Origin: Paracoccus shanxieyensis
GTDB taxonomy: Bacteria; Pseudomonadota; Alphaproteobacteria; Rhodobacterales; Rhodobacteraceae
NCBI RefSeq assembly: GCF_009711265.1
Contig: NZ_WMII01000010.1
Span: 1 to 64,000, forward strand
Direction of reading: 5' to 3'
DNA: 64,000 nucleotides
A model generated the notes under the pieces. That model did no database searches and was not told the DNA's origin. It saw only the letters and a program-made list of their open reading frames with translations. The translations under genes were made by a program, and so were the position numbers. Positions 1-64,000 of the stretch are shown piece by piece (position 1 is the stretch's first letter; the number at the start of each line of letters is the position of its first letter).

Positions 1-70
1 CATGAGCCTTGAAACGCTCGCCCGTGTGACCGACAATCCAACCGTCAGGCTGCCCGCCGTGGCCACCTGA
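1..70 (+). CDS. possible 3' end of an upstream gene (partial)
   Basis: A frame open from the window edge ends at a TGA at 68-70; its last residues read ETLARVTDNPTVRLPAVAT. It may be the tail of a gene that starts before the window. An ATG at position 2 would otherwise give only 22 residues. Nothing in it identifies a family. Confidence 0.3.
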   Translation, partial: MSLETLARVTDNPTVRLPAVAT

Positions 71-156
71 ACAAGCCCTGACCTCTCCGAGGGTCGGCGC
101 TCCTACACCACGCCGCGGGGCACTATCGGCTTTCGTCCTATATGAAGGGATGGGCG

Positions 157-996
157 ATGCGGTTTTCCTCGACAGACAATTACGTGGCGCCACCGGAATT
201 GGCTGTGGCGGTCAACGCAGCCATCACGCTGGAGCGTCCGCTGCTGGTCAAGGGTGAGCCGGGCACCGGAAAGACCGAGCTGGCGCGGCAGGTTGCGGCC
301 AGCCTTGGCCTGCCGATGCTGGAATGGAATGTAAAATCAACCACCCGCGCCCAGCAGGGGCTTTACGAATACGATGCCGTCTCGCGCCTGCGCGACAGCC
401 AGTTGGGCGATGCCCGCGTGCATGACATCGCCAATTATATCCGCAAAGGCAAACTGTGGCAGGCCTTCGAGGCCGAAGGCAAAGTCGTGCTGCTGATCGA
501 CGAAATCGACAAGGCCGATATCGAATTTCCCAACGATCTGCTGCAGGAACTGGATCGGATGGAATTTCACGTCTACGAGACCGGCCAGACGATTCGCGCC
601 CGGCACCGGCCAGTGGTCATCATCACCTCGAACAATGAAAAGGAATTGCCGGACGCCTTTTTGCGCCGCTGCTTTTTCCATTACATCCGCTTTCCCGATG
701 CCGAGACGCTGAAACGCATCGTCGATGTGCATTATCCCGGCCTGAAACTGCGGCTGCTGGATGAGGCGCTGAGCCAGTTTCTGGACCTGCGCGAGGTGCA
801 GGGGCTGAAGAAGAAGCCCTCGACCAGCGAGCTCCTGGACTGGCTGAAGCTGATCCTTGCCGAGGATCTGTCGCCCGAGGATCTGAAGCGGCCCGCCGAT
901 CAGATGCTGCCCAAGCTGCACGGGGCCTTGCTGAAGAACGAACAGGATGTGTCGATGTTTGAACGGCTGGCCTTCATGGCACGGAGGCAACGATGA
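157..996 (+). CDS. MoxR-family AAA+ ATPase
   Basis: A 279-residue AAA+ ATPase of the MoxR type, a group that usually acts as a chaperone helping metal or cofactor insertion or complex assembly. The Walker A motif GEPGTGKTEL lies near residue 36, Walker B appears as VVLLIDEIDKAD, and the sensor region as VIITSNNEKELPDAFLRRC. The ATG at 157 is preferred over an in-frame ATG at 142 because AAGGGA stands just before it. MoxR genes often sit beside a VWA-domain gene; here the next gene is a GNAT acetyltransferase whose ATG overlaps this stop. The VWA partner, if any, is outside the window. Confidence 0.85.
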   Translation: MRFSSTDNYVAPPELAVAVNAAITLERPLLVKGEPGTGKTELARQVAASLGLPMLEWNVKSTTRAQQGLYEYDAVSRLRDSQLGDARVHDIANYIRKGKLWQAFEAEGKVVLLIDEIDKADIEFPNDLLQELDRMEFHVYETGQTIRARHRPVVIITSNNEKELPDAFLRRCFFHYIRFPDAETLKRIVDVHYPGLKLRLLDEALSQFLDLREVQGLKKKPSTSELLDWLKLILAEDLSPEDLKRPADQMLPKLHGALLKNEQDVSMFERLAFMARRQR

Positions 997-1430
997 TTCG
1001 TCCGCTGCATCCCGACGATCGCGCCGCGTGGCAGGCGCTTTATCAGGGCTATCAGGGCTTTTACGGTTTCCACGACCGCCCGCAAGAGTTCTATGACCGG
1101 GCCTTTGCGCGGCTGATCTCGGGTCAGGCGGGGGATTTCCACGGGCTTGTCTATGACGACGGCGGCTTGCTGGGGCTGGTGCATTACGTCTTTCACCCGA
1201 ACCTGTGGCGCGATGAGGGGGTCTGCTATCTGCAGGACCTGTTCACCTCGCAGGCGGCGCGCGGCAAGGGGGTCGGGCGCGCGCTGATCCAGTCCGTCTA
1301 TGACGCGGCGGATGCGGCGGGCGTGCCGACTGTCTATTGGCTGACGGCCGAGGACAATTATGCCGGGCGGATGCTTTACGACCGCGTGGGCCGCAAATCG
1401 CCCTTTATCCGCTATAATCGCCCGGTCTAG
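993..1430 (+). CDS. GNAT-family N-acetyltransferase
   Basis: A 145-residue acetyltransferase of the GNAT fold, which moves an acetyl group from acetyl-CoA to an amine; the substrate cannot be told. The acetyl-CoA loop is visible as QAARGKGVGRALI near residues 88-100, and the C-terminal part (VYWLTAEDNYAGRMLYDRVG) is typical of the family. The ATG overlaps the TGA of the moxR gene by four bases and has GGAGG in front of it, so the two are probably translated together. Confidence 0.85.
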   Translation: MIRPLHPDDRAAWQALYQGYQGFYGFHDRPQEFYDRAFARLISGQAGDFHGLVYDDGGLLGLVHYVFHPNLWRDEGVCYLQDLFTSQAARGKGVGRALIQSVYDAADAAGVPTVYWLTAEDNYAGRMLYDRVGRKSPFIRYNRPV

Positions 1431-1433
1431 ACG

Positions 1434-2266
1434 GTGGACCAGCAGGCCCGGTTTTCGCGCTTCAAGGCGCTGCATGACGGGCCGGGGGCATTCGTCATGC
1501 CCAATCCATGGGATGCGGGTTCGGCCCGGCTGTTGGCCAGTCTTGGCTTTGACGCTTTGGCCACGACCAGTGCCGGGCTGGCATTCTCCAAGGGCTGTCG
1601 CGACGGCGCGATGACGCGCGATCAGATCCTGACCAATGCCGCCCAGATCGTGGCGGCGACGGATCTGCCGGTCTCGGCGATCTTGAAAACGGCTTCGGCA
1701 TCTTGCCCGAGGCCTGCGCGCAGACCGTCCGGCTGGCCTGCGACATCGGGCTGGTCGGCGGCTCGATCGAGGATGCGACGGGCGATCCTGATGCGCCGAT
1801 CCACGATCTGTCGCTGGCGGTCGAGCGCGTGCAGGCCGCAGCCGAGGCTGTCGACGGCTTGCCGTTTCTGCTGACGGCGCGGGCCGAGAATTTTCTGTGG
1901 GACCGGCCCGATCTGGACGACACGATCCGCCGGCTGCAAGCCTTTTCGGCGGCGGGCGCGCAGGTGCTTTATGCGCCGGGCCTGCCCGATCTGGACGCGA
2001 TCCGCACGGTCTGCGCTGAACTGGACCGCCCTGTCAATGTGGTGATGGGGCTGAAGGGGCCGGTCTATACGGTGGATGAACTGGCCCGCGCGGGTGTGCG
2101 CCGGGTCAGCGTCGGCGGCTCATTCGCGCGCGCCGCCTTGGCCGGGCTGATGCGCGCCGCCGAGGAAGTGCGCCAGCACGGCACCTTCGGCTATGCCGAT
2201 GCGGCACTGCCGGGGGCAAGAATAGCCGCGATCATGGCAGACAGCCCGGGCCGCGACCGCGTATGA
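1434..2266 (+). pseudogene. isocitrate lyase/PEP mutase-family protein, frameshifted
   Basis: Two overlapping frames together spell one protein of about 277 residues of the isocitrate lyase/phosphoenolpyruvate mutase superfamily, close to the oxaloacetate decarboxylase/carboxyvinyl-phosphonate mutase-like group. The first frame starts at a GTG at 1434 and carries FVMPNPWDAGSARLLASLG and ATTSAGLAFSKG. The second resumes with ILPEACAQTVRLA and holds GGSIEDATGD and LPFLLTARAENF. At about 1678-1682 the sequence reads GTCTCGGCGATCTTGAAAAC; one extra C after GGC would restore S-A-D-L-E-N-G-F-G, a motif expected for this family. It is either a recent one-base deletion or a sequencing error. Confidence 0.75.
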
Positions 2267-2269
2267 AAA

Positions 2270-2289
2270 GGGCGCCCCAAGGGGCGCCC
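2270..2289 (-). terminator. hairpin terminator between convergent genes
   Basis: GGGCGCCCC-AA-GGGGCGCCC is a perfect 9-bp stem. On the minus strand it is followed by CTTTTC, so it best serves the lytic transglycosylase gene that ends at 2312. Confidence 0.7.
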
Positions 2290-2311
2290 GTCATCGTGGC
2301 AATGGCCGCGT

Positions 2312-2803
2312 TCAGCGCAGGCCGGTGGCGTCCAGAAGGCCCTTCTTCTTCGCCTCATAGTAGTAACCGCGCGAATACCACTTCACGGCATCGTCCTTGT
2401 CGCCTTCGGCAACCATATAGGCGCCGCGCAGATATTTGACGCCGTATTTCAGGTTGGTTTCCGCATCCAGCAGGCCGTTGGCCGAGCCCTGATAGCCCAT
2501 GCCGCGCGCGGTCGCGGGCAGGATCTGCATCAGCCCGTAATAGGGGCCGTTGCGGGCGCCGGGGCGATGGGTCGATTCGCGCACAACCACGCGTTGCACC
2601 AGATCGACGGGAACCTGATACTCGGCGGCGTATTTCTGGATCAGCCCACGCAGCTCCGGCGTCTCGTTCGGATGCAGCGCGGTCTGCGCCTGCGCGGCGC
2701 GCGGCTCGACCAGATAGCGCTTGTCGGGATCAACAGTGTTGTCGCCACAGGCGCTTAGCGCAATGACGCTGCCCACCAGCATCAAACGGATCGTCCAGAT
2801 CAT
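2312..2803 (-). CDS. lytic transglycosylase (SLT domain), lipoprotein
   Basis: A 163-residue peptidoglycan lytic transglycosylase, which cleaves the MurNAc-GlcNAc bond in the periplasm. A short hydrophobic leader ends in a lipobox-like ALSAC, with the cysteine near residue 19, so it is probably membrane-anchored. The SLT fold is shown by VVRESTHRP (catalytic Glu) and YYGLMQILPATARGMGY. The C-terminal repeats NLKYGVKYLRG and AVKWYSRGYYYEAKKKG match the family. It stands alone, facing the frameshifted gene and lying beyond the terminator region of lpdA. Confidence 0.88.
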   Translation of the reverse strand: MIWTIRLMLVGSVIALSACGDNTVDPDKRYLVEPRAAQAQTALHPNETPELRGLIQKYAAEYQVPVDLVQRVVVRESTHRPGARNGPYYGLMQILPATARGMGYQGSANGLLDAETNLKYGVKYLRGAYMVAEGDKDDAVKWYSRGYYYEAKKKGLLDATGLR

Positions 2804-2871
2804 GTTGCCCTCGTGTTTCTTGTTGTCACCGATAAGCCACAGGTCGGGAATTTCAGGAAATCAAAAGAACA

Positions 2872-2895
2872 GGGCCACCCGAGGTCGGATGGCCC
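2872..2895 (-). terminator. probable terminator after lpdA
   Basis: GGGCCA and TGGCCC arms flank a G/C-rich interior that pairs further. Read on the minus strand it is followed by TGTTCTTTTG, downstream of the lpdA stop. Confidence 0.5.
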
Positions 2896-2947
2896 TTCGG
2901 CAATAAATCGCCGGTTGTATTTCGGGGTTTAGGTGAAAAACCGCCGA

Positions 2948-4342
2948 TCAGACGTGGATCGCACCATCGCCGCAGGCCAAAGCCGCCTCGCGCACCGCTT
3001 CCGAGGTGGTCGGATGGGCGTGGCAGGTCAGCGCGATATCCTGCGCCGAGGCCCCGAATTCCATTGCCACGCAGATCTCGTGAATCATCTCACCGGCATT
3101 CGGGCCGATGATATGGCAACCCAGCACGCGGTCGGTATCGGCATCGACGATCAGCTTGACGAAGCCGTCGCCCTGAAACACCGCCTTGGCGCGGGCATTG
3201 CCCAGAAACGGGAACTTGCCGACCTTGACCTTGCGGCCGGTTTCCTTGGCGGCTTCTTCGGTCAGGCCGACGCTGGCCACTTCGGGCGTGGTATAGATCA
3301 CGCCGGGGATGACCGCGTAATTCACATGGCCATGCTTGCCCGCGATGACTTCGGCGACCGCCATGCCCTCATCTTCGGCCTTGTGGGCCAGCATCGGGCC
3401 GGGAACGGCGTCGCCGATGGCATAGACGCCTTTCACCGAGGTCTGCCAGTGATCGTCGATCTTGACGAAGCCACGCTCGGTCAGCTCGACGCCCAGCTTG
3501 TCCAGCCCCAGACCTTCGACGAAGGGACGGCGGCCGGTGGCGACCAGCACCGTTTCGGCCTCGATGGTCTGTTCACTGTCATCCTTGCGCAGCTTGTAGG
3601 TGACTTTTGCCGTGCCATTGTCGGTGGCGACGCCCGAAACCGCGGCGCCCAGCACGAATTTCAGGCCCTGCTTGGTCAGGATCTTCTGGAACTGCTTTTG
3701 CACCTCGCCGTCCATGCCGGGGGTGATGGCGTCCAGATATTCGACCACCGTGACCTCGGCGCCCAGACGCGCATAGACCGAGCCAAGCTCAAGCCCGATC
3801 ACGCCCGCGCCGATGACGACCATCGACTTGGGGATCTTCGGCAATTCCAGCGCGCCGGTGCTGTCGACGACCACGCCGCCCGCATTGTCGACCTCGACGC
3901 CCTTCAGCGACGACGGCACCGACCCCGAGGCGATGACGATGTTCTTGGTCTCATAAACGGTCTCGCCGACCTTGACCTTGCCCGCTGCCTCGATGCTGGC
4001 CCAGCCTTTCAGCCAGTCGATCTTGTTCTTCTTGAACAGGAATTCGATGCCCTTGGTGTTCGTGCCGACGGTTTCGGCCTTGTAGCCCAGCATCTTGGCC
4101 CAATCGACTTCGACATGCGCGCCCATCAGGCCCATCTTTTCAAAGTTCTCATGCGTTTCATGCAGCATGTGGCTGGCATGAAGCATGGCCTTCGAGGGGA
4201 TGCAGCCCACGTTCAGACAGGTTCCGCCCAGCGTCTCGCGCCCTTCAACGCAGGCGACCTTCAGACCCAGCTGGGCCGCGCGGATCGCGCAGACATAGCC
4301 GCCGGGGCCGGCGCCGATAACGATCAGATCATAGGTGGACAT
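2948..4342 (-). CDS. lpdA: dihydrolipoamide dehydrogenase (E3)
   Basis: A 464-residue flavoprotein that re-oxidises the dihydrolipoyl groups of 2-oxo-acid dehydrogenase complexes with NAD+. Visible parts are the N-terminal FAD site ([20 protein letters not shown]), the redox disulfide [14 protein letters not shown], the NAD site ([20 protein letters not shown]) and the C-terminal dimer/catalytic motif [13 protein letters not shown]. The ATG at 4342 is chosen because it begins the FAD fold directly; an upstream ATG at 4375 would add eleven unlikely residues. It closes the suc gene block, so it is most likely the E3 of 2-oxoglutarate dehydrogenase, although it could also serve pyruvate dehydrogenase. 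Confidence 0.96.
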
Positions 4343-4439
4343 CAGTTTATCCTCGTTCAGCAGGTCTTGTGGCATCTGGCCACTGTTAAGAAATCTTGCA
4401 GGTCTGATCGCGGGCCGGGTCGGCTGGCGCAGCCGTCCC

Positions 4440-4829
4440 TTACATCAAAGACGCCACGATCATGGTCATGGTCGAAAGAAAGCCCACCGCCCAGATCACC
4501 GAACGCCACGGCGTCCAGCCATAGGCATAGGCCGGGACATAGGCGATGCGGGCCAGCAGATACAGCCATGCGCACAGCACGGTCAGCGGGCTGCCATTAT
4601 CCGTCAGGGCCACCAGCACGACGGCGATGGTGAACAGGATCAGCCCCTCGAAATGGTTGTCCACCGCCCGCCGCAGCCGCCCCGTCCGGGCGGAAAGCTG
4701 CGGCTGGGTGTCGCGCGGCCCGGCATTCCACTTCGGGCCGACATCGCCGTTCATCGAAATCGCCGCAATGCCGATCTGCGCCGCCTGCAGCAGCGCGGCC
4801 AAGGCAAGGGCGGTGGTTTCTGCTGCCAT
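4440..4829 (-). CDS. MAPEG-family membrane protein
   Basis: A 129-residue protein with about four hydrophobic segments and the MAPEG-type pattern: an N-terminal helix ([14 protein letters not shown]), a polar loop with [19 protein letters not shown], then [23 protein letters not shown] proteins are small membrane proteins, some with glutathione-dependent activity; for bacterial members like this the substrate is unknown. The start ATG at 4829 shares one base with the stop of the upstream small gene (TGATG), so the two are probably coupled. Confidence 0.75.
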
Positions 4830-5086
4830 CAGGCGGTCTCCACAAGGTGAAATTCGGCATCCGACACGCCGGCCTGACTGTTGAACACGGCGGCGGCCTG
4901 ACCCAGATATTCCTGCGCCTTTGCGGCATTGCCGACCTGATACAGCGCCCATGCGCTGCCATCGCCCTCACGCCAAAGCTGCAGCAGCGACAGGCCGTTA
5001 TTGCCGCGGTCTTCGGCATCGGCGTCGAACTGGGTCTTGAAGCGGGCGAAGTCGCTGATGGTGTAGCGGGCGATCATCTGGGTCAT
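4829..5086 (-). CDS. conserved small protein of unknown function
   Basis: An 85-residue protein that I cannot assign to a characterised family. It begins MTQMIARYTISDFARFKTQF and continues through a region that may fold as a small alpha/beta (ferredoxin-like) domain, as seen in several DUF families that resemble heme- or quinone-binding monooxygenases; that is a guess from the pattern only. It has no signal peptide or cysteines. It lies between sucB and the MAPEG gene on the same strand and its stop overlaps the MAPEG start by one base. Confidence 0.7.
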   Translation of the reverse strand: MTQMIARYTISDFARFKTQFDADAEDRGNNGLSLLQLWREGDGSAWALYQVGNAAKAQEYLGQAAAVFNSQAGVSDAEFHLVETA

Positions 5087-5212
5087 GGTTCACTCTTTCC
5101 TTGGCGGGCCGACCAGAACGGGCGGCATATCGGCTCAACCAAGGGAGCCCCGAAAGAGTTGCGGCCCCAAGGGGAGAAGGCGGGGGCACGTCATGCGCGC
5201 CCCCGGCCGGGA

Positions 5213-6754
5213 TCACAGATCCATCAGCAGGCGGCGCGGGTCTTCCAGCGCTTCCTTGACGCGCACGAGGAAGGTGACGGCGCCCTTGCCGTCGACGATG
5301 CGGTGGTCATAGCTCAGCGCCAGATACATCATCGGGCGGATGACGATCTGACCGTTCACCACGACCGGACGGTCCTGGATCTTGTGCATGCCCAGAATAC
5401 CCGATTGCGGCGGGTTCAGGATGGGCGAGGACATCAGCGAGCCATAGACGCCACCGTTCGAGATGGTGAAGGTGCCGCCCTGCATTTCCGCCATGGTCAG
5501 CTTGCCGTCGCGGCCCTTCGCGCCCAATGCGCCGATTTCCTTTTCGATCTGGGCAAAGGACTTCTGGTCGGCATCGCGCACGACCGGAACCACCAGACCG
5601 TTCGGCGTGCCGACAGCCACGCCCATATGGACGAAATGCTTGTAGACGACATCGCCGCCGTCGATCTCGGCATTGACCTCGGGCACTTCTTTCAGCGCGT
5701 GGCAGCAGGCCTTCACGAAGAAGGACATGAAGCCCAGCTTGACCTTGTGCTTCTTCTCGAACTGGTCCTTGTAGGCGTTGCGCAGGTCCATGACGCCCGA
5801 CATGTCCACCTCATTATAGGTGGTCAGCATGGCGGCGGTGTTCTGCGCGTCCTTCAGGCGACGGGCAATGGTGGCACGCAGGCGGGTCATCTTGACGCGC
5901 TCTTCGCGGGCGGCATCATCCGCCGACGAGGGCGCACGCGGTGCCGCTGCCGGAGCCGGGGCCGAGGAGGACGAAGCCGGTGCAGAGCCCGCCCGCGCCA
6001 CGTCTTCCTTCATCACGCGGCCATCGCGGCCGGTGCCGGTGACGGCATCGCGCGAGATGCCGCCTTCGGCCATGGCTTTCTTGGCCGAGGGCGCATCCTC
6101 GACATCCTTGGATGCGGATTTCTCTGCGGGGGCAGGGGCCTCGGCTTCTGCCTTCGGTTCGGATTTCTGCTCGGACTTCGCCGTGGCTGCGCCAGCCGCG
6201 CCTTCGGTGATGATGGCCAGCTTGGCCGTGGCATCGACCGTGGCGCCTTCTTCGGCCAGAATCTCGGCCAGCACGCCCGAGGCGGGGGCCGGAACCTCGA
6301 CCGACACCTTGTCGGTTTCCAGCTCGCACAGCATCTCGTCCTGCTGGACGGCATCGCCGACCTTCTTGAACCAGGTTGCCACGGTGGCTTCGGTCACGCT
6401 TTCGCCCAGAGTGGGCACCATCACGTCAACGGATTTTCCGCTCATCTTCTTTTGTCCTTCCTGGGGCTCGGCGCCCGTCTCTGCCTTGGGCAACATTTCC
6501 TCGGGGCCTGCATTCCCCTGTTCTGCGATCTGGGCAAGCAGGGCGTTCGGCGTGACCGTCTCGCCCTCGGACGCGACGATCTCGGCCAGCTTGCCGGCGA
6601 CAGGGGACGGCACTTCGACCGTCACCTTATCGGTTTCCAGCTCGCACAGCATTTCATCCACCGCGACCGTGTCGCCCGGTTTTTTGAACCAGGTGGCGAC
6701 GGTCGCTTCGGAGACTGACTCCCCCAGTGCGGGGACGCGGACTTCAACGGCCAT
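5213..6754 (-). CDS. sucB: 2-oxoglutarate dehydrogenase E2, dihydrolipoyllysine succinyltransferase, two lipoyl domains
   Basis: A 513-residue E2 component that transfers the succinyl group from lipoate to CoA. Two near-identical lipoyl domains are present, with the lipoylated lysines in ETDKVTVEV (K43) and ETDKVSVEV (K149). They are followed by Ala/Pro/Glu-rich linkers, a peripheral subunit-binding domain ([19 protein letters not shown]) and the catalytic domain ending near [20 protein letters not shown], which holds the active-site His and Asp. E. coli SucB has only one lipoyl domain. An internal ATG at 6445 with a good AGGAAGG site would give a one-lipoyl form. The start lies one base after the sucA stop. 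Confidence 0.96.
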
Positions 6755-6755
6755 G

Positions 6756-9725
6756 TTACGCCCCGACGGTGATGGCTTCGTCGACAAGCGCCTGCTGTTC
6801 GGCCTTGTGACGCGATGCCAGACCCGTGGCGGGCGAGGCGGCGGCGGCGCGACCGACATAGCGCGGGCGGCCATGCTTGGCGCCGATCCGGCCAAGAACC
6901 CATTCGATGTTCGGCTCGACGAAACTCCAGCCGCCCATGTTCTTGGGCTCTTCCTGACACCAGACGATTTCGGCGTCCTTGAAGCGCTCCAGCTCTTTCG
7001 ACAGCGATTGCGCCGGGAAGGGATAGAACTGCTCAAGCCGCATCAGATACACATCGTCGATGCCCGCCGCATCCCGTGCCTGCAGCAGATCGTAATAGAC
7101 CTTGCCCGAGCACAGGACGACGCGACGGATCTCATTGTCCGCCTTCAGCTTGGTCTCCGAGCCGCCGCCATATTCGGCGCTGTCCCACAGCACGCGGTGG
7201 AAATTCGAGCCGGTCTGGAACTCATCCGCCTGCGAAATCGCCAGCGGGTGACGCAGCAGCGATTTCGGCGTCATCAGCATCAGCGGCTTGCGGAACGGAC
7301 GCTTCAGCTGACGGCGCAGGATGTGGAAATAGTTCGCGGGCGTGGTGCAGTTCGCGACGATCCAGTTATCCTCGGCGCACATCTGCAACCAGCGTTCCAG
7401 CCGGGCCGAGCTGTGTTCGGGGCCCTGACCTTCATAGCCATGCGGCATCAGCACCACGAGGCCCGACATCCGCAGCCATTTCTTTTCGCCCGAGTTGATG
7501 AACTGGTCGAACATGATCTGCGCGCCGTTGGCGAAGTCGCCGAACTGGGCTTCCCACAGGGTCAGCGTGTTCGGTTCCGCCAGCGAATAGCCGTATTCAA
7601 AGCCCAGCACCGCGTATTCCGACAGCATCGAATCGATGACTTCGTAACGCGCCTGCCCGCCCCGGATGTGGTTCAGCGGATAATAGCGTTCCTCGGTCAC
7701 CTGATTGATGAAGGCCGAATGGCGCTGCGAGAAGGTGCCGCGGGTCGAATCCTGACCTGCCAGACGCACCGGGCTGCCTTCGACCAGAAGCGAGCCGAAG
7801 GCCATCGCCTCGGCGGTGGCCCAGTCGAAGCCCTTGCCGCTTTCAAACATCTGCTTTTTCGATTCCAGCAGACGGCCCACGGTCTTGTGCAGCTCGAACC
7901 CGTCGGGCACGCGGGTCAGCGCGGTGCCGATGTCCGCCATCGTGTCGGGCGAGATGCCGGTGGTGCCGGCATTGTATTCCTCGCCCTCGATCTCAAGGCC
8001 CGACCATTTGCCGTCCAGCCAGTCGGCCTTGTTCGGCTTGAAGTTCTTGCCGACCTCGAATTCCTCGTTGAGATGCGCCTGGAAGGCGGCCTTCATCTCT
8101 TCGATCTCGCCTTCCGGGACCAGCCCGTCGGCGACCAGACGGTCGGTGTAAAGCTGCAGCGTGGTCTTGTGGCTTTTGATGTTCTTGTACATCGCCGGGT
8201 TGGTGAACATCGGCTCATCGCCTTCGTTGTGACCGAAGCGGCGATAGCAGATGATGTCCAGAACCACGTCCTTGTGGAACTTCTGCCGGAACTCGATGGC
8301 GACGCGCGCGGCATGGACCACGGCTTCCGGATCGTCCCCGTTGACGTGGAAGATCGGCGCTTCGACCATCAGCGCGATATCCGTGCAATAGGGCGAGGTG
8401 CGGCTGAAATGCGGCGCCGTGGTGAACCCGATCTGGTTGTTCACGACGACATGGACCGTGCCGCCGGTGCGGTGGCCGCGAATGCCCGAAAGCTGGAAGC
8501 ATTCCGCAACCACGCCCTGACCGGCAAAGGCCGCATCGCCATGCAGCAGGATCGGCAGAACCGCCATGCGATGGGTCTGGTCGGACAGCTGGTCCTGCTT
8601 GGCGCGGACCTTGCCCAGCACGACGGGATTCACCGCCTCGAGGTGGCTGGGGTTCGCGGTCAGCGACAGGTGGACGGTGTTGTCGTCGAAGGTGCGGTCC
8701 GAGGATGCGCCAAGGTGGTATTTCACATCGCCCGAGCCATCCACGTCGTCGGGCTTGTAGCTGCCGCCCTGGAATTCGTGGAAGATCGCGCGATAGGGCT
8801 TGTTCAGCACATTGGCCAGCACCGACAGACGGCCGCGGTGCGGCATCCCGAAGACGACTTCCTTGACGCCAAGCGCGCCGCCGCGCTTGATGATCTGCTC
8901 CAGCGCCGGGATCAGCGCCTCGCCCCCGTCAAGGCCAAAGCGTTTCGTGCCCATGTATTTGACATGCAGGAACTTTTCAAAGCCCTCGGCCTCGACCAGC
9001 TTGTTCAGGATGGCGCGGCGGCCTTCGCGGGTGAACTGGATTTCCTTGCCATAACCCTCGATCCGCTCTTTCAGCCATGCGGCTTCTTCCGGGTTCGAGA
9101 TATGCATGAACTGGATCGCGAACGTGCCGCAATAGGTGCGGCGCATCAGATCGACGATCTGGCGGATCGAGGCGATCTGCAGACCCAGCACATTGTCGAT
9201 GAAGATCGGGCGGTCCAGATCGGCTTCGGTAAAGCCATAGGTCGCCGGGTTCAGCTCGCCATGGTCGGGGATGTCGCGCATCCCAAGCGGGTCCAGATCG
9301 GCATGCAGGTGGCCGCGGATGCGGAAGGCGCGGATCAGCATGATGGCGCGGATGCTGTCCAGCACGGCGCGCTTCAGCTGGTCATCGGACAGCTGCACGC
9401 CTTTTTCGCCCGCTTTGGCCGCGATCTTGTCCAGCGCGGCCTTGGCTTCGCCCTTGGGCAGCATCGGCCATTCGCCGGTCAGCGCCGAGGTGTTTTCATC
9501 CGACGGCACCGGCGGCCAGTCGGCGCGCAGCCAGCTGGCGCCCTTGGCTTCGCGGGTGACGGTGGCTTCGTCATCGCCTAGGCTGCGGAAAAAGGCATCC
9601 CATGCCTCATCGACAGCCCCGGGGTTCTGCGCCCACTGGCCGTAAAGCTGCTCGACATAGGCAGCGTTATGGCCTTGCAGGAAGCTTGAATCGTGAAAGG
9701 TCGAGTTGGGGGATTGATCGTTCAT
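6756..9725 (-). CDS. sucA: 2-oxoglutarate dehydrogenase E1 component
   Basis: A 989-residue thiamine-diphosphate enzyme that decarboxylates 2-oxoglutarate and succinylates the lipoyl group of E2. The N-terminus ([19 protein letters not shown]) is the E2-binding segment of this family. [30 protein letters not shown] and [15 protein letters not shown] mark the ThDP and metal sites. [20 protein letters not shown] and the C-terminal [15 protein letters not shown] are also diagnostic. The ATG at 9725 is chosen over an upstream in-frame codon because it starts at the conserved N-terminal helix. It precedes sucB by one base in the same operon. Confidence 0.97.
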
Positions 9726-9843
9726 CTCTGATCGTCCAGTTGCTTGCCGTCGCGCTCTGGCGGCTGGGAAATTGGCGCTGTGGCGCGAGGGGACGCGCGG
9801 TAGGGGTCGTAGGCGGGCTGTGCGCAAGGGCTCATCATCGTTC

Positions 9844-10293
9844 TCATGCACAGATCACATCAATTTTCGCGGCACCGGGATCGTCATAGGGCGCCTCAAG
9901 CGGCAGGCGCACGATCTGTGCGACGCGCTTGCGTTCAAGGCTGCACAGCGCATGTGCGGCCTGCTGTTCGGCACCGGCGGGCGCGGTATGGGGCCGATAG
10001 ATCAGCCGCCATCCGGCATCGTTGCGGTTCACGGTGCGCACGGATTCCGCAGGCAGCCCGGTGCTGTGATGCAGATTGGTATTGGCCGGAACGCCGCCGC
10101 GCAGGATGTCGTCGGTGGGCGCGCGCCCACAGGCCGCAACCAGCACAAGCAGCACCAGGGCGGGCAAAGCACCCCGCTGATGGCCCCCCGCACAAGCCAC
10201 GGCCCGGCGCGAAGGCGCGGGCTGGGGCAGAGCGGCTATGATCGCGTTGCGGTCCAATTCATCCACCTGCGGCGGTTTTGGCGTGGCCCCCAC
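9844..10293 (-). CDS. hypothetical protein, probable lipoprotein, in the suc operon
   Basis: A reading frame of 149 residues between sucD and sucA on the same strand. A hydrophobic stretch ending LVLLVLVAACGR looks like a lipobox with the cysteine at residue 55. A start nearer to it, such as the GTG at 10200 (118 residues), would give a more normal lipoprotein leader; no site has a clear ribosome-binding sequence, so the start is uncertain. The C-terminal half (RVAQIVRLPLEAPYDDPGA) looks like real protein. No function can be named. Translation of a Cys-anchored product would place it at the outer face of the inner membrane or in the outer membrane. Confidence 0.6.
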   Translation of the reverse strand: MGATPKPPQVDELDRNAIIAALPQPAPSRRAVACAGGHQRGALPALVLLVLVAACGRAPTDDILRGGVPANTNLHHSTGLPAESVRTVNRNDAGWRLIYRPHTAPAGAEQQAAHALCSLERKRVAQIVRLPLEAPYDDPGAAKIDVICA

Positions 10294-10338
10294 AAGGTAG
10301 GCAGGGGCTACGCCTAAGTCAAAAGTCTTACGAAGACG

Positions 10339-11223
10339 TTACTTCCCGAGAGCTTTCAGCACGGCTTCGCCCAGACCGGCGGGGCTGTCGGCAACCATGA
10401 TCCCGGCCGATTTCATGGCCTCGATCTTGGATTCCGCATCACCCTTGCCACCCGAGACGATCGCACCGGCGTGACCCATGCGGCGGCCCGGAGGCGCCGT
10501 GCGGCCCGCGATGAAACCGGCGGTCGGCTTCCATTTGCCCTTGCGCTTCTGTTCCGCCAGAAACTCGGCGGCTTCCTCTTCGGCCGAACCACCGATTTCG
10601 CCGATCATGATGATCGATTCGGTTTCCGGGTCGTCCAGGAACATGCGCAGCACGTCCAGATGCTCCAGCCCCTTGATCGGATCGCCGCCGATGCCGACGG
10701 CGCTGGACTGGCCCAGACCCACATCGGTGGTCTGCTTCACGGCCTCATAGGTCAGCGTGCCGGAACGCGACACGACGCCGACCGAGCCGCGCTTGAAGAT
10801 GCTGCCCGGCATGATGCCGATCTTGCATTCGTCCGGCGTCATGATGCCGGGGCAGTTCGGACCGATCAGCAGCGATTTCGAGCCCTGAAGCGCGCGTTTC
10901 ACCCGCATCATGTCCAGAACCGGAATGCCTTCGGTGATCGCGACGATCAGCGGCACTTCGGCGTCGATGGCTTCCAGGATCGAATCCGCCGCGAAGGGCG
11001 GCGGAACATAGATCGCGGTCGCATTGGCGCCGGTCACGGCCACGGCTTCGTGGACCGAGTTGAAAACCGGCAGGTCCAGGTGCGTCGTGCCGCCTTTGCC
11101 GGGCGTCACGCCGCCGACCATCTTGGTGCCGTAAGCGATCGCCTGTTCGGTGTGAAATGTCCCCTGCGAGCCGGTCAGGCCCTGACAGATGACTTTGGTG
11201 TCTTTGTTAACGAGAACGGCCAT
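10339..11223 (-). CDS. sucD: succinyl-CoA synthetase (ADP-forming) alpha subunit
   Basis: A 294-residue subunit that binds CoA and carries the phosphohistidine of succinyl-CoA synthetase, which makes ATP or GTP from succinyl-CoA. The CoA-binding Rossmann part begins with [19 protein letters not shown]. The active-site His lies in [19 protein letters not shown], and [10 protein letters not shown] is conserved. Its ATG is two bases after the stop of an unknown gene that separates it from sucC, and its AAAGGGGG ribosome-binding site lies inside that gene, so translation should be coupled. Confidence 0.97.
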
Positions 11224-11225
11224 GA

Positions 11226-11840
11226 TTAAACATGCCCCCTTTGCTTATACTCGGCGATCATCTGATCGCGCTCGATCCGATCCTGAGCGAGATGTTCAAC
11301 TCGCTGCGCTTCGAGTTCCGACGGAACGTGGCTAAGAAAAGCATCAACGACGCTATCGAAACCGATCTGATAGACCTGCTCGCGGTCAGACTTGACCTCG
11401 CAACCGGCAATGATCGTGTCGTCTCCGTTGGGATGTGTTTTGTAGAGCGGGTAGTGAAAGATACAGTGAATGACCCGCTCTAGCAGTGTCTTTAGGCTTA
11501 GGTTTTTCTGTGTTCCGTTCCGGGAAAAGCCGAAGTGCGGCTCCTCTTCGGGAACCTCGACAACAACGATCGAGTGCCCGCCCAGTTTACACTGAGGGAT
11601 CAGTTCAACATAGCGGCGGCAGAAAAGACAGAAGATGATGAAGTCATCCATTGCCGAGACGAAGGTTTGCGCGTTCTCAAGCCCTACAGCTTGGCCCCTG
11701 CGCGAAGCCATTCGCTGCGCGTAATCGCGAGCGAGACTATACGCATGAGACGCCGCTTCCACATCGATCCTATCCCGCTTGGGAGCGGGATAAGCTTCGA
11801 TGGAAACGAGTTTGTCCCCGGAATGCATGGTGACAATCAC
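11226..11840 (-). CDS. unknown protein inserted between sucC and sucD
   Basis: A 204-residue protein that I do not recognise. It has no signal peptide and no clear nucleotide-binding motif. A hydrophobic, cysteine-rich stretch ([17 protein letters not shown]) includes a CxxC pair near the middle, and the C-terminal third is helical and charged ([18 protein letters not shown]). The base composition is visibly less GC-rich than its neighbours, which suggests acquisition from elsewhere. It starts at a GTG four bases after the sucC stop with AAGGG upstream (an ATG at 11828 is an alternative), and sucD begins two bases after it. It is therefore well fitted into the operon. Confidence 0.75.
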
Positions 11841-11844
11841 CCGA

Positions 11845-13038
11845 TCAGCCCTTCACCGCTTTCACGATTTTCTGGGCGCCGTCTTTCAGGTCATCCGCTG
11901 CAATCACGTTCAGGCCGGATTTCTGGATGATCTCTTTGCCCAGCTCGACATTCGTGCCTTCCAGACGGACGACCAGCGGAACCTGCAGGCCGACTTCCTT
12001 CACGGCGGCGATGATGCCTTCCGCGATGATGTCGCAGCGCATGATGCCGCCGAAGATGTTGACCAGAATGCCTTTGACGTTCGGGTCCGAGGTGATGATC
12101 TTGAACGCCTCGGTGACCTTTTCCTTGGTGGCGCCACCACCGACGTCAAGGAAGTTCGCGGGCTCGGCACCATACAGCTTGATGATGTCCATGGTGGACA
12201 TCGCCAGACCCGCGCCGTTGACCATGCAGCCGATTTCGCCGTCCAGAGCGATGTAGTTCAGGTCGAATTTCGACGCTGCCAGCTCTTTGGGGTCTTCTTC
12301 GGTTTCATCGCGCAGCGCCAGAATGTCGGGTTGGCGATACAGCGCGTTGTTGTCGAAGCCCATCTTGGCGTCGAGGCATTTGATATTGCCTTCGGGCGTC
12401 ACGATCAGCGGGTTGATCTCCAGCATCTCCATGTCTTTTTCGATGAACATGCGATACAGGTTTTTCACCAGCGCCACGCATTGCTTGACCTGACCGCCGG
12501 TCAGACCCAGTGCGAAGGCCACCCGGCGGCCGTGGAAATCCGACAGGCCCGACGCCGGATCGACGCTGAAGCTGACGATTTTCTCGGGCGTGTGGGCCGC
12601 GACTTCCTCGATGTCCATGCCGCCTTCGGTCGAGGCGACGAACGACACGCGCGAGGTCTGACGGTCAACCAGCAGCGCCAGATACAGCTCGCGGGCGATG
12701 TCGCTGCCGTCTTCGATATAGATGCGGTTGACCTGCTTGCCCGCTTCACCCGTCTGATGGGTGACCAGCGTGCGGCCCAGCATCTGGCGGGTCAGTTCCT
12801 CGGCTTCCGAGACCGACTTCGCCAGGCGGACGCCGCCTTTTTCACCGGCAGCCGCTTCCTTGAAGTGGCCCTTGCCGCGACCACCTGCGTGGATCTGCGC
12901 CTTGACGACCCAAAGCGGGCCGTCCATTTCGCCTGCGGCGGCCTTGGCTTCGTCGGCCTTCATCACGATGCGACCGTCCGAGACGGGCGCGCCGTATTGG
13001 CGCAGCAGCGCCTTGGCCTGGTATTCGTGGATGTTCAT
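11845..13038 (-). CDS. sucC: succinyl-CoA synthetase (ADP-forming) beta subunit
   Basis: A 397-residue ATP-grasp subunit that binds nucleotide and succinate and pairs with SucD. The N-terminus [19 protein letters not shown] is typical; [11 protein letters not shown] is the nucleotide-binding loop, [12 protein letters not shown] the metal site, and [15 protein letters not shown] lies at the subunit contact. The ATG at 13038 is chosen over one at 13053 because the family starts with MNIHEYQ. A paired GTGATCAC element lies 107-135 bases upstream, between this gene and the mdh terminator, so a promoter for the whole suc block probably starts here. Confidence 0.97.
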
Positions 13039-13144
13039 AATACTTCCCCGCAATTATCGGTTGCCGGGCTTGTGCCATACCCCGACACGCCTCCAAAGCA
13101 TTATGAGGTGAAGATATCGTGAAACCCGTCAGATTTCCGGGTTC

Positions 13145-13173
13145 GTGATCACAGGATTTCAGGGTGTGATCAC
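13145..13173 (-). promoter_or_regulatory. paired operator upstream of sucC (GTGATCAC x2)
   Basis: Two copies of the 8-bp palindrome GTGATCAC (13145-13152 and 13166-13173) are separated by 13 bases, that is 21 bp centre to centre, or two helical turns. The same pair with the same spacing lies before sdhC. It falls after the mdh terminator and before sucC, where a promoter is needed. The regulator is unknown from sequence. Confidence 0.75.
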
Positions 13174-13240
13174 GAAATTACAGCCGTTAACGCAAGCAGT
13201 TCGCACAGGTCACGATTCTGGATCGCACCGGCCAAAACGC

Positions 13241-13268
13241 AAAAGGCCCGCAGGTTTCCCTGCGGGCC
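13241..13268 (-). terminator. mdh terminator
   Basis: A perfect 10-bp stem, GGCCCGCAGG with CCTGCGGGCC and a 4-base loop, is followed on the minus strand by TTTT. It lies 20 bases after the mdh stop and separates mdh from the sucC promoter region. Confidence 0.85.
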
Positions 13269-13289
13269 CGATGCCGGATTGCGGACCGA

Positions 13290-14363
<1,074 letters not shown>

Positions 14364-14435
14364 TTAGCGTTAGCACCCGCGCATTGCGCAAAAGCCGGGC
14401 ATGGCCTAGCCATGGCCCCGGGGCAGGAGAGACGC

Positions 14436-15176
14436 ATGGGACTGGATCTTTGGGGCTGGGTGCTGGCGGCGATTGCGGCATTCGCGGTTGGTCTGGCCAA
14501 GGGCGGGCTGGCGATGGTGGGGGTGATCTCGGTCCCGCTGATGTCGCTGGTCATGTCGCCGGTGCAGGCGGCGGGGATTTTGCTGCCGGTCTATGTCGTC
14601 TCGGATATCGGCGGGCTGATCGCCTTTCGCCGCAGCTTCGACCGCCGCGTGCTGGCGACGATCCTGCCCGGCGCGATGGCGGGGATCGGGCTGGGCTGGG
14701 CCACGGCGCATCTGGTCGATGATGCGACGGTCGGGCTGATCGTCGGGCTGATCGGGCTGGCCTTCGCGCTGAACGCGATCTTTCGGCCGGGGCGGGGGCG
14801 TCCGCCGCGCCAGCCCTCGGCCAGGGCGGGCAATCTGTGGGGGCTGCTGTCGGGCTATACCAGCTTTGTCAGCCATTCCGGCGCGCCGCCCTATCAGATC
14901 TATGCCCAGCCCTTGCGGCTGGACCCGATGAGCTTTGCCGGAACCACCACGATCTTCTTTGCCATCTGCAACGCGGTGAAGCTGGTGCCCTATGCCTTGC
15001 TGGGCCAGCTGTCGCCGCACAATCTTGGCGTGGCCGCCGTGCTGATGCTGCCCGCGCTGCTGGGGGTCATCTGCGGGCTGTGGCTGCTGCGGCGGATGTC
15101 GGCGCAGGTGTTTTACCGCTTCATCACATGGGCGCTGCTGATCGTGTCGCTGCGGTTGATCTGGGTCGCCCTGTAA
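14436..15176 (+). CDS. TSUP-family membrane exporter (TauE/SafE type)
   Basis: A 246-residue protein with about eight hydrophobic segments and the two-half repeat of the TSUP family; these proteins export small anions such as sulfite, sulfoacetate or related organic acids. GLAKGGLAMVGVISVPLM near the start and SGYTSFVSHSGAPPYQIY in the second half are the conserved repeats. The ATG at 14436 follows CAGGAGAG. The substrate cannot be told. It is divergent from mdh, and the malyl-CoA lyase-family gene follows on the same strand. Confidence 0.85.
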   Translation: MGLDLWGWVLAAIAAFAVGLAKGGLAMVGVISVPLMSLVMSPVQAAGILLPVYVVSDIGGLIAFRRSFDRRVLATILPGAMAGIGLGWATAHLVDDATVGLIVGLIGLAFALNAIFRPGRGRPPRQPSARAGNLWGLLSGYTSFVSHSGAPPYQIYAQPLRLDPMSFAGTTTIFFAICNAVKLVPYALLGQLSPHNLGVAAVLMLPALLGVICGLWLLRRMSAQVFYRFITWALLIVSLRLIWVAL

Positions 15177-15258
15177 CGCCGCAGCGCAGCGAAAGAGGGC
15201 TTGCGATTCGCATTGTTTCCGGGCAGCTTCGCGCAAGATTATTACCCAAAGGTGCGCC

Positions 15259-16098
15259 ATGATCCGTCCCTATCGTTCGGTCCTTTACATCCCCGCGGCC
15301 AATACGCGCGCGATGGAAAAGGCGCGGGATCTGCCAGCCGATGCCATCATCTTCGATCTGGAGGACGCGGTGGCGCCGTCGGAAAAGGTGCCTGCGCGCG
15401 ATCTGCTGACGGCGGCGCTGCTGGCCGATTACGGCAACCGGGCGCGCATCGTGCGGATGAACGGTCTGGACACGGAATGGGGCGAAGGCGATGCCCGCGC
15501 CTTTGCGCGCAGTGCCGATGCGGTTCTGATCCCCAAGGTCAGCCGCGCCGCCGATCTGGACCGGGTGGCCGATCTGGTCCCCGACGCCCCGCTTTGGGCG
15601 ATGATGGAAACCGCCGAGGGCATGCTCAACGCCCATGAAATCGCCCTGCATCCGCGGTTGCAGGCCATGGTCATGGGCACGAACGATCTGGCCAAGGAAC
15701 TGGGCGCGCGCTTCCGGCCCGACCGTCTGCCGCTGATGGCCGGTCTGGGCATGTGCGTTCTGGCCGCCAAGGTGCATGGGCTTGTCATCATCGACGGCGT
15801 GTTCAACGCCTTCAAGGATGAGGACGGGCTGCGCGCCGAATGTGAACAGGGCCGCGATATGGGCTTTGACGGCAAGACGCTGATCCATCCCGCCCAGCTT
15901 GCCGTGGCGAATGCCGTCTTTGCCCCGACCGAGGCCGAAACCGAACTGGCGCGCCGTCAGATCGACGCCTTCGCCGAGGCCAAGGCACAGGGCAAGGGCG
16001 TGGCGGTCGTCGATGGCCGCATCGTCGAAAACCTGCATGTCGAAACCGCCCGCGCCACCATCGCCAAGGCCGAGGCGATTGCAAGGATGGCCGGCTAG
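15259..16098 (+). CDS. mcl2: HpcH/HpaI-aldolase family CoA ester lyase, probable (3S)-malyl-CoA thioesterase / malyl-CoA lyase
   Basis: A 279-residue member of the CitE/malyl-CoA lyase family. YIPAANTRAMEKA is the CoA-binding start, IIFDLEDAVAPSEK carries the metal ligand Asp/Glu region, and GFDGKTLIHPAQL is the C-terminal signature. In Rhodobacter sphaeroides a paralog of malyl-CoA lyase (Mcl2) that hydrolyses (3S)-malyl-CoA lies close to mesaconyl-CoA hydratase and sdh, the same neighbourhood as here. That placement is why I favour the thioesterase over a citrate lyase beta subunit; the sequence alone does not settle it. Confidence 0.75.
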   Translation: MIRPYRSVLYIPAANTRAMEKARDLPADAIIFDLEDAVAPSEKVPARDLLTAALLADYGNRARIVRMNGLDTEWGEGDARAFARSADAVLIPKVSRAADLDRVADLVPDAPLWAMMETAEGMLNAHEIALHPRLQAMVMGTNDLAKELGARFRPDRLPLMAGLGMCVLAAKVHGLVIIDGVFNAFKDEDGLRAECEQGRDMGFDGKTLIHPAQLAVANAVFAPTEAETELARRQIDAFAEAKAQGKGVAVVDGRIVENLHVETARATIAKAEAIARMAG

Positions 16099-16140
16099 GT
16101 GCAGGCTGCGCCCGAACGCATCCAGCAAGGGAATGGCCAG

Positions 16141-16689
16141 ATGTTACCTTTGATCCTTGGCATGGCGCTGTGGTGGGGCGCGCATTTCTTCAAGCGGCTG
16201 GCACCGCAGGCGCGGGCCGATCTGGGCAAGGGCGGCCGGGGGCTGATCGCTGCCGTGCTGGTCGTGGCGGTGCTGCTGATGATCTGGGGCTATCGCATCA
16301 GCGACGGGCCGTATTGGTGGGGGGCCTCGGCGCCGCTCAAGGGGATCAACAATCTGCTGGTGCTGGCGGCGTTCTATCTGTTCGCCGCCGATGGCATGAA
16401 GACGCGCATCACCCGCCATGTGCGGCATCCGCAACTGACCGCGGTTTCGCTGTGGGCCTTTGCGCATCTGATCGTGAATGGCGATCTGCCCAGCCTGATC
16501 CTGTTCGGCGGGCTGCTGGTCTGGGCGCTGGTGGAAATGGCGGTGCTTGGCCGCGCCGCGCCCTGGGTTCCGCCCGCCGGGCCGTTTCCGATACGCAAGG
16601 AAATCATGGCACTTGCCGGTGCCGTCATCGTCATGCTGGTGGTCGGCCTGATCCACACATGGCTTGGCTACAACCCGTTCGGAGGCTGA
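16141..16689 (+). CDS. NnrU-family integral membrane protein
   Basis: A 182-residue protein with five or six hydrophobic segments. LILGMALWWGAHFFKRLAP at the start and RHVRHPQLTAVSLWAFAHLIVNGD in the middle are the NnrU pattern, related to isoprenylcysteine methyltransferase-like membrane enzymes. NnrU was first named in denitrification gene clusters, but members like this one lie away from them and have no proven role. The ATG at 16141 starts at the first membrane helix; a GTG at 16099 is possible but unlikely. It ends one base before the next gene. Confidence 0.8.
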   Translation: MLPLILGMALWWGAHFFKRLAPQARADLGKGGRGLIAAVLVVAVLLMIWGYRISDGPYWWGASAPLKGINNLLVLAAFYLFAADGMKTRITRHVRHPQLTAVSLWAFAHLIVNGDLPSLILFGGLLVWALVEMAVLGRAAPWVPPAGPFPIRKEIMALAGAVIVMLVVGLIHTWLGYNPFGG

Positions 16690-16690
16690 C

Positions 16691-16897
16691 ATGCCCAGGA
16701 TCTATCGCCTGCTGACCGAGGACGACACGTCCGAATTCTGCCACAAGGTCAGCCTTGCGCTGTCCAAGGGCTGGGAACTGCACGGCGCGCCCTCGATCGC
16801 CTTCGACGCGGCGCGCGGCGTGATGCGCTGTGCGCAGGCCGTCACCAAAGAGATCGAGACCGATTATCACCCCGACATGAAGCTGGGCCAGCAATGA
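16691..16897 (+). CDS. DUF1737-type small protein
   Basis: A 68-residue soluble protein with the DUF1737 pattern: an N-terminal strand (RIYRLLTEDD), a helix (FCHKVSLALSKGWELHG) and a closing part rich in charged residues. These small proteins have no known function. The ATG follows the nnrU stop by one base and its own TGA overlaps the ATG of the mesaconyl-CoA hydratase gene, so it belongs to that operon. Confidence 0.75.
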   Translation: MPRIYRLLTEDDTSEFCHKVSLALSKGWELHGAPSIAFDAARGVMRCAQAVTKEIETDYHPDMKLGQQ

Positions 16898-17928
16898 GCA
16901 AGACAAATCCCGGCCGCTTCTTCGAGGATTACCGCATCGGCGACGTGATCCGCCACGCCACCCCGCGCACCATCGCCGAGGGCGAACGCGCGCTGTATCA
17001 CGCGCTGTATCCGGCGCGTCATGCGCTGCATTCCTCGGATGAATTCGCGGTGGATTGCGGGCTGGACGGCAGCCCGATGGACGATCTGATCGTGTTTCAC
17101 ACGGTCTTTGGCCGCACCGTGCCCGATATCAGCCTGAACGCCGTGGCCAATCTGGGTTATGCCGAGGGGCGCTGGCTGGCTCCGGTCTGGCCCGGCGACA
17201 CGCTGCGCGCCGAATCCGAGGTGATCGGTCTCAAGGAGAACTCGAACGGCAAATCGGGCGTGGTCTGGGTGCGCACGCGCGGCATCAACCAGATGGATCT
17301 GCCGGTGCTGGAATATGTGCGCTGGGTCATGGTGCGCAAAGCCGATCCCGATGCGCCCGCGCCCGACCCGGTGGTTCCGGATCTGGCCCGCACCGTGGAT
17401 CCGCACCAGCTGATCGTCCCCGAGGGGCTGGATTTCAGCAATTACGATGATCAACTGGCCGGAGAACCCTATCGCTGCGGCGACTATGCCGTGGGCGAGG
17501 TGATCGACCATGTGGATGCCGTCACCATCGAAGAGGCCGAGCATATGCTGGCCACCCGCCTGTGGCAGAACACCGCCAAGGTGCATTTCGATGCCACCTT
17601 CCGCGAAGACGGCCGCCGTCTGATCTATGGCGGGCATGTCATCAGCATGGCCCGCGCGCTGTCCTTCAACGGTCTGGCCAATGCGCAGATCATGGTGGCG
17701 CTGAACGGCGGGGCGCATGCGAATCCCTGCTTTGCCGGCGATACGATCCGGGCATGGTCCGAGGTGCTGGAAAAGGCCGAAACCGAGGTGCCGGGCATCG
17801 CGGCGATCCGGCTGCGGCTGGTGGCGCATAAGGGCGCTGCCGGGGACCGGGCGCTGCTGGGCACGGATGGCAAATACGCGCCGCATGTGCTGCTGGATCT
17901 GGATTACTGGGCCCTGATCCCGGCATGA
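16894..17928 (+). CDS. mch: mesaconyl-CoA hydratase
   Basis: A 344-residue protein of two MaoC (hot-dog) hydratase domains. The first includes GDVIRHATPRTIAEGERALYHAL and the second GGHVISMARALSFNGLANAQ; HANPCFAGDTIRAWSEVL is also typical. The length and domain order match mesaconyl-CoA hydratase, which turns mesaconyl-CoA into beta-methylmalyl-CoA in the ethylmalonyl-CoA pathway for acetyl-CoA assimilation. Its location between a malyl-CoA lyase homolog and sdh, as in R. sphaeroides, supports this. Confidence 0.85.
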   Translation: MSKTNPGRFFEDYRIGDVIRHATPRTIAEGERALYHALYPARHALHSSDEFAVDCGLDGSPMDDLIVFHTVFGRTVPDISLNAVANLGYAEGRWLAPVWPGDTLRAESEVIGLKENSNGKSGVVWVRTRGINQMDLPVLEYVRWVMVRKADPDAPAPDPVVPDLARTVDPHQLIVPEGLDFSNYDDQLAGEPYRCGDYAVGEVIDHVDAVTIEEAEHMLATRLWQNTAKVHFDATFREDGRRLIYGGHVISMARALSFNGLANAQIMVALNGGAHANPCFAGDTIRAWSEVLEKAETEVPGIAAIRLRLVAHKGAAGDRALLGTDGKYAPHVLLDLDYWALIPA

Positions 17929-18032
17929 GCGGTCCGCACGCAGCCCCGGCGAATTGTCCAGCGGCCCCGCAAGACGCGGCATCGCATGGGCGGGGCAGGG
18001 GCATCCGGCCCTGCCTGTGGTCGCCGGGCAGG

Positions 18033-18057
18033 GTCCGCGTCAAGCGGGCGGCTTTTT
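18033..18057 (+). terminator. probable terminator of the mch operon
   Basis: GTCCGC and GCGGGC pair over six bases with a 5-base loop and are followed by GGCTTTTTC. It is short but has the best T-run in the gap. Confidence 0.55.
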
Positions 18058-18116
18058 CTTCCTATCGTGACGAAATCGCTCAGGTTTTATGGGAGGCTGA
18101 CTGATACCGCAACCAT

Positions 18117-18145
18117 GTGATCACAGGTATCGCTGCCGTGATCAC
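18117..18145 (+). promoter_or_regulatory. paired operator upstream of sdhC (GTGATCAC x2)
   Basis: GTGATCAC occurs at 18117-18124 and 18138-18145, again 21 bp centre to centre, 153 bases before the sdhC start. The three bases after the first copy (AGG) are also shared with the element before sucC. Confidence 0.75.
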
Positions 18146-18297
18146 AAAAGCTGAAAAACTTGCCGTATCCCCCTTTCGTCTTGTCTCGACCCGTGACAGA
18201 GGAGGGAAAACGACTAGAAGCAACCCAAATTTCTCGGCCAGCCCTTGCCGCCAGCCGCCTTGTGCTGTGAGGGCCTCTGAACGCAGGAGAGCGCACC

Positions 18298-18693
18298 ATG
18301 GCTGACGTAAACCGGGGCAACCGGCCGCTGTCACCGCATCTGCAGGTTTACCGCCTGCCACTCGCCGCCATCACGTCGATCATGACCCGCATCACGGGCC
18401 ATGCCTTGGTGGCCGGTATCGTGCTGATCGTCTGGTGGCTTGTCGCCGCCGTCGCCTCGCCCGGCGCGTTCGCCTGTGCCGATTGGGTCATGCGGTCGTG
18501 GATCGGCTTCATCGTGCTGACCGGCTCGATGTGGGCGCTGTGGTATCACCTGCTGTCCGGCCTGCGCCACATCTTCCTGTATGACGCGGGCCACGGGCTT
18601 GAGATCGGGCAGGCGGAACGCTCCAGCCAGATCCTGATCGCGGGCTCTGTCGCGCTGGCCGTGCTGACGCTTATCATCTTCTTCGCGTTCTGA
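18298..18693 (+). CDS. sdhC: succinate dehydrogenase cytochrome b556 subunit
   Basis: A 131-residue membrane subunit with three hydrophobic helices that binds heme b and ubiquinone in complex II. The N-terminus NRGNRPLSPHLQVYRLP and the segment ITSIMTRITGHAL are the SdhC signature; the heme-ligand region is WYHLLSGLRHIFLYDAGHG. The ATG at 18298 follows AGGAGAG. It opens the sdh operon and is preceded by the paired GTGATCAC operator. Confidence 0.95.
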   Translation: MADVNRGNRPLSPHLQVYRLPLAAITSIMTRITGHALVAGIVLIVWWLVAAVASPGAFACADWVMRSWIGFIVLTGSMWALWYHLLSGLRHIFLYDAGHGLEIGQAERSSQILIAGSVALAVLTLIIFFAF

Positions 18694-18705
18694 GGGGCAA
18701 GGATC

Positions 18706-19095
18706 ATGCGTTACATCACACCCCGCAAAGCCGCCGAAGGTCTGGGTTCGGCCCATGAAGGCACGCAGCACCATTGGGCCATGACCGTCACCGGCATCGC
18801 GCTGGCGATCCTGACGCCGCTTTTCCTGATCGTGATCGCCCGCGCCATCGGTCTGCCGCGCGAACTGGTGCTGGCCTATTTCGCCCGTCCGTTTCAGGCG
18901 CTGATCACCGGCTTTTTCGTCATCGTTGGCATGCTGCACTTCATCAAGGGCACGCGCATCATGATCGACGACTATTTTCAGGGTGGCGTGCGCAAGGGCG
19001 CCATCATCGCTTCCGTCATCTTTGGCTGGGCGGTCATCGCCTGTGCCGTTTACGCGCTGGTCCGCATGGGCCTTGGCGCGATCGTCGTGCTTTGA
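18706..19095 (+). CDS. sdhD: succinate dehydrogenase membrane anchor subunit
   Basis: A 129-residue anchor with three hydrophobic helices. The start (MRYITPRKAAEGLGSAHEG) is typical of alphaproteobacterial SdhD, and MLHFIKGTRIMIDDYF carries the conserved His and the loop that touches SdhB and quinone. It follows sdhC by 12 bases and precedes sdhA by 9. Confidence 0.94.
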   Translation: MRYITPRKAAEGLGSAHEGTQHHWAMTVTGIALAILTPLFLIVIARAIGLPRELVLAYFARPFQALITGFFVIVGMLHFIKGTRIMIDDYFQGGVRKGAIIASVIFGWAVIACAVYALVRMGLGAIVVL

Positions 19096-19104
19096 GGTTC
19101 CGCA

Positions 19105-20907
19105 ATGGCTGATTACAAATACGAAACGCATGATTATGACGTCGTGGTTGTGGGTGCCGGTGGTGCGGGCCTGCGCGCGACGCTGGGCATGGCCGAACAG
19201 GGCCTGCGCACCGCCTGCGTGACCAAGGTGTTCCCGACGCGCTCGCACACGGTTGCGGCGCAGGGCGGCATCGCGGCCTCGCTGGCGAATATGGGCCCCG
19301 ACAACTGGCAGTGGCACCTTTACGATACCGTCAAGGGCTCGGACTGGCTGGGCGACACCGACGCCATGGAATATCTGGCGCGCGAGGCCCCCAAGGCGGT
19401 CTATGAGCTGGAACATTACGGCGTGCCGTTCTCGCGCACCGAGCAGGGCAAGATCTATCAGCGCCCCTTCGGCGGCCATACGACCGAATTCGGCGAAGGC
19501 CCCCCGGTGCAGCGCACCTGCGCCGCCGCCGACCGCACCGGCCACGCCATTCTGCACACGCTGTATGGTCAGTCGCTGAAGGAAAAGGCCGAATTCTTCA
19601 TCGAATATTTCGCGCTGGATCTGGTCATCACCGATGGCAAATGCACCGGCGTCGTCTGCTGGAAACTGGATGATGGCACGATCCACGTCTTCAACGCCAA
19701 GATGGTGGTGCTGGCGACCGGCGGTTACGGCCGCGCCTATTTCAGCGCGACCAGCGCCCATACCTGCACCGGCGATGGCGGCGGCATGGTGGCGCGTGCG
19801 GGCCTGCCGCTGCAGGACATGGAATTCGTGCAGTTCCACCCGACCGGCATCTATGGCTCGGGCTGCCTGATCACCGAGGGCGCGCGCGGCGAAGGCGGCT
19901 ATCTGACCAACTCGGAAGGTGAGCGGTTCATGGAACGCTATGCCCCGACCTACAAGGATCTGGCCTCGCGCGATGTGGTGTCGCGCTGCATGACCATCGA
20001 GATCCGCGAAGGCCGTGGCGTGGGCGACCACAAGGACCACATCTTCCTGAACCTGATGCACCTGCCGCCGGAAAGCCTGGCCGAGCGTCTGCCGGGGATT
20101 TCGGAATCGGCCAAGATCTTTGCCGGTGTGGACGTGACGCGCGAGCCGATCCCGGTTTTGCCGACCGTGCATTACAATATGGGCGGCATCCCCACGAACT
20201 ATTGGGGCGAGGTGCTGAACCCCACCGAAGACCAGCCCGACGCCGTGTTCCCCGGTCTGATGGCCGTGGGCGAGGCCGGCTGCGCCTCGGTGCATGGGGC
20301 GAACCGGCTTGGCTCGAACTCGCTGATCGACCTTGTGGTGTTCGGCCGCGCCGCCGCGATCCGCGCGGGCGAGGTCATCGACCGCGCCGCGCCGATTCCG
20401 CCGACCAATGTCGCAGGCGTGCAAAGCGCGCTGGACCGCTTCGACCGCATCCGCAATGCCGATGGCGGCACCTCGACCGCCGAGCTGCGCCTTGAGATGC
20501 AAAAGACCATGCAGGCCGATGCCGCCGTCTTCCGCACCGACAAGACGCTGGCCGAGGGCATGGAAAAGATGAAGGTCATCGCCGCCAAGATGAATGACCT
20601 GAAAGTCACCGACCGCAGCCTGATCTGGAACAGCGACCTGATGGAATCGCTGGAACTGACCAACCTGATGCCGAACGCGCTGGCCACCATCGTCGCCGCC
20701 GAGGCGCGCAAGGAAAGCCGCGGCGCGCATGCCCATGAAGACTGGCCCGAGCGGGATGACGCCAATTGGCGCAAGCACTCGCTTGCGTGGATCGAAGGCA
20801 ACGATGTTAAACTGGCCTATCGGCCCGTTCACCTCGATCCTTTGACCAAGCACGAGGACGGCGGGATTGATTTGAAGAAAATCGCTCCTAAAGCAAGGGT
20901 TTACTAA
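19105..20907 (+). CDS. sdhA: succinate dehydrogenase flavoprotein subunit
   Basis: A 600-residue flavoprotein that oxidises succinate to fumarate with covalently bound [23 protein letters not shown] is the FAD site and [14 protein letters not shown] contains the His that bonds [24 protein letters not shown] and the capping-domain and C-terminal parts are complete, and the length is usual for the family. Its TAA shares its last base with the next gene's ATG (TAATG), so the small lipoprotein gene after it is translated with it. Confidence 0.97.
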
Positions 20908-21260
20908 TGCGTCTTCCCCTGATCCTGACCGCTGCTGCACTGGCCCTGTCGGGCTGTGTCTATCAAAATCCCGCAGCGATCCCGCCTGCGGCGACGCTGC
21001 CGCCGGTGGCCGTGCCCAATCCGGATGCTGCCGTACGCAGTTCGGCCCGCGTGGTCGTGAACCGCGAAATGGCCCGCCGTCTGCCGGGGGCGAATGTCGC
21101 ACCCTATACCGATTGCGTGTTGCAGAACGCCACGACGGCGGAACTTGCCGACATCTCGCAATCGGCCAATGCCAGCGGCGCGGTTGCGGCGATCGTCGGT
21201 CGCCCGGCCACGACGCAATGCATCGCCGGGGCCGCCGCTGCGGCCCGCGGGACGGCATAA
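20907..21260 (+). CDS. small lipoprotein between sdhA and sdhB
   Basis: A 117-residue protein with an N-terminal leader that ends in LALSGCVY, a lipobox with Cys17. A Pro/Ala-rich stretch follows, then a region with two further cysteines (YTDCVLQNATTAEL and TTQCIAGAA) that could form a disulfide in the periplasm. I do not know its function. Its ATG overlaps the sdhA stop by one base. Its position inside the sdh operon suggests a role linked to complex II or merely co-transcription. Confidence 0.75.
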   Translation: MRLPLILTAAALALSGCVYQNPAAIPPAATLPPVAVPNPDAAVRSSARVVVNREMARRLPGANVAPYTDCVLQNATTAELADISQSANASGAVAAIVGRPATTQCIAGAAAAARGTA

Positions 21261-21261
21261 G

Positions 21262-21573
21262 ATGAACGGGCGCGGCGCGCTTCTGGCCATGGCTCCGGCT
21301 TTGCTGGGGTTGCAGGCCTGCGCGCCGATCCCGGTCGAGCGGGCCGAACGTGTCTGCCTTGACAGCGCCCGCGATGCCCGCAGTCCGCGCACCGAAATGG
21401 GCGTGGGCTTCGGCTCGCACGGGGCGCGGGGCGGCTATGTCTCGGTCGGCATGTCGTCGGATTACATCATGGGCCGCGATCCGTCGCGGGTCTATCAGGA
21501 TTGCGTGCTGCGCCGCTCTGGGCAGATGCCCACGGTGCCGCTTTACGACCAACCCGGCTGGAGGGCGCGGTGA
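21262..21573 (+). CDS. second small secreted protein between sdhA and sdhB
   Basis: A 103-residue protein whose leader (LLAMAPALLGLQACAP) ends in a lipobox-like QAC. The mature part holds cysteines in RVCLDSARDARS and YQDCVLRRSGQ, and a glycine-rich middle (GVGFGSHGARGGYVSVG). The two cysteine motifs resemble those of the preceding protein in spacing style, but I cannot show that the two are paralogs. The function is unknown. It starts one base after the previous stop. Confidence 0.7.
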   Translation: MNGRGALLAMAPALLGLQACAPIPVERAERVCLDSARDARSPRTEMGVGFGSHGARGGYVSVGMSSDYIMGRDPSRVYQDCVLRRSGQMPTVPLYDQPGWRAR

Positions 21574-21630
21574 TGCCCTTCGCCCCAGCGCCTACCGCGA
21601 CGCGGCGGTCCGACCACCAGGAGTAACCCA

Positions 21631-22413
21631 ATGGTCCAACTTACCCTCCCCAAGAACAGCCGGATGCGGGTCGGCAAGACCTGGCCCAAGCCCGAGGGCG
21701 CGAAAAACGTCCGCCGCTTCAATATCTATCGCTGGGATCCCGATACCGGGGAAAACCCGCGGATCGACACCTATTTCATCGATCTGGACAAATGCGGCCC
21801 GATGGTTCTGGACGCGCTGATCAAGATCAAGAACGAGATCGACCCGACGCTGACCTTCCGCCGGTCCTGCCGCGAAGGCATCTGCGGGTCCTGCGCCATG
21901 AATATCGACGGCGGCAACCATCTGGCCTGCATCTTCGGCATCGACGAGGTGAAGGGCAAGGATGTGAACATCTACCCGCTGCCGCACATGCCCGTGGTCA
22001 AGGACCTGATCCCCGACCTGACGCATTTCTATGCCCAGCATGCATCCGTGCAGCCCTATCTGCAGACCGAAACGCCCGCGCCCGCCAAGGAATGGCGCCA
22101 GTCGATCGAGGACCGCAAGAAGCTGGACGGGCTTTATGAATGCGTGATGTGTGCCTCGTGCTCGACGGCATGTCCCAGCTACTGGTGGAACGGCGATCGC
22201 TATCTTGGCCCGGCCGCGCTGCTGCATGCCTATCGCTGGATCATCGATTCGCGCGACGAAGCCACGGGTGAGCGGCTGGATGCGCTGGAAGATCCCTTCA
22301 AGCTGTATCGCTGCCACACGATCATGAACTGCACCAATACCTGCCCGAAAGGCCTGAACCCGGCCAAGGCCATCGCCTCGATCAAGCACATGATGGTCGA
22401 CCGGATCGTCTGA
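21631..22413 (+). CDS. sdhB: succinate dehydrogenase iron-sulfur subunit
   Basis: A 260-residue subunit that carries the [2Fe-2S], [4Fe-4S] and [3Fe-4S] clusters between flavin and quinone. The cluster motifs are [34 protein letters not shown] and [17 protein letters not shown], all complete. [15 protein letters not shown] begins the ferredoxin-like domain. It lies 57 bases after the second small secreted protein gene and ends the sdh operon, apart from a possible 44-residue protein downstream. Confidence 0.97.
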
Positions 22414-22521
22414 TCTGTCGTCAGGTCATGGCCGATATGCCGCGCCGCAGCTGGAATTTGCTGCGGCGCGGCGTTATATTTTCCGGCGGGGAGATCGTCA
22501 TATCAGCCCCGGAGAAACCCG

Positions 22522-22656
22522 ATGACCACCGACCGCAAAGACGCCAAGAAAGCCGCACCGACGCCCGCCGCTCAGGCGGCGCTGGAGCAGATGTTCGGCT
22601 ATTTCTCGTTCCAGCCGATGCCGACCGAACGCGAAGAAGAGCGTCTGGCGGCCTAA
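22522..22656 (+). CDS. 44-residue small protein downstream of sdhB
   Basis: An ATG at 22522 with GGAGA ten bases upstream opens a 44-codon frame ending in TAA at 22654-22656. The sequence has a charged, Ala-rich start (TTDRKDAKKAAPT), then ALEQMFGYFSFQPMP and a charged end. A real terminator hairpin follows 30 bases later. The amphipathic helix with two aromatic turns looks protein-like, but no family is known to me. Confidence 0.55.
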   Translation: MTTDRKDAKKAAPTPAAQAALEQMFGYFSFQPMPTEREEERLAA

Positions 22657-22685
22657 GGCACGCAATCCTCCAAAAATTTCAGGCA

Positions 22686-22716
22686 GCGCGGCTTGTCAAC
22701 GCCGCGCTTTGCTTTT
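22686..22716 (+). terminator. terminator after sdh operon
   Basis: GCGCGGC and GCCGCGC form a 7-bp stem with an 8-base loop, followed by TTTGCTTTTT. It closes the sdhB and small-protein transcript. Confidence 0.8.
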
Positions 22717-22743
22717 TGCGACACGCCGGTGGATGGGCCGCAT

Positions 22744-22806
22744 GGGTATTTGAAAAACAAGGAGGCATTTGGCGCGGCGCCTGGTTTCCTTGTTTCCCAA
22801 ATACCC
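22744..22806. repeat. inverted repeat of the CCAAATACCC intergenic family
   Basis: Two 20-bp arms (22744-22763 and 22787-22806) pair at 18 of 20 positions and flank a G/C-rich middle. The arms carry the words CCTTGTTT and CAAATACCC that recur at 37931, 39404 and 53227. It lies between convergent genes and may act as a bidirectional terminator. Confidence 0.65.
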
Positions 22807-22816
22807 AAAAGACCGT

Positions 22817-23509
22817 TCAGAAAGCGATGGGCTTCATCACCTCGGGCTCGATGACATTGACGCCGGGCAAGCCTTCGATCAAGGCAGCGGCGCTTTGTTC
22901 CAGCAAGGGGAAGGTCTTGTAGTGGCAGGGCACGACCGTCTTGAAGTCGAAGTATTTTTTTGCCGCCCATGCCGCGCGTTTCATGTCCATGGTGAAATGG
23001 CCGCCGGCGCACAGAATGCCGATATCGGGCTGATGGTATTCGCCCATCCATGCCATGTCGGCCATGATGTCGGTATCGCCCGAGACATAGATCACATGGC
23101 CGTCGCCCGCGATCATGTAGCCGGATTCGTGGCCTGCATAGATCGGGCCTTCATTCCCTTCGATGGATGAGCTGTGCGAGGCGTTAACCATCGTCACCTT
23201 GGCACCGCCCAGATCGACCGTGCCGCCCTTGTTGAAGCCGATGCCTTCAATGCCCTGATGCGTCTGCCATGTGCTGATCAGGTCGAAAATGCCGACGACC
23301 GGGATTTTCAACTCTCGCGCGATGGCCAGCGTATCGCCTGAATGATCTCCGTGGCCATGGGTCAGCAGCACATGGGTCGCGCCCTTGATGGCGTCGTCGC
23401 GTGCGCCGTCCGGGAATGCCGGATTGCCGGACATCCAGGGGTCGATCAGGATGACGGCCTGTTCGATTTCAAGACGAAAGCCGGAATGGCCAAGCCAGGT
23501 CAGTTTCAT
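22817..23509 (-). CDS. UPF0173 metal-dependent hydrolase (MBL fold)
   Basis: A 230-residue protein of the metallo-beta-lactamase fold, UPF0173 group. The metal site is VLLTHGHGDHSGD, and further ligands appear in VNASHSSSIEG, YVSGDTDIMADMAW and VVPCHYKTFPLLEQ. These are zinc hydrolases of unknown substrate, acting in the cytoplasm since no leader is present. The start is the ATG that begins MKLTWLGHSGF; upstream in-frame codons would add sequence unlike the family. The gene points toward sdh and is divergent from gatC. Confidence 0.9.
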   Translation of the reverse strand: MKLTWLGHSGFRLEIEQAVILIDPWMSGNPAFPDGARDDAIKGATHVLLTHGHGDHSGDTLAIARELKIPVVGIFDLISTWQTHQGIEGIGFNKGGTVDLGGAKVTMVNASHSSSIEGNEGPIYAGHESGYMIAGDGHVIYVSGDTDIMADMAWMGEYHQPDIGILCAGGHFTMDMKRAAWAAKKYFDFKTVVPCHYKTFPLLEQSAAALIEGLPGVNVIEPEVMKPIAF

Positions 23510-23630
23510 GGGGGCTCCTTGCGATATGCGGGCATCCTGCCAAGACCGGCAGCCAGCGTAAAGTTCCAAGGTCCGCTTGCCCCGACCCGATGCGGGCGGT
23601 AAACCGCCCCCAAGCGAAAAGGAGCCTCCG

Positions 23631-23918
23631 ATGGCCATCACTCAGGACGACGCCCGCAAGGTCGCGCATCTGGCGCGCATCGCGGTTGACGACGCGGCGC
23701 TGCCCGCATTGGCGCAGGAACTGAACGGCATCCTGCATTTCATGGAACAGCTGAACGAGGTCGATGTCGAGGGCGTCGAGCCGATGACCGGCGTCGAGCC
23801 CATGCGCCTGAAACGGCGCGAAGATGTCGTGACCGATGGTGAGCAGCAGGATCTGGTCCTGAAGAACGCGCCCGATGCGCGCGAAGGGTTTTTTGCCGTG
23901 CCGAAGGTGGTGGAATGA
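23631..23918 (+). CDS. gatC: aspartyl/glutamyl-tRNA amidotransferase subunit C
   Basis: A 95-residue subunit that holds GatA and GatB together in the enzyme that turns Glu-tRNA(Gln) or Asp-tRNA(Asn) into the amidated form. The sequence [20 protein letters not shown] and the [20 protein letters not shown] segment are typical. The ATG at 23631 is preceded by AAGGAG. Its TGA overlaps the gatA ATG by four bases. No gatB is in the window. Confidence 0.93.
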
Positions 23919-25399
23919 GCGATCTGAACAAGCTGACCATTGCCGAGGCCCGCGACGCGCTGGCCAAGGGCGACACCAGCGCCGTGGAACTGACCGAGGC
24001 CTGCATTGCGGCGATCGACGCGTCGGGCGCGCTGAACGCCTTTGTGCATAACACGCCAGACATGGCGCGGCAGATGGCTGCGGCGGCGGACGGTCGGTTG
24101 AAGGCGGGCGATGCCGCGCCGATGACCGGCATTCCGGTCGGGGTGAAGGATCTGTTCTGCGTGCGCGGCGTGCCGTCGCAATCGGCCAGCCGGATCCTTG
24201 AGGGGTTTCTGCCGCAATACGAATCCACCGTGACGCAGAACCTGTGGGATCAGGGCGCGGTGATGCTGGGCAAGCTGAACCAGGATGAATTCGGCATGGG
24301 CTCCTCGACCGAGAACAGCGTCTATGGCCCGACCGTCAGCCCGTGGAAGCTGGATGATGGCGTGGCGCGGACCTCGGGCGGGTCGTCGGGCGGATCGGCG
24401 GCGGCGGTGGCTGCGGATCTGTGTCTGGGGGCGACGGCCACGGATACCGGTGGCTCGATCCGGCAGCCTGCGGCCTTTACCGGCACGGTGGGCCTGCGCC
24501 CGACCTATGGCCGGGTCAGCCGTTGGGGCGTGATCGCCTATGCCAGCTCGCTGGATCAGGCGGGGCCGATCACCAAGACCGTGCGCGATGCGGCGATCAT
24601 GCTGGGGGCGATGGCCTCGGTCGATCCCAAGGACTCGACCAGCGCCGAACGTCCGGTGCCGGATTATGAGGCCGCGCTGACCGGCGATATCCGCGGCAAG
24701 CGCATCGGTATTCCGCGCGAATACCGCATCGATGGCCTGTCGGATGAAATCGACGCGCTGTGGGGCAAGACCGCGCAGATGCTGCGCGATGCCGGGGCCG
24801 AGGTGGTGGATATTTCCCTGCCGCATGCCAAATATGCGCTGCCCGCCTATTACGTCATCGCCCCGGCCGAGGCGTCGTCGAACCTCGCACGCTATGACGG
24901 CGTGCGCTATGGCCGCCGCGCCAAGCTGGGGGCAGGCGATGGCGTGGTCGAGATGTATGAAAAGACCCGCGCCGAAGGCTTCGGCCCCGAGGTGCAGCGC
25001 CGCATCATGGTCGGGACCTATGTGCTGTCGGCGGGCTTTTACGACGCCTATTACAACCGTGCCCGCAAGGTGCGTGCGCTGATCAAGCGCGATTTCGATC
25101 AGGCCTATGCCAGCGGGATCGACGCGATTCTGGCGCCGACCACACCCAGCGCCGCCTTTGCGCTGGGATCGGCAGACAGCTCGAACCCGGTCGAGATGTA
25201 TCTGAACGATGTCTTTACCGTGACGCTGAACCTTGCCGGTCTGCCCGGGATCTCGGTTCCGGTCGGGCTGGACCGTCAGGGGCTGCCTCTGGGGATGCAG
25301 CTGATCGGGCGGCCATGGGATGAAGGCGGTCTGTTGAACCTTGCGCAGGCACTGGAAACTGCGGCAGGGTTCGGGGCGAAGCCGCCGCGCTGGTGGTAA
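23915..25399 (+). CDS. gatA: aspartyl/glutamyl-tRNA amidotransferase subunit A
   Basis: A 494-residue amidase-signature enzyme that releases ammonia from glutamine for tRNA amidation. The catalytic Lys lies in [12 protein letters not shown], the cis-Ser and nucleophile Ser in [17 protein letters not shown] and [24 protein letters not shown] is also a GatA mark. Length is usual. It is coupled to gatC by an ATGA overlap. A small lipoprotein gene follows 24 bases downstream. Confidence 0.96.
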
Positions 25400-25423
25400 G
25401 ATGACGAACCGGGGAGAGGTGTG

Positions 25424-25957
25424 ATGCGGAAACATGTGATGCTGGCCCTTAGCCCCGTTCTGGCTTTGGCCGCCTGCGGCGAGAATGCGGGCTGGAACCC
25501 GAATTACAGCGCCATGCACAATGGGTCGGACTATGCGCAATACTGGCAGCAGCGCGAAGCCGCGCTGCATGGCCGGGGCGGGGTTCCGCAGACGATCCCG
25601 GTGCAACTGCCTGCACAGGCGCCGCAGGTCGTGCAGCCGGGGCGCAAGGTGGTCCCGGCGACAGTGGCGGTGGTTCCGGCGAATGCGCAGCCGGTGACGG
25701 CGGGCGGGCCTTATCCCGGATCGACCCCGGTGCTGGTGCGCTATGCCCGGCAGGAACGGCAAAATCCCGGCACCTCGGCCTATACCCGCACCGGCGGCTC
25801 GGTCGTGTCGGCGGCAAGCCAGTGTTCGCGCTATAGCTCGGCCGATCATGCGCAGCGCGCCTTTATCGCGGCGGGTGGCCCGATCCTTGATCCGCGCGGC
25901 ATGGATCCCGATGGCGATGGCTATGTCTGCGGCTGGGATCCGCGCCCGCTGCGGTGA
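25424..25957 (+). CDS. lipoprotein with C-terminal excalibur-like calcium-binding motif
   Basis: A 177-residue protein. The leader ends in LALAACGENAG, a lipobox with the anchored Cys. A Pro/Val-rich middle (residues about 60-110) looks like an unstructured spacer. The C-terminal 40 residues, with QCSRYSSADHAQRAF and DPRGMDPDGDGYVCGWDPRP, have the DxDGDGxxC core of excalibur-like domains, which bind calcium and hold a disulfide. The function is unknown; a cell-envelope role is likely since an amidase gene overlaps its stop. The ATG at 25424 follows GGGGAGAGG. Confidence 0.75.
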   Translation: MRKHVMLALSPVLALAACGENAGWNPNYSAMHNGSDYAQYWQQREAALHGRGGVPQTIPVQLPAQAPQVVQPGRKVVPATVAVVPANAQPVTAGGPYPGSTPVLVRYARQERQNPGTSAYTRTGGSVVSAASQCSRYSSADHAQRAFIAAGGPILDPRGMDPDGDGYVCGWDPRPLR

Positions 25958-26565
25958 GCCTGTCGCCCAATCACGGCGACCGGCGCGGCCAGCGGCCCGA
26001 GCTGATCGTCTTGCACTATACCGGCATGGCGGATGGCGCATCGGCCCGCGCGCGTCTGTGCGATCCCTTGGCCGAGGTCAGCGCGCATTGGTTGATCCAT
26101 GAGGACGGCACCACCGAGGCGCTGGTCCCCGAGGATCGCCGCGCATGGCACGCAGGCGCGGGCGAATGGCGGGGCAGCGGCGACGTGAATTCCCGCAGCA
26201 TCGGCATCGAACTGGTCAATACCGGCGCGCGCCCCTTTCCCGAACCGCAGATGGCCGCACTTGAGGCGTTGCTGCGCCGGATCATGACCCGCTGGGACAT
26301 CGTGCCCGCGGGGGTGATCGCGCATTCCGATATGGCACCTGACCGCAAGATCGATCCCGGCCCGCGATTCGACTGGCGCCGCCTTGCGCTGCAGGGGCTG
26401 GCGATCTGGCCCGAGGGGGGGGATGAGCAGCCCTTGGCGGCCAGTCTGGCGCGGATCGGCTATCCGGCGGGACCGGCGACGCTGGCGGCGTTCCGGCTGC
26501 GCTTTCGGCCATGGGCCGAGGGCCCCGAGGATGCGACGGATCGCATTCTGGCGGCGGGTCTATAG
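25954..26565 (+). CDS. N-acetylmuramoyl-L-alanine amidase, AmpD type
   Basis: A 203-residue amidase_2-domain protein that cuts the bond between MurNAc and L-Ala of muropeptides. LIVLHYTGMADG has the first zinc His, SRSIGIELVNTG is the core strand, and VIAHSDMAPDRKIDPG carries the second His, the catalytic Lys and the last ligand Asp. No signal peptide is seen, so it is probably cytoplasmic, as AmpD. It starts at a GTG whose G/T/G overlaps the stop of the lipoprotein gene; no closer ATG exists. Its stop overlaps the converging rlmJ by six bases. Confidence 0.88.
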   Translation: MSLSPNHGDRRGQRPELIVLHYTGMADGASARARLCDPLAEVSAHWLIHEDGTTEALVPEDRRAWHAGAGEWRGSGDVNSRSIGIELVNTGARPFPEPQMAALEALLRRIMTRWDIVPAGVIAHSDMAPDRKIDPGPRFDWRRLALQGLAIWPEGGDEQPLAASLARIGYPAGPATLAAFRLRFRPWAEGPEDATDRILAAGL

Positions 26566-27336
26566 CCGGGCGAACAGCTTTTCGATGCGACGCGATTCCT
26601 CTTCCAGCCCATAAGGCGGGTTCAGCACGAACATGCCCGAGCCGATCATGCCATGGCCGGGACGGGCCGGGGGGAAGCCGACCTCGGACAGCAGCGCCTG
26701 CGGGTGGGCCTGCCGAAGCGCCTCCAGCATGGGAACATGCCGGGCGTCGGTCAGAAGGGGATACCACAGCGCGATGACGCCGACATTCCATTTGCGCGCG
26801 ATCTGGGCGATCTGGCGCGGGATGGCGTCGTAATCGGCCTTAACCTCATAGCTGGGGTCGATCAGCAGCAGCCCCCGGCGCGGCGTCGGCGGGCAGACCG
26901 CCTGCGCCATGGCAAAGCCGTCCTGCCGGTGCAGATGCGCAAAGCCGCCGACCTGCGCCAGGGCTTCGTGTTCTGTCGGGTGCAGTTCGGCCAGATGGGC
27001 GTTATCCTCGGGGCGCAGGAAATAGCGCGCGATCAGCGGCGAGCCGGGATAGGCATCCGGCCCGTGCATGTGCTGGATCTGGTCCAGCGCCTGCAGCAGC
27101 GGATGATCGGGCGGCAGCCAGTCCTGCTGCAGCGCGCGCTGGATGCCCGCCCGGGCCTCGCCGGTCTTTGCCGCCTCGGGGCCAGACAGGTCGTAAAGCC
27201 CGCGCCCGGCATGGGTTTCCAGATAGCTGAGGGCTTTTGGCTTCTGCGTCAGATAGTCCAGCATCCACGCCAACAGGGCATGCTTGTGGAAATCGGCCAG
27301 ATTCCCGGCGTGATAGGCGTGCTGATAGGACAACAT
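26560..27336 (-). CDS. rlmJ: 23S rRNA (adenine(2030)-N6)-methyltransferase
   Basis: A 258-residue SAM-dependent methyltransferase of the RlmJ family. MLSYQHAYHAGNLADFHKHA is the family start, YLETHAGRGLYDL the SAM-binding part, and GLLLIDPSYEVKADY contains the catalytic DPSY (DPPY-like) motif. NPPYGLEEESRRIEKLF closes it. The predicted target is A2030 of 23S rRNA. It stops six bases inside the amidase gene, and its upstream side faces the end of the CCUCCUCC-loop RNA array on the same strand. Confidence 0.93.
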   Translation of the reverse strand: MLSYQHAYHAGNLADFHKHALLAWMLDYLTQKPKALSYLETHAGRGLYDLSGPEAAKTGEARAGIQRALQQDWLPPDHPLLQALDQIQHMHGPDAYPGSPLIARYFLRPEDNAHLAELHPTEHEALAQVGGFAHLHRQDGFAMAQAVCPPTPRRGLLLIDPSYEVKADYDAIPRQIAQIARKWNVGVIALWYPLLTDARHVPMLEALRQAHPQALLSEVGFPPARPGHGMIGSGMFVLNPPYGLEEESRRIEKLFARL

Positions 27337-27360
27337 GCCCCGCGATAACCCGTCTGCCCT

Positions 27361-27406
27361 GAAATGAAAAGCGGCGGTGCCCAGGGAGGAGGAGGGGCAC
27401 CGCCGC
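27361..27406 (-). terminator. terminator at the end of the sRNA array
   Basis: The last hairpin has a perfect 11-bp stem (27371-27381 with 27396-27406) and on the minus strand is followed by TTTTCATTTC. It is the only hairpin of the array with a T-rich tail, so one transcript probably covers all seven units. Confidence 0.8.
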
Positions 27407-27437
27407 GTAACGCCGGCCCAGGGAGGAGGAGGGGCCG
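27371..27437 (-). ncRNA. CcsR-like sRNA unit 7 (last, with terminator)
   Basis: The short hairpin has a loop at 27420-27432 and a 5-bp core stem CGGCC/GGCCG. The long hairpin has a loop at 27383-27395 and an 11-bp perfect stem GCGGCGGTGCC. The long stem is also the terminator. Confidence 0.75.
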
Positions 27438-27447
27438 CGTATGGGAT

Positions 27448-27515
27448 GCGGCGACGGCAGGGAGGAGGAGGCCATCACCGCGTGCGACGACCCAGGGAGG
27501 AGGAGGGGCCGTTGC
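27448..27515 (-). ncRNA. CcsR-like sRNA unit 6 (diverged)
   Basis: The short hairpin loop is at 27494-27506, its 9-position stem has one mismatch and one G-T pair. The long hairpin loop is at 27459-27471 and its stem has two C-A mismatches. It is the most degenerate unit and is set apart by wider spacing (98 and 103 bp to the next unit). Confidence 0.7.
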
Positions 27516-27541
27516 AACCGTTTCGCCTTTTCGGCGTATCT

Positions 27542-27617
27542 GGCGGCGACACCCTCAGGGAGGAGGAGGGAGGGTGCCGCCTGAACTGCGCGCCCTAGGG
27601 AGGAGGAGGGGGCCCGC
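27542..27617 (-). ncRNA. CcsR-like sRNA unit 5
   Basis: The short hairpin loop is at 27597-27609 with an 8-position stem (one mismatch). The long hairpin loop is at 27557-27569, with a 7-bp stem CACCCTC/GAGGGTG, a 3-base bulge and a further 5 bp. Confidence 0.78.
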
Positions 27618-27627
27618 GGTATGGGAT

Positions 27628-27696
27628 GGCGGCTTCCCAGGGAGGAGGAGGGGAAGGCCGCCTTTACTGCGAAGCCCAGGGAGGAGGAGGGGCTTC
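27628..27696 (-). ncRNA. CcsR-like sRNA unit 4
   Basis: The short hairpin has a perfect stem GAAGCC/GGCTTC around the loop at 27678-27690. The long hairpin loop is at 27639-27651 with ten pairs and one bulged G. It is nearly the same as unit 2, with changed stem bases. Confidence 0.8.
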
Positions 27697-27709
27697 ACCG
27701 TATCTGATC

Positions 27710-27782
27710 GGCGGCGACCTCAGGGAGGAGGAGGAGGTCGCCGCCTGAACTGCGTGCCCCAGGGAGGAGGAGGGGGCCCGCG
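27710..27782 (-). ncRNA. CcsR-like sRNA unit 3
   Basis: The long hairpin has a perfect 11-bp stem GGCGGCGACCT/AGGTCGCCGCC around the loop at 27722-27734. The short hairpin loop is at 27761-27773 with an imperfect G/C stem. It is nearly the same as unit 5 in its linkers. Confidence 0.8.
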
Positions 27783-27792
27783 GTGTGAGTGT

Positions 27793-27862
27793 GGCGACCT
27801 TCCCAGGGAGGAGGAGGGGAAGGTCGCCTTTACTGCGAAGCCCAGGGAGGAGGAGGGGCTTC
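27793..27862 (-). ncRNA. CcsR-like sRNA unit 2
   Basis: The short stem is GAAGCC/GGCTTC around the loop at 27844-27856. The long stem, GGCGACCTTCC/GGAAGGTCGCC, is perfect over 11 bp around the loop at 27805-27817. Confidence 0.8.
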
Positions 27863-27875
27863 ACCGTATCTTTGC

Positions 27876-27944
27876 GGCGGCATCCTCAGGGAGGAGGAGG
27901 GAGGATGCCGCCTGAACCCAGACCCCAGGGAGGAGGAGGGGGTC
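27876..27944 (-). ncRNA. CcsR-like sRNA unit 1 (nearest the DUF1127 gene)
   Basis: The short stem GACCC/GGGTC surrounds the loop at 27927-27939. The long stem GGCGGCATCCTC/GAGGATGCCGCC is perfect over 12 bp around the loop at 27888-27900. It begins 14 bases after the DUF1127 stop. Confidence 0.8.
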
Positions 27945-27957
27945 GGGTATTCTATTC

Positions 27958-28170
27958 TTACTTGCCCCAGGCGGCTTCCAAAGCCACCCGGCGGATCATC
28001 GACCGGCTGATGCCCAGATCGGCCAGTTCGCGGCCGTTCAGATCATTCAGTTCGCGAACCGTCTGGCGATAAAGCGCGCGGCGTGCGAAGTGGGTGCGGA
28101 TCTTGCCCATCAGGACCGCAAAACCAGCTTGGTTGCCTGCAGTGCCGTGGTTCAGATCAAGAACAGCCAT
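27958..28170 (-). CDS. ccaF1: DUF1127 small RNA-binding-type protein (CcaF1-like)
   Basis: A 70-residue protein whose C-terminal half has the DUF1127 pattern: RQTVRELNDLNGRELADLGISRSMIRR. In Rhodobacter sphaeroides the DUF1127 protein CcaF1 binds RNA and takes part in maturing the CcsR sRNAs encoded right behind it; the same arrangement here is the reason for the name. The ATG at 28170 starts at MAVLDLNHG; a GTG at 28179 is possible. The array of CCUCCUCC hairpins begins 14 bases after its TAA. A perfect 9-bp inverted repeat lies 68 bases upstream. Confidence 0.85.
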   Translation of the reverse strand: MAVLDLNHGTAGNQAGFAVLMGKIRTHFARRALYRQTVRELNDLNGRELADLGISRSMIRRVALEAAWGK

Positions 28171-28179
28171 TTCATTCAC

Positions 28180-28495
28180 TCTTGCGTCTTTGGTCGTCAG
28201 CTTCGGTCAGCCCGTCGCTTTGTTAGGGCCAACATGCCTATTGTGCTGCGACTGCACAATAGCCGAAGCCGTGATGCTGCCATGCAGAAACCGCATGGCT
28301 TGGTTAAAGCCCGTCACACAAGCGTCTAATTTGGCAGTATTTTTCCGGCTCAACTCGCGTCAGTTTCAACATATCGTTGGCAATCCACGACAAGATGCCT
28401 AGAGTTTCAGGGCTTTAACGAAACCGGGCTTTCCGTGCCTTGCCGAGCCGTCCCGAACTTGACATGCTGCCCGCGCTTCTAAATCGGGGGTAAAG
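28180..28495. other. divergent promoter region of DUF1127/sRNA array and mrp
   Basis: This 316-bp gap between divergent genes holds the inverted repeat at 28238-28262 and a TTGACA at 28459-28464 that could be a -35 for mrp, although no good -10 follows at the usual distance. No gene is seen in it. I could not find a sigma-70 or heat-shock promoter for the DUF1127 transcript by eye. Confidence 0.5.
28238..28262. promoter_or_regulatory. perfect inverted repeat, candidate operator of the sRNA operon
   Basis: CTATTGTGC and GCACAATAG are perfect 9-bp arms around 7 bases. No T-run follows on either strand, so a protein-binding site is likelier than a terminator. It lies 68 bases upstream of the DUF1127 ATG. 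Confidence 0.55.
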
Positions 28496-29620
28496 ATGGC
28501 GATATCACGTGAAAATGTGCTTTTGGCGCTACAGGGAATCGCGGTCCCGGGCGGCGGAAATCTGGTTTCCGACGATCTGGTGCGCGCGCTTTCCATAGAT
28601 GCGGGCACGATCCGATTCGTTATCGAGGCCAAGGATGCCGATGCAGCTCGCGCCCTTGCGCCGCTGGAGGCCGAGGCCAGGGCCCGCCTGCTGGCCTTGC
28701 CCGGCGTCGAAAAGGTGCAGATCGTCCTGACGGCCCCAGCAGCCCCGCGTGGCGCGCCGCCGCAGGTCGCCGCGCGCTCAGGTGGTGCTTCGGCTTCGGG
28801 CGGGGCCGAGCCGCCGCCCAGTCTGAAGATCGGCCGTCATCCGACGCCGCAGGCCGGGCCGCTGCCGGTCAGCGGGGTCGCGCGCATTCTGGCCATTGGT
28901 TCGGGCAAGGGCGGGGTCGGGAAATCGACGCTGACCTCGAACCTTGCCGTGGCGCTGGCCCGTGCGGGTCGGCGGGTCGGATTGCTGGATGCCGATATCT
29001 ATGGCCCCTCGCAGCCGCGGATGCTGGGCCTGACCGGCCAGCGCCCGCGCACCGACGGCCAGATGATCGAGCCGCTGCACGCCTTTGGCGTCACGGTCAT
29101 GTCGATCGGCCTGATGATGAAGGAAGGCGAGGCGCTGGTCTGGCGCGGCCCGATGTTGATGGGCGCGCTGCAACAGATGCTGAATCAGGTGAAGTGGGGC
29201 GAGCTTGACGTTCTGCTGGTCGACCTGCCGCCCGGCACCGGGGATGTGCAGCTGTCGCTGTGCCAGAAGGCGCAGGTCAGCGGCGCGATCATCGTTTCGA
29301 CCCCGCAGGACGTGGCGCTGATCGATGCCCGCCGCGCCATCGACATGTTCGACAAGCTGAAAACTCCGGTTCTGGGGCTGGTCGAGAACATGTCCTCGTA
29401 TATCTGTCCGAATTGCGGCCATGAGGCGCATCTGTTCGGGCATGGCGGCGTCGCCGCCGAGGCGCAGCAGCTTGGCCTGCCTTTCCTTGGCGAGATCCCG
29501 TTGAATCTGGATGTGCGGCTGGCGGGCGATGCCGGAACGCCGGTCGCCGCAGGTGAAGGTCCGGTCCCGGATGCCTTCGCGCGCCTTGCCGATCGCCTGA
29601 TCGGCGGCGGTATGGCCTGA
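28496..29620 (+). CDS. mrp: Mrp/NBP35-family iron-sulfur cluster carrier ATPase
   Basis: A 374-residue P-loop protein that carries or inserts Fe-S clusters. An N-terminal MIP18-like (DUF59) domain covers about residues 1-85, then a flexible linker rich in Ala and Pro. The ATPase domain has the deviant Walker A GSGKGGVGKSTLTSNLA, LLDADIYGPSQPRMLG and DLPPGTGDVQLS. The C-terminal CPNCGH (CxxC) binds the shared cluster. It is divergent from the DUF1127 gene. A stem with no T-run lies just after its stop (29629-29654). Confidence 0.94.
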   Translation: MAISRENVLLALQGIAVPGGGNLVSDDLVRALSIDAGTIRFVIEAKDADAARALAPLEAEARARLLALPGVEKVQIVLTAPAAPRGAPPQVAARSGGASASGGAEPPPSLKIGRHPTPQAGPLPVSGVARILAIGSGKGGVGKSTLTSNLAVALARAGRRVGLLDADIYGPSQPRMLGLTGQRPRTDGQMIEPLHAFGVTVMSIGLMMKEGEALVWRGPMLMGALQQMLNQVKWGELDVLLVDLPPGTGDVQLSLCQKAQVSGAIIVSTPQDVALIDARRAIDMFDKLKTPVLGLVENMSSYICPNCGHEAHLFGHGGVAAEAQQLGLPFLGEIPLNLDVRLAGDAGTPVAAGEGPVPDAFARLADRLIGGGMA

Positions 29621-29807
29621 ATCACCCGCCGTGGGCATCCTTGGGTGCCCGCGGAACGGCTGGGAAATCACGGGAATATGCCCGTTCCCACGAATCACTC
29701 GGGCGTGAATTGCTGTGAGCAGCCGCAGAATCGCCCGCCCCCTCAGCATAATCCGAAAGCGTGAAACAGCCCTGCCGCGACGGTGGCAGAGTGTTTTACG
29801 CGGTTTA

Positions 29808-29822
29808 TGGGATTATGTGGGA
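29808..29822 (+). promoter_or_regulatory. MraZ-box-like TGGGA direct repeat
   Basis: TGGGA occurs at 29808 and 29818, ten bases apart. MraZ binds TGGG words repeated at 10-bp steps at the promoter of its own operon. Only two copies are seen here. Confidence 0.45.
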
Positions 29823-29971
29823 TTTTTATCTCACCCCTTTCTAGCTACCACATGTAGTGGTGTGATCGGAAAGAAGATCCAGACCTGCCATGCGTTAATC
29901 TTTGCTATTGCAATGTTCCGTGCGCGTTCACGGGCGGAACGTCGCCTGCGCCCGTCATCGCCACGATGAAA

Positions 29972-30006
29972 CCCATTGCTTCCCATGAAATCCCATGGCA
30001 TCCCTT
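29972..30006 (-). promoter_or_regulatory. MraZ-box-like repeats, minus orientation
   Basis: CCCAT at 29972, 29982 and 29992 and CCCTT at 30002 follow each other at exact 10-bp steps; read on the minus strand these are TGGG words with 5-6 bases between them, the arrangement bound by MraZ. They lie about 266 bp before mraZ. Confidence 0.6.
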
Positions 30007-30180
30007 TGATCACGGAGACGGGCTCAAGGGGCAGCAAGACCCCAAAGGCGAGACGCAGAACTCATACAGGCACCCGCTTCCGAACATGCACCGGCCGCGC
30101 GCGAGCAGCACCTCCCCCAGGTGGCGCCAAGGCAGGGCAAGATCCCCGAAACTACGGGGCCCAGAGATGGGAACGAGGGC

Positions 30181-30224
30181 GGCGGATCGGGCAGTGGCAG
30201 CAGCCCGATCCGCCCTTTCCTTTT
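30181..30224 (+). terminator. strong terminator inside the mraZ leader
   Basis: GGCGGATCGGGC and GCCCGATCCGCC form a perfect 12-bp stem with a 10-base loop, followed by CTTTCCTTTT. It should stop much of the transcription before mraZ, leaving a leader RNA. Confidence 0.85.
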
Positions 30225-30267
30225 CGGGACACCGGAAGGGCTGGGACAGTGGAAGGAGCGCGAGCCA

Positions 30268-30774
30268 GTGGCGCGCAGGTTCAGAGGATCCGAAGACGTA
30301 AAGGTGGACGCCAAGGGTCGCGTGTCGATCCCGGCCAAGTTCCGCCGCGTTTTCGAATCCTGCGACCCCGACTGGCAGGCCGGAAAGCGCGCCCAGCTGA
30401 TCATCGTCTTCGGCATGCGCGACTGGAAGCATCTTCAGCTTTACACCATTCAGGCCATGGACGAGATCGACGAGGGCATTTCGCAGATGCCGCGCGGCAG
30501 TGCCGAACGCAACCTGCTGGAAAACCTGTATCACGGTCACGCCGAAGAGGCCGAGATCGACGGCGACGGCCGCCTGGTCCTGCCGCAAAAGCTGCGCGAA
30601 CGCATCGGGCTTACCGACAGCGCCTTTTTCATCTCGGCCGGCGACAGCCTGAAGGTCTGGACCCCCGAGAATTACGCCGACGAAGAACAGCGTCTGGAAT
30701 CGCTGGTGCCGAATTTCGAACCGGGCGCCGATCCCCTGTCCCTGCTGGCCACGGCCAGAGCGGCGGAGGGCTAG
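30268..30774 (+). CDS. mraZ: transcriptional regulator MraZ
   Basis: A 168-residue protein of two SpoVT/AbrB-like halves. VDAKGRVSIPAKFRRVF near residue 14 and IDGDGRLVLPQKLRERIG near residue 93 are the two DNA-binding repeats. MraZ represses its own division and cell-wall operon. The GTG at 30268 (MARRFRGSED) is chosen because GGAAGGAG lies upstream at the right distance; an earlier in-frame ATG would run through the terminator hairpin. It is the first gene of the cluster. Confidence 0.93.
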   Translation: MARRFRGSEDVKVDAKGRVSIPAKFRRVFESCDPDWQAGKRAQLIIVFGMRDWKHLQLYTIQAMDEIDEGISQMPRGSAERNLLENLYHGHAEEAEIDGDGRLVLPQKLRERIGLTDSAFFISAGDSLKVWTPENYADEEQRLESLVPNFEPGADPLSLLATARAAEG

Positions 30775-30777
30775 GTC

Positions 30778-31752
30778 ATGTCCAGCGCGACCGATCCCCA
30801 TATCTCGGTTCTGCTCGGCCCGCTTCTGCGGGCCGTGGCGCCCGTCGAAGGCGTCTGGGTGGATGGCACGTTCGGCGCGGGCGGCTATGCGCGCGGGCTT
30901 CTGGCGCAGGGCGCGGACCGCGTGATCGGCATCGACCGCGATCCGTCGGTCTTTGCCATGGCGCAGGGCTGGGCGGGTGAATATGGCGACCGGCTGACGC
31001 TGGTGCAGGGCAGGTTTTCCGATCTGGATACGCTGGCAGGCCAGCAGGTCGACGGTGTGGTGCTGGATCTGGGCGTCAGCTCGATGCAGCTTGATCAGGC
31101 CGAGCGCGGCTTTTCCTTCATGCGCGACGGGCCTTTGGACATGCGCATGGGCGGCGACGGCCCCAGCGCCGCCGATCTGCTGAACACCGCCCCCGAGGGC
31201 GTGATTGCCGATGTGCTGTATCTTTACGGCGAAGAACGTGCCTCGCGCCGGATCGCCAAGGCGATTGTCGCCGCACGCCCGCTGACCCGGACCGGGCAGC
31301 TGTCGGATGTGATCGGCGCGTGCCTGCCGCGTCCGAAGCCGGGGCAAAGCCATCCCTCGACCCGCGCCTTTCAGGCGATCCGCATCTGGGTCAATGACGA
31401 ATTCGGCCAGCTGGTCGCGGGGCTTGCCGCCGCCGAACGCGCGCTGCGTCCGGGCGGGCAACTGGCGGTGGTCAGCTTCCATTCGCTGGAGGACCGCATC
31501 GTCAAACGGTTCATGCAGGCGCGCTCGAACAGCGCGGGCGGCGGCAGCCGCTATGCGCCCGAGGTCGCGCAGGACGCGCCCGCCTTCAAGCTGCCCTTCC
31601 GCCGCGCCATCGGCCCCGACGATGCCGAGCTTGCCGTCAACCCCCGGTCGCGCTCGGCCCTGTTGCGGGTCGGCATCCGCACCGACGCGCCCGCAGGCCA
31701 GATCGATCCCGAGGCGCTGGGTCTGCCGCGCCTGAACGAAAGGGGGGCGTGA
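30778..31752 (+). CDS. rsmH: 16S rRNA (cytosine(1402)-N4)-methyltransferase
   Basis: A 324-residue methyltransferase (MraW) that methylates C1402 in the decoding centre of 16S r[21 protein letters not shown] is the SAM site, [21 protein letters not shown] and [18 protein letters not shown] are family signatures, and [17 protein letters not shown] and [13 protein letters not shown] close it. It starts three bases after mraZ and its TGA overlaps the ftsL start. Confidence 0.96.
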
Positions 31753-32141
31753 TGCGCTCGGTCCTTTATCTGCTGACGACGCTGGTGGTCATGGGCATGG
31801 CCTTCTGGGCTTACCGCGAAAACTATCGCACGCAGGCCGCCTTGCAGGACATGACGCATATGCAGCGCCAGATCGGCAGTCTGCGCGAAGATCTGGGCGT
31901 CTTGCGGGCGGAATGGGCGTTTCTGAACCGCCCCGACCGCCTGCGGGAACTGACCAACATGAATTTCGACAAGCTGAAGCTGGTGCCCTTCACCTCGGAT
32001 CAGTTCGTCGAGGTGGGGCAGGTGGCCTTTCCGCCGCCCAAGGCCCCGGCCCCGAACCTTGCCGGAACCGATCCGGCGCTTTTGCCCATTGAACGCCCCG
32101 CGGGTTTCCCGCCCATCAGACCACAGGAGAGGACGCCATGA
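31752..32141 (+). CDS. ftsL: cell division protein FtsL (predicted)
   Basis: A 129-residue bitopic protein: one membrane helix at the start (VLYLLTTLVVMGMAFWAY), then a coiled-coil periplasmic part (LQDMTHMQRQIGSLREDL). The C-terminal end is Pro-rich. FtsL sequences vary, so the call rests on size, topology and place between rsmH and ftsI. A GTG three bases earlier is an alternative start. The ATG at 31752 overlaps the rsmH stop, and the stop overlaps the ftsI ATG. Confidence 0.88.
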   Translation: MRSVLYLLTTLVVMGMAFWAYRENYRTQAALQDMTHMQRQIGSLREDLGVLRAEWAFLNRPDRLRELTNMNFDKLKLVPFTSDQFVEVGQVAFPPPKAPAPNLAGTDPALLPIERPAGFPPIRPQERTP

Positions 32142-33946
32142 TCCGCACCCCGCTGCGCCCCCTGGCCCGCATTCTGCGGGCACGGGAAACGGGCGAGAAC
32201 CCAGACGTGATCGAGGCCGAAAACCTCGCACAGCGCCATGCGGTCATTCAGGACGCCGCGCGGGGCCGGGCGCAGGCGCGGCTGTCGATCATGGCGCTGG
32301 CCTTCGTCTGCGCCTTTGGTGCGGTCGGGATGCGCATGGGCACGCTGGCCGCCAGCCAGCCCTCGGAACCGGCGGTTCTGGCCAGCAGCGCGCAGATCAT
32401 GTCGCAGCGCGCCGACATCACCGACCGTCATGGCCGGGTGCTGGCGACGAATCTGCTGACGCATTCGCTGTATGCCCATCCCCGCCAGATGGTCGATCCC
32501 GAAGGCGCCGCCGAAAAGCTGGCCGCCATCTTCCCCGATCTGAAGGTAGAACGCCTGCGCGAGGATTTCTCGGGCAAGCGCAGCTTCCTGTGGATCAAGC
32601 GCAAGATCTCGCCCGAGCAGATGCAGGCCGTGCATGATATCGGCGAGCCGGGCCTGCTGTTCGGACCGCGCGAAATGCGGCTGTATCCCAATGGCCGCAT
32701 TGCCAGCCATATCCTTGGAGGCGCCACCTTCGGCAAGGAAGGCGTGGCCTCGGCCGAACTGGTGGGCATCGCGGGCGTGGAAAAGGCCTTTGACCGCTGG
32801 CTGCGCGATCCCGCCAATGACGGCGCGCCGCTGACGCTGTCGCTGGATCTGTCTGCACAGGCCGCGATGGAGGAAGTGCTGGCCAATGGCATGAAGGTCA
32901 TGAACGCCAAGGGCGCCACCGGCATCCTGATGGAGGTCGATACCGGCGAGATCGTGGCCATGGCCAGCCTGCCGGATTTCGATCCCAATGACCGCCCGCG
33001 TCCGCTGCTGAAGGGCGATCCCTCGGACAGCCCGCTGTTCAACCGCGCGGTGCAGGGCCAGTATGAGCTGGGCTCGACCTTCAAGATCTTCCCGGTGGCG
33101 CAGGCCATCGACCTGAAGCTGGTCAGCCCGACCACGATGATCAACGCCAATGCGCCGATGAAGATCGGTAAATACCTGATCAACGAATTCCGCGGCCACA
33201 ATTACGGCCCGATGCTGTCGGTGACGGATATTCTGGTGAAATCCTCGAACGTCGGCACGGTGCGCGTGGCGCAACTGCTGGGGCCGGAACGCCAGAAGGA
33301 TTTCCTTGAGAAGCTGGGCTTTTTCGAGCCGACCCCGATCGAGCTGAGCGAAGGCCCGACCGGCAAGCCGCTGGTGCCCAAGCGCTGGCCCGCCGTCACC
33401 TCGGCCACCGTCGCCTTCGGCCATGGCCTTGCCGCAAGCCCGCTGCATCTGGCGACCGCCTATGCCACGGTGGCCAATGGCGGCCACAAGGTCGAACCGA
33501 CGCTGGTGCACAGCCGCACGCGCCGCGAAGGCCCGGCGGTCATGTCGCCCGCCGCCGCCCATACCGCCGTGCAGCTGCTGCGGCAGGTCGTCGTGCGCGG
33601 CAGCGGCCGCAGCGCCAATGTCGAAGGCTATGAGGTCGCGGGCAAGACCGGCACCGCCGACAAGCCGCGTCCGACGGGCGGCTATTACGGCAACAAGGTG
33701 GTGTCGACCTTCGCCTCGACCTTCCCGGCCAGCGATCCGAAATATGTGCTGGTGCTGTCGCTGGACGAACCCTCCAGCTCGACCGCAGGCGGCGAAAGCC
33801 GGACGGCAGGGGCCACCTCGGCCCCGGTCGCGGCCGAGGTGATCCGCCGCGTCGCGCCGCTGCTTGGTCTGCGCCCGCAGGTCGAAAAGCCCCTGCCGAT
33901 GATTGATCGCCCCCTGACGGATGAGCTAAAGCTCGTCTCCAACTGA
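32138..33946 (+). CDS. ftsI: peptidoglycan D,D-transpeptidase FtsI (PBP3)
   Basis: A 602-residue class B penicillin-binding protein that cross-links septal peptidoglycan. A membrane helix lies near residues 48-68, then the PBP dimerisation domain (RADITDRHGRVLATNLLTHS). The transpeptidase motifs are GSTFKIFPVAQA (SxxK), VKSSNVGTVRVAQ (SxN) and VAGKTGTADKP (KTG). The last segment resembles other Rhodobacterales FtsI in length. It overlaps ftsL by four bases and is followed by murE after 14. Confidence 0.96.
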   Translation: MIRTPLRPLARILRARETGENPDVIEAENLAQRHAVIQDAARGRAQARLSIMALAFVCAFGAVGMRMGTLAASQPSEPAVLASSAQIMSQRADITDRHGRVLATNLLTHSLYAHPRQMVDPEGAAEKLAAIFPDLKVERLREDFSGKRSFLWIKRKISPEQMQAVHDIGEPGLLFGPREMRLYPNGRIASHILGGATFGKEGVASAELVGIAGVEKAFDRWLRDPANDGAPLTLSLDLSAQAAMEEVLANGMKVMNAKGATGILMEVDTGEIVAMASLPDFDPNDRPRPLLKGDPSDSPLFNRAVQGQYELGSTFKIFPVAQAIDLKLVSPTTMINANAPMKIGKYLINEFRGHNYGPMLSVTDILVKSSNVGTVRVAQLLGPERQKDFLEKLGFFEPTPIELSEGPTGKPLVPKRWPAVTSATVAFGHGLAASPLHLATAYATVANGGHKVEPTLVHSRTRREGPAVMSPAAAHTAVQLLRQVVVRGSGRSANVEGYEVAGKTGTADKPRPTGGYYGNKVVSTFASTFPASDPKYVLVLSLDEPSSSTAGGESRTAGATSAPVAAEVIRRVAPLLGLRPQVEKPLPMIDRPLTDELKLVSN

Positions 33947-33960
33947 CAAGCGGGGGTTTT

Positions 33961-35445
33961 GTGACTGACAGGGCGATGCGACTGTCCCTTCTGGGGCTAC
34001 GAGGGGACAAGGGCCGCGATCCCGAAGTGTCGGGGATTTCGGTGGACAGCCGGCAGGTGCGCGACGGACATCTGTTCGCGGCGCTGCCCGGATCGGCGAC
34101 GCATGGCGCGGACTTCATCCAATACGCGCTGCGTCAGGGCGCGCAGGCGATCCTGACCGACCGCAAGGGCGCCGAGATCGCCGCCGACCTGCTGGAGGGA
34201 TCGGATGCCGCGCTGATCGTGGCCGAAGATCCCCGCGCTGCCCTGTCGATGGCCGCCGCCCTGTGGTTCAAGGCCCAGCCCGAGATCATGGTGGGCGTCA
34301 CCGGCACTTCGGGGAAAACCTCGGTCGCGACCTTCACCCGCCAGATCTGGCAGGCGCTGGGGCACAAGGCGATCAGCCTTGGCACGATGGGCGTTCAGGG
34401 CGATCATGAGGCCAAGCTCGCCCATACCACGCCCGACCCCCTGACCCTGCACCGCGTCCTGTCCGAGGCGGCTGCGGCGGGCGTCACCCATGCGGTGATG
34501 GAGGCCTCGTCGCACGGGCTGGACCAGCGGCGGCTGGACGGCGTGTCGCTGAAAGCCGCGGCCTTCACCAATTTCAGCCAGGACCATCTGGATTATCACA
34601 AGAATTTCGATGAATATTTCGCAGCCAAGGCGCTGCTGTTCACGCATATCCTTGACGAAGGCGATACGGCGGTCATCAATATCGACGATCCGCGCGGCGT
34701 GCAGATGGCGCAGATCGCGCGGGAACGCGGCTTGCTGCTGACCACCATCGGCAAGGATAACAGCGCCGATCTGCGCATCCTTGGCCAGCGCTACGATTCG
34801 ACCGGGCAGGACCTGCGCTTCAGCTATCAGGGGCAGGCGCATCTGGTGCGGCTGGCGCTGATCGGCGGCTTTCAGGTGGAAAACGTGCTGGCCGCTGCCG
34901 GTCTGGTCATTGCCGCAGGCGACGACCCCGCCCGCGTGATCGAGACGCTGCCCGGCCTGACCACCGTGCGCGGCCGCATGGAGTTGGCGGCGGTGCGCGA
35001 AAACGGCGCGGCGGTCTTTGTCGATTACAGCCACAAGCCCGGCGCGCTGGCCTCGGCGCTGCAATCGCTGCGCCCGCATGTGATGGGCCGCATCATCGTG
35101 GTCTTTGGCGCGGGCGGCGACCGCGATCGGCTGAAACGTCCGCTGATGGGGCAGGCGGCGCGCGATCACGCCGATCTGGTCTTTGTCACCGACGATAACC
35201 CCCGCAGCGAAGACCCGTCCGCGATCCGCGCCGAGGTGATGGCAGGGGCCGGTCCCGACGCCATCGAGGTCGGCGACCGGGCCGAGGCGATCCTGCGCGG
35301 CGTCGATGCCCTGCAGCCGGGCGATGCGCTGCTGATCGCCGGCAAAGGGCATGAGACCGGCCAGATCATCGGCCATGACGTTTACCCCTTCGACGATGCC
35401 GAACAGGCCTCGGTCGCCGTCGCGGCACTGGATGGACGCATATGA
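33961..35445 (+). CDS. murE: UDP-MurNAc-tripeptide synthetase (meso-diaminopimelate adding)
   Basis: A 494-residue Mur ligase that adds meso-diaminopimelate to UDP-MurNAc-Ala-Glu. ISVDSRQVRDGHLFAAL binds UDP, GVTGTSGKTSVATFT is the ATP site, and TTPDPLTLHR and HGLDQRRLDG are typical. The DNPRSEDP motif selects meso-diaminopimelate over lysine. The frame starts at a GTG at 33961; an ATG at 33976 is also possible since AGGG precedes it. Its TGA overlaps the murF ATG. Confidence 0.95.
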   Translation: MTDRAMRLSLLGLRGDKGRDPEVSGISVDSRQVRDGHLFAALPGSATHGADFIQYALRQGAQAILTDRKGAEIAADLLEGSDAALIVAEDPRAALSMAAALWFKAQPEIMVGVTGTSGKTSVATFTRQIWQALGHKAISLGTMGVQGDHEAKLAHTTPDPLTLHRVLSEAAAAGVTHAVMEASSHGLDQRRLDGVSLKAAAFTNFSQDHLDYHKNFDEYFAAKALLFTHILDEGDTAVINIDDPRGVQMAQIARERGLLLTTIGKDNSADLRILGQRYDSTGQDLRFSYQGQAHLVRLALIGGFQVENVLAAAGLVIAAGDDPARVIETLPGLTTVRGRMELAAVRENGAAVFVDYSHKPGALASALQSLRPHVMGRIIVVFGAGGDRDRLKRPLMGQAARDHADLVFVTDDNPRSEDPSAIRAEVMAGAGPDAIEVGDRAEAILRGVDALQPGDALLIAGKGHETGQIIGHDVYPFDDAEQASVAVAALDGRI

Positions 35446-36827
35446 TACTTTGGACTTCGGCCGATGCCGCCGCCGCCACGGGCGGGCGGGCCACCCGCGA
35501 CTTTGCCGTGACCGGCGTTTCCATCGACACAAGGACGATCCGGCAGGGCGATCTGTTCGTGGCGCTGCAAGCCGCACGCGACGGGCATGATTTCGTCGCA
35601 GCCGCGCTGGCCGCAGGGGCCGCAGCCGCGCTGGTAAGCCGCATCCCGGAGGGCGTCGCTGCCGATGCGCCGCTTCTGGTCGTGGACGATGTGCTGACCG
35701 CGCTCGAGGCATTGGGCCGCGCGGGCCGCGCCCGGATGCAGGGCCGCGTCATCGGCATCACCGGCTCGGTCGGCAAGACCTCGACCAAGGAAATGGCGCG
35801 CATCGCTTTGACCGGCCAAGGCGTGATCCATGCCGCCGAAGCCAGCTACAACAACCACTGGGGCGTGCCGCTGACCCTTGCCCGCATGCCCGCCGACACC
35901 GATTTCGCCATCATCGAGATCGGCATGAACCATCCCGGCGAGATCGAGCCGCTGGCCCGCCTTGCCCGCCCGCATGTCGCCATGATCACCACCGTCGCCG
36001 CCGCGCATCTCGAGGCGTTCGGCGCCATCGAAGGCATCGCCCGCGAAAAGGGGTCGATCTTTCGCGGTCTGGTCCAGCCCGGCACGGCGATCATCCCCGA
36101 AGACCTGCCCGTCACCCAGATCCTGCGCGACTTCGCCGACGCCTCTGGCGCCATCGTCGTGGGCTTCGGCGCGCATGGCATGGCGCGCCCGGTCAAGGCC
36201 GACACGCAGGACGGCATCACACAGGTCCGCGCCCGCATCCTTGGCGAAACCGTCTATTTTACCCTTGCCACCGCAGGCACGCATTTCGTGATGAACGCGG
36301 TCGGCGTGCTCGCGGCCCTGTCGGCGGCGGGTGCCGATCTTGCGGCGGCGGGCCGTGCGCTGTCCGACTGGCGCCCGCCCCTGGGACGTGGCGCGCTTGA
36401 GGATCTGGGCGGCATCCGCCTGATCGACGACGCCTATAACTCGAACCCGACATCGCTTTCGGCGGGGCTGGCGACGCTGGCGCGGCTGACGGGCGGTCGC
36501 CGCGTGGCGATCCTTGGCGACATGCTGGAACTGGGCCCGGACGAACTGGCGATGCACGCGGCCATGGCCGAAGATGCCGCGATGGCCTTGGTCGATCTGG
36601 TCCATACCGCGGGGCCACGGATGCGGGCGCTGCATCAGGCGCTGCCCGAAGCGCGCCGCGGCCTGCACGCCGAAACCGCCGCCGAGCTGGCCTCGCGGAT
36701 CGGTGAACTGGTCGCGATGGGCGATATCGTGCTCGTGAAGGGGTCGAAGTCCTCCAAGGTCTCGACGGTGGTTGACGCCCTGCGCCGGACGCGGCAAAGC
36801 ACGCAGCCAGGCGAAGGGGTTTCTTAA
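35442..36827 (+). CDS. murF: UDP-MurNAc-tripeptide-D-Ala-D-Ala ligase
   Basis: A 461-residue ligase that adds the D-Ala-D-Ala dipeptide to the wall precursor. [18 protein letters not shown] is the UDP domain, [17 protein letters not shown] the ATP site, and [17 protein letters not shown] and [12 protein letters not shown] the central domain. [17 protein letters not shown] and [10 protein letters not shown] belong to the C-terminal domain. Start and stop overlap with murE and mraY. Confidence 0.95.
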
Positions 36828-37909
36828 TGTTGTATTGGCTGACCTCCCTCTCGGATGGCGGGGATTTTTTCAACCTTTTCAGGTATATCACCTTTCGCGC
36901 AGGCGGAGCCTTCTTCACGGCGCTGATCTTTGGTTTCCTGTTCGGACGCCCGCTGATCGACCTCTTGCGCCGCAAGCAGAAAAAGGGCCAGCCGATCCGC
37001 GATGACGGGCCGCAGAACCATTTCTCGAAGGCGGGCACGCCGACCATGGGCGGTCTGCTGATCCTTGCGGCGCTGACCTTCGGCACGCTGCTTTGGGCGC
37101 GGCTCGACAATGGATATGTCTGGATCGTGCTGATCGTGACGCTGGGCTTCGCTGCGATCGGCTTTGCCGACGACTATGCCAAGGTCACGAAACAGCATCA
37201 CGCGGGGCTCTCGGGCAAGGTGCGGCTGGCGATCGGGCTGGTCATCGCGGCAGGGGCAGGGATGGCGGCGTCATGGCTGCATCCGGCGGCGCTCAGCGGA
37301 CAGTTGGCGCTGCCCTTCTTCAAGGATGCGCTGATCAATCTCAGCATCCTCTATGTGCCCTTCGCGGTGGTGGTGATCCTTGGCGCGGCGAATGCCGTGA
37401 ACCTGACGGACGGTCTGGACGGGCTGGCGATCATGCCGGTGATGATCGCGGCGGCCACCTTCGCCGTCATCGCCTATATGGTCGGCAACGTGAACTTCGC
37501 CAACTATCTGGGCGTCCACTTCGTCCCCGGCACGGGCGAGCTTGCGGTCTTCGTCGCAGCCCTTCTGGGCGGAGGCCTGGGCTTTCTGTGGTATAACGCC
37601 CCGCCTGCCGCCGTCTTCATGGGCGATACCGGCAGCCTCGCGCTTGGCGGCGCATTGGGCGCCATCGCTGTCGTCACCAAGCACGAGATCGTCCTGGCCA
37701 TCGTCGGCGGCCTTTTCGTAGTCGAGGCGCTCAGCGTCATCATTCAGGTCCTCTACTTCAAACGCACCGGCAAGCGCGTCTTCCTGATGGCCCCGATCCA
37801 CCACCATTTCGAAAAGAAGGGCTGGGGCGAGGCGCAGATCGTCATCCGCTTCTGGATCATCGCGCTGATTCTGGCGCTGATCGGTCTGGCAACGCTGAAG
37901 CTGCGCTAA
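36827..37909 (+). CDS. mraY: phospho-MurNAc-pentapeptide transferase
   Basis: A 360-residue inner-membrane enzyme with ten predicted helices that makes lipid I from UDP-MurNAc-pentapeptide and undecaprenyl phosphate. [14 protein letters not shown] is the N-terminal signature, [20 protein letters not shown] holds the catalytic Asp pair, [17 protein letters not shown] the third conserved Asp, and [17 protein letters not shown] the His-rich loop. The ATG overlaps the murF stop by one base. Confidence 0.97.
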
Positions 37910-37930
37910 GGCCTCTCGCAACTTCTCTGT

Positions 37931-37976
37931 TCCCAAAATACTCTCGGGGGGTCCGGGGGGCGAAGCGCCCCCGGCT
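37931..37976 (+). repeat. intergenic repeat with hairpin between mraY and murD
   Basis: TTCCCAAAATACTCTCGGGG leads into CCGGGGG...CCCCCGG, a 7-bp stem with GCGAAGCG in the loop (37953-37973). This word plus hairpin resembles repeats common between Rhodobacterales genes. It could slow or stop transcription inside the cluster. Confidence 0.6.
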
Positions 37977-37995
37977 TCTCAACAAAGGACATGCC

Positions 37996-39399
37996 ATGAT
38001 CCCCGTCCAAGGCGTCGAAAACCAGACCATTGCCGTGTTGGGCCTTGGCCGTTCGGGGCGCGCCACCGCTGCGGCACTGGCCGCAGGCGGCGCGCAGGTG
38101 GTGGTCTGGGATGATGGCGTCGATACCCGCACGCAGGCACAGGCCGACGGCATGACCGTGCTGGATCTGACGCGGGACGCGAACTGGCAGGGTATCTCGG
38201 CCCTGATCACCAGCCCGGGCATTCCGCATCTCTATCCCAAACCGCATCCGGTCATCGCCAAGGCCTATGAGCTGGGCATCCCGGTCGACAATGATATCGG
38301 CCTGTTCTTTCGCAGCTTCGCCACGCGCGACTGGGAGAATTACGACACCCCGCCCCGCGTGATCGCCATCACCGGCTCGAACGGCAAATCCACCACCACC
38401 GCGCTGATCCACCACATCCTGCGCGAGGCAGGCCGCCCCACCCAGCTTGGCGGCAATATCGGCACCGGCGTTCTGTCGCTGGAACCCGCCCATGACGGCG
38501 AGGTGGTGGTGCTGGAACTCTCCAGCTACCAGACCGACCTTGCCCGCGCCCTGACCCCCGACATCGCGGTCTTCACCAATCTCTCGCCCGATCATCTGGA
38601 CCGCCATGGCGGGCCGGGCGGCTATTTCGTGGCCAAACGCCGGCTCTTTGCCGAAGGCGGCCCCGACCGCGCGGTGATCGGCGTCGATGAGGTCGAAGGC
38701 CGCTATCTTGCCGGCCAACTGGCCATGTCGCCGCAGGATGATCGCGTCATCCGCATCTCCTCGGGCCAGAAGCTCGAAGACTTCGGCTGGTCGGTTTTCG
38801 CCCGCAAGGGGTTCCTGTCGGAATACCGCAAGACCCGTCAGGTGGCCTCGATCGACCTGCGCGAGATGACGGGCCTGCCGGGCGAACACAATCACCAGAA
38901 CGCCTGCGCGGCCTATGCCGCAACCCGCGCCCTTGGCCTTGCCCCGCGCGAGATTGAGCGCGCCTTCCACAGCTTCTCGGGCCTGCCGCATCGCAGCCAG
39001 ACCATAGCCGAGATCAACGGCGTGCGCTGGGTCAATGACAGCAAGGCCACCAATGTCGATGCGGCGGCCAAGGCACTGACTGCGTTCAGAAACATCCGCT
39101 GGATCGCGGGCGGCATGGGCAAGGATGGCGGCATCGAATCCCTCGTGCCCTTCATTGATCAGGTCATCAAGGCCTATTTCATCGGACATTCCGCGCGCGA
39201 TTTCGCCCTTCAGGCCGCCGCGACCCCGCATGAGATCGTCGACACCATGGAAGCAGCCGTGGCCCGCGCCGCAGCCGAGGCCCAGCCCGGCGAAACCGTG
39301 CTGCTCGCCCCCGCAGCGGCCAGCTTCGACCAATACCCCAATTTCGAAAAACGCGGCGAACATTTCGCCGCACTGGTCGCAGCCCTCGCGCAGGGCTAA
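37996..39399 (+). CDS. murD: UDP-MurNAc-L-alanine:D-glutamate ligase
   Basis: A 467-residue Mur ligase that adds D-glutamate. [19 protein letters not shown] is the UDP-binding N-terminal domain, [19 protein letters not shown] the ATP site, [15 protein letters not shown] and [11 protein letters not shown] the central domain, and [17 protein letters not shown] and [19 protein letters not shown] the C-terminal domain. It starts 86 bases after mraY, with the repeat between them. It is the last gene of the division cluster here; ftsW and murG are not next to it. Confidence 0.96.
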
Positions 39400-39403
39400 G
39401 GCT

Positions 39404-39427
39404 CTCCTTGTTTTCCAAATACCCATG
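39404..39427 (+). repeat. CCAAATACCC-family intergenic word after murD
   Basis: TCTCCTTGTTTTCCAAATAC followed by CCATGC matches one arm of the inverted repeat at 22744-22806 almost exactly. Confidence 0.55.
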
Positions 39428-39525
39428 CGACATCGCCACGGCACGCATGGCTCAGACCTCTCGCCCCACCGGAACACTGGCTTTCCGGGCGGCGCGGGAA
39501 CCTTTACCGCAGGGGCGAAAAGACC

Positions 39526-40227
39526 ATGCGCATGATTGGCATCCTTGGCGGCATGTCCGCCGCCTCGACGCAGATCTATTACCGGACGCTGTGCGATCTG
39601 ACCCGCGCAAGGCTGGGCGGGCTTCATTCGCCGGAACTGCTGATCCGCTCGCTGGATTTCGCCCGGATCGAGGCGCTGCAGGCGGCAGGTGACTGGGACA
39701 GCGCCGCCGCGATCCTGAATGCCGAAGCCCGCGCGCTCGCGGCGGGCGGCGCCGATCTGCTGCTGATGGCCACCAATACGATGCACAAGCTTGCCGGGCC
39801 GGTGATGCAGGGCGTCTCGATCCCGCTCCTGCATATCGCGGATGCGACGGCGGCCCGCATCCTGTCCGCGGGCTGCAAGGCGCCCGCGCTGATGGCCACG
39901 GCTTTCACGATGCAGCAGGATTTCTATGTCGGCCGGTTGCGGAACGCGGGTCTTGCGGTCCTGATCCCGGAACCCGACGACCGCCAGGCGACGCATCGCA
40001 TCATCTATGACGAACTGTGCCGGGATATCGTCCGGCCCGAAAGCCGCCAGATGTTTGAAGCCATCGCAACGCGCCTGATCGCGCGCGGCGCCGACAGCCT
40101 GATCCTTGGCTGCACCGAGATCGGGATGCTGCTGAACCAGACCAATGTCGCCGTCCCGGTCTTTGACACCACGCTGATCCATTGCGAAGCCGCGCTGGAT
40201 CTGGCGCTTCAGGATCCTCCGTCCTGA
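39526..40227 (+). CDS. aspartate/glutamate-type amino-acid racemase (YgeA-like)
   Basis: A 233-residue two-domain racemase. IGILGGMSAASTQIYYRTL is the start of the family, and LILGCTEIGMLL carries the C-terminal catalytic Cys. In place of the N-terminal catalytic Cys there is Thr in LLLMATNTMHKLAG; this Thr/Cys pair is the pattern of the YgeA-like group rather than of the classical Cys/Cys aspartate racemases. Substrate is uncertain. It lies after murD in the same direction with 126 bases between, so it may or may not be in the wall operon. Confidence 0.85.
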   Translation: MRMIGILGGMSAASTQIYYRTLCDLTRARLGGLHSPELLIRSLDFARIEALQAAGDWDSAAAILNAEARALAAGGADLLLMATNTMHKLAGPVMQGVSIPLLHIADATAARILSAGCKAPALMATAFTMQQDFYVGRLRNAGLAVLIPEPDDRQATHRIIYDELCRDIVRPESRQMFEAIATRLIARGADSLILGCTEIGMLLNQTNVAVPVFDTTLIHCEAALDLALQDPPS

Positions 40228-40275
40228 CCCTGTGCGGCAGTGGTGCCTAAGTGATGGCACGCATCTGCCGATACG

Positions 40276-40299
40276 AAAAGGCCCCGCAGATGCGGGGCC
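40276..40299 (-). terminator. terminator of the FadL-type porin gene
   Basis: GGCCCCGC and GCGGGGCC form a perfect 8-bp stem with a 4-base loop, followed by TTTTCG on the minus strand. On the plus strand only TT follows, so it is weaker for the racemase gene. Confidence 0.78.
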
Positions 40300-40321
40300 T
40301 TCGCAGGATATGGTCTGACGA

Positions 40322-41458
40322 TCAGAAGGAATAGCCGACGCGCACGCCGACGCCCCAAAGATCGTTGCCCTCCATCTTGGCGCGCGCGACATCCGGCGTG
40401 CCGGTCTCGGCCGAGGCATCGCCCAGTTTCATGTAGCTGACGCCGGTGGTGATCTTGATGTTGTCCATCGTATAGATCGCCGCCAGCGAGATGCCCTTGC
40501 GCCCGTTGGTCGGCGCCAGCGGCGACACAAGGTCGTCGCCCGTCGAGGGCTCATAGGTCAGCGAGGCCAGACCCGACCAGTTCTCGGTGAACTTGCGGCC
40601 GACGCCGATGGTATAGGTCGTCGTGTTGTCCAGCTCGACCAGACCGCCATCGACGCCGAAGCCTGCGGGCGGCGTGCCGACCAGAGCGGCGGGGTTCACC
40701 CGGAACTCGGACCATTTCACCCAGCGGATCGAGCCGAAGACCAACGTATCAGGCGCAACGCCGGTCTGGCCTTCCAGCACCCAGCTCCGCGGCGTCTTGA
40801 CCGTGGTCTCGCTGTCGATGTTGAAGGGCAGGGCGGGATGCGTCTCGGTCGTGTCGAAATCATGTTCGACCGGCGAGTTATAGGTCAACGAGATGCGCGC
40901 CGCGATATCGGGGATCTCATAGGCCGCGCCTGCGACCCAGCCCACGCCCCACGCGCCGTCAAGATCGACGTTATAGCCCGACAGCGCGCCATAGGCTGCA
41001 CCGTTCAGTGTGACATTGCCGTCGGCATGCGAGCCGCGGATCCCGCCATGCACCGAGAAGTTGTTGTCGAACTTGTAACGCAGCAGGGCGGTATAGGTGG
41101 TCGAATTCACCTCGACCTGCGTGCCGCCGAAGGCGATCGAATCGGCCGGGTTATAGGCGACATCCACACCGAAGGGCTGTTCCATGATGAACACGCCCGA
41201 CAGATTGTCGTTGAACTGGTGCTTATAAGCCAGACCCACGAAGCCATAGCCCTTGGCCACATCGCCCGTCTCGCGCCCGCCGAAGATCGGCTCATCGCGG
41301 CCCGACACCTCGGGGCTGACGCCACCGAAGCTCAGCTCGACATAATTGCCCTTCTCGAACATCACGCCCAAGGATTGTGGCGCGCGCTCGATCCCCCCAG
41401 CCCAAACGGGGGCGGCGCTGGTCAACAGCGCGCCGATCCCGGCCAGAAAATATTTCAT
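40322..41458 (-). CDS. OmpP1/FadL-family outer membrane transport protein
   Basis: A 378-residue beta-barrel porin of the FadL/TodX type, which takes hydrophobic compounds such as fatty acids across the outer membrane. A signal peptide (MKYFLAGIGALLTSAAPVWA) precedes a barrel with alternating strands, such as NYVELSFGGVSPEVSG and GWVAGAAYEIPDIAARISL. It ends with GVRVGYSF, an aromatic last residue typical for barrels. The ATG at 41458 starts the signal peptide and follows GGAAGAC. The gene is divergent from guaB. Confidence 0.88.
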   Translation of the reverse strand: MKYFLAGIGALLTSAAPVWAGGIERAPQSLGVMFEKGNYVELSFGGVSPEVSGRDEPIFGGRETGDVAKGYGFVGLAYKHQFNDNLSGVFIMEQPFGVDVAYNPADSIAFGGTQVEVNSTTYTALLRYKFDNNFSVHGGIRGSHADGNVTLNGAAYGALSGYNVDLDGAWGVGWVAGAAYEIPDIAARISLTYNSPVEHDFDTTETHPALPFNIDSETTVKTPRSWVLEGQTGVAPDTLVFGSIRWVKWSEFRVNPAALVGTPPAGFGVDGGLVELDNTTTYTIGVGRKFTENWSGLASLTYEPSTGDDLVSPLAPTNGRKGISLAAIYTMDNIKITTGVSYMKLGDASAETGTPDVARAKMEGNDLWGVGVRVGYSF

Positions 41459-41582
41459 GTCTTCCTCCCATGTCCGGCCCCTTGCAGGGGCCTTGGGCCA
41501 AGCGTGATGCAGCAGGTCCGTCTGCGTCAATCGTAGCTGTGCTTTGACGCAGCGTCCTAAGGTTATTCAATTTTAACGAGTG

Positions 41583-41674
41583 TTCCGCGCGACCCGTCAC
41601 ATTCGGGTGACAGTGGCCGTTTCGGACAGGCCGGAAATGCTGCGCGCACAGGCTGGACATTCCGCGCGACCCGT
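41583..41674. repeat. 15-bp direct repeat upstream of guaB
   Basis: TTCCGCGCGACCCGT occurs twice, at 41583-41597 and 41660-41674, 77 bp apart (about seven helical turns), in the gap between the divergent porin gene and guaB. The remaining gap (41459-41582) shows no gene. Confidence 0.55.
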
Positions 41675-41707
41675 GAAATGGGAAACTGCCAAACGAACCC
41701 CTGATAG

Positions 41708-43165
<1,458 letters not shown>

Positions 43166-43172
43166 GCATTCG

Positions 43173-43196
43173 GGGCGGCTTCGGCCGCCCTTTTTT
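43173..43196 (+). terminator. guaB terminator
   Basis: GGGCGGC-TTCG-GCCGCCC, a 7-bp stem with a stable UUCG loop, is followed by six T residues. It is a classical intrinsic terminator. Confidence 0.93.
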
Positions 43197-43264
43197 CCGG
43201 GCGTCTTGAGGGTTTCTTAAACCTTCGCGCGTAAGGCTTGGATTCGACATCCATCCGGGCCGCC

Positions 43265-44032
43265 ATGCGCTTCCTTTGCCTTCTTCTTCTGCTTTTGCCA
43301 TGGCGCGCTTTTGCCGCGCCCTCGGCGGATGTCTGCGAATGGGCGGCGGCGCAGGCGGCGCAGGAATATGGCGTGCCCATCGACATCCTGGGGGCGCTGA
43401 CGCTGACCGAAACCGGACGCCGCATGGACGGCGTCGTCCGCCCCTGGGCCTGGAGCGCGAATGCCGAAGGCGAAGGCACATGGTTCGACGATCCGCAAAG
43501 CGCCGTGGCCTTTGCCGAGGATCGCGTGGCGCAGGGGCGCACCAATATCGACATCGGCTGTTTCCAGCTGAACTATCGCTGGCACGGAGAGAATTTCGCC
43601 TCGGTCGCGCAGATGTTCGATCCGCTGGAAAACGCCCGCTATGCCGCGCGTTTCGTCGCCGGGCTTTATGCCGAAAGCGGCGATTGGCGGCGCGCGGCGG
43701 GGATGTTTCATTCCCGCACGCAGGTCTATGCCACGCGCTATCTGGAACGGTTCGACACGCTGCGCGCGATGCTGCGCGACCGGGGCTTTCAGGGCATGAC
43801 CGGCTCGCCCGAGACCTATAACAGCTTTGCCTCGATCACGTCCGAAAAGCGGGTGCGCGTGCGGGAACGGGTGATGCTGCTGGGCGCGCCTTTGGGAACA
43901 GGGGTGACCGGTACGCCGGGGTCGCTTGCGGCCATCGGCACCGGGGCCGCGCCGCTGACGGCCACACGAGGGCCGCTGCTGGTGGCAACACGCGGCCCGC
44001 TTTTCGGGACTGCCGCGGCCCCGCCGCCCTAG
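43265..44032 (+). CDS. secreted lytic transglycosylase (SLT domain)
   Basis: A 255-residue protein with a signal peptide (MRFLCLLLLLLPWRAFA, cut before APS). The SLT-like domain starts with YGVPIDILGALTLTETGRR, where the Glu is the likely catalytic residue, and continues with IDIGCFQLNYRWHGENF and YAARFVAGLYAESGDWRRAAG. The last 50 residues are low-complexity Gly/Thr/Pro/Ala. It should act on peptidoglycan in the periplasm. The ATG at 43265 begins the signal peptide; a TTG at 43238 is unlikely. Confidence 0.82.
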   Translation: MRFLCLLLLLLPWRAFAAPSADVCEWAAAQAAQEYGVPIDILGALTLTETGRRMDGVVRPWAWSANAEGEGTWFDDPQSAVAFAEDRVAQGRTNIDIGCFQLNYRWHGENFASVAQMFDPLENARYAARFVAGLYAESGDWRRAAGMFHSRTQVYATRYLERFDTLRAMLRDRGFQGMTGSPETYNSFASITSEKRVRVRERVMLLGAPLGTGVTGTPGSLAAIGTGAAPLTATRGPLLVATRGPLFGTAAAPPP

Positions 44033-44095
44033 CGCGGGATTGACAAGCGATGCCGCGCTGGCCTCTAGGATGGGGATGACCCAAGGCCGAACCCT

Positions 44096-45241
44096 ATGAC
44101 CCCCGCCGCCCGCGCTGCAGCCGCCATCGACATTCTTGACCGCATTCTGGGCGGCGACCCGGCCGAGGCCGCGTTGCTGCGCTGGTCGCGCGACAGCCGC
44201 TTCGCCGGTTCGGGGGACCGTGCGGCGGTGCGCGATCTGGTGTTTGACAGCCTGCGCCGCCTGCGCTCGCGCGCGGCGCTGGGTGGGGCGATGACGGGCC
44301 GCGGCTTGCTGCTGGGCCTGTGCCGGGATGAGGGCACGGATCCCGCCGCGCTGTTTTCAGGACAGGGCCATGCGCCCGCGCCGCTGTCTGCCGCCGAACT
44401 GACGGCGGGTCGTCAGCCCGATGGTGCCGAGGCTCTGGACCTTCCGGATTGGCTTTTGCCTGTGTGGCAGGACGCGCTTGGCAAGGACGCCGCGCCCATT
44501 GCACTGGCGATGCGGGATCGTGCGCCGGTCTGGCTGCGGGTCAACACGCTGCGCGCGACCCCTGCCAAGGCGCAGGAGGCATTGGCAAAGGATGGCATTG
44601 AGACGCAGCCCGCCAGCGATCTGCCCACGGCCCTGCGCGTGACCGAGGGCGCGCGGCGGGTCGCGAATTCGCGGGCCTATCACGACGGGCTGGTCGAATT
44701 GCAGGATCTGTCGCCGCAGTTGGCCTGCGCGGCGCTGCCCGAGGCCCGAACCGTGCTGGACTATTGCGCGGGCGGCGGCGGCAAGGCGCTGGCGCTTGCC
44801 GCCAAGGGGGCGCAGGTCACGGCGCATGACATCGACGCCCGCCGCATGTCCGACCTGCCCGCGCGCGCGAAACGCGCGGGGGCCGCGATCCGGCTTGCCC
44901 AGCCCGGACAGGTGCAGGGCCTGTTCGATCTGGTGGTTGCCGACGTGCCCTGTTCGGGCAGCGGCACATGGCGACGCACGCCGGACGCGAAATGGCGCTT
45001 TGACGACGCGGCCTTGCAGCATCTGCTGACGGTGCAGGCGCAGATTCTGGATCGCGTGGCGGCTCATGTCGCGCCGGGCGGGCATCTGGCCTATATGACC
45101 TGCTCGCTGCTGGAGGGGGAAAACCAGCGGCAGGCGGATGCCTTTGTGCAGCGTGCGGGCTTTGATCCGGTGGCGATGCGGCGGTTCACGCCGCTGGATG
45201 CCTCGGACGGGTTCTTTCTTGCCCTGATGCGCCGGCGTTAA
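44096..45241 (+). CDS. RsmB-family 16S rRNA (cytosine-C5) methyltransferase
   Basis: A 381-residue SAM-dependent methyltransferase. An N-terminal NusB-like helical part (ARAAAAIDILDRILGG) is followed by VWLRVNTLRATPAKAQEAL and the SAM site VLDYCAGGGGKALALAAKG. The catalytic cysteines are in VVADVPCSGSGTWRR and YMTCSLLEGENQRQADAF. It probably makes m5C967 in 16S rRNA as RsmB does. It ends three bases before an open frame leading into cckA. Confidence 0.88.
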   Translation: MTPAARAAAAIDILDRILGGDPAEAALLRWSRDSRFAGSGDRAAVRDLVFDSLRRLRSRAALGGAMTGRGLLLGLCRDEGTDPAALFSGQGHAPAPLSAAELTAGRQPDGAEALDLPDWLLPVWQDALGKDAAPIALAMRDRAPVWLRVNTLRATPAKAQEALAKDGIETQPASDLPTALRVTEGARRVANSRAYHDGLVELQDLSPQLACAALPEARTVLDYCAGGGGKALALAAKGAQVTAHDIDARRMSDLPARAKRAGAAIRLAQPGQVQGLFDLVVADVPCSGSGTWRRTPDAKWRFDDAALQHLLTVQAQILDRVAAHVAPGGHLAYMTCSLLEGENQRQADAFVQRAGFDPVAMRRFTPLDASDGFFLALMRRR

Positions 45242-45301
45242 CCCGTGATTAACCCTCGCCGGATAAGCAGGTTGGCAAGAACCGACACGGGAGGGTCAAA
45301 C

Positions 45302-47347
45302 ATGTCCCAACGGACCGAGCTTTCGCGGACAGCGCCGCTTCTGGTGCCGTTTCTTGCCCTGCCACTGTTGATCGGTGCGGCATGGCTGGCGATGGCGCCC
45401 CGCGGGCAGGCCGGTCCGCTGCTGCTGGTTTTGGGCAGCGTGGCGATGGCGTGGTATCTGCTGGGCGGTGTGATCTCGGCGCTGCATCTGCGGCGCAATC
45501 TGGGCGTGCGGCGCGATCTGCGGCGGCTGGGCAGCGTCCTGGGCGATCACGCCAGTCCGGCGCTGGTCATCTCGGCCGAGGGGCGGGTCCTGGCGCAGAA
45601 CGATCCGGCTTTGCGTCACCTTGGCGATCTTCTGGGAAATTCCGTCGACGGGCTGCTGTCGCGCCGCCACGCCGAGCCGGGTCGCGCCTGGCAAGAGCTG
45701 TCGATCGCCTTGGCGCGCAATGGCCGCTCGGCGCTGGATCTGGGGCAGGCGGGGCGGTTCCATGTCTCGCGCCCGCAAGGGGCCGAGGTGCAGCTGTGGC
45801 TGGCCGAACTGTCAGACACCCGGCCCGCGCCCGAAATGCCAGCATCCGTGGGCGGTGGCTTCGACGGGCTGCCGGTTCCGTTGCTGACGCTGGATCAGAC
45901 CGGGCTGATCTTGCGGGCAAATGACGCCGCGCGCGATCTGCTGGGCGATCTGGCCGAAGGCACGCAGCTTTCCGCCGTGCTGGACGGTCTGGGCCGCGAT
46001 ATCCGCGACTGGATCTCGGATGTGGCGGCGGGCCGCAGCGCCGGAGCGGCAGAGGTGCTGCATCTGAAGGGCGACGGTCCCGACCGGTTCGTGCAGGTTA
46101 CGCTGGGACGGTGCGACGGGTCTTTGGTGACGGCGGTTCTGTCGGATGCCAGCGCCATGAAGACGCTTGAGGCGCAATTCGTGCAAAGCCAGAAGATGCA
46201 GGCCATCGGCCAGTTGGCAGGGGGAATTGCGCATGATTTCAACAACCTGCTGACTGCCATCACCGGGCATTGCGATCTGCTGATGCTGCGCCACGACAAG
46301 GCCGATCCGGATTATGCCGATCTGGACCAGATCAGCCAGAACGCCAACCGCGCGGCGGCCCTTGTGCGGCAGTTGCTGGCGTTTTCGCGCAAGCAGACCC
46401 TGAAGCCGCAGATCATGGACCTGCGCGACACGCTGTCGGACCTGACGCATCTGCTGAACCGTCTGGTGGGCGAACGCATCGTGCTGACCTTTGATCACGA
46501 TCCCTCGTTGCGGATGATCCGCGCCGACCGGCGGCAGCTGGAACAGGTCATCATGAATCTGGTGGTAAATGCGCGCGATGCGATGCCTCAGGGCGGCGAT
46601 ATCACGGTCACGACCGACAACATGTCGCTGGCCACCCCGACCGAGATCGGCAAGGCGATCCTGCCGCCGGGCGAATATGTCCGCGTGCAGGTCCGCGATG
46701 AGGGCTGCGGTATCTCACCCGACGATCAGGCCAAGATCTTTGAGCCGTTCTACACCACCAAGCGTCTGGGCGAGGGCACGGGGCTGGGCCTCTCGACGGC
46801 CTATGGTATCGTCAAACAGACCGGCGGCTATATCTTCTGCGACAGCACGGTGGGCGAAGGCAGCACGTTCCTGCTGTTCTTCCCGGTGCATGACCGCGCC
46901 GATATGGTCGAGGAGCCGGTGCCCGAGCCCGCCCGCCCCGCCGCACGTCCGCGGCGCGAGATCGACGCGACCGTGCTGCTGGTCGAGGATGAGGCCCCGG
47001 TCCGCGCCTTTGCCAGCCGCGCGCTGAAGCTGCAGGGCTTCAACGTCCTTGAGGCCGCCTGCGCCGAGGATGCGCTGCAATTGCTGACGGATCAGCGCCT
47101 TCAGGTCGATGTGTTCGTCACCGATGTCGTGATGCCCGGCATGGACGGGCCGGCTTGGGTGCGCACCGCCTTGCGCGACCGGCCGCAGACGCGCGTGATC
47201 TTCATGTCGGGCTATGCCGAGGATGTCTTTGCCGACGGCCACCAGCCCGTTCCCAACTCGGTGTTTCTGGCCAAGCCGTTTTCGCTGTCCGATCTGACCG
47301 CGCTGGTCTGTCGCCAGCTTGAGATGGCGCCCGCGTCAGAGGGCTGA
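45302..47347 (+). CDS. cckA: hybrid histidine kinase/response regulator, CckA type
   Basis: A 681-residue membrane kinase. Two hydrophobic helices lie at about residues 14-60, then PAS-like sensory parts (PALVISAEGRVLAQND, and a second near PVPLLTLDQTGLILRANDA). The His box reads QLAGGIAHDFNNLLTAITG, the ATPase motifs are IMNLVVNARDAMP, DEGCGISPDDQAKIFEPFYTT and GTGLGLSTAYGIVKQTGG. A receiver domain with VLLVEDEAPVRAFA and FVTDVVMPGMDG (phospho-Asp) ends it. The His-box sequence and layout are those of CckA, which passes phosphate through ChpT to CtrA. The ATG at 45302 follows GGGAGGG. Confidence 0.9.
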   Translation: MSQRTELSRTAPLLVPFLALPLLIGAAWLAMAPRGQAGPLLLVLGSVAMAWYLLGGVISALHLRRNLGVRRDLRRLGSVLGDHASPALVISAEGRVLAQNDPALRHLGDLLGNSVDGLLSRRHAEPGRAWQELSIALARNGRSALDLGQAGRFHVSRPQGAEVQLWLAELSDTRPAPEMPASVGGGFDGLPVPLLTLDQTGLILRANDAARDLLGDLAEGTQLSAVLDGLGRDIRDWISDVAAGRSAGAAEVLHLKGDGPDRFVQVTLGRCDGSLVTAVLSDASAMKTLEAQFVQSQKMQAIGQLAGGIAHDFNNLLTAITGHCDLLMLRHDKADPDYADLDQISQNANRAAALVRQLLAFSRKQTLKPQIMDLRDTLSDLTHLLNRLVGERIVLTFDHDPSLRMIRADRRQLEQVIMNLVVNARDAMPQGGDITVTTDNMSLATPTEIGKAILPPGEYVRVQVRDEGCGISPDDQAKIFEPFYTTKRLGEGTGLGLSTAYGIVKQTGGYIFCDSTVGEGSTFLLFFPVHDRADMVEEPVPEPARPAARPRREIDATVLLVEDEAPVRAFASRALKLQGFNVLEAACAEDALQLLTDQRLQVDVFVTDVVMPGMDGPAWVRTALRDRPQTRVIFMSGYAEDVFADGHQPVPNSVFLAKPFSLSDLTALVCRQLEMAPASEG

Positions 47348-47947
47348 TCGGCCCGCCACGGGGGCTGTCAGCTGATCATAAAGCGCAAGATCGGGGCGCA
47401 GGGCATCGCGCAATCCGGCCTCGGCGGTGCTGTCCAGCGACACATCGACGGCGGGCGGCACGTTCACGCGCGGCAGGCTGATGACGCAATCCAGCCGGTC
47501 CTCAAGAAAGTCGGTGAATTCGGCGATGTCCTCATAGCGGAAGATGCAATCCACCTGATCCGGCCCATCGGTCAGGAACGCCGCCTGCGGCTCGATCCCC
47601 GAGGTCAGGCTGCGCGGCCCGGCATAGTCGCGGGCGAAATCGGCAAAGCTGACCCCGACCATGTGGTGATCGGGGTCGTCGATATCGTCGCGCAGCCGGA
47701 AACGATACCAGCTGCGCAGCCAGTCGATCGGCTCGCGCATCAGCGCCACGGTTGTGAAGTGTTCGCCCGTCGCCGCAAGCAACCATGGCGCGATATGGCT
47801 GCGATAGCTTTTCAGATCGGTATGCTTCAACGGGGCAGGCCGCTGAACGGACACATTGGCAAGTGAATCCAGCGCCGCCTCGATCGCCGTTGATCCGGCC
47901 TTTGGGGTCGCCAGAAACACAAGGCGCTTTTCCCAGAAAATCAGCAT
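47336..47947 (-). CDS. sulfotransferase-family protein
   Basis: A 203-residue protein with the PAPS-dependent sulfotransferase pattern: VFLATPKAGSTAIEAAL near residue 9 for the 5'-phosphosulfate loop, and TTVALMREPIDWLRSWYRFRL for the 3'-phosphate loop. CIFRYEDIAEFTDFLEDRL is also typical. The acceptor (lipid, sugar or peptide) cannot be told. The ATG at 47947 is chosen because it begins the fold. Its stop lies 12 bases inside the converging cckA gene. Confidence 0.8.
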   Translation of the reverse strand: MLIFWEKRLVFLATPKAGSTAIEAALDSLANVSVQRPAPLKHTDLKSYRSHIAPWLLAATGEHFTTVALMREPIDWLRSWYRFRLRDDIDDPDHHMVGVSFADFARDYAGPRSLTSGIEPQAAFLTDGPDQVDCIFRYEDIAEFTDFLEDRLDCVISLPRVNVPPAVDVSLDSTAEAGLRDALRPDLALYDQLTAPVAGRSAL

Positions 47948-48115
47948 GTTGCAGTTTCCAGCCCATTTCGCTTGGCGGCAAGGGATACATGCGGGCACCA
48001 AAGCTGTAAACCGTTTCTTAACCAGTCTGCGCCACCATTACCGCATCGGCCGGTGCAGGCAGATGCCGCGAATCATCAAGCGGCCTTGCATTTTTCCGGC
48101 AAATGCGTGCAAATA

Positions 48116-48130
48116 GAACAAGCCGTGAAC
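48116..48130 (+). promoter_or_regulatory. LexA (SOS) box before recA
   Basis: GAAC at 48116 and 48127 with seven bases between them is the reverse complement of GTTC-N7-GTTC, the alphaproteobacterial LexA site. It lies 62 bases before the recA start. Confidence 0.88.
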
Positions 48131-48191
48131 ATTTTGCGGTTGGGCAATGATTGCCCCGGCAGTCGGGGTGTGAAATAAGCATGAGGACGGC

Positions 48192-49262
48192 ATGGCAGGG
48201 GCAACACTTTTCGACATGAACGACAAGCGCACGGCAGACAAGCAGAAGGCTTTGGACAGCGCATTGGCGCAGATCGAACGCCAGTTCGGCAAGGGCTCGA
48301 TCATGAAGCTGGGCGCGGACAATCCCGTGGCCGAGATCGAGGCGACCTCGACCGGGTCGCTGGGTCTGGACATCGCGCTGGGGATCGGCGGTCTGCCCAA
48401 GGGCCGCATCATCGAGATCTTCGGGCCGGAAAGCTCGGGCAAGACCACGCTGACGCTGCATGTCGTGGCCGAGGAACAGAAAAAAGGCGGCGTTTGCGCC
48501 TTTGTCGATGCCGAACACGCGCTTGACCCGCAATATGCCCGCAAGCTGGGCGTCAATCTGGATGAGCTGCTGATCAGCCAGCCCGATACCGGCGAACAGG
48601 CGCTGGAGATCGTGGATACGCTGGTGCGTTCGGGCGCGGTGAACCTTGTCGTTGTCGACTCGGTCGCGGCCCTGACGCCGAAATCCGAAATCGAAGGCGA
48701 TATGGGCGACATGCAGATGGGCAGCCAGGCCCGTCTGATGAGCCAGGCGATGCGCAAGCTGACCGCCAGCATCGGCCGCAGCAACTGCATGGTGATCTTC
48801 ATCAACCAGATCCGCATGAAGATCGGCGTGATGTTCGGCAATCCCGAAACCACGACGGGCGGCAATGCGCTGAAATTCTATGCCTCGGTGCGTCTGGACA
48901 TCCGCCGCACCGGCTCGATCAAGGATCGCGATGAGGTCGTGGGCAACTCGACCAAGGTCAAAGTCGTCAAGAACAAGGTCGCGCCGCCGTTCCGTCAGGT
49001 GGAATTCGACATCATGTATGGCGAAGGCATCTCGAAGGTCGGTGAGCTGATCGATCTGGGCATCAAGGCCGGCGTGGTCGAGAAATCGGGCAGCTGGTAT
49101 TCCTATGGCGACGAACGCATCGGGCAGGGCCGGGAAAACGCTAAGCAGTTCCTGCGCGACAACCCCGCCGCCGCCTTGGCGATCGAGGACAAGATCCGCG
49201 CCAGTCATGGTCTGGATTTCGGGGCCAGCGATGAAGGCGACGACTCGCTGACCGAGGATTAA
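48192..49262 (+). CDS. recA: recombinase RecA
   Basis: A 356-residue ATPase that pairs homologous DNA and sets off LexA self-cleavage. [18 protein letters not shown] begins it, [13 protein letters not shown] is Walker [22 protein letters not shown] holds Walker B and loop L1, and [23 protein letters not shown] loop L2. The C-terminal end is acidic, as usual. It is preceded by a GAAC-N7-GAAC SOS box and followed by a 9-bp hairpin. Confidence 0.98.
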
Positions 49263-49284
49263 GGCGGGCGACAGGCCAGACAGG

Positions 49285-49310
49285 GACGCGCGGGAATTGC
49301 TCCGCGCGTC
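49285..49310 (+). terminator. probable recA terminator
   Basis: GACGCGCGG and CCGCGCGTC pair perfectly over 9 bp with an 8-base loop, 22 bases after the recA stop. The tail (TGCATTTC) is only moderately T-rich. Confidence 0.65.
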
Positions 49311-49424
49311 TGCATTTCTGGGTGGCGTCCGATGCCGGGATTGCTGGACTTAGGCCGATGCTGGGGCTAGACCGGGCGGCAAACCGGTTTTGCCCGGACA
49401 GACCGCTTTGCGATAAGGCCCGCC

Positions 49425-52078
<2,654 letters not shown>

Positions 52079-52082
<4 letters not shown>

Positions 52083-52363
52083 CCGCATTGTGGATTGCCC
52101 ATGTCAACGTGACCGATGCCCAGGCTTATGGCGAATATGCCAAGCTGGCCGGCCCGGCGATTGCCGCGCATGGCGGGGTCTTCCTGGCCCGCGGCTCGCG
52201 CTACGTCCAGCTCGAGGGCAATGACCGCGCCCGCAATGTCGTCGCGCGCTTCCCCAGCGTTGAAGACGCTGTGGCCTGCTATCGCTCGGCTGAATATCAG
52301 GCTGCGCTGGAACATGCCAAAAATGCGGCAGAACGCGATTTGGTGATCGTCGAGGAAAACTAA
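52079..52363 (+). CDS. DUF1330-family protein
   Basis: A 94-residue protein of the ferredoxin-like (dimeric alpha/beta barrel) DUF1330 family: [19 protein letters not shown] near the start, [16 protein letters not shown] in the middle and [19 protein letters not shown] in the second half. Members have no settled function. GGAGAG before its ATG lies inside alaS, so it is co-translated with it. Confidence 0.88.
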
Positions 52364-52430
52364 GCCTGACGGTTTCGGGTGCATCCTGCGACTTTCGTGC
52401 TAGAGTTACAAAAAAGCACGGGGGACGGTC

Positions 52431-53225
52431 ATGTGTCGCTGGGCAGCCTATATCGGCAGGCCTATCTATCTTGAGGATGTGATCTGCAGGCCGGGGCATT
52501 CGCTGGTCCGGCAAAGCCATGGCGCGCAACGCTGCCATACGGCGGTGAATGCGGATGGCGTCGGACTGGCATGGTATGGCGACCGGCCCGAACCGGGGCA
52601 ATATCGCGACGTGATGCCGGCATGGTCCGACAGCAATCTGCGCAGCCTGACCGCCACGCTGAAATCGCATCTGTTTCTGGCCCATGTCCGCGCTTCGACC
52701 GGCACGGCGACCAGCCGCAACAACTGCCATCCCTTTGTCGTCGGCAAATGGAGCTTCATGCATAACGGCCAGTTCGGCGGTTATGACAGCTATCGCCGCC
52801 ATGCCGATGCGCTGATTCCCGACGATTATTACCAGCACCGCAAAGGCGCCACCGACAGTGAGGCGCTGTTTCTGATGGCATTGGCCGAGGGACTGGAAAC
52901 CGACCCCGCCGCCGCCATGTCCCGCGCCACCGCCAAGTTCGAGACGCTGGCCCGCGATCGTGGCACCGCGCCACATGTCCGCCTGACCGCCGCGTTTTCG
53001 GACGGTCAGCGGCTTTATGCCCTGCGCTATGCCAGCGACGATCACGCGCCGACGCTTTATCACCGCTGGTCGGATACGCGGGGCGGTCGCGCGGTGGTGT
53101 CCGAGCCTTTGGAAAGCGATGAGGAAGGCTGGCAGGAAATCCCCGCCCAAAGCTTCTGCGTGTTTCAGGGCGACAGCCTGACGGTCACGCCGTTCAACCC
53201 CGCCGCCTTGCGCGCCGCCGCCTGA
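52431..53225 (+). CDS. class II glutamine amidotransferase
   Basis: A 264-residue Ntn-type amidotransferase domain protein. Cys2, which becomes the N-terminal nucleophile after Met removal, starts CRWAAYIGRPIYLEDV. NADGVGLAWYG and FLAHVRASTGTATSRNNCHPF and WSFMHNGQFGGY form the glutamine site. It has no synthetase domain, as in the YafJ/EgtC-like group; the acceptor of the ammonia is unknown. It stands alone between alaS and the urease genes. Confidence 0.88.
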   Translation: MCRWAAYIGRPIYLEDVICRPGHSLVRQSHGAQRCHTAVNADGVGLAWYGDRPEPGQYRDVMPAWSDSNLRSLTATLKSHLFLAHVRASTGTATSRNNCHPFVVGKWSFMHNGQFGGYDSYRRHADALIPDDYYQHRKGATDSEALFLMALAEGLETDPAAAMSRATAKFETLARDRGTAPHVRLTAAFSDGQRLYALRYASDDHAPTLYHRWSDTRGGRAVVSEPLESDEEGWQEIPAQSFCVFQGDSLTVTPFNPAALRAAA

Positions 53226-53226
53226 T

Positions 53227-53253
53227 TTCTTCGTTCCTCAAATACTCATGCAA
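53227..53253 (+). repeat. CCAAATACCC-family intergenic word
   Basis: TTCTTCGTTCCTCAAATACT followed by CATGCAA is a diverged copy of the word seen at 39404-39427 and 22744-22806. It lies between the converging amidotransferase and ureG genes. Confidence 0.45.
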
Positions 53254-53272
53254 GCGCGCCGCCCGCCAGCCG

Positions 53273-53896
53273 TCAAACGGGCGCGCGCAATTCCAGCCCC
53301 CCCTCGGTCACCAGAAAATCCACCACCTCGGCCACGCCTTTGCCATGGCGCATCTGCGCCAGCACAAAAGGCCGCGTGCCGCGTGCCGCGCGGGCATCGC
53401 TTTCCAGCAAGGCGATATCGACGCCGACATGCGGCGCCAGATCGGTCTTGTTGACCACCAGCAGGTCCGAGCGCGCCAAGCCCGGTCCCCGCTTGCGTGG
53501 GATGTCCTGCCCGGCGGCGGTGTCGATGACATAGATCGTCAGATCCGCCAGTTCCGGTGAAAAGGTCGCTGCCAGATTGTCGCCGCCGGATTCGATCAGG
53601 ATCAGGTCCAGATCCGGGATCGCGGCATTCAGATCGGCGATGGCCGACAGGTTGATGCTGGCGTCCTCGCGGATGGCGGTATGCGGGCAGCCGCCGGTTT
53701 CGACGCCGCGGATGCGCTCGATGGGCAGAACCTGCGCGCGCATCAGCGCCTCGGCATCCTCGCGCGTATAGATGTCGTTGGTGATGACCGCCATCGACAG
53801 GCGCGGCGCCAGCGCGCGGGCCAGTTGTTCGGTCAGCGTGGTCTTGCCCGCACCGACGGGACCGCCAATGCCGACGCGCAGAGGGCCATTGCTCAT
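53273..53896 (-). CDS. ureG: urease accessory GTPase UreG
   Basis: A 207-residue SIMIBI-class GTPase that powers nickel delivery into urease. The P-loop is [19 protein letters not shown]; the nickel-binding CPH motif lies in [18 protein letters not shown], and [19 protein letters not shown] is also typical. [12 protein letters not shown] gives guanine specificity. It is the last gene of the urease cluster, overlapping ureF by four bases. Confidence 0.97.
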
Positions 53897-54516
53897 GTCC
53901 GGAATATCCTTACGTCCAGTGTTTCATGCCGCATCGCTGCCAGTTCGGCGGCAAGGCAGGTGGTTGTCAACGCCTCGGGCCCGGCGACGGCCGCTTGCGC
54001 CGCGATATCCGCAATCGCCCCGTGCAGCCCGGCCAGCGTCACCTGCGCCTGCGCCTGACCCAAAGGCAGGAAGCGCGTGGCGGCAGAAATCAGGTTTGCG
54101 GCAAAGGCGTGCAGGTAATGCGCGATGACCTCGGCCACCGGCAGATCAAGGCCACGCGCCGCCAGCCCGACCGCGACCGGCAGGGGCAGGGGGGGCATGT
54201 CATGGCCCGTCGCCGATACGGTGGCGGCAAAGGCGCGGCCCTGATCCGTCGTCTCGGTCAGGCGTTCGGCGCATCCGGCCATGGCGCAGGCCTCGTCGCC
54301 AAGCGCCTGCGCATCGCCGCCGCGCAGCACCAGCGACAGCAGCACCGCATCGGTCCAGCCGCCGCCATGGCGCAGCACCTGCGCCACCCAATCGCCAACG
54401 CCCGCCGCATCGCGCAGCCCGTCGGCCATCGCCTGTTCCAGCCCGTGCGAATAGGCAAAGCCCCCGGTCGGAAACGCCGGAGACAGCCATTGGATCAGCG
54501 CAAGCCGCGCCTGCAT
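53893..54516 (-). CDS. ureF: urease accessory protein UreF
   Basis: A 207-residue all-helical chaperone that works with UreG and UreD to load nickel. [25 protein letters not shown] is the family start, and [20 protein letters not shown] and the ending [16 protein letters not shown] (the C-terminal part that UreG binds) are typical. The ATG at 54516 overlaps the ureE stop; longer in-frame extensions upstream do not resemble UreF. Confidence 0.94.
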
Positions 54517-54962
54517 CAATGCGAATGTCCCATCGTGCGGCCATGGCCATAGGCCCCGCCTTCGGGGTTGAACGCCGCCATGGTCGGCGTCACCTGCGCG
54601 CCAAGGCCGCGCAACATGCCTTCCAGGACATGATCGGCGCGGATCAGCAGGTGGTCGGCTTCGATCTGGCAAGGGGTGTGGCGGTTGCCGATATGCCATG
54701 CCAGCCGCGGCAGAGGGCCGTGGATCCGCAGGCACGGCTCCATCGCGGCGACGACGCCGATCAGCCGGCCGTCATCCAGTTGGAAGGCATCGCCCGCTTC
54801 AAGGCTGATCGTTTCGGCCAGATCGACCAGAAACGACACGCCCGCGCGCGAGGTCAGGCGTTTGCGGCGCAGAAAGCGGCCTTCATAGTCCAAAACCACC
54901 GCGTCGTCCGCAGGGGTTGCGCGCAGGATGGAACCCGCGCGGGCTTGCAGGGGCAGGTTCAT
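54516..54962 (-). CDS. ureE: urease accessory protein UreE
   Basis: A 148-residue nickel metallochaperone. The N-terminal peptide-binding domain includes DYEGRFLRRKRLTSRAGVSFLVDL, and the metal-binding domain has WHIGNRHTPCQIEADHLLIRADHVLEGMLRG-type features (HIGNRH with nickel His). The end is short, AYGHGRTMGHSH, with a few His rather than a long poly-His tail. It starts 20 bases after the stop of the small DUF1127 gene and overlaps ureF by one base. Confidence 0.95.
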   Translation of the reverse strand: MNLPLQARAGSILRATPADDAVVLDYEGRFLRRKRLTSRAGVSFLVDLAETISLEAGDAFQLDDGRLIGVVAAMEPCLRIHGPLPRLAWHIGNRHTPCQIEADHLLIRADHVLEGMLRGLGAQVTPTMAAFNPEGGAYGHGRTMGHSH

Positions 54963-54981
54963 GACCCACCCCCAAAGCGGT

Positions 54982-55191
54982 TCAGATAAGACGGTCGCGG
55001 AAGACGTGCTGAACGATCCGGTCGCGGGTCAGACCCATGGCGGCCAGTTGTTGATCGCTGAGTGCTTCCAGCGAGGCGATCTGATCGCGGCGCGAATGAA
55101 CGTTCACATAATGCCGGAACGCGCGCTGCATCGCAGCGATCATGCCATCGAAGAAACGCGGAAGGGCGGGGGTAAATTCGGTCGTGTGCAT
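54982..55191 (-). CDS. DUF1127 small protein inside the urease cluster
   Basis: A 69-residue protein with the DUF1127 signature at the end: RRDQIASLEALSDQQLAAMGLTRDRIVQHVF. The N-terminal half is helical and amphipathic (LPRFFDGMIAAMQRAFRHY). It is a relative of the CcaF1-like gene at 27958 but with a different N-terminus. It lies between ureC and ureE, 106 bases after ureC, so it may have its own promoter in that gap. DUF1127 proteins are small and basic, and some bind RNA. No hairpin array is seen behind this one. Confidence 0.8.
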   Translation of the reverse strand: MHTTEFTPALPRFFDGMIAAMQRAFRHYVNVHSRRDQIASLEALSDQQLAAMGLTRDRIVQHVFRDRLI

Positions 55192-55296
55192 TGGAAACCC
55201 TGTCGGTATAATCTGACGGTTTCCTCCCATAGAGTGATAGATAGCGCATGTAAGCCCTGCCAACCATTTCAAAATTTGCAATGCTGCGTTGCAGCG

Positions 55297-56997
<1,701 letters not shown>

Positions 56998-57396
56998 TCA
57001 GTCCTCCTGAAAGCGGGGATCGGTCGGCACTTGCAGGGCGGTCGCAAGCGCGTTGGTCTGGCTGGCCATGCCGATCACGGCCAGCAATTCGGCATGTTGC
57101 TGCGCGGTCATCCCCTTGGCGCGCGCCGCTGCCGTATGGGAATGCACGCAATAGGAACAGCCGTTCGTGGCGGATACGGCAATATAGACCAGCTCCTTGA
57201 CCAGCGGATCCAGCGCGCCGGGCGCCATGACCGCGCCAAGCCGGTCCCATATGGCGCGCAGGCTGTCCGGATCATGCGCCAAGGCGCGCCAGAAATTGTT
57301 GACGTAATCGGTGCCACGGGCGGCGCGGATATCGTCAAAGACGGCCCGCGATGCGGCTGGCGCGTCCTGATCCGTCAGCAGCGGCACAGTGGCCAT
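56998..57396 (-). CDS. AhpD/carboxymuconolactone decarboxylase-family protein
   Basis: A 132-residue protein of the AhpD-like fold. NGCSYCVHSHTAAARAKGMT has the CxxC plus His centre of the peroxidase-like members, and LDPLVKELVYIAVSATN precedes it. It may act as a disulfide or peroxide reductase; no substrate is known. It lies between ureB and ureC, its start shares one base with the stop of the cyclase gene, and ureC follows directly. It is not a normal urease gene. Confidence 0.85.
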   Translation of the reverse strand: MATVPLLTDQDAPAASRAVFDDIRAARGTDYVNNFWRALAHDPDSLRAIWDRLGAVMAPGALDPLVKELVYIAVSATNGCSYCVHSHTAAARAKGMTAQQHAELLAVIGMASQTNALATALQVPTDPRFQED

Positions 57397-58211
57397 CAGA
57401 CCACCGCCATGACGCGGGCCGGGCCGCCGGTGCCGCGCGCATGTTTCGGCGCGCCGACAAAGATCGTGGCGCCGGTGGCGGGCAGCTGATCGACATTGGC
57501 CAGGTTCTCGATGCCGTAATGCCCCGAGGGCAGCCACGAATTATGCACCGCGAAATCCGCCGAACTGCCGGGGTCCAGCGACAGCGTGTCGCTGGCAATC
57601 GCCGCGACCCCCATCTGTGCCAGAAGGTCGGTCGCCGATTTGCCAAAGCCCGGAAAGGCGAACTTGCCATCCGGCGTGTTGCGGAATTCCGGCGTCGCGA
57701 CCTTGGCGCCCCAGCCGGAATTCATCGCCACGCAAGCGCCCTTGGGGATCTCGCCATGCGCCGAGATGAACGCCTCGACATCCTCGGCCTCCAGCGCCGC
57801 ATTGGCGTCGTCGCGGGCCTTGGCGGTGATGTCGATGACGCAAAGCGGACAGATCAGGCTTTCCGGCGCCAGTTCGGCGACCGACAATCCGTCCTTTGAA
57901 AAATGCAGCGGCGCGTCGATATGCGTGCCCGAGTGCTCAAAGAACGTGATCTTCCAAAGCTGATAGCCCGAGGCGTCGAAATTCACCGCCTCTTCATAGG
58001 CGATGCCGGGCACGCCGTCGAAGGTGGGGAATGTCTCATCGAACACATAGGTCAGATCCACCACCTTGCCGCTGGCCTGCGCCAGCGCGGGGCGCGCGGC
58101 CAGAGTGCTGGCTGCGATGGCGGCAGCCCCCGTGGCCGCGACCCCCGCGAACAGGCTGCGACGGCTTATCATCGACTGTTTGACGCTTTCGATCACGCAG
58201 GCATTGCACAT
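57396..58211 (-). CDS. Tat-exported cyclase-family hydrolase
   Basis: A 271-residue metal hydrolase of the cyclase/kynurenine formamidase family. A twin-arginine leader (ISRRSLFAGVAATGAAAI) ends near ARPALA, so it is folded before export to the periplasm. The metal site is FFEHSGTHIDAPLHF, and AVHNSWLPSGHYGIENLANVDQLP is the C-terminal signature. Substrate is unknown; family members hydrolyse cyclic amides or formyl amides. It lies between ureB and ureC. The ATG at 58211 precedes the leader. Confidence 0.85.
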   Translation of the reverse strand: MCNACVIESVKQSMISRRSLFAGVAATGAAAIAASTLAARPALAQASGKVVDLTYVFDETFPTFDGVPGIAYEEAVNFDASGYQLWKITFFEHSGTHIDAPLHFSKDGLSVAELAPESLICPLCVIDITAKARDDANAALEAEDVEAFISAHGEIPKGACVAMNSGWGAKVATPEFRNTPDGKFAFPGFGKSATDLLAQMGVAAIASDTLSLDPGSSADFAVHNSWLPSGHYGIENLANVDQLPATGATIFVGAPKHARGTGGPARVMAVV

Positions 58212-58245
58212 GGTCTTGCTCCTGATGCGGCCGGGACTGCCCCGG

Positions 58246-58554
58246 TCAATCCAACGCTCCCATGATGTTCGCGTTGAAGCCAAAGACTTTCCGATCCCCG
58301 GCCAAGGGGATCAGCGACACTTCGCGCTGCTGGCCGGGTTCAAAGCGGACGGCGGTGCCTGCTGCGATGTCCAGCCGCATGCCCCGCGCCGCCTTGCGGT
58401 CGAAATCAAGGCCCGGGTTGGTCTCGGCGAAATGATAATGGCTGCCGACCTGCACCGGGCGGTCGCCGGTATTGGCGACCATCAGCGTGATGGCCTGCCG
58501 GTCGGCATTAAGGGTGATCTCGCCATCGGCGGGGAAGATTTCGCCGGGGATCAT
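58246..58554 (-). CDS. ureB: urease beta subunit
   Basis: A 102-residue structural subunit. [19 protein letters not shown] is the usual start, [21 protein letters not shown] the core, and [17 protein letters not shown] the end. Its ATG overlaps the ureJ stop by four bases. After it comes the inserted cyclase gene instead of ureC. Confidence 0.96.
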
Positions 58555-59099
58555 GGCATCACCGTCAGCGCAACCCCTGCCGCCGCGGTCAGCCCGCCCA
58601 GCACCCGCGCCATGCCCAGACGGCCCAGCCCGATGCCCGCCAGATGCAGCGCGCTTGTCGCCAGCACGAAGCCCGCACCATAGGCCAACAGCCCCTGCGC
58701 CGGGCCTTCCGCGCCATGCGCATGGCCGTGCATGATGCCGAACAGCGCCACCACCGGCAAGGCAAAGCCCAGCGAGGGGCGCAGCGCCAGCGCCACCGCC
58801 AGCCCAAGGATGATGCCCGAAGCAAGGATCACCGGCTCGACCCCCGGCAGATGGATGCCCGCGGCCCCCATCGCACCGCCGGCGACCATGGCCACGACAA
58901 AGGTCAGGGGCAGTGCCCAAAGGCCGCGCTTGTCACTGGCCGTCGCCGCCCAAAGGCCAACCGCCACCATGGCCAGCACATGATCGGCGCCACCCAGCGG
59001 ATGCATCCAGCCTTCATTGAAGGGCGCCCCGTGGCTGTGATGTCCGGGATGCGCCAGGGCTGCGGTGGGGAACAGAAGGAAAGGCAGGATGCGCTTCAT
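58551..59099 (-). CDS. ureJ: HupE/UreJ-family membrane protein
   Basis: A 182-residue protein with a signal-like first segment ([16 protein letters not shown]) and about six membrane helices. HPGHHSHG just after the leader is a potential metal-binding His cluster; [19 protein letters not shown] and [13 protein letters not shown] hold the conserved His/Asp of the HupE/UreJ nickel or cobalt permease family. It may take up nickel for urease. It is inside the urease cluster, between ureA and ureB. Confidence 0.9.
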
Positions 59100-59109
59100 G
59101 ATGGGCCTC

Positions 59110-59412
59110 TTAGCGGATGGGGTCATGGACGGTGACCAGTTTGGTGCCGTCGGTAAATGTGGCTTCGACCTGCACCGAATGGATCATCTCGGGGATGCCG
59201 GACATGCATTGGTCGCGGGTGATGACATGGGCGCCCGCCTCCATCAGATCGGCGACCGAGCGGCCGTCGCGCGCGCCCTCGACGACGAAATCGGTGATGA
59301 GCGCGATGGCCTCGGGGTGGTTCAGCTTGACGCCGCGCGCCAGCCTGCCGCGCGCCACCATGGCCGCGACCGAGATCAGCAGCTTTTCCTTTTCGCGTGG
59401 ACTTAGGTTCAT
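59110..59412 (-). CDS. ureA: urease gamma subunit
   Basis: A 100-residue structural subunit. [20 protein letters not shown] begins it, and [22 protein letters not shown] and [26 protein letters not shown] are typical. It starts 16 bases after ureD and is followed by ureJ after 10 bases. Confidence 0.97.
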
Positions 59413-59428
59413 GCGTTCCTCATGTCGT

Positions 59429-60247
59429 TCAAATCTGCCAGACGCGGGGCAGGGGGCCGGGGCGGATTGCCCGGATCAGGCGGATCAGCGCCTGCCGCAG
59501 GGGCCAGCCATCCCGCGCCATCAGCCGGGCAACCAGTTTTCCGTCAAAGGCGCTGGCCGCGCCCGCATCGCCCAGTGCCGCATCGCTCAGTGCCGCGCGG
59601 GCGGCGGGCAGGCGGTCGGCGGCGTTTGGTGCGACCAGAACCAGCGTCGCGAAGGCGCGGCCGCCTGCCAGCGTGGCCAAGCCGCCGGGCAGGATGTCAT
59701 CGGTCAGCCGCAGGTTCTCGACAAAGACCGGGCGGCCGTCGCGGGTGATGCGGCGGCGGTCGGTGACATCCAGACGGGTCACGGTCTCGCCCATGGCGGC
59801 GCGGCCCAGAATCAGCGTCTCGACCCACAGGCAGGTGGCGCTGCCGGTCAGCGCGATATGCTGATCGCGTGACAGGGCGGCGCGATCGAACAGGATGGTT
59901 TCCTGCGGCAGCAGGTCCAGATGCGCGCCATCCGCCACGTCATATTGCGCGGTGACATACGCGCGGCCCGTGGTGCTGCGATAGGCGCGTTCGGCGGTCT
60001 GGGTCGTGGCGGTCAGATGCGTGCCCGTCCCCTGCGTCACGGCGATCTGCATCCGGTCTCCGCCGGTCAGTCCGCCCGAGGTGTTCAGCATCACCAGCTC
60101 GCACCCCGCGGCCGGGGGCAGCATGGCCTTGGCGCTGCCCGCCTGATGCAGCCGCAACAGCCGCGTCGCGCCGCGCGACTGCGCGAATCCGGCGCGCAGC
60201 ACGCCATGCGCGCGGGGCAGCAGCGAAGGGGGCGGAACATGAAACAT
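59429..60247 (-). CDS. ureD: urease accessory protein UreD
   Basis: A 272-residue protein that carries nickel to urease together with UreF and Ure[22 protein letters not shown] is the UreD core; [15 protein letters not shown] and [20 protein letters not shown] follow. The ATG at 60247 is preferred to a TTG at 60283. It is the first gene of the urease cluster, so a promoter probably lies in 60248-60432, a gap with a small TAGGCT/AGCCTA inverted repeat (60306-60325) and no gene. Confidence 0.93.
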
Positions 60248-60432
60248 GCCTGAACCATGGGCAAATAACGGACGGATGCGCAATCTTGCAGCCGGTCTTG
60301 TCGCGTAGGCTTATCAAACAGCCTATCCTGAAATCATATGCACAAATTATGCGCATCGGCAATTCGGCTTTCCCCTTGGCGCGTGGGACATTATACCATG
60401 CGCGGCATTCATGATGGCGGAAGGGAAGCAAC

Positions 60433-61725
60433 ATGGCCAATGTGGTGGTCGTCGGCGCGCAATGGGGCGACGAAGGCAAGGGCAAGATCGTTGACTGGCT
60501 CAGCGAACGTGCCGATGTGATCGCGCGGTTCCAGGGCGGTCATAACGCCGGCCACACGCTGGTCATCGGCAATCAGGTCTTCAAGCTGTCGCTGCTGCCT
60601 TCGGGCATCGTGCGCAAGGGCAAGATGGCCGTCATCGGCAATGGCGTGGTGCTGGATCCCTGGGCGCTGTTTGCCGAAATCGACAAGCTGGCCGCGCAGG
60701 GCGTCGCGATCAGCCCCGACAACCTGATGATCGCCGAGAACACGCCGCTGATCCTGCCGCTGCATCAGGATCTGGACAAGCTGCGCGAAGAGGCCGCGGG
60801 TGCCTCGAAAATCGGCACGACCGGGCGCGGCATCGGCCCCGCCTATGAAGACAAGGTTGGCCGCCGCACCATCCGCGTCGCCGATCTGGGCGATGAGGAA
60901 ACGCTGGACGCGCGCCTCGACCGCCTGCTGGCCCATCACGAGCCGCTGCGTCAGGGCCTTGGCGCCACGCCCGTCGACCGGGCCGAGCTGCGCGCCAAGC
61001 TGCTGGAGATCGCGCCGAAGCTTTTGCAATACGCGCAGCCGGTCTGGAAGGTGATGAACGATTACCGCAAGGCCGGGAAGCGCATCCTGTTCGAGGGCGC
61101 GCAGGGCAGCCTGCTGGATATCGACTTCGGCACCTATCCCTATGTCACCTCGTCGACCACCATGTCGGGCATGGCGGCCTCGGGGACCGGCATGGGGCCA
61201 AGCGCCATCGGCTTCGTGCTGGGCATCGTCAAGGCCTATACCACCCGCGTGGGTTCGGGCCCGTTCCCGACCGAGCTTGAGGATGCCGATGGCCAGCGCC
61301 TTGGCGAACGCGGCCATGAGTTTGGCACCGTCACCGGGCGCAAGCGCCGCTGCGGCTGGTTCGATGCGGTGCTGGTGCGCCAGACCTGCGCGATTTCCGG
61401 CGTGGATGGCATCGCGCTGACCAAGCTGGACGTGATGGACGGGTTCGACACCATCAAGATCTGCACCGGCTACGAAATCGACGGCACGCATTACGACCAC
61501 CTGCCGACCGCCGCTGCGCTGCAGGCCAAGGTGACGCCGATCTATGAAGAGATGCCGGGTTGGAAAGAATCGACCCAGGGCGCGCGCAGCTGGGCCGACC
61601 TGCCTGCCGAGGCGATCAAATATGTCCGCCGCGTCGAGGAACTGATCCAGTGCCCCGTCGCCCTGCTGTCCACCAGCCCCGAGCGTGACGATACCATTCT
61701 TGTCACCGACCCGTTCGCGGACTGA
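60433..61725 (+). CDS. purA: adenylosuccinate synthetase
   Basis: A 430-residue enzyme that joins IMP and aspartate with GTP, the first step to [24 protein letters not shown] is the GTP/IMP loop, [12 protein letters not shown] and [17 protein letters not shown] the IMP site, and [22 protein letters not shown] and [16 protein letters not shown] complete the active site. It has GGAAGGGAAG upstream of its ATG. It is divergent from ureD. Confidence 0.98.
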
Positions 61726-61726
61726 C

Positions 61727-61939
61727 ATGGACCTGCGCGCCCGCAAACGCTGGTCGCTGGTGATCCTGCTGATCGGTCTGCCGCTGTATATCGTGGTGGC
61801 CGTCACGGCGATGAACTGGCTGGACGCCCGCTTCGGGCGCCAGCCGATCCTTGTCGAGCTTCTGGTCTATGCCGGGCTGGGCATCCTGTGGGCGCTGCCC
61901 TTTCGCCGCGTCTTTCGCGGCATCGGCAAGGGCGAATGA
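61727..61939 (+). CDS. DUF2842 small membrane protein
   Basis: A 70-residue protein with two membrane helices: WSLVILLIGLPLYIVVAVTAM and VELLVYAGLGILWALPF. It matches the DUF2842 type of alphaproteobacteria. Charged ends (DLRARKRW and FRGIGKGE) put both termini in the cytoplasm by the positive-inside rule. The function is unknown. It starts one base after the purA stop, and its stop overlaps the thiN ATG by four bases. Confidence 0.82.
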   Translation: MDLRARKRWSLVILLIGLPLYIVVAVTAMNWLDARFGRQPILVELLVYAGLGILWALPFRRVFRGIGKGE

Positions 61940-62580
61940 CCGTCCTTGCCAGCCCCGATCCGGTGCTGCTGATCGGCGGCGGGCCGTTCGGGCAGGCCGA
62001 TCTGGATCTGGTGCGGCCCTTTGTGCGCGATGTCGTGGCGGCGGATGGCGGCGCCGCTGCGGCCTTGGCGCATGGGCTGATGCCGCAGGCGGTGATCGGA
62101 GATTTCGATTCCCTGTCGGCCTCGGCCCAGGCGGCCATTCCTGCGGCGCATCTGCACCGCGTGGCCGAACAGGACAGCACGGATTTTCACAAATGCCTGT
62201 CGCGGATCGCCGCGCCGCTGGTTCTGGCCGTGGGCTTTTCCGGCGCGCGGCAGGATCATTTTCTGGCGGCGCTGAATGTGCTGGCCCGCCGCATCGGCCC
62301 GCCCTGCATCCTGATCGCCGGGGATGACGTGATCGCGCTGTGCCCGCCGCGCATCGCGCTGGATCTGCCGCCGGGCACGCGCCTGTCGCTGTTTCCGATG
62401 GGGGCGGCGCAGGGCCGCTCGACCGGGCTGGAATATCCGATAGATGGCATCGGCTTTGCGCCGGATGGGGCGGTCGGGACCTCGAACCGGGCGCTGGGGC
62501 CGGTGGTGCTGCAGATGGCGGGGCCGATGCTTCTGATGCTGCCGCGTGCGTGTCTGGCGCGGCTTATTGCGGCGCTTTGA
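61936..62580 (+). CDS. thiN: thiamine pyrophosphokinase
   Basis: A 214-residue enzyme that makes thiamine diphosphate from thiamine and ATP. ADGGAAAALAHGLMPQAVIGDFDSL holds the first Asp-rich motif, EQDSTDFHKCLSRI the second, and VGFSGARQDHFLAALNVL the third. The C-terminal beta-sandwich part includes GLEYPIDGIGFAPDGAVGTSN. It overlaps the DUF2842 gene and its 3' end overlaps the converging ABC permease gene by 17 bases. Confidence 0.9.
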   Translation: MTVLASPDPVLLIGGGPFGQADLDLVRPFVRDVVAADGGAAAALAHGLMPQAVIGDFDSLSASAQAAIPAAHLHRVAEQDSTDFHKCLSRIAAPLVLAVGFSGARQDHFLAALNVLARRIGPPCILIAGDDVIALCPPRIALDLPPGTRLSLFPMGAAQGRSTGLEYPIDGIGFAPDGAVGTSNRALGPVVLQMAGPMLLMLPRACLARLIAAL

Positions 62581-63394
62581 CGCCGCAGACCGCGTTGACG
62601 GAGAGCACGGTCACGGCAATCAACGCGCCGGGCAGCAGGACGCGGGCGGGATGGGTCTGTATCTGGGCCACGCCCTCGGCCAGCATCCTGCCCCATGTCG
62701 GCAGGTCGGGCGGAAAGCCGAAGCCCAGAAAGGACAGCCCGCTTTCCGTCATGATGGCCGAGGCAAAGCCAAGCGACGCCGCGACCCCGATCTGCGGCGC
62801 GACATTCGGCAGCAGGTGCCGCACGATCAGCCGCCCCGAGCCATTGCCGACCATCCGCGCCGCGAGGATGAAGTCGCGCCCTGCCAGCGCCATGACCTGC
62901 GCGCGCACCATGCGGGCTAGATGCATCCATGAGGTCAGCCCGATGGCCGCGACGATCAGCACGAAGGCCCCCGCCTGCGCCCCCAGCCTTTGTGCCAGAG
63001 GATCGCGAAACAGCATCACCGCCAGCAACAGCAGGGGCAGCAGCGGCAGCGACAGGAACATGTCGGTCAGCCGCATCAGCGCCGCATCCGCGCGGCGGAA
63101 CGTGCCCGCCAGCGCCCCGATGGCTGTGCCGATCGTTACGGCCAGCGCGCTGGCGGCAAGACCCACGGCCAGCGTCACGCGGCCTCCGGCCAGCAGGCGT
63201 GCCAGCATGTCGCGGCCAAGCTGATCGGTGCCCAAAGGATGCGCCCAGCCGGGGCCAAGATTGCGCGCGCGCAGATCCAGAAGGCCGGGATCGACGCGCC
63301 AAAGGACCGGCCCCAGCAGCACCAGCGCGGCAATCAGCACCAGCGCCCGCCTAGCCAAGACGCGGATCCAGCCAGCGGCAGGCGATGTCCGCAA
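62564..63394 (-). CDS. ABC transporter permease, DppC type
   Basis: A 276-residue inner-membrane permease of the peptide/nickel ABC family (second permease). HPLGTDQLGRDMLARLLAGG is the DppC-type start, then five helices, with MTESGLSFLGFGFPPDLPTWG close to the C-terminus. The ATP-binding-protein contact loop is around LAGRDFILAARMVGNGSGRLI. The exact start is unclear: the GTG at 63394 overlaps the upstream gene by 44 bases, and a TTG at 63356 is another choice. It is on the same strand as the DppB-type gene. Confidence 0.86.
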   Translation of the reverse strand: MRTSPAAGWIRVLARRALVLIAALVLLGPVLWRVDPGLLDLRARNLGPGWAHPLGTDQLGRDMLARLLAGGRVTLAVGLAASALAVTIGTAIGALAGTFRRADAALMRLTDMFLSLPLLPLLLLAVMLFRDPLAQRLGAQAGAFVLIVAAIGLTSWMHLARMVRAQVMALAGRDFILAARMVGNGSGRLIVRHLLPNVAPQIGVAASLGFASAIMTESGLSFLGFGFPPDLPTWGRMLAEGVAQIQTHPARVLLPGALIAVTVLSVNAVCGVKAPQ

Positions 63395-64000
63395 CCAGAT
63401 TGCACAGCACGATCAGCACGGCGGACAGAAAGCACAGCGTCATGACCATCGGCAGGTCATTGGCCTGCACCGCGCCGATCAGCAACTGGCCCAGCCCGTT
63501 GATGCGGAACAGCTGTTCGGTGATGATCGCGCCGGCAAACACGCCGGGCAGGCCAAGCGCAATCGTGGTGACAAGCGGGGCCAGCGCATTGCGCAGCATG
63601 TGCCACAGCACGCGGCGCGGCGACATCCCCTTGGCGCGCGCGGTGCGAACATAGTCCTGCGGACGCTGCTCCAGCAGGGCGGCGCGCAGCACAAGCCCAA
63701 GCTGGGCGGCGTTATACAGCGCCAGCACCGCCACCGGCATCGCCATCTGGCGCATCTGCTGCGCAAGGCTGGACCCGTCGCGCACCCGCAGCGTCGTGTC
63801 ATAGACCGAGGGCAGCCAGCCCAGCCGGATGGCAAAGGCCCAGATCAGCACCAGACCCGTCAGAAAGGTCGGCAGCGACCAGCCCAGCATTGCCGCCGCG
63901 CTGCACAGCCGGTCCAGCCAGCCGCCCGGACGCCAGCCTGCGGCCATGCCGATGCCCACAGCCAGTGCGATGCCCAGAAGATAGGCCAGCCCCAGCACCC
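63351..64000 (-). CDS. ABC transporter permease, DppB type (partial, N-terminus outside window)
   Basis: The last 216 or more residues of a DppB-type permease. Several membrane helices are visible, with the ATP-binding-protein contact loop VRTARAKGMSPRRVLWHMLRNA and the end GVFAGAIITEQLFRINGLGQLLIGAV, all typical for peptide/oligopeptide importers. The gene continues past the window edge, so its start and any binding-protein gene are not seen. Its stop (63351-63353) lies within the next permease gene. Confidence 0.86.
   Translation of the reverse strand, partial: VLGLAYLLGIALAVGIGMAAGWRPGGWLDRLCSAAAMLGWSLPTFLTGLVLIWAFAIRLGWLPSVYDTTLRVRDGSSLAQQMRQMAMPVAVLALYNAAQLGLVLRAALLEQRPQDYVRTARAKGMSPRRVLWHMLRNALAPLVTTIALGLPGVFAGAIITEQLFRINGLGQLLIGAVQANDLPMVMTLCFLSAVLIVLCNLVADIACRWLDPRLG

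Follow-up and report, generated by a model that had tools for sequence, protein, structure and literature searches.

In R. sphaeroides, the gene ccaF1 is followed by the small RNAs CcsR1-4, whose loops carry anti-Shine-Dalgarno (aSD) sequences; in the accessible parts of the reports on this operon, it is described as having an RpoHI/RpoHII promoter, as being processed by RNase E and as targeting the mRNA of flhR (PMC10253847, PMC8307010, PMC8625941). The motif CCUCCUCCC has been recognized as an aSD element also in Sinorhizobium meliloti, where the sRNA NfeR1 uses it to block translation of ntrB, according to the sections available of two other studies (PMC3927594, PMC10746234). A survey of sRNAs in P. 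denitrificans (PMC5107571) does not contain the words CcsR, DUF1127, ar14 or Rfam. The portions of this literature that we consulted leave two questions without an answer: Which signal sets the level of such RNA arrays, and why does the number of their loops range from 2 to 26? Here we describe an array for which the RNA family is known, while its possible control by PhaR and its predicted targets among uptake genes may be new.

The array lies on the minus strand of a 64,000-nucleotide stretch of Paracoccus shanxieyensis DNA (contig NZ_WMII01000010.1, positions 1 to 64,000, called the window in the following), between 27954 and 27367. The preliminary description of this DNA had recognized 14 identical loops closed by their own arms, arranged in seven two-hairpin units right behind a DUF1127 gene, and this architecture is borne out, as are the coordinates given for it. 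The 14 loops all read CCTCCTCCTCCCT on the minus strand (14/14), each flanked by its own complementary arms, and their cores span 27938-27384. Directly upstream on the same strand lies a ccaF1-like gene (27958..28170, ATG at 28170) for a 70-aa DUF1127 protein (Pfam PF06568, 50.9 bits vs. a cut-off of 23.3), and the CCTCCTCCC core of loop 1 starts 22 nt past its stop codon. The 11-base core CTCCTCCTCCC has 14 copies in the whole 4.33 Mb assembly, every one of them inside the array. Loop spacings alternate between 39 and 44 nt across the first four units, the complete series being 39, 44, 39, 44, 39, 44, 39, 42, 40, 63, 35, 39 and 37 nt. With unit borders drawn by ourselves, each unit holds two aSD hairpins on the minus strand: unit 1 covers 27872..27954 (cores 27938-27928 and 27899-27889), unit 2 27789..27871 (27855-27845 and 27816-27806), unit 3 27706..27788 (27772-27762 and 27733-27723), unit 4 27623..27705 (27689-27679 and 27650-27640), unit 5 27541..27624 (27608-27598 and 27568-27558), unit 6 27443..27521 (27505-27495 and 27470-27460) and unit 7 27367..27447 (27431-27421 and 27394-27384). 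Units 2 and 4 are 95% identical and units 3 and 5 88% identical, which suggests that the array may have grown via duplication of a two-unit block.

When folded, the minus strand forms 14 separate motif hairpins plus a small one without the motif near 27536-27524; the predicted loops are mostly of 12 nt, with the first C of the loop word paired. The folding z-score is -11.7 for the minus strand vs. -4.7 for the plus strand, and for either strand none of 100 shuffled controls was as stable as the real sequence. Random re-pairing of the arms in the window never attained the true pairing score (0/5000). The stems vary, with 12 distinct 5' arms (10 nt) among the 14 loops, all of which hold CCUCCUCCC. 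TTTT follows the last hairpin (27406-27371), giving a T-run that ends at 27367, and this hairpin is likely to constitute a Rho-independent terminator; a terminator scan gave no match here, but it takes loops of 3-8 nt and five T in eight, and the last loop has 12 nt. About 30 nt past this T-run begins a gene for an RlmJ-type 23S rRNA methyltransferase (Pfam; 26560-27336, minus strand), and read-through from the array could link the two.

A covariance-model scan matched the Rfam family ar14 (cuckoo, RF02344) with 61.6 and 60.2 bits vs. a gathering threshold of 58.8, and a genome-wide search with the same model found four matches, all of them in the array and two above the cut-off (62.9 and 61.6 bits). 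The two matches of the scan lie at 27917-27790 (listed with unit 2) and at 27522-27405 (listed with unit 6), and the genome-wide search placed a match at 27872-27745 across units 2 and 3. The Rfam score, the co-oriented DUF1127 gene upstream and the aSD loops all agree with the CcsR/cuckoo identity previously proposed; the array is thus a hitherto unknown member of the known CcaF1-CcsR/cuckoo RNA family, and we are confident in regarding the locus as of CIN1 type, belonging to the cuckoo (ar14/CcsR) family with its aSD mechanism. Other parts of the preliminary description need to be corrected. The idea that no annotation pipeline would call the array is contradicted by Rfam matches at two places, and the longer loop word is no special feature, given that CT precedes CCTCCTCCC in 448 of the 597 loops from 72 loci and that the Rfam consensus is CUCCUCCUCCC. 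The same applies, in part, to the notion of an expanded form, which stands in comparison with the four units of R. sphaeroides but not within the genus, since 14 hairpins are present also in P. yeei and in P. mutanolyticus, the latter with a nearly identical locus. Comparing unit numbers among Paracoccus, as had been suggested, therefore does not single out this array.

Arrays of this kind are widespread. Of 125 genomes from the genus, 122 contain a pattern of two loops, and so do 297 of 394 genomes drawn from the family, the source genome being included in both counts. A co-oriented DUF1127 gene accompanies the loops at 48 of 60 listed loci of about 3 kb, which were selected by the loop pattern only (30 per search); it lies upstream in 47 and downstream in 1. 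Of the 12 loci without such a match, at least one (L037) contains a DUF1127-like frame overlooked by the search. Scanning named genomes with the CcaF1 protein retrieved 11 loci, 8 of them in Paracoccus, the nearest with up to 74% protein identity. Across the loci that we read, arrays have as few as 2 and as many as 26 loops: 8 in P. sulfuroxidans, 11 in P. limosus, 12 in P. ravus, 14 in P. aestuariivivens and P. litorisediminis, 16 in Mesobaculum littorinae and 26 behind the DUF1127 gene of relative G288 (25 of them scored as hairpins). In the latter locus (L049), a block of three hairpins, about 140 nt long, recurs almost identically among the listed places. Like the source genome, 9 of 124 other genomes of the genus have 12 or more neighbouring loop pairs on a single strand, a count in which several loci may be summed. 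The DUF1127 gene was not detected at six loci of the genus (L008, L017, L022, L029, L030 and L032). The last five of these have 2-7 loops with TTGTGCA 48-51 nt upstream of the first loop core, and they may represent independent cuckoo genes, each driven by its own promoter.

Upstream of ccaF1, aligning 15 loci and later more revealed a CTGCATRGCAGCAT-like block, then TTGTGCANNYGCAGCA 28-29 nt on (start to start) and CATNTT. In our locus this corresponds to a candidate -35 element, TTGTGC (28254-28259, minus strand), within TTGTGCAGTCGCAGCA (28244..28259), and to a candidate -10 element, CATGTT (28231..28236, minus strand), 17 nt past it. TTGTGC is present at 37 of 38 loci of the genus and at 30 of 33 from other genera within the 520 nt leading up to the first loop (L070 left out), and the arrangement TTGTGC-N16-18-CATNTT at 30 of 33 and 9 of 26, respectively. 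In the available text on RpoH promoters of R. sphaeroides, their features are TTG at -36 to -34, A-12 and T-9 (PMC3441632). TTGTGC-N17-CATGTT, a putative promoter, agrees with all three, leaving C-14/T-13 of RpoHII promoters unmatched. A sigma-70 scan gave a single match, on the plus strand and unrelated to the strand of the array.

The first conserved block contains a candidate operator for PhaR: CTGCATGGCAG (28277..28287, minus strand), of the form CTGC-N3-GCAG. In the 300 bp before the gene, this form is present at 29 of 33 loci from the genus, a set that includes one genome twice (L012, L070) and the nearly identical L067 and L068, and at 17 of 26 loci from other genera. It sits at the conserved place in 28 and 15 of these, the hits elsewhere being L027 within the genus and L040 and L052 outside it, vs. 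a background in the rest of the same loci of 0.0074 per kb for the genus and 0 per kb for other genera. It is absent from these 300 bp in 4 of 33 and 9 of 26 loci, among which L049 offered only 149 nt. The palindrome in the window, TTCTGC-ATG-GCAGCA, is one arm base off, and many relatives have TGCTGC-N3-GCAGCA; at the conserved place its spacer is nearly always ATR, stricter than a free spacer would be. As reported in the accessible text of PMC12542648, the PhaR site of R. sphaeroides is CTGCNNNGCAG, two PhaR sites flank the -35 element of phaP1 and phaP2 in S. meliloti, and PhaR binds the promoter of the mmgR sRNA at TTGTGCACCGCAGCATTA. Overlapping our candidate -35 element is another PhaR-like site, with a spacer of 4 nt; its arms are the same as in the PhaR sites of mmgR and SMa1961 in S. 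meliloti, where the spacer is one base shorter. The genome does have a phaR gene (PF07879, 97.2 bits at C5:141936), and about 0.2 kb before this domain match ends a phasin-like gene (approximately C5:141299-141751; 21.2 bits, under the Pfam cut-off of 24.9) with two CTGC-N3-GCAG upstream, one of them with full six-base arms. Elsewhere in the genome, a perfect CTGCATGGCAGCA (L162, C6:54458-54470) marks the 5' end of a reading frame that encodes a sugar ABC binding protein and whose true start is probably further downstream; this gene is possibly another target of PhaR. Because a conserved operator of PhaR type adjoins the -35 element, we propose PhaR as repressor of the array, a tentative assignment drawn from the DNA sequence, which we consider possible rather than probable. 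Judged by titles, none of nine papers on at least two of PhaR, DUF1127, CcsR and NfeR1 makes a link between PhaR and these RNAs; one of them, PMC9230146, mentions both PhaR and DUF1127. The R. sphaeroides operon is presented as controlled by RpoHI/RpoHII, with PhaR unmentioned in the available parts of its reports (PMC10253847, PMC8307010, PMC8625941).

Which messages could such loops reach? The pattern GGGAGGAG-N3-12-ATG has 22 sites in the genome (two of which fall within the array, on its plus strand) vs. 2 for the reversed pattern. Subtracting the two array sites, two further sites in front of genes already counted and three frames under 40 aa leaves 15 frames, of which nine encode transport proteins, vs. 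1 of 17 frames for the control word AAAGGAGA (p = 0.0017); this control had 36 sites, and the 30 listed as loci gave 17 distinct frames of at least 40 aa, the other 13 loci giving none. By Pfam, the nine are two SBP_bac_5, SBP_bac_8, an ABC ATPase, an MFS protein, DctQ, DctP, TctC and a xanthine/uracil permease. Relative G017 shows a similar bias, with transport genes accounting for 11 of 25 target frames vs. 1 of 23 control frames (p = 0.002); its targets come from the 30 loci listed for 38 sites, minus two in the array and three short frames, and its control from 24 sites with one gene counted once. Pfam limits were E 0.001 for our genome, 1e-8 for G017 targets of at least 100 aa and part of the control, and 1e-5 for the rest; an HMA protein (L121) and an outer-membrane barrel (L235) were not scored as transport, and an E1-E2 ATPase (L122) and a Gate protein (L244) were so scored in the controls. 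Since Shine-Dalgarno words matching the loop make good ribosome sites as well, the transporter bias, gauged here by one control word, could simply be a habit of genes of this type, with no sRNA involved; it agrees with the targets predicted for NfeR1 in the accessible part of PMC10746234. Avoidance of the target word across the genome was also considered and was not telling, with 0 copies outside the array vs. about 3 for the reversed word once overlaps with the array were removed.

Four genes, with 85-91% protein identity, have the site in both our genome and G017. One of them encodes a response regulator of LuxR type, which lies behind the end of pqqE and a gene for a quinoprotein-associated SoxYZ-like carrier; it is probably a regulator of C1 or quinoprotein functions and, at a guess, FlhR itself. 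Among its orthologues, 24 of 30 have a 7-mer and 17 of 30 an 8-mer complementary to the loop near the projected start, vs. 2.3% and 1.1% for random 85-nt places, a background that is lenient because start regions are rich in purines. At the three predicted sites that were tried, computed pairing with the loop is stronger than computed pairing with the 16S end (-17.0 to -18.3 vs. -11.9 to -16.3 kcal/mol), whereas it is weaker for the rpsO control (-7.5 vs. -12.7), for ccaF1 (-3.8 vs. -5.1) and for a perfect Shine-Dalgarno (-10.9 vs. -25.1 kcal/mol).

In physiological terms, these elements may be combined as follows. By analogy with R. sphaeroides, ccaF1 and the seven two-hairpin units would form one minus-strand transcript, running from the candidate RpoH-type promoter at about 28259-28231 to the last hairpin, with RNase E processing this transcript and CcaF1 aiding its maturation. 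The CCUCCUCCUCCCU of each loop would then pair with Shine-Dalgarno sequences of GGGAGGAG type and block translation, as shown for S. meliloti NfeR1 and predicted here; likely targets would largely be components of ABC, TRAP and TTT uptake systems, namely permeases and solute-binding proteins, together with the LuxR-type regulator, which is maybe FlhR. Many units would provide a high dose of interchangeable seeds, the number of which presumably shifts by duplication. PhaR might repress the array until polyhydroxybutyrate (PHB) granules capture it, so that full carbon stores would release the array and uptake would be repressed; both the regulator and the direction of its effect are conjectural. 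More generally, the ccaF1-cuckoo arrays of Rhodobacteraceae could form the RNA arm of PhaR regulation: as PHB granules draw PhaR away, aSD sRNAs would cut carbon uptake and a C1 regulator, with hairpin number setting the strength of the response. We advance this general scheme with reserve, as one that may well prove wrong; if true, storage status would govern uptake via cuckoo RNAs, a simple and testable answer to the questions raised at the outset. In S. meliloti, the accessible text of PMC12542648 reports that transport proteins make up 30% of one PhaR-activated module and that the PhaR motif is found at only seven PhaR-activated genes; our proposal could bear on this transport-rich module.

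Other readings of the stretch would dispense with RNA function altogether. Tandem inverted repeats, with units 2/4 and 3/5 so similar, could be taken for palindromic elements acting as DNA, of REP type or engaged in recombination, and an open frame of 183 aa on the plus strand (27364-27915) could be taken for a repetitive protein. The latter is hardly conceivable, for 6 of the 13 loop spacings are not multiples of three, so that the loop falls in different frames, and the pairing of the array RNA appears to be under selection, going by the relatives. In the set of 597 loops, which includes one genome twice (L012, L070) and the nearly identical pair L067/L068, 401 have a stem score of at least 7 with their own arms, compared with 17% for arms randomly swapped; among 521 distinct hairpins, 497 have at least 7 Watson-Crick pairs in the best register of 10. 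G-U in a stem preserves it in the RNA of the array strand, and the opposite strand would have A-C there. The remaining positions of the 497 hairpins comprise 233 G-U, 55 A-C and 409 of other kinds (L068 and L070 omitted), the binomial p of 3e-27 for G-U vs. A-C taking no account of relatedness. From this excess, selection appears to act on the RNA of the minus strand, the same strand as that of the DUF1127 gene. The sign of one-strand RNA selection also speaks against repeats functioning only as DNA, as does the location of every genomic copy of the core in one place behind one gene, and we deem this option extremely unlikely, if a shade less so than the coding one.

The remaining alternatives accept the RNA and differ in its regulator or mode of action. 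The operator could be bound by a LysR-type activator instead of PhaR, and the array would then sense redox or nitrogen in the way NfeR1 does via LsrB, which activates the S. meliloti gene through TGCA-N6-GCAT at -72 to -57 (PMC10746234, in the text available). Both promoter blocks also fit a LysR-type box of TGCA-N5/6-GCAT, and over the 520 nt leading to the array, the N6 form is found at 23 of 38 loci of the genus and 27 of 33 from other genera, the N5 form at 21 and 22 of the same sets, respectively (again without L070). LsrB, however, is reported to be unique to Rhizobiales on a tree of representative species (PMC11975290, as accessible), and the inner CTGC-N3-GCAG recurs twice before the phasin-like gene of the same genome. 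We thus rank a LysR-type regulator second to PhaR and consider it possible but less likely than not. It could also be argued that the array is mainly a sponge, soaking up CcaF1, Hfq or Shine-Dalgarno sequences indiscriminately rather than acting on chosen targets, as the 14 identical seeds in one array, and the 26 in relative G288, each an aSD mimic, would allow. Yet the predicted sites are skewed to uptake genes in two genomes and the seeds of NfeR1 act on specific mRNAs, according to the portion of PMC10746234 at hand, which renders a bulk effect improbable.

Elsewhere in the window, an Rfam 5_ureB_sRNA match (56557-56844, plus strand, 101 bits) is antisense to a minus-strand gene (55297-56997) whose translation reads like the urease subunit UreC, and it probably reflects conserved urease coding sequence. 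Three known systems deserve comparison with the array. MmgR of S. meliloti resembles our array in the promoter site, TTGTGC-N3-GCAGCAT, of a PhaR-repressed sRNA gene, but it tunes phasin synthesis and PHB, with no aSD array mentioned in the text at hand (PMC12542648). The alpha-r14 family RF02344, to which Sinorhizobium NfeR1 belongs, shares CCUCCUCCC loops, variable stems and a score above gathering, and the predicted targets of NfeR1 are likewise mostly ABC transporters; NfeR1 differs in being a three-hairpin sRNA with a sigma-70 promoter under LsrB and NtrC, no DUF1127 leader gene being mentioned in the accessible sections (PMC10746234). Closest is the ccaF1-CcsR1-4 operon of R. sphaeroides (CIN1), which, as far as its reports were available, has the same succession of a DUF1127 gene and aSD units on one strand, and whose RpoH-type promoter features and terminal hairpin find candidate counterparts in our array (PMC10253847, PMC8625941). 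In contrast to the four units of CcsR1-4, for which the same texts mention no PhaR-type operator, the Paracoccus array has seven units, a candidate operator of PhaR type and predicted targets that are largely uptake transporters.
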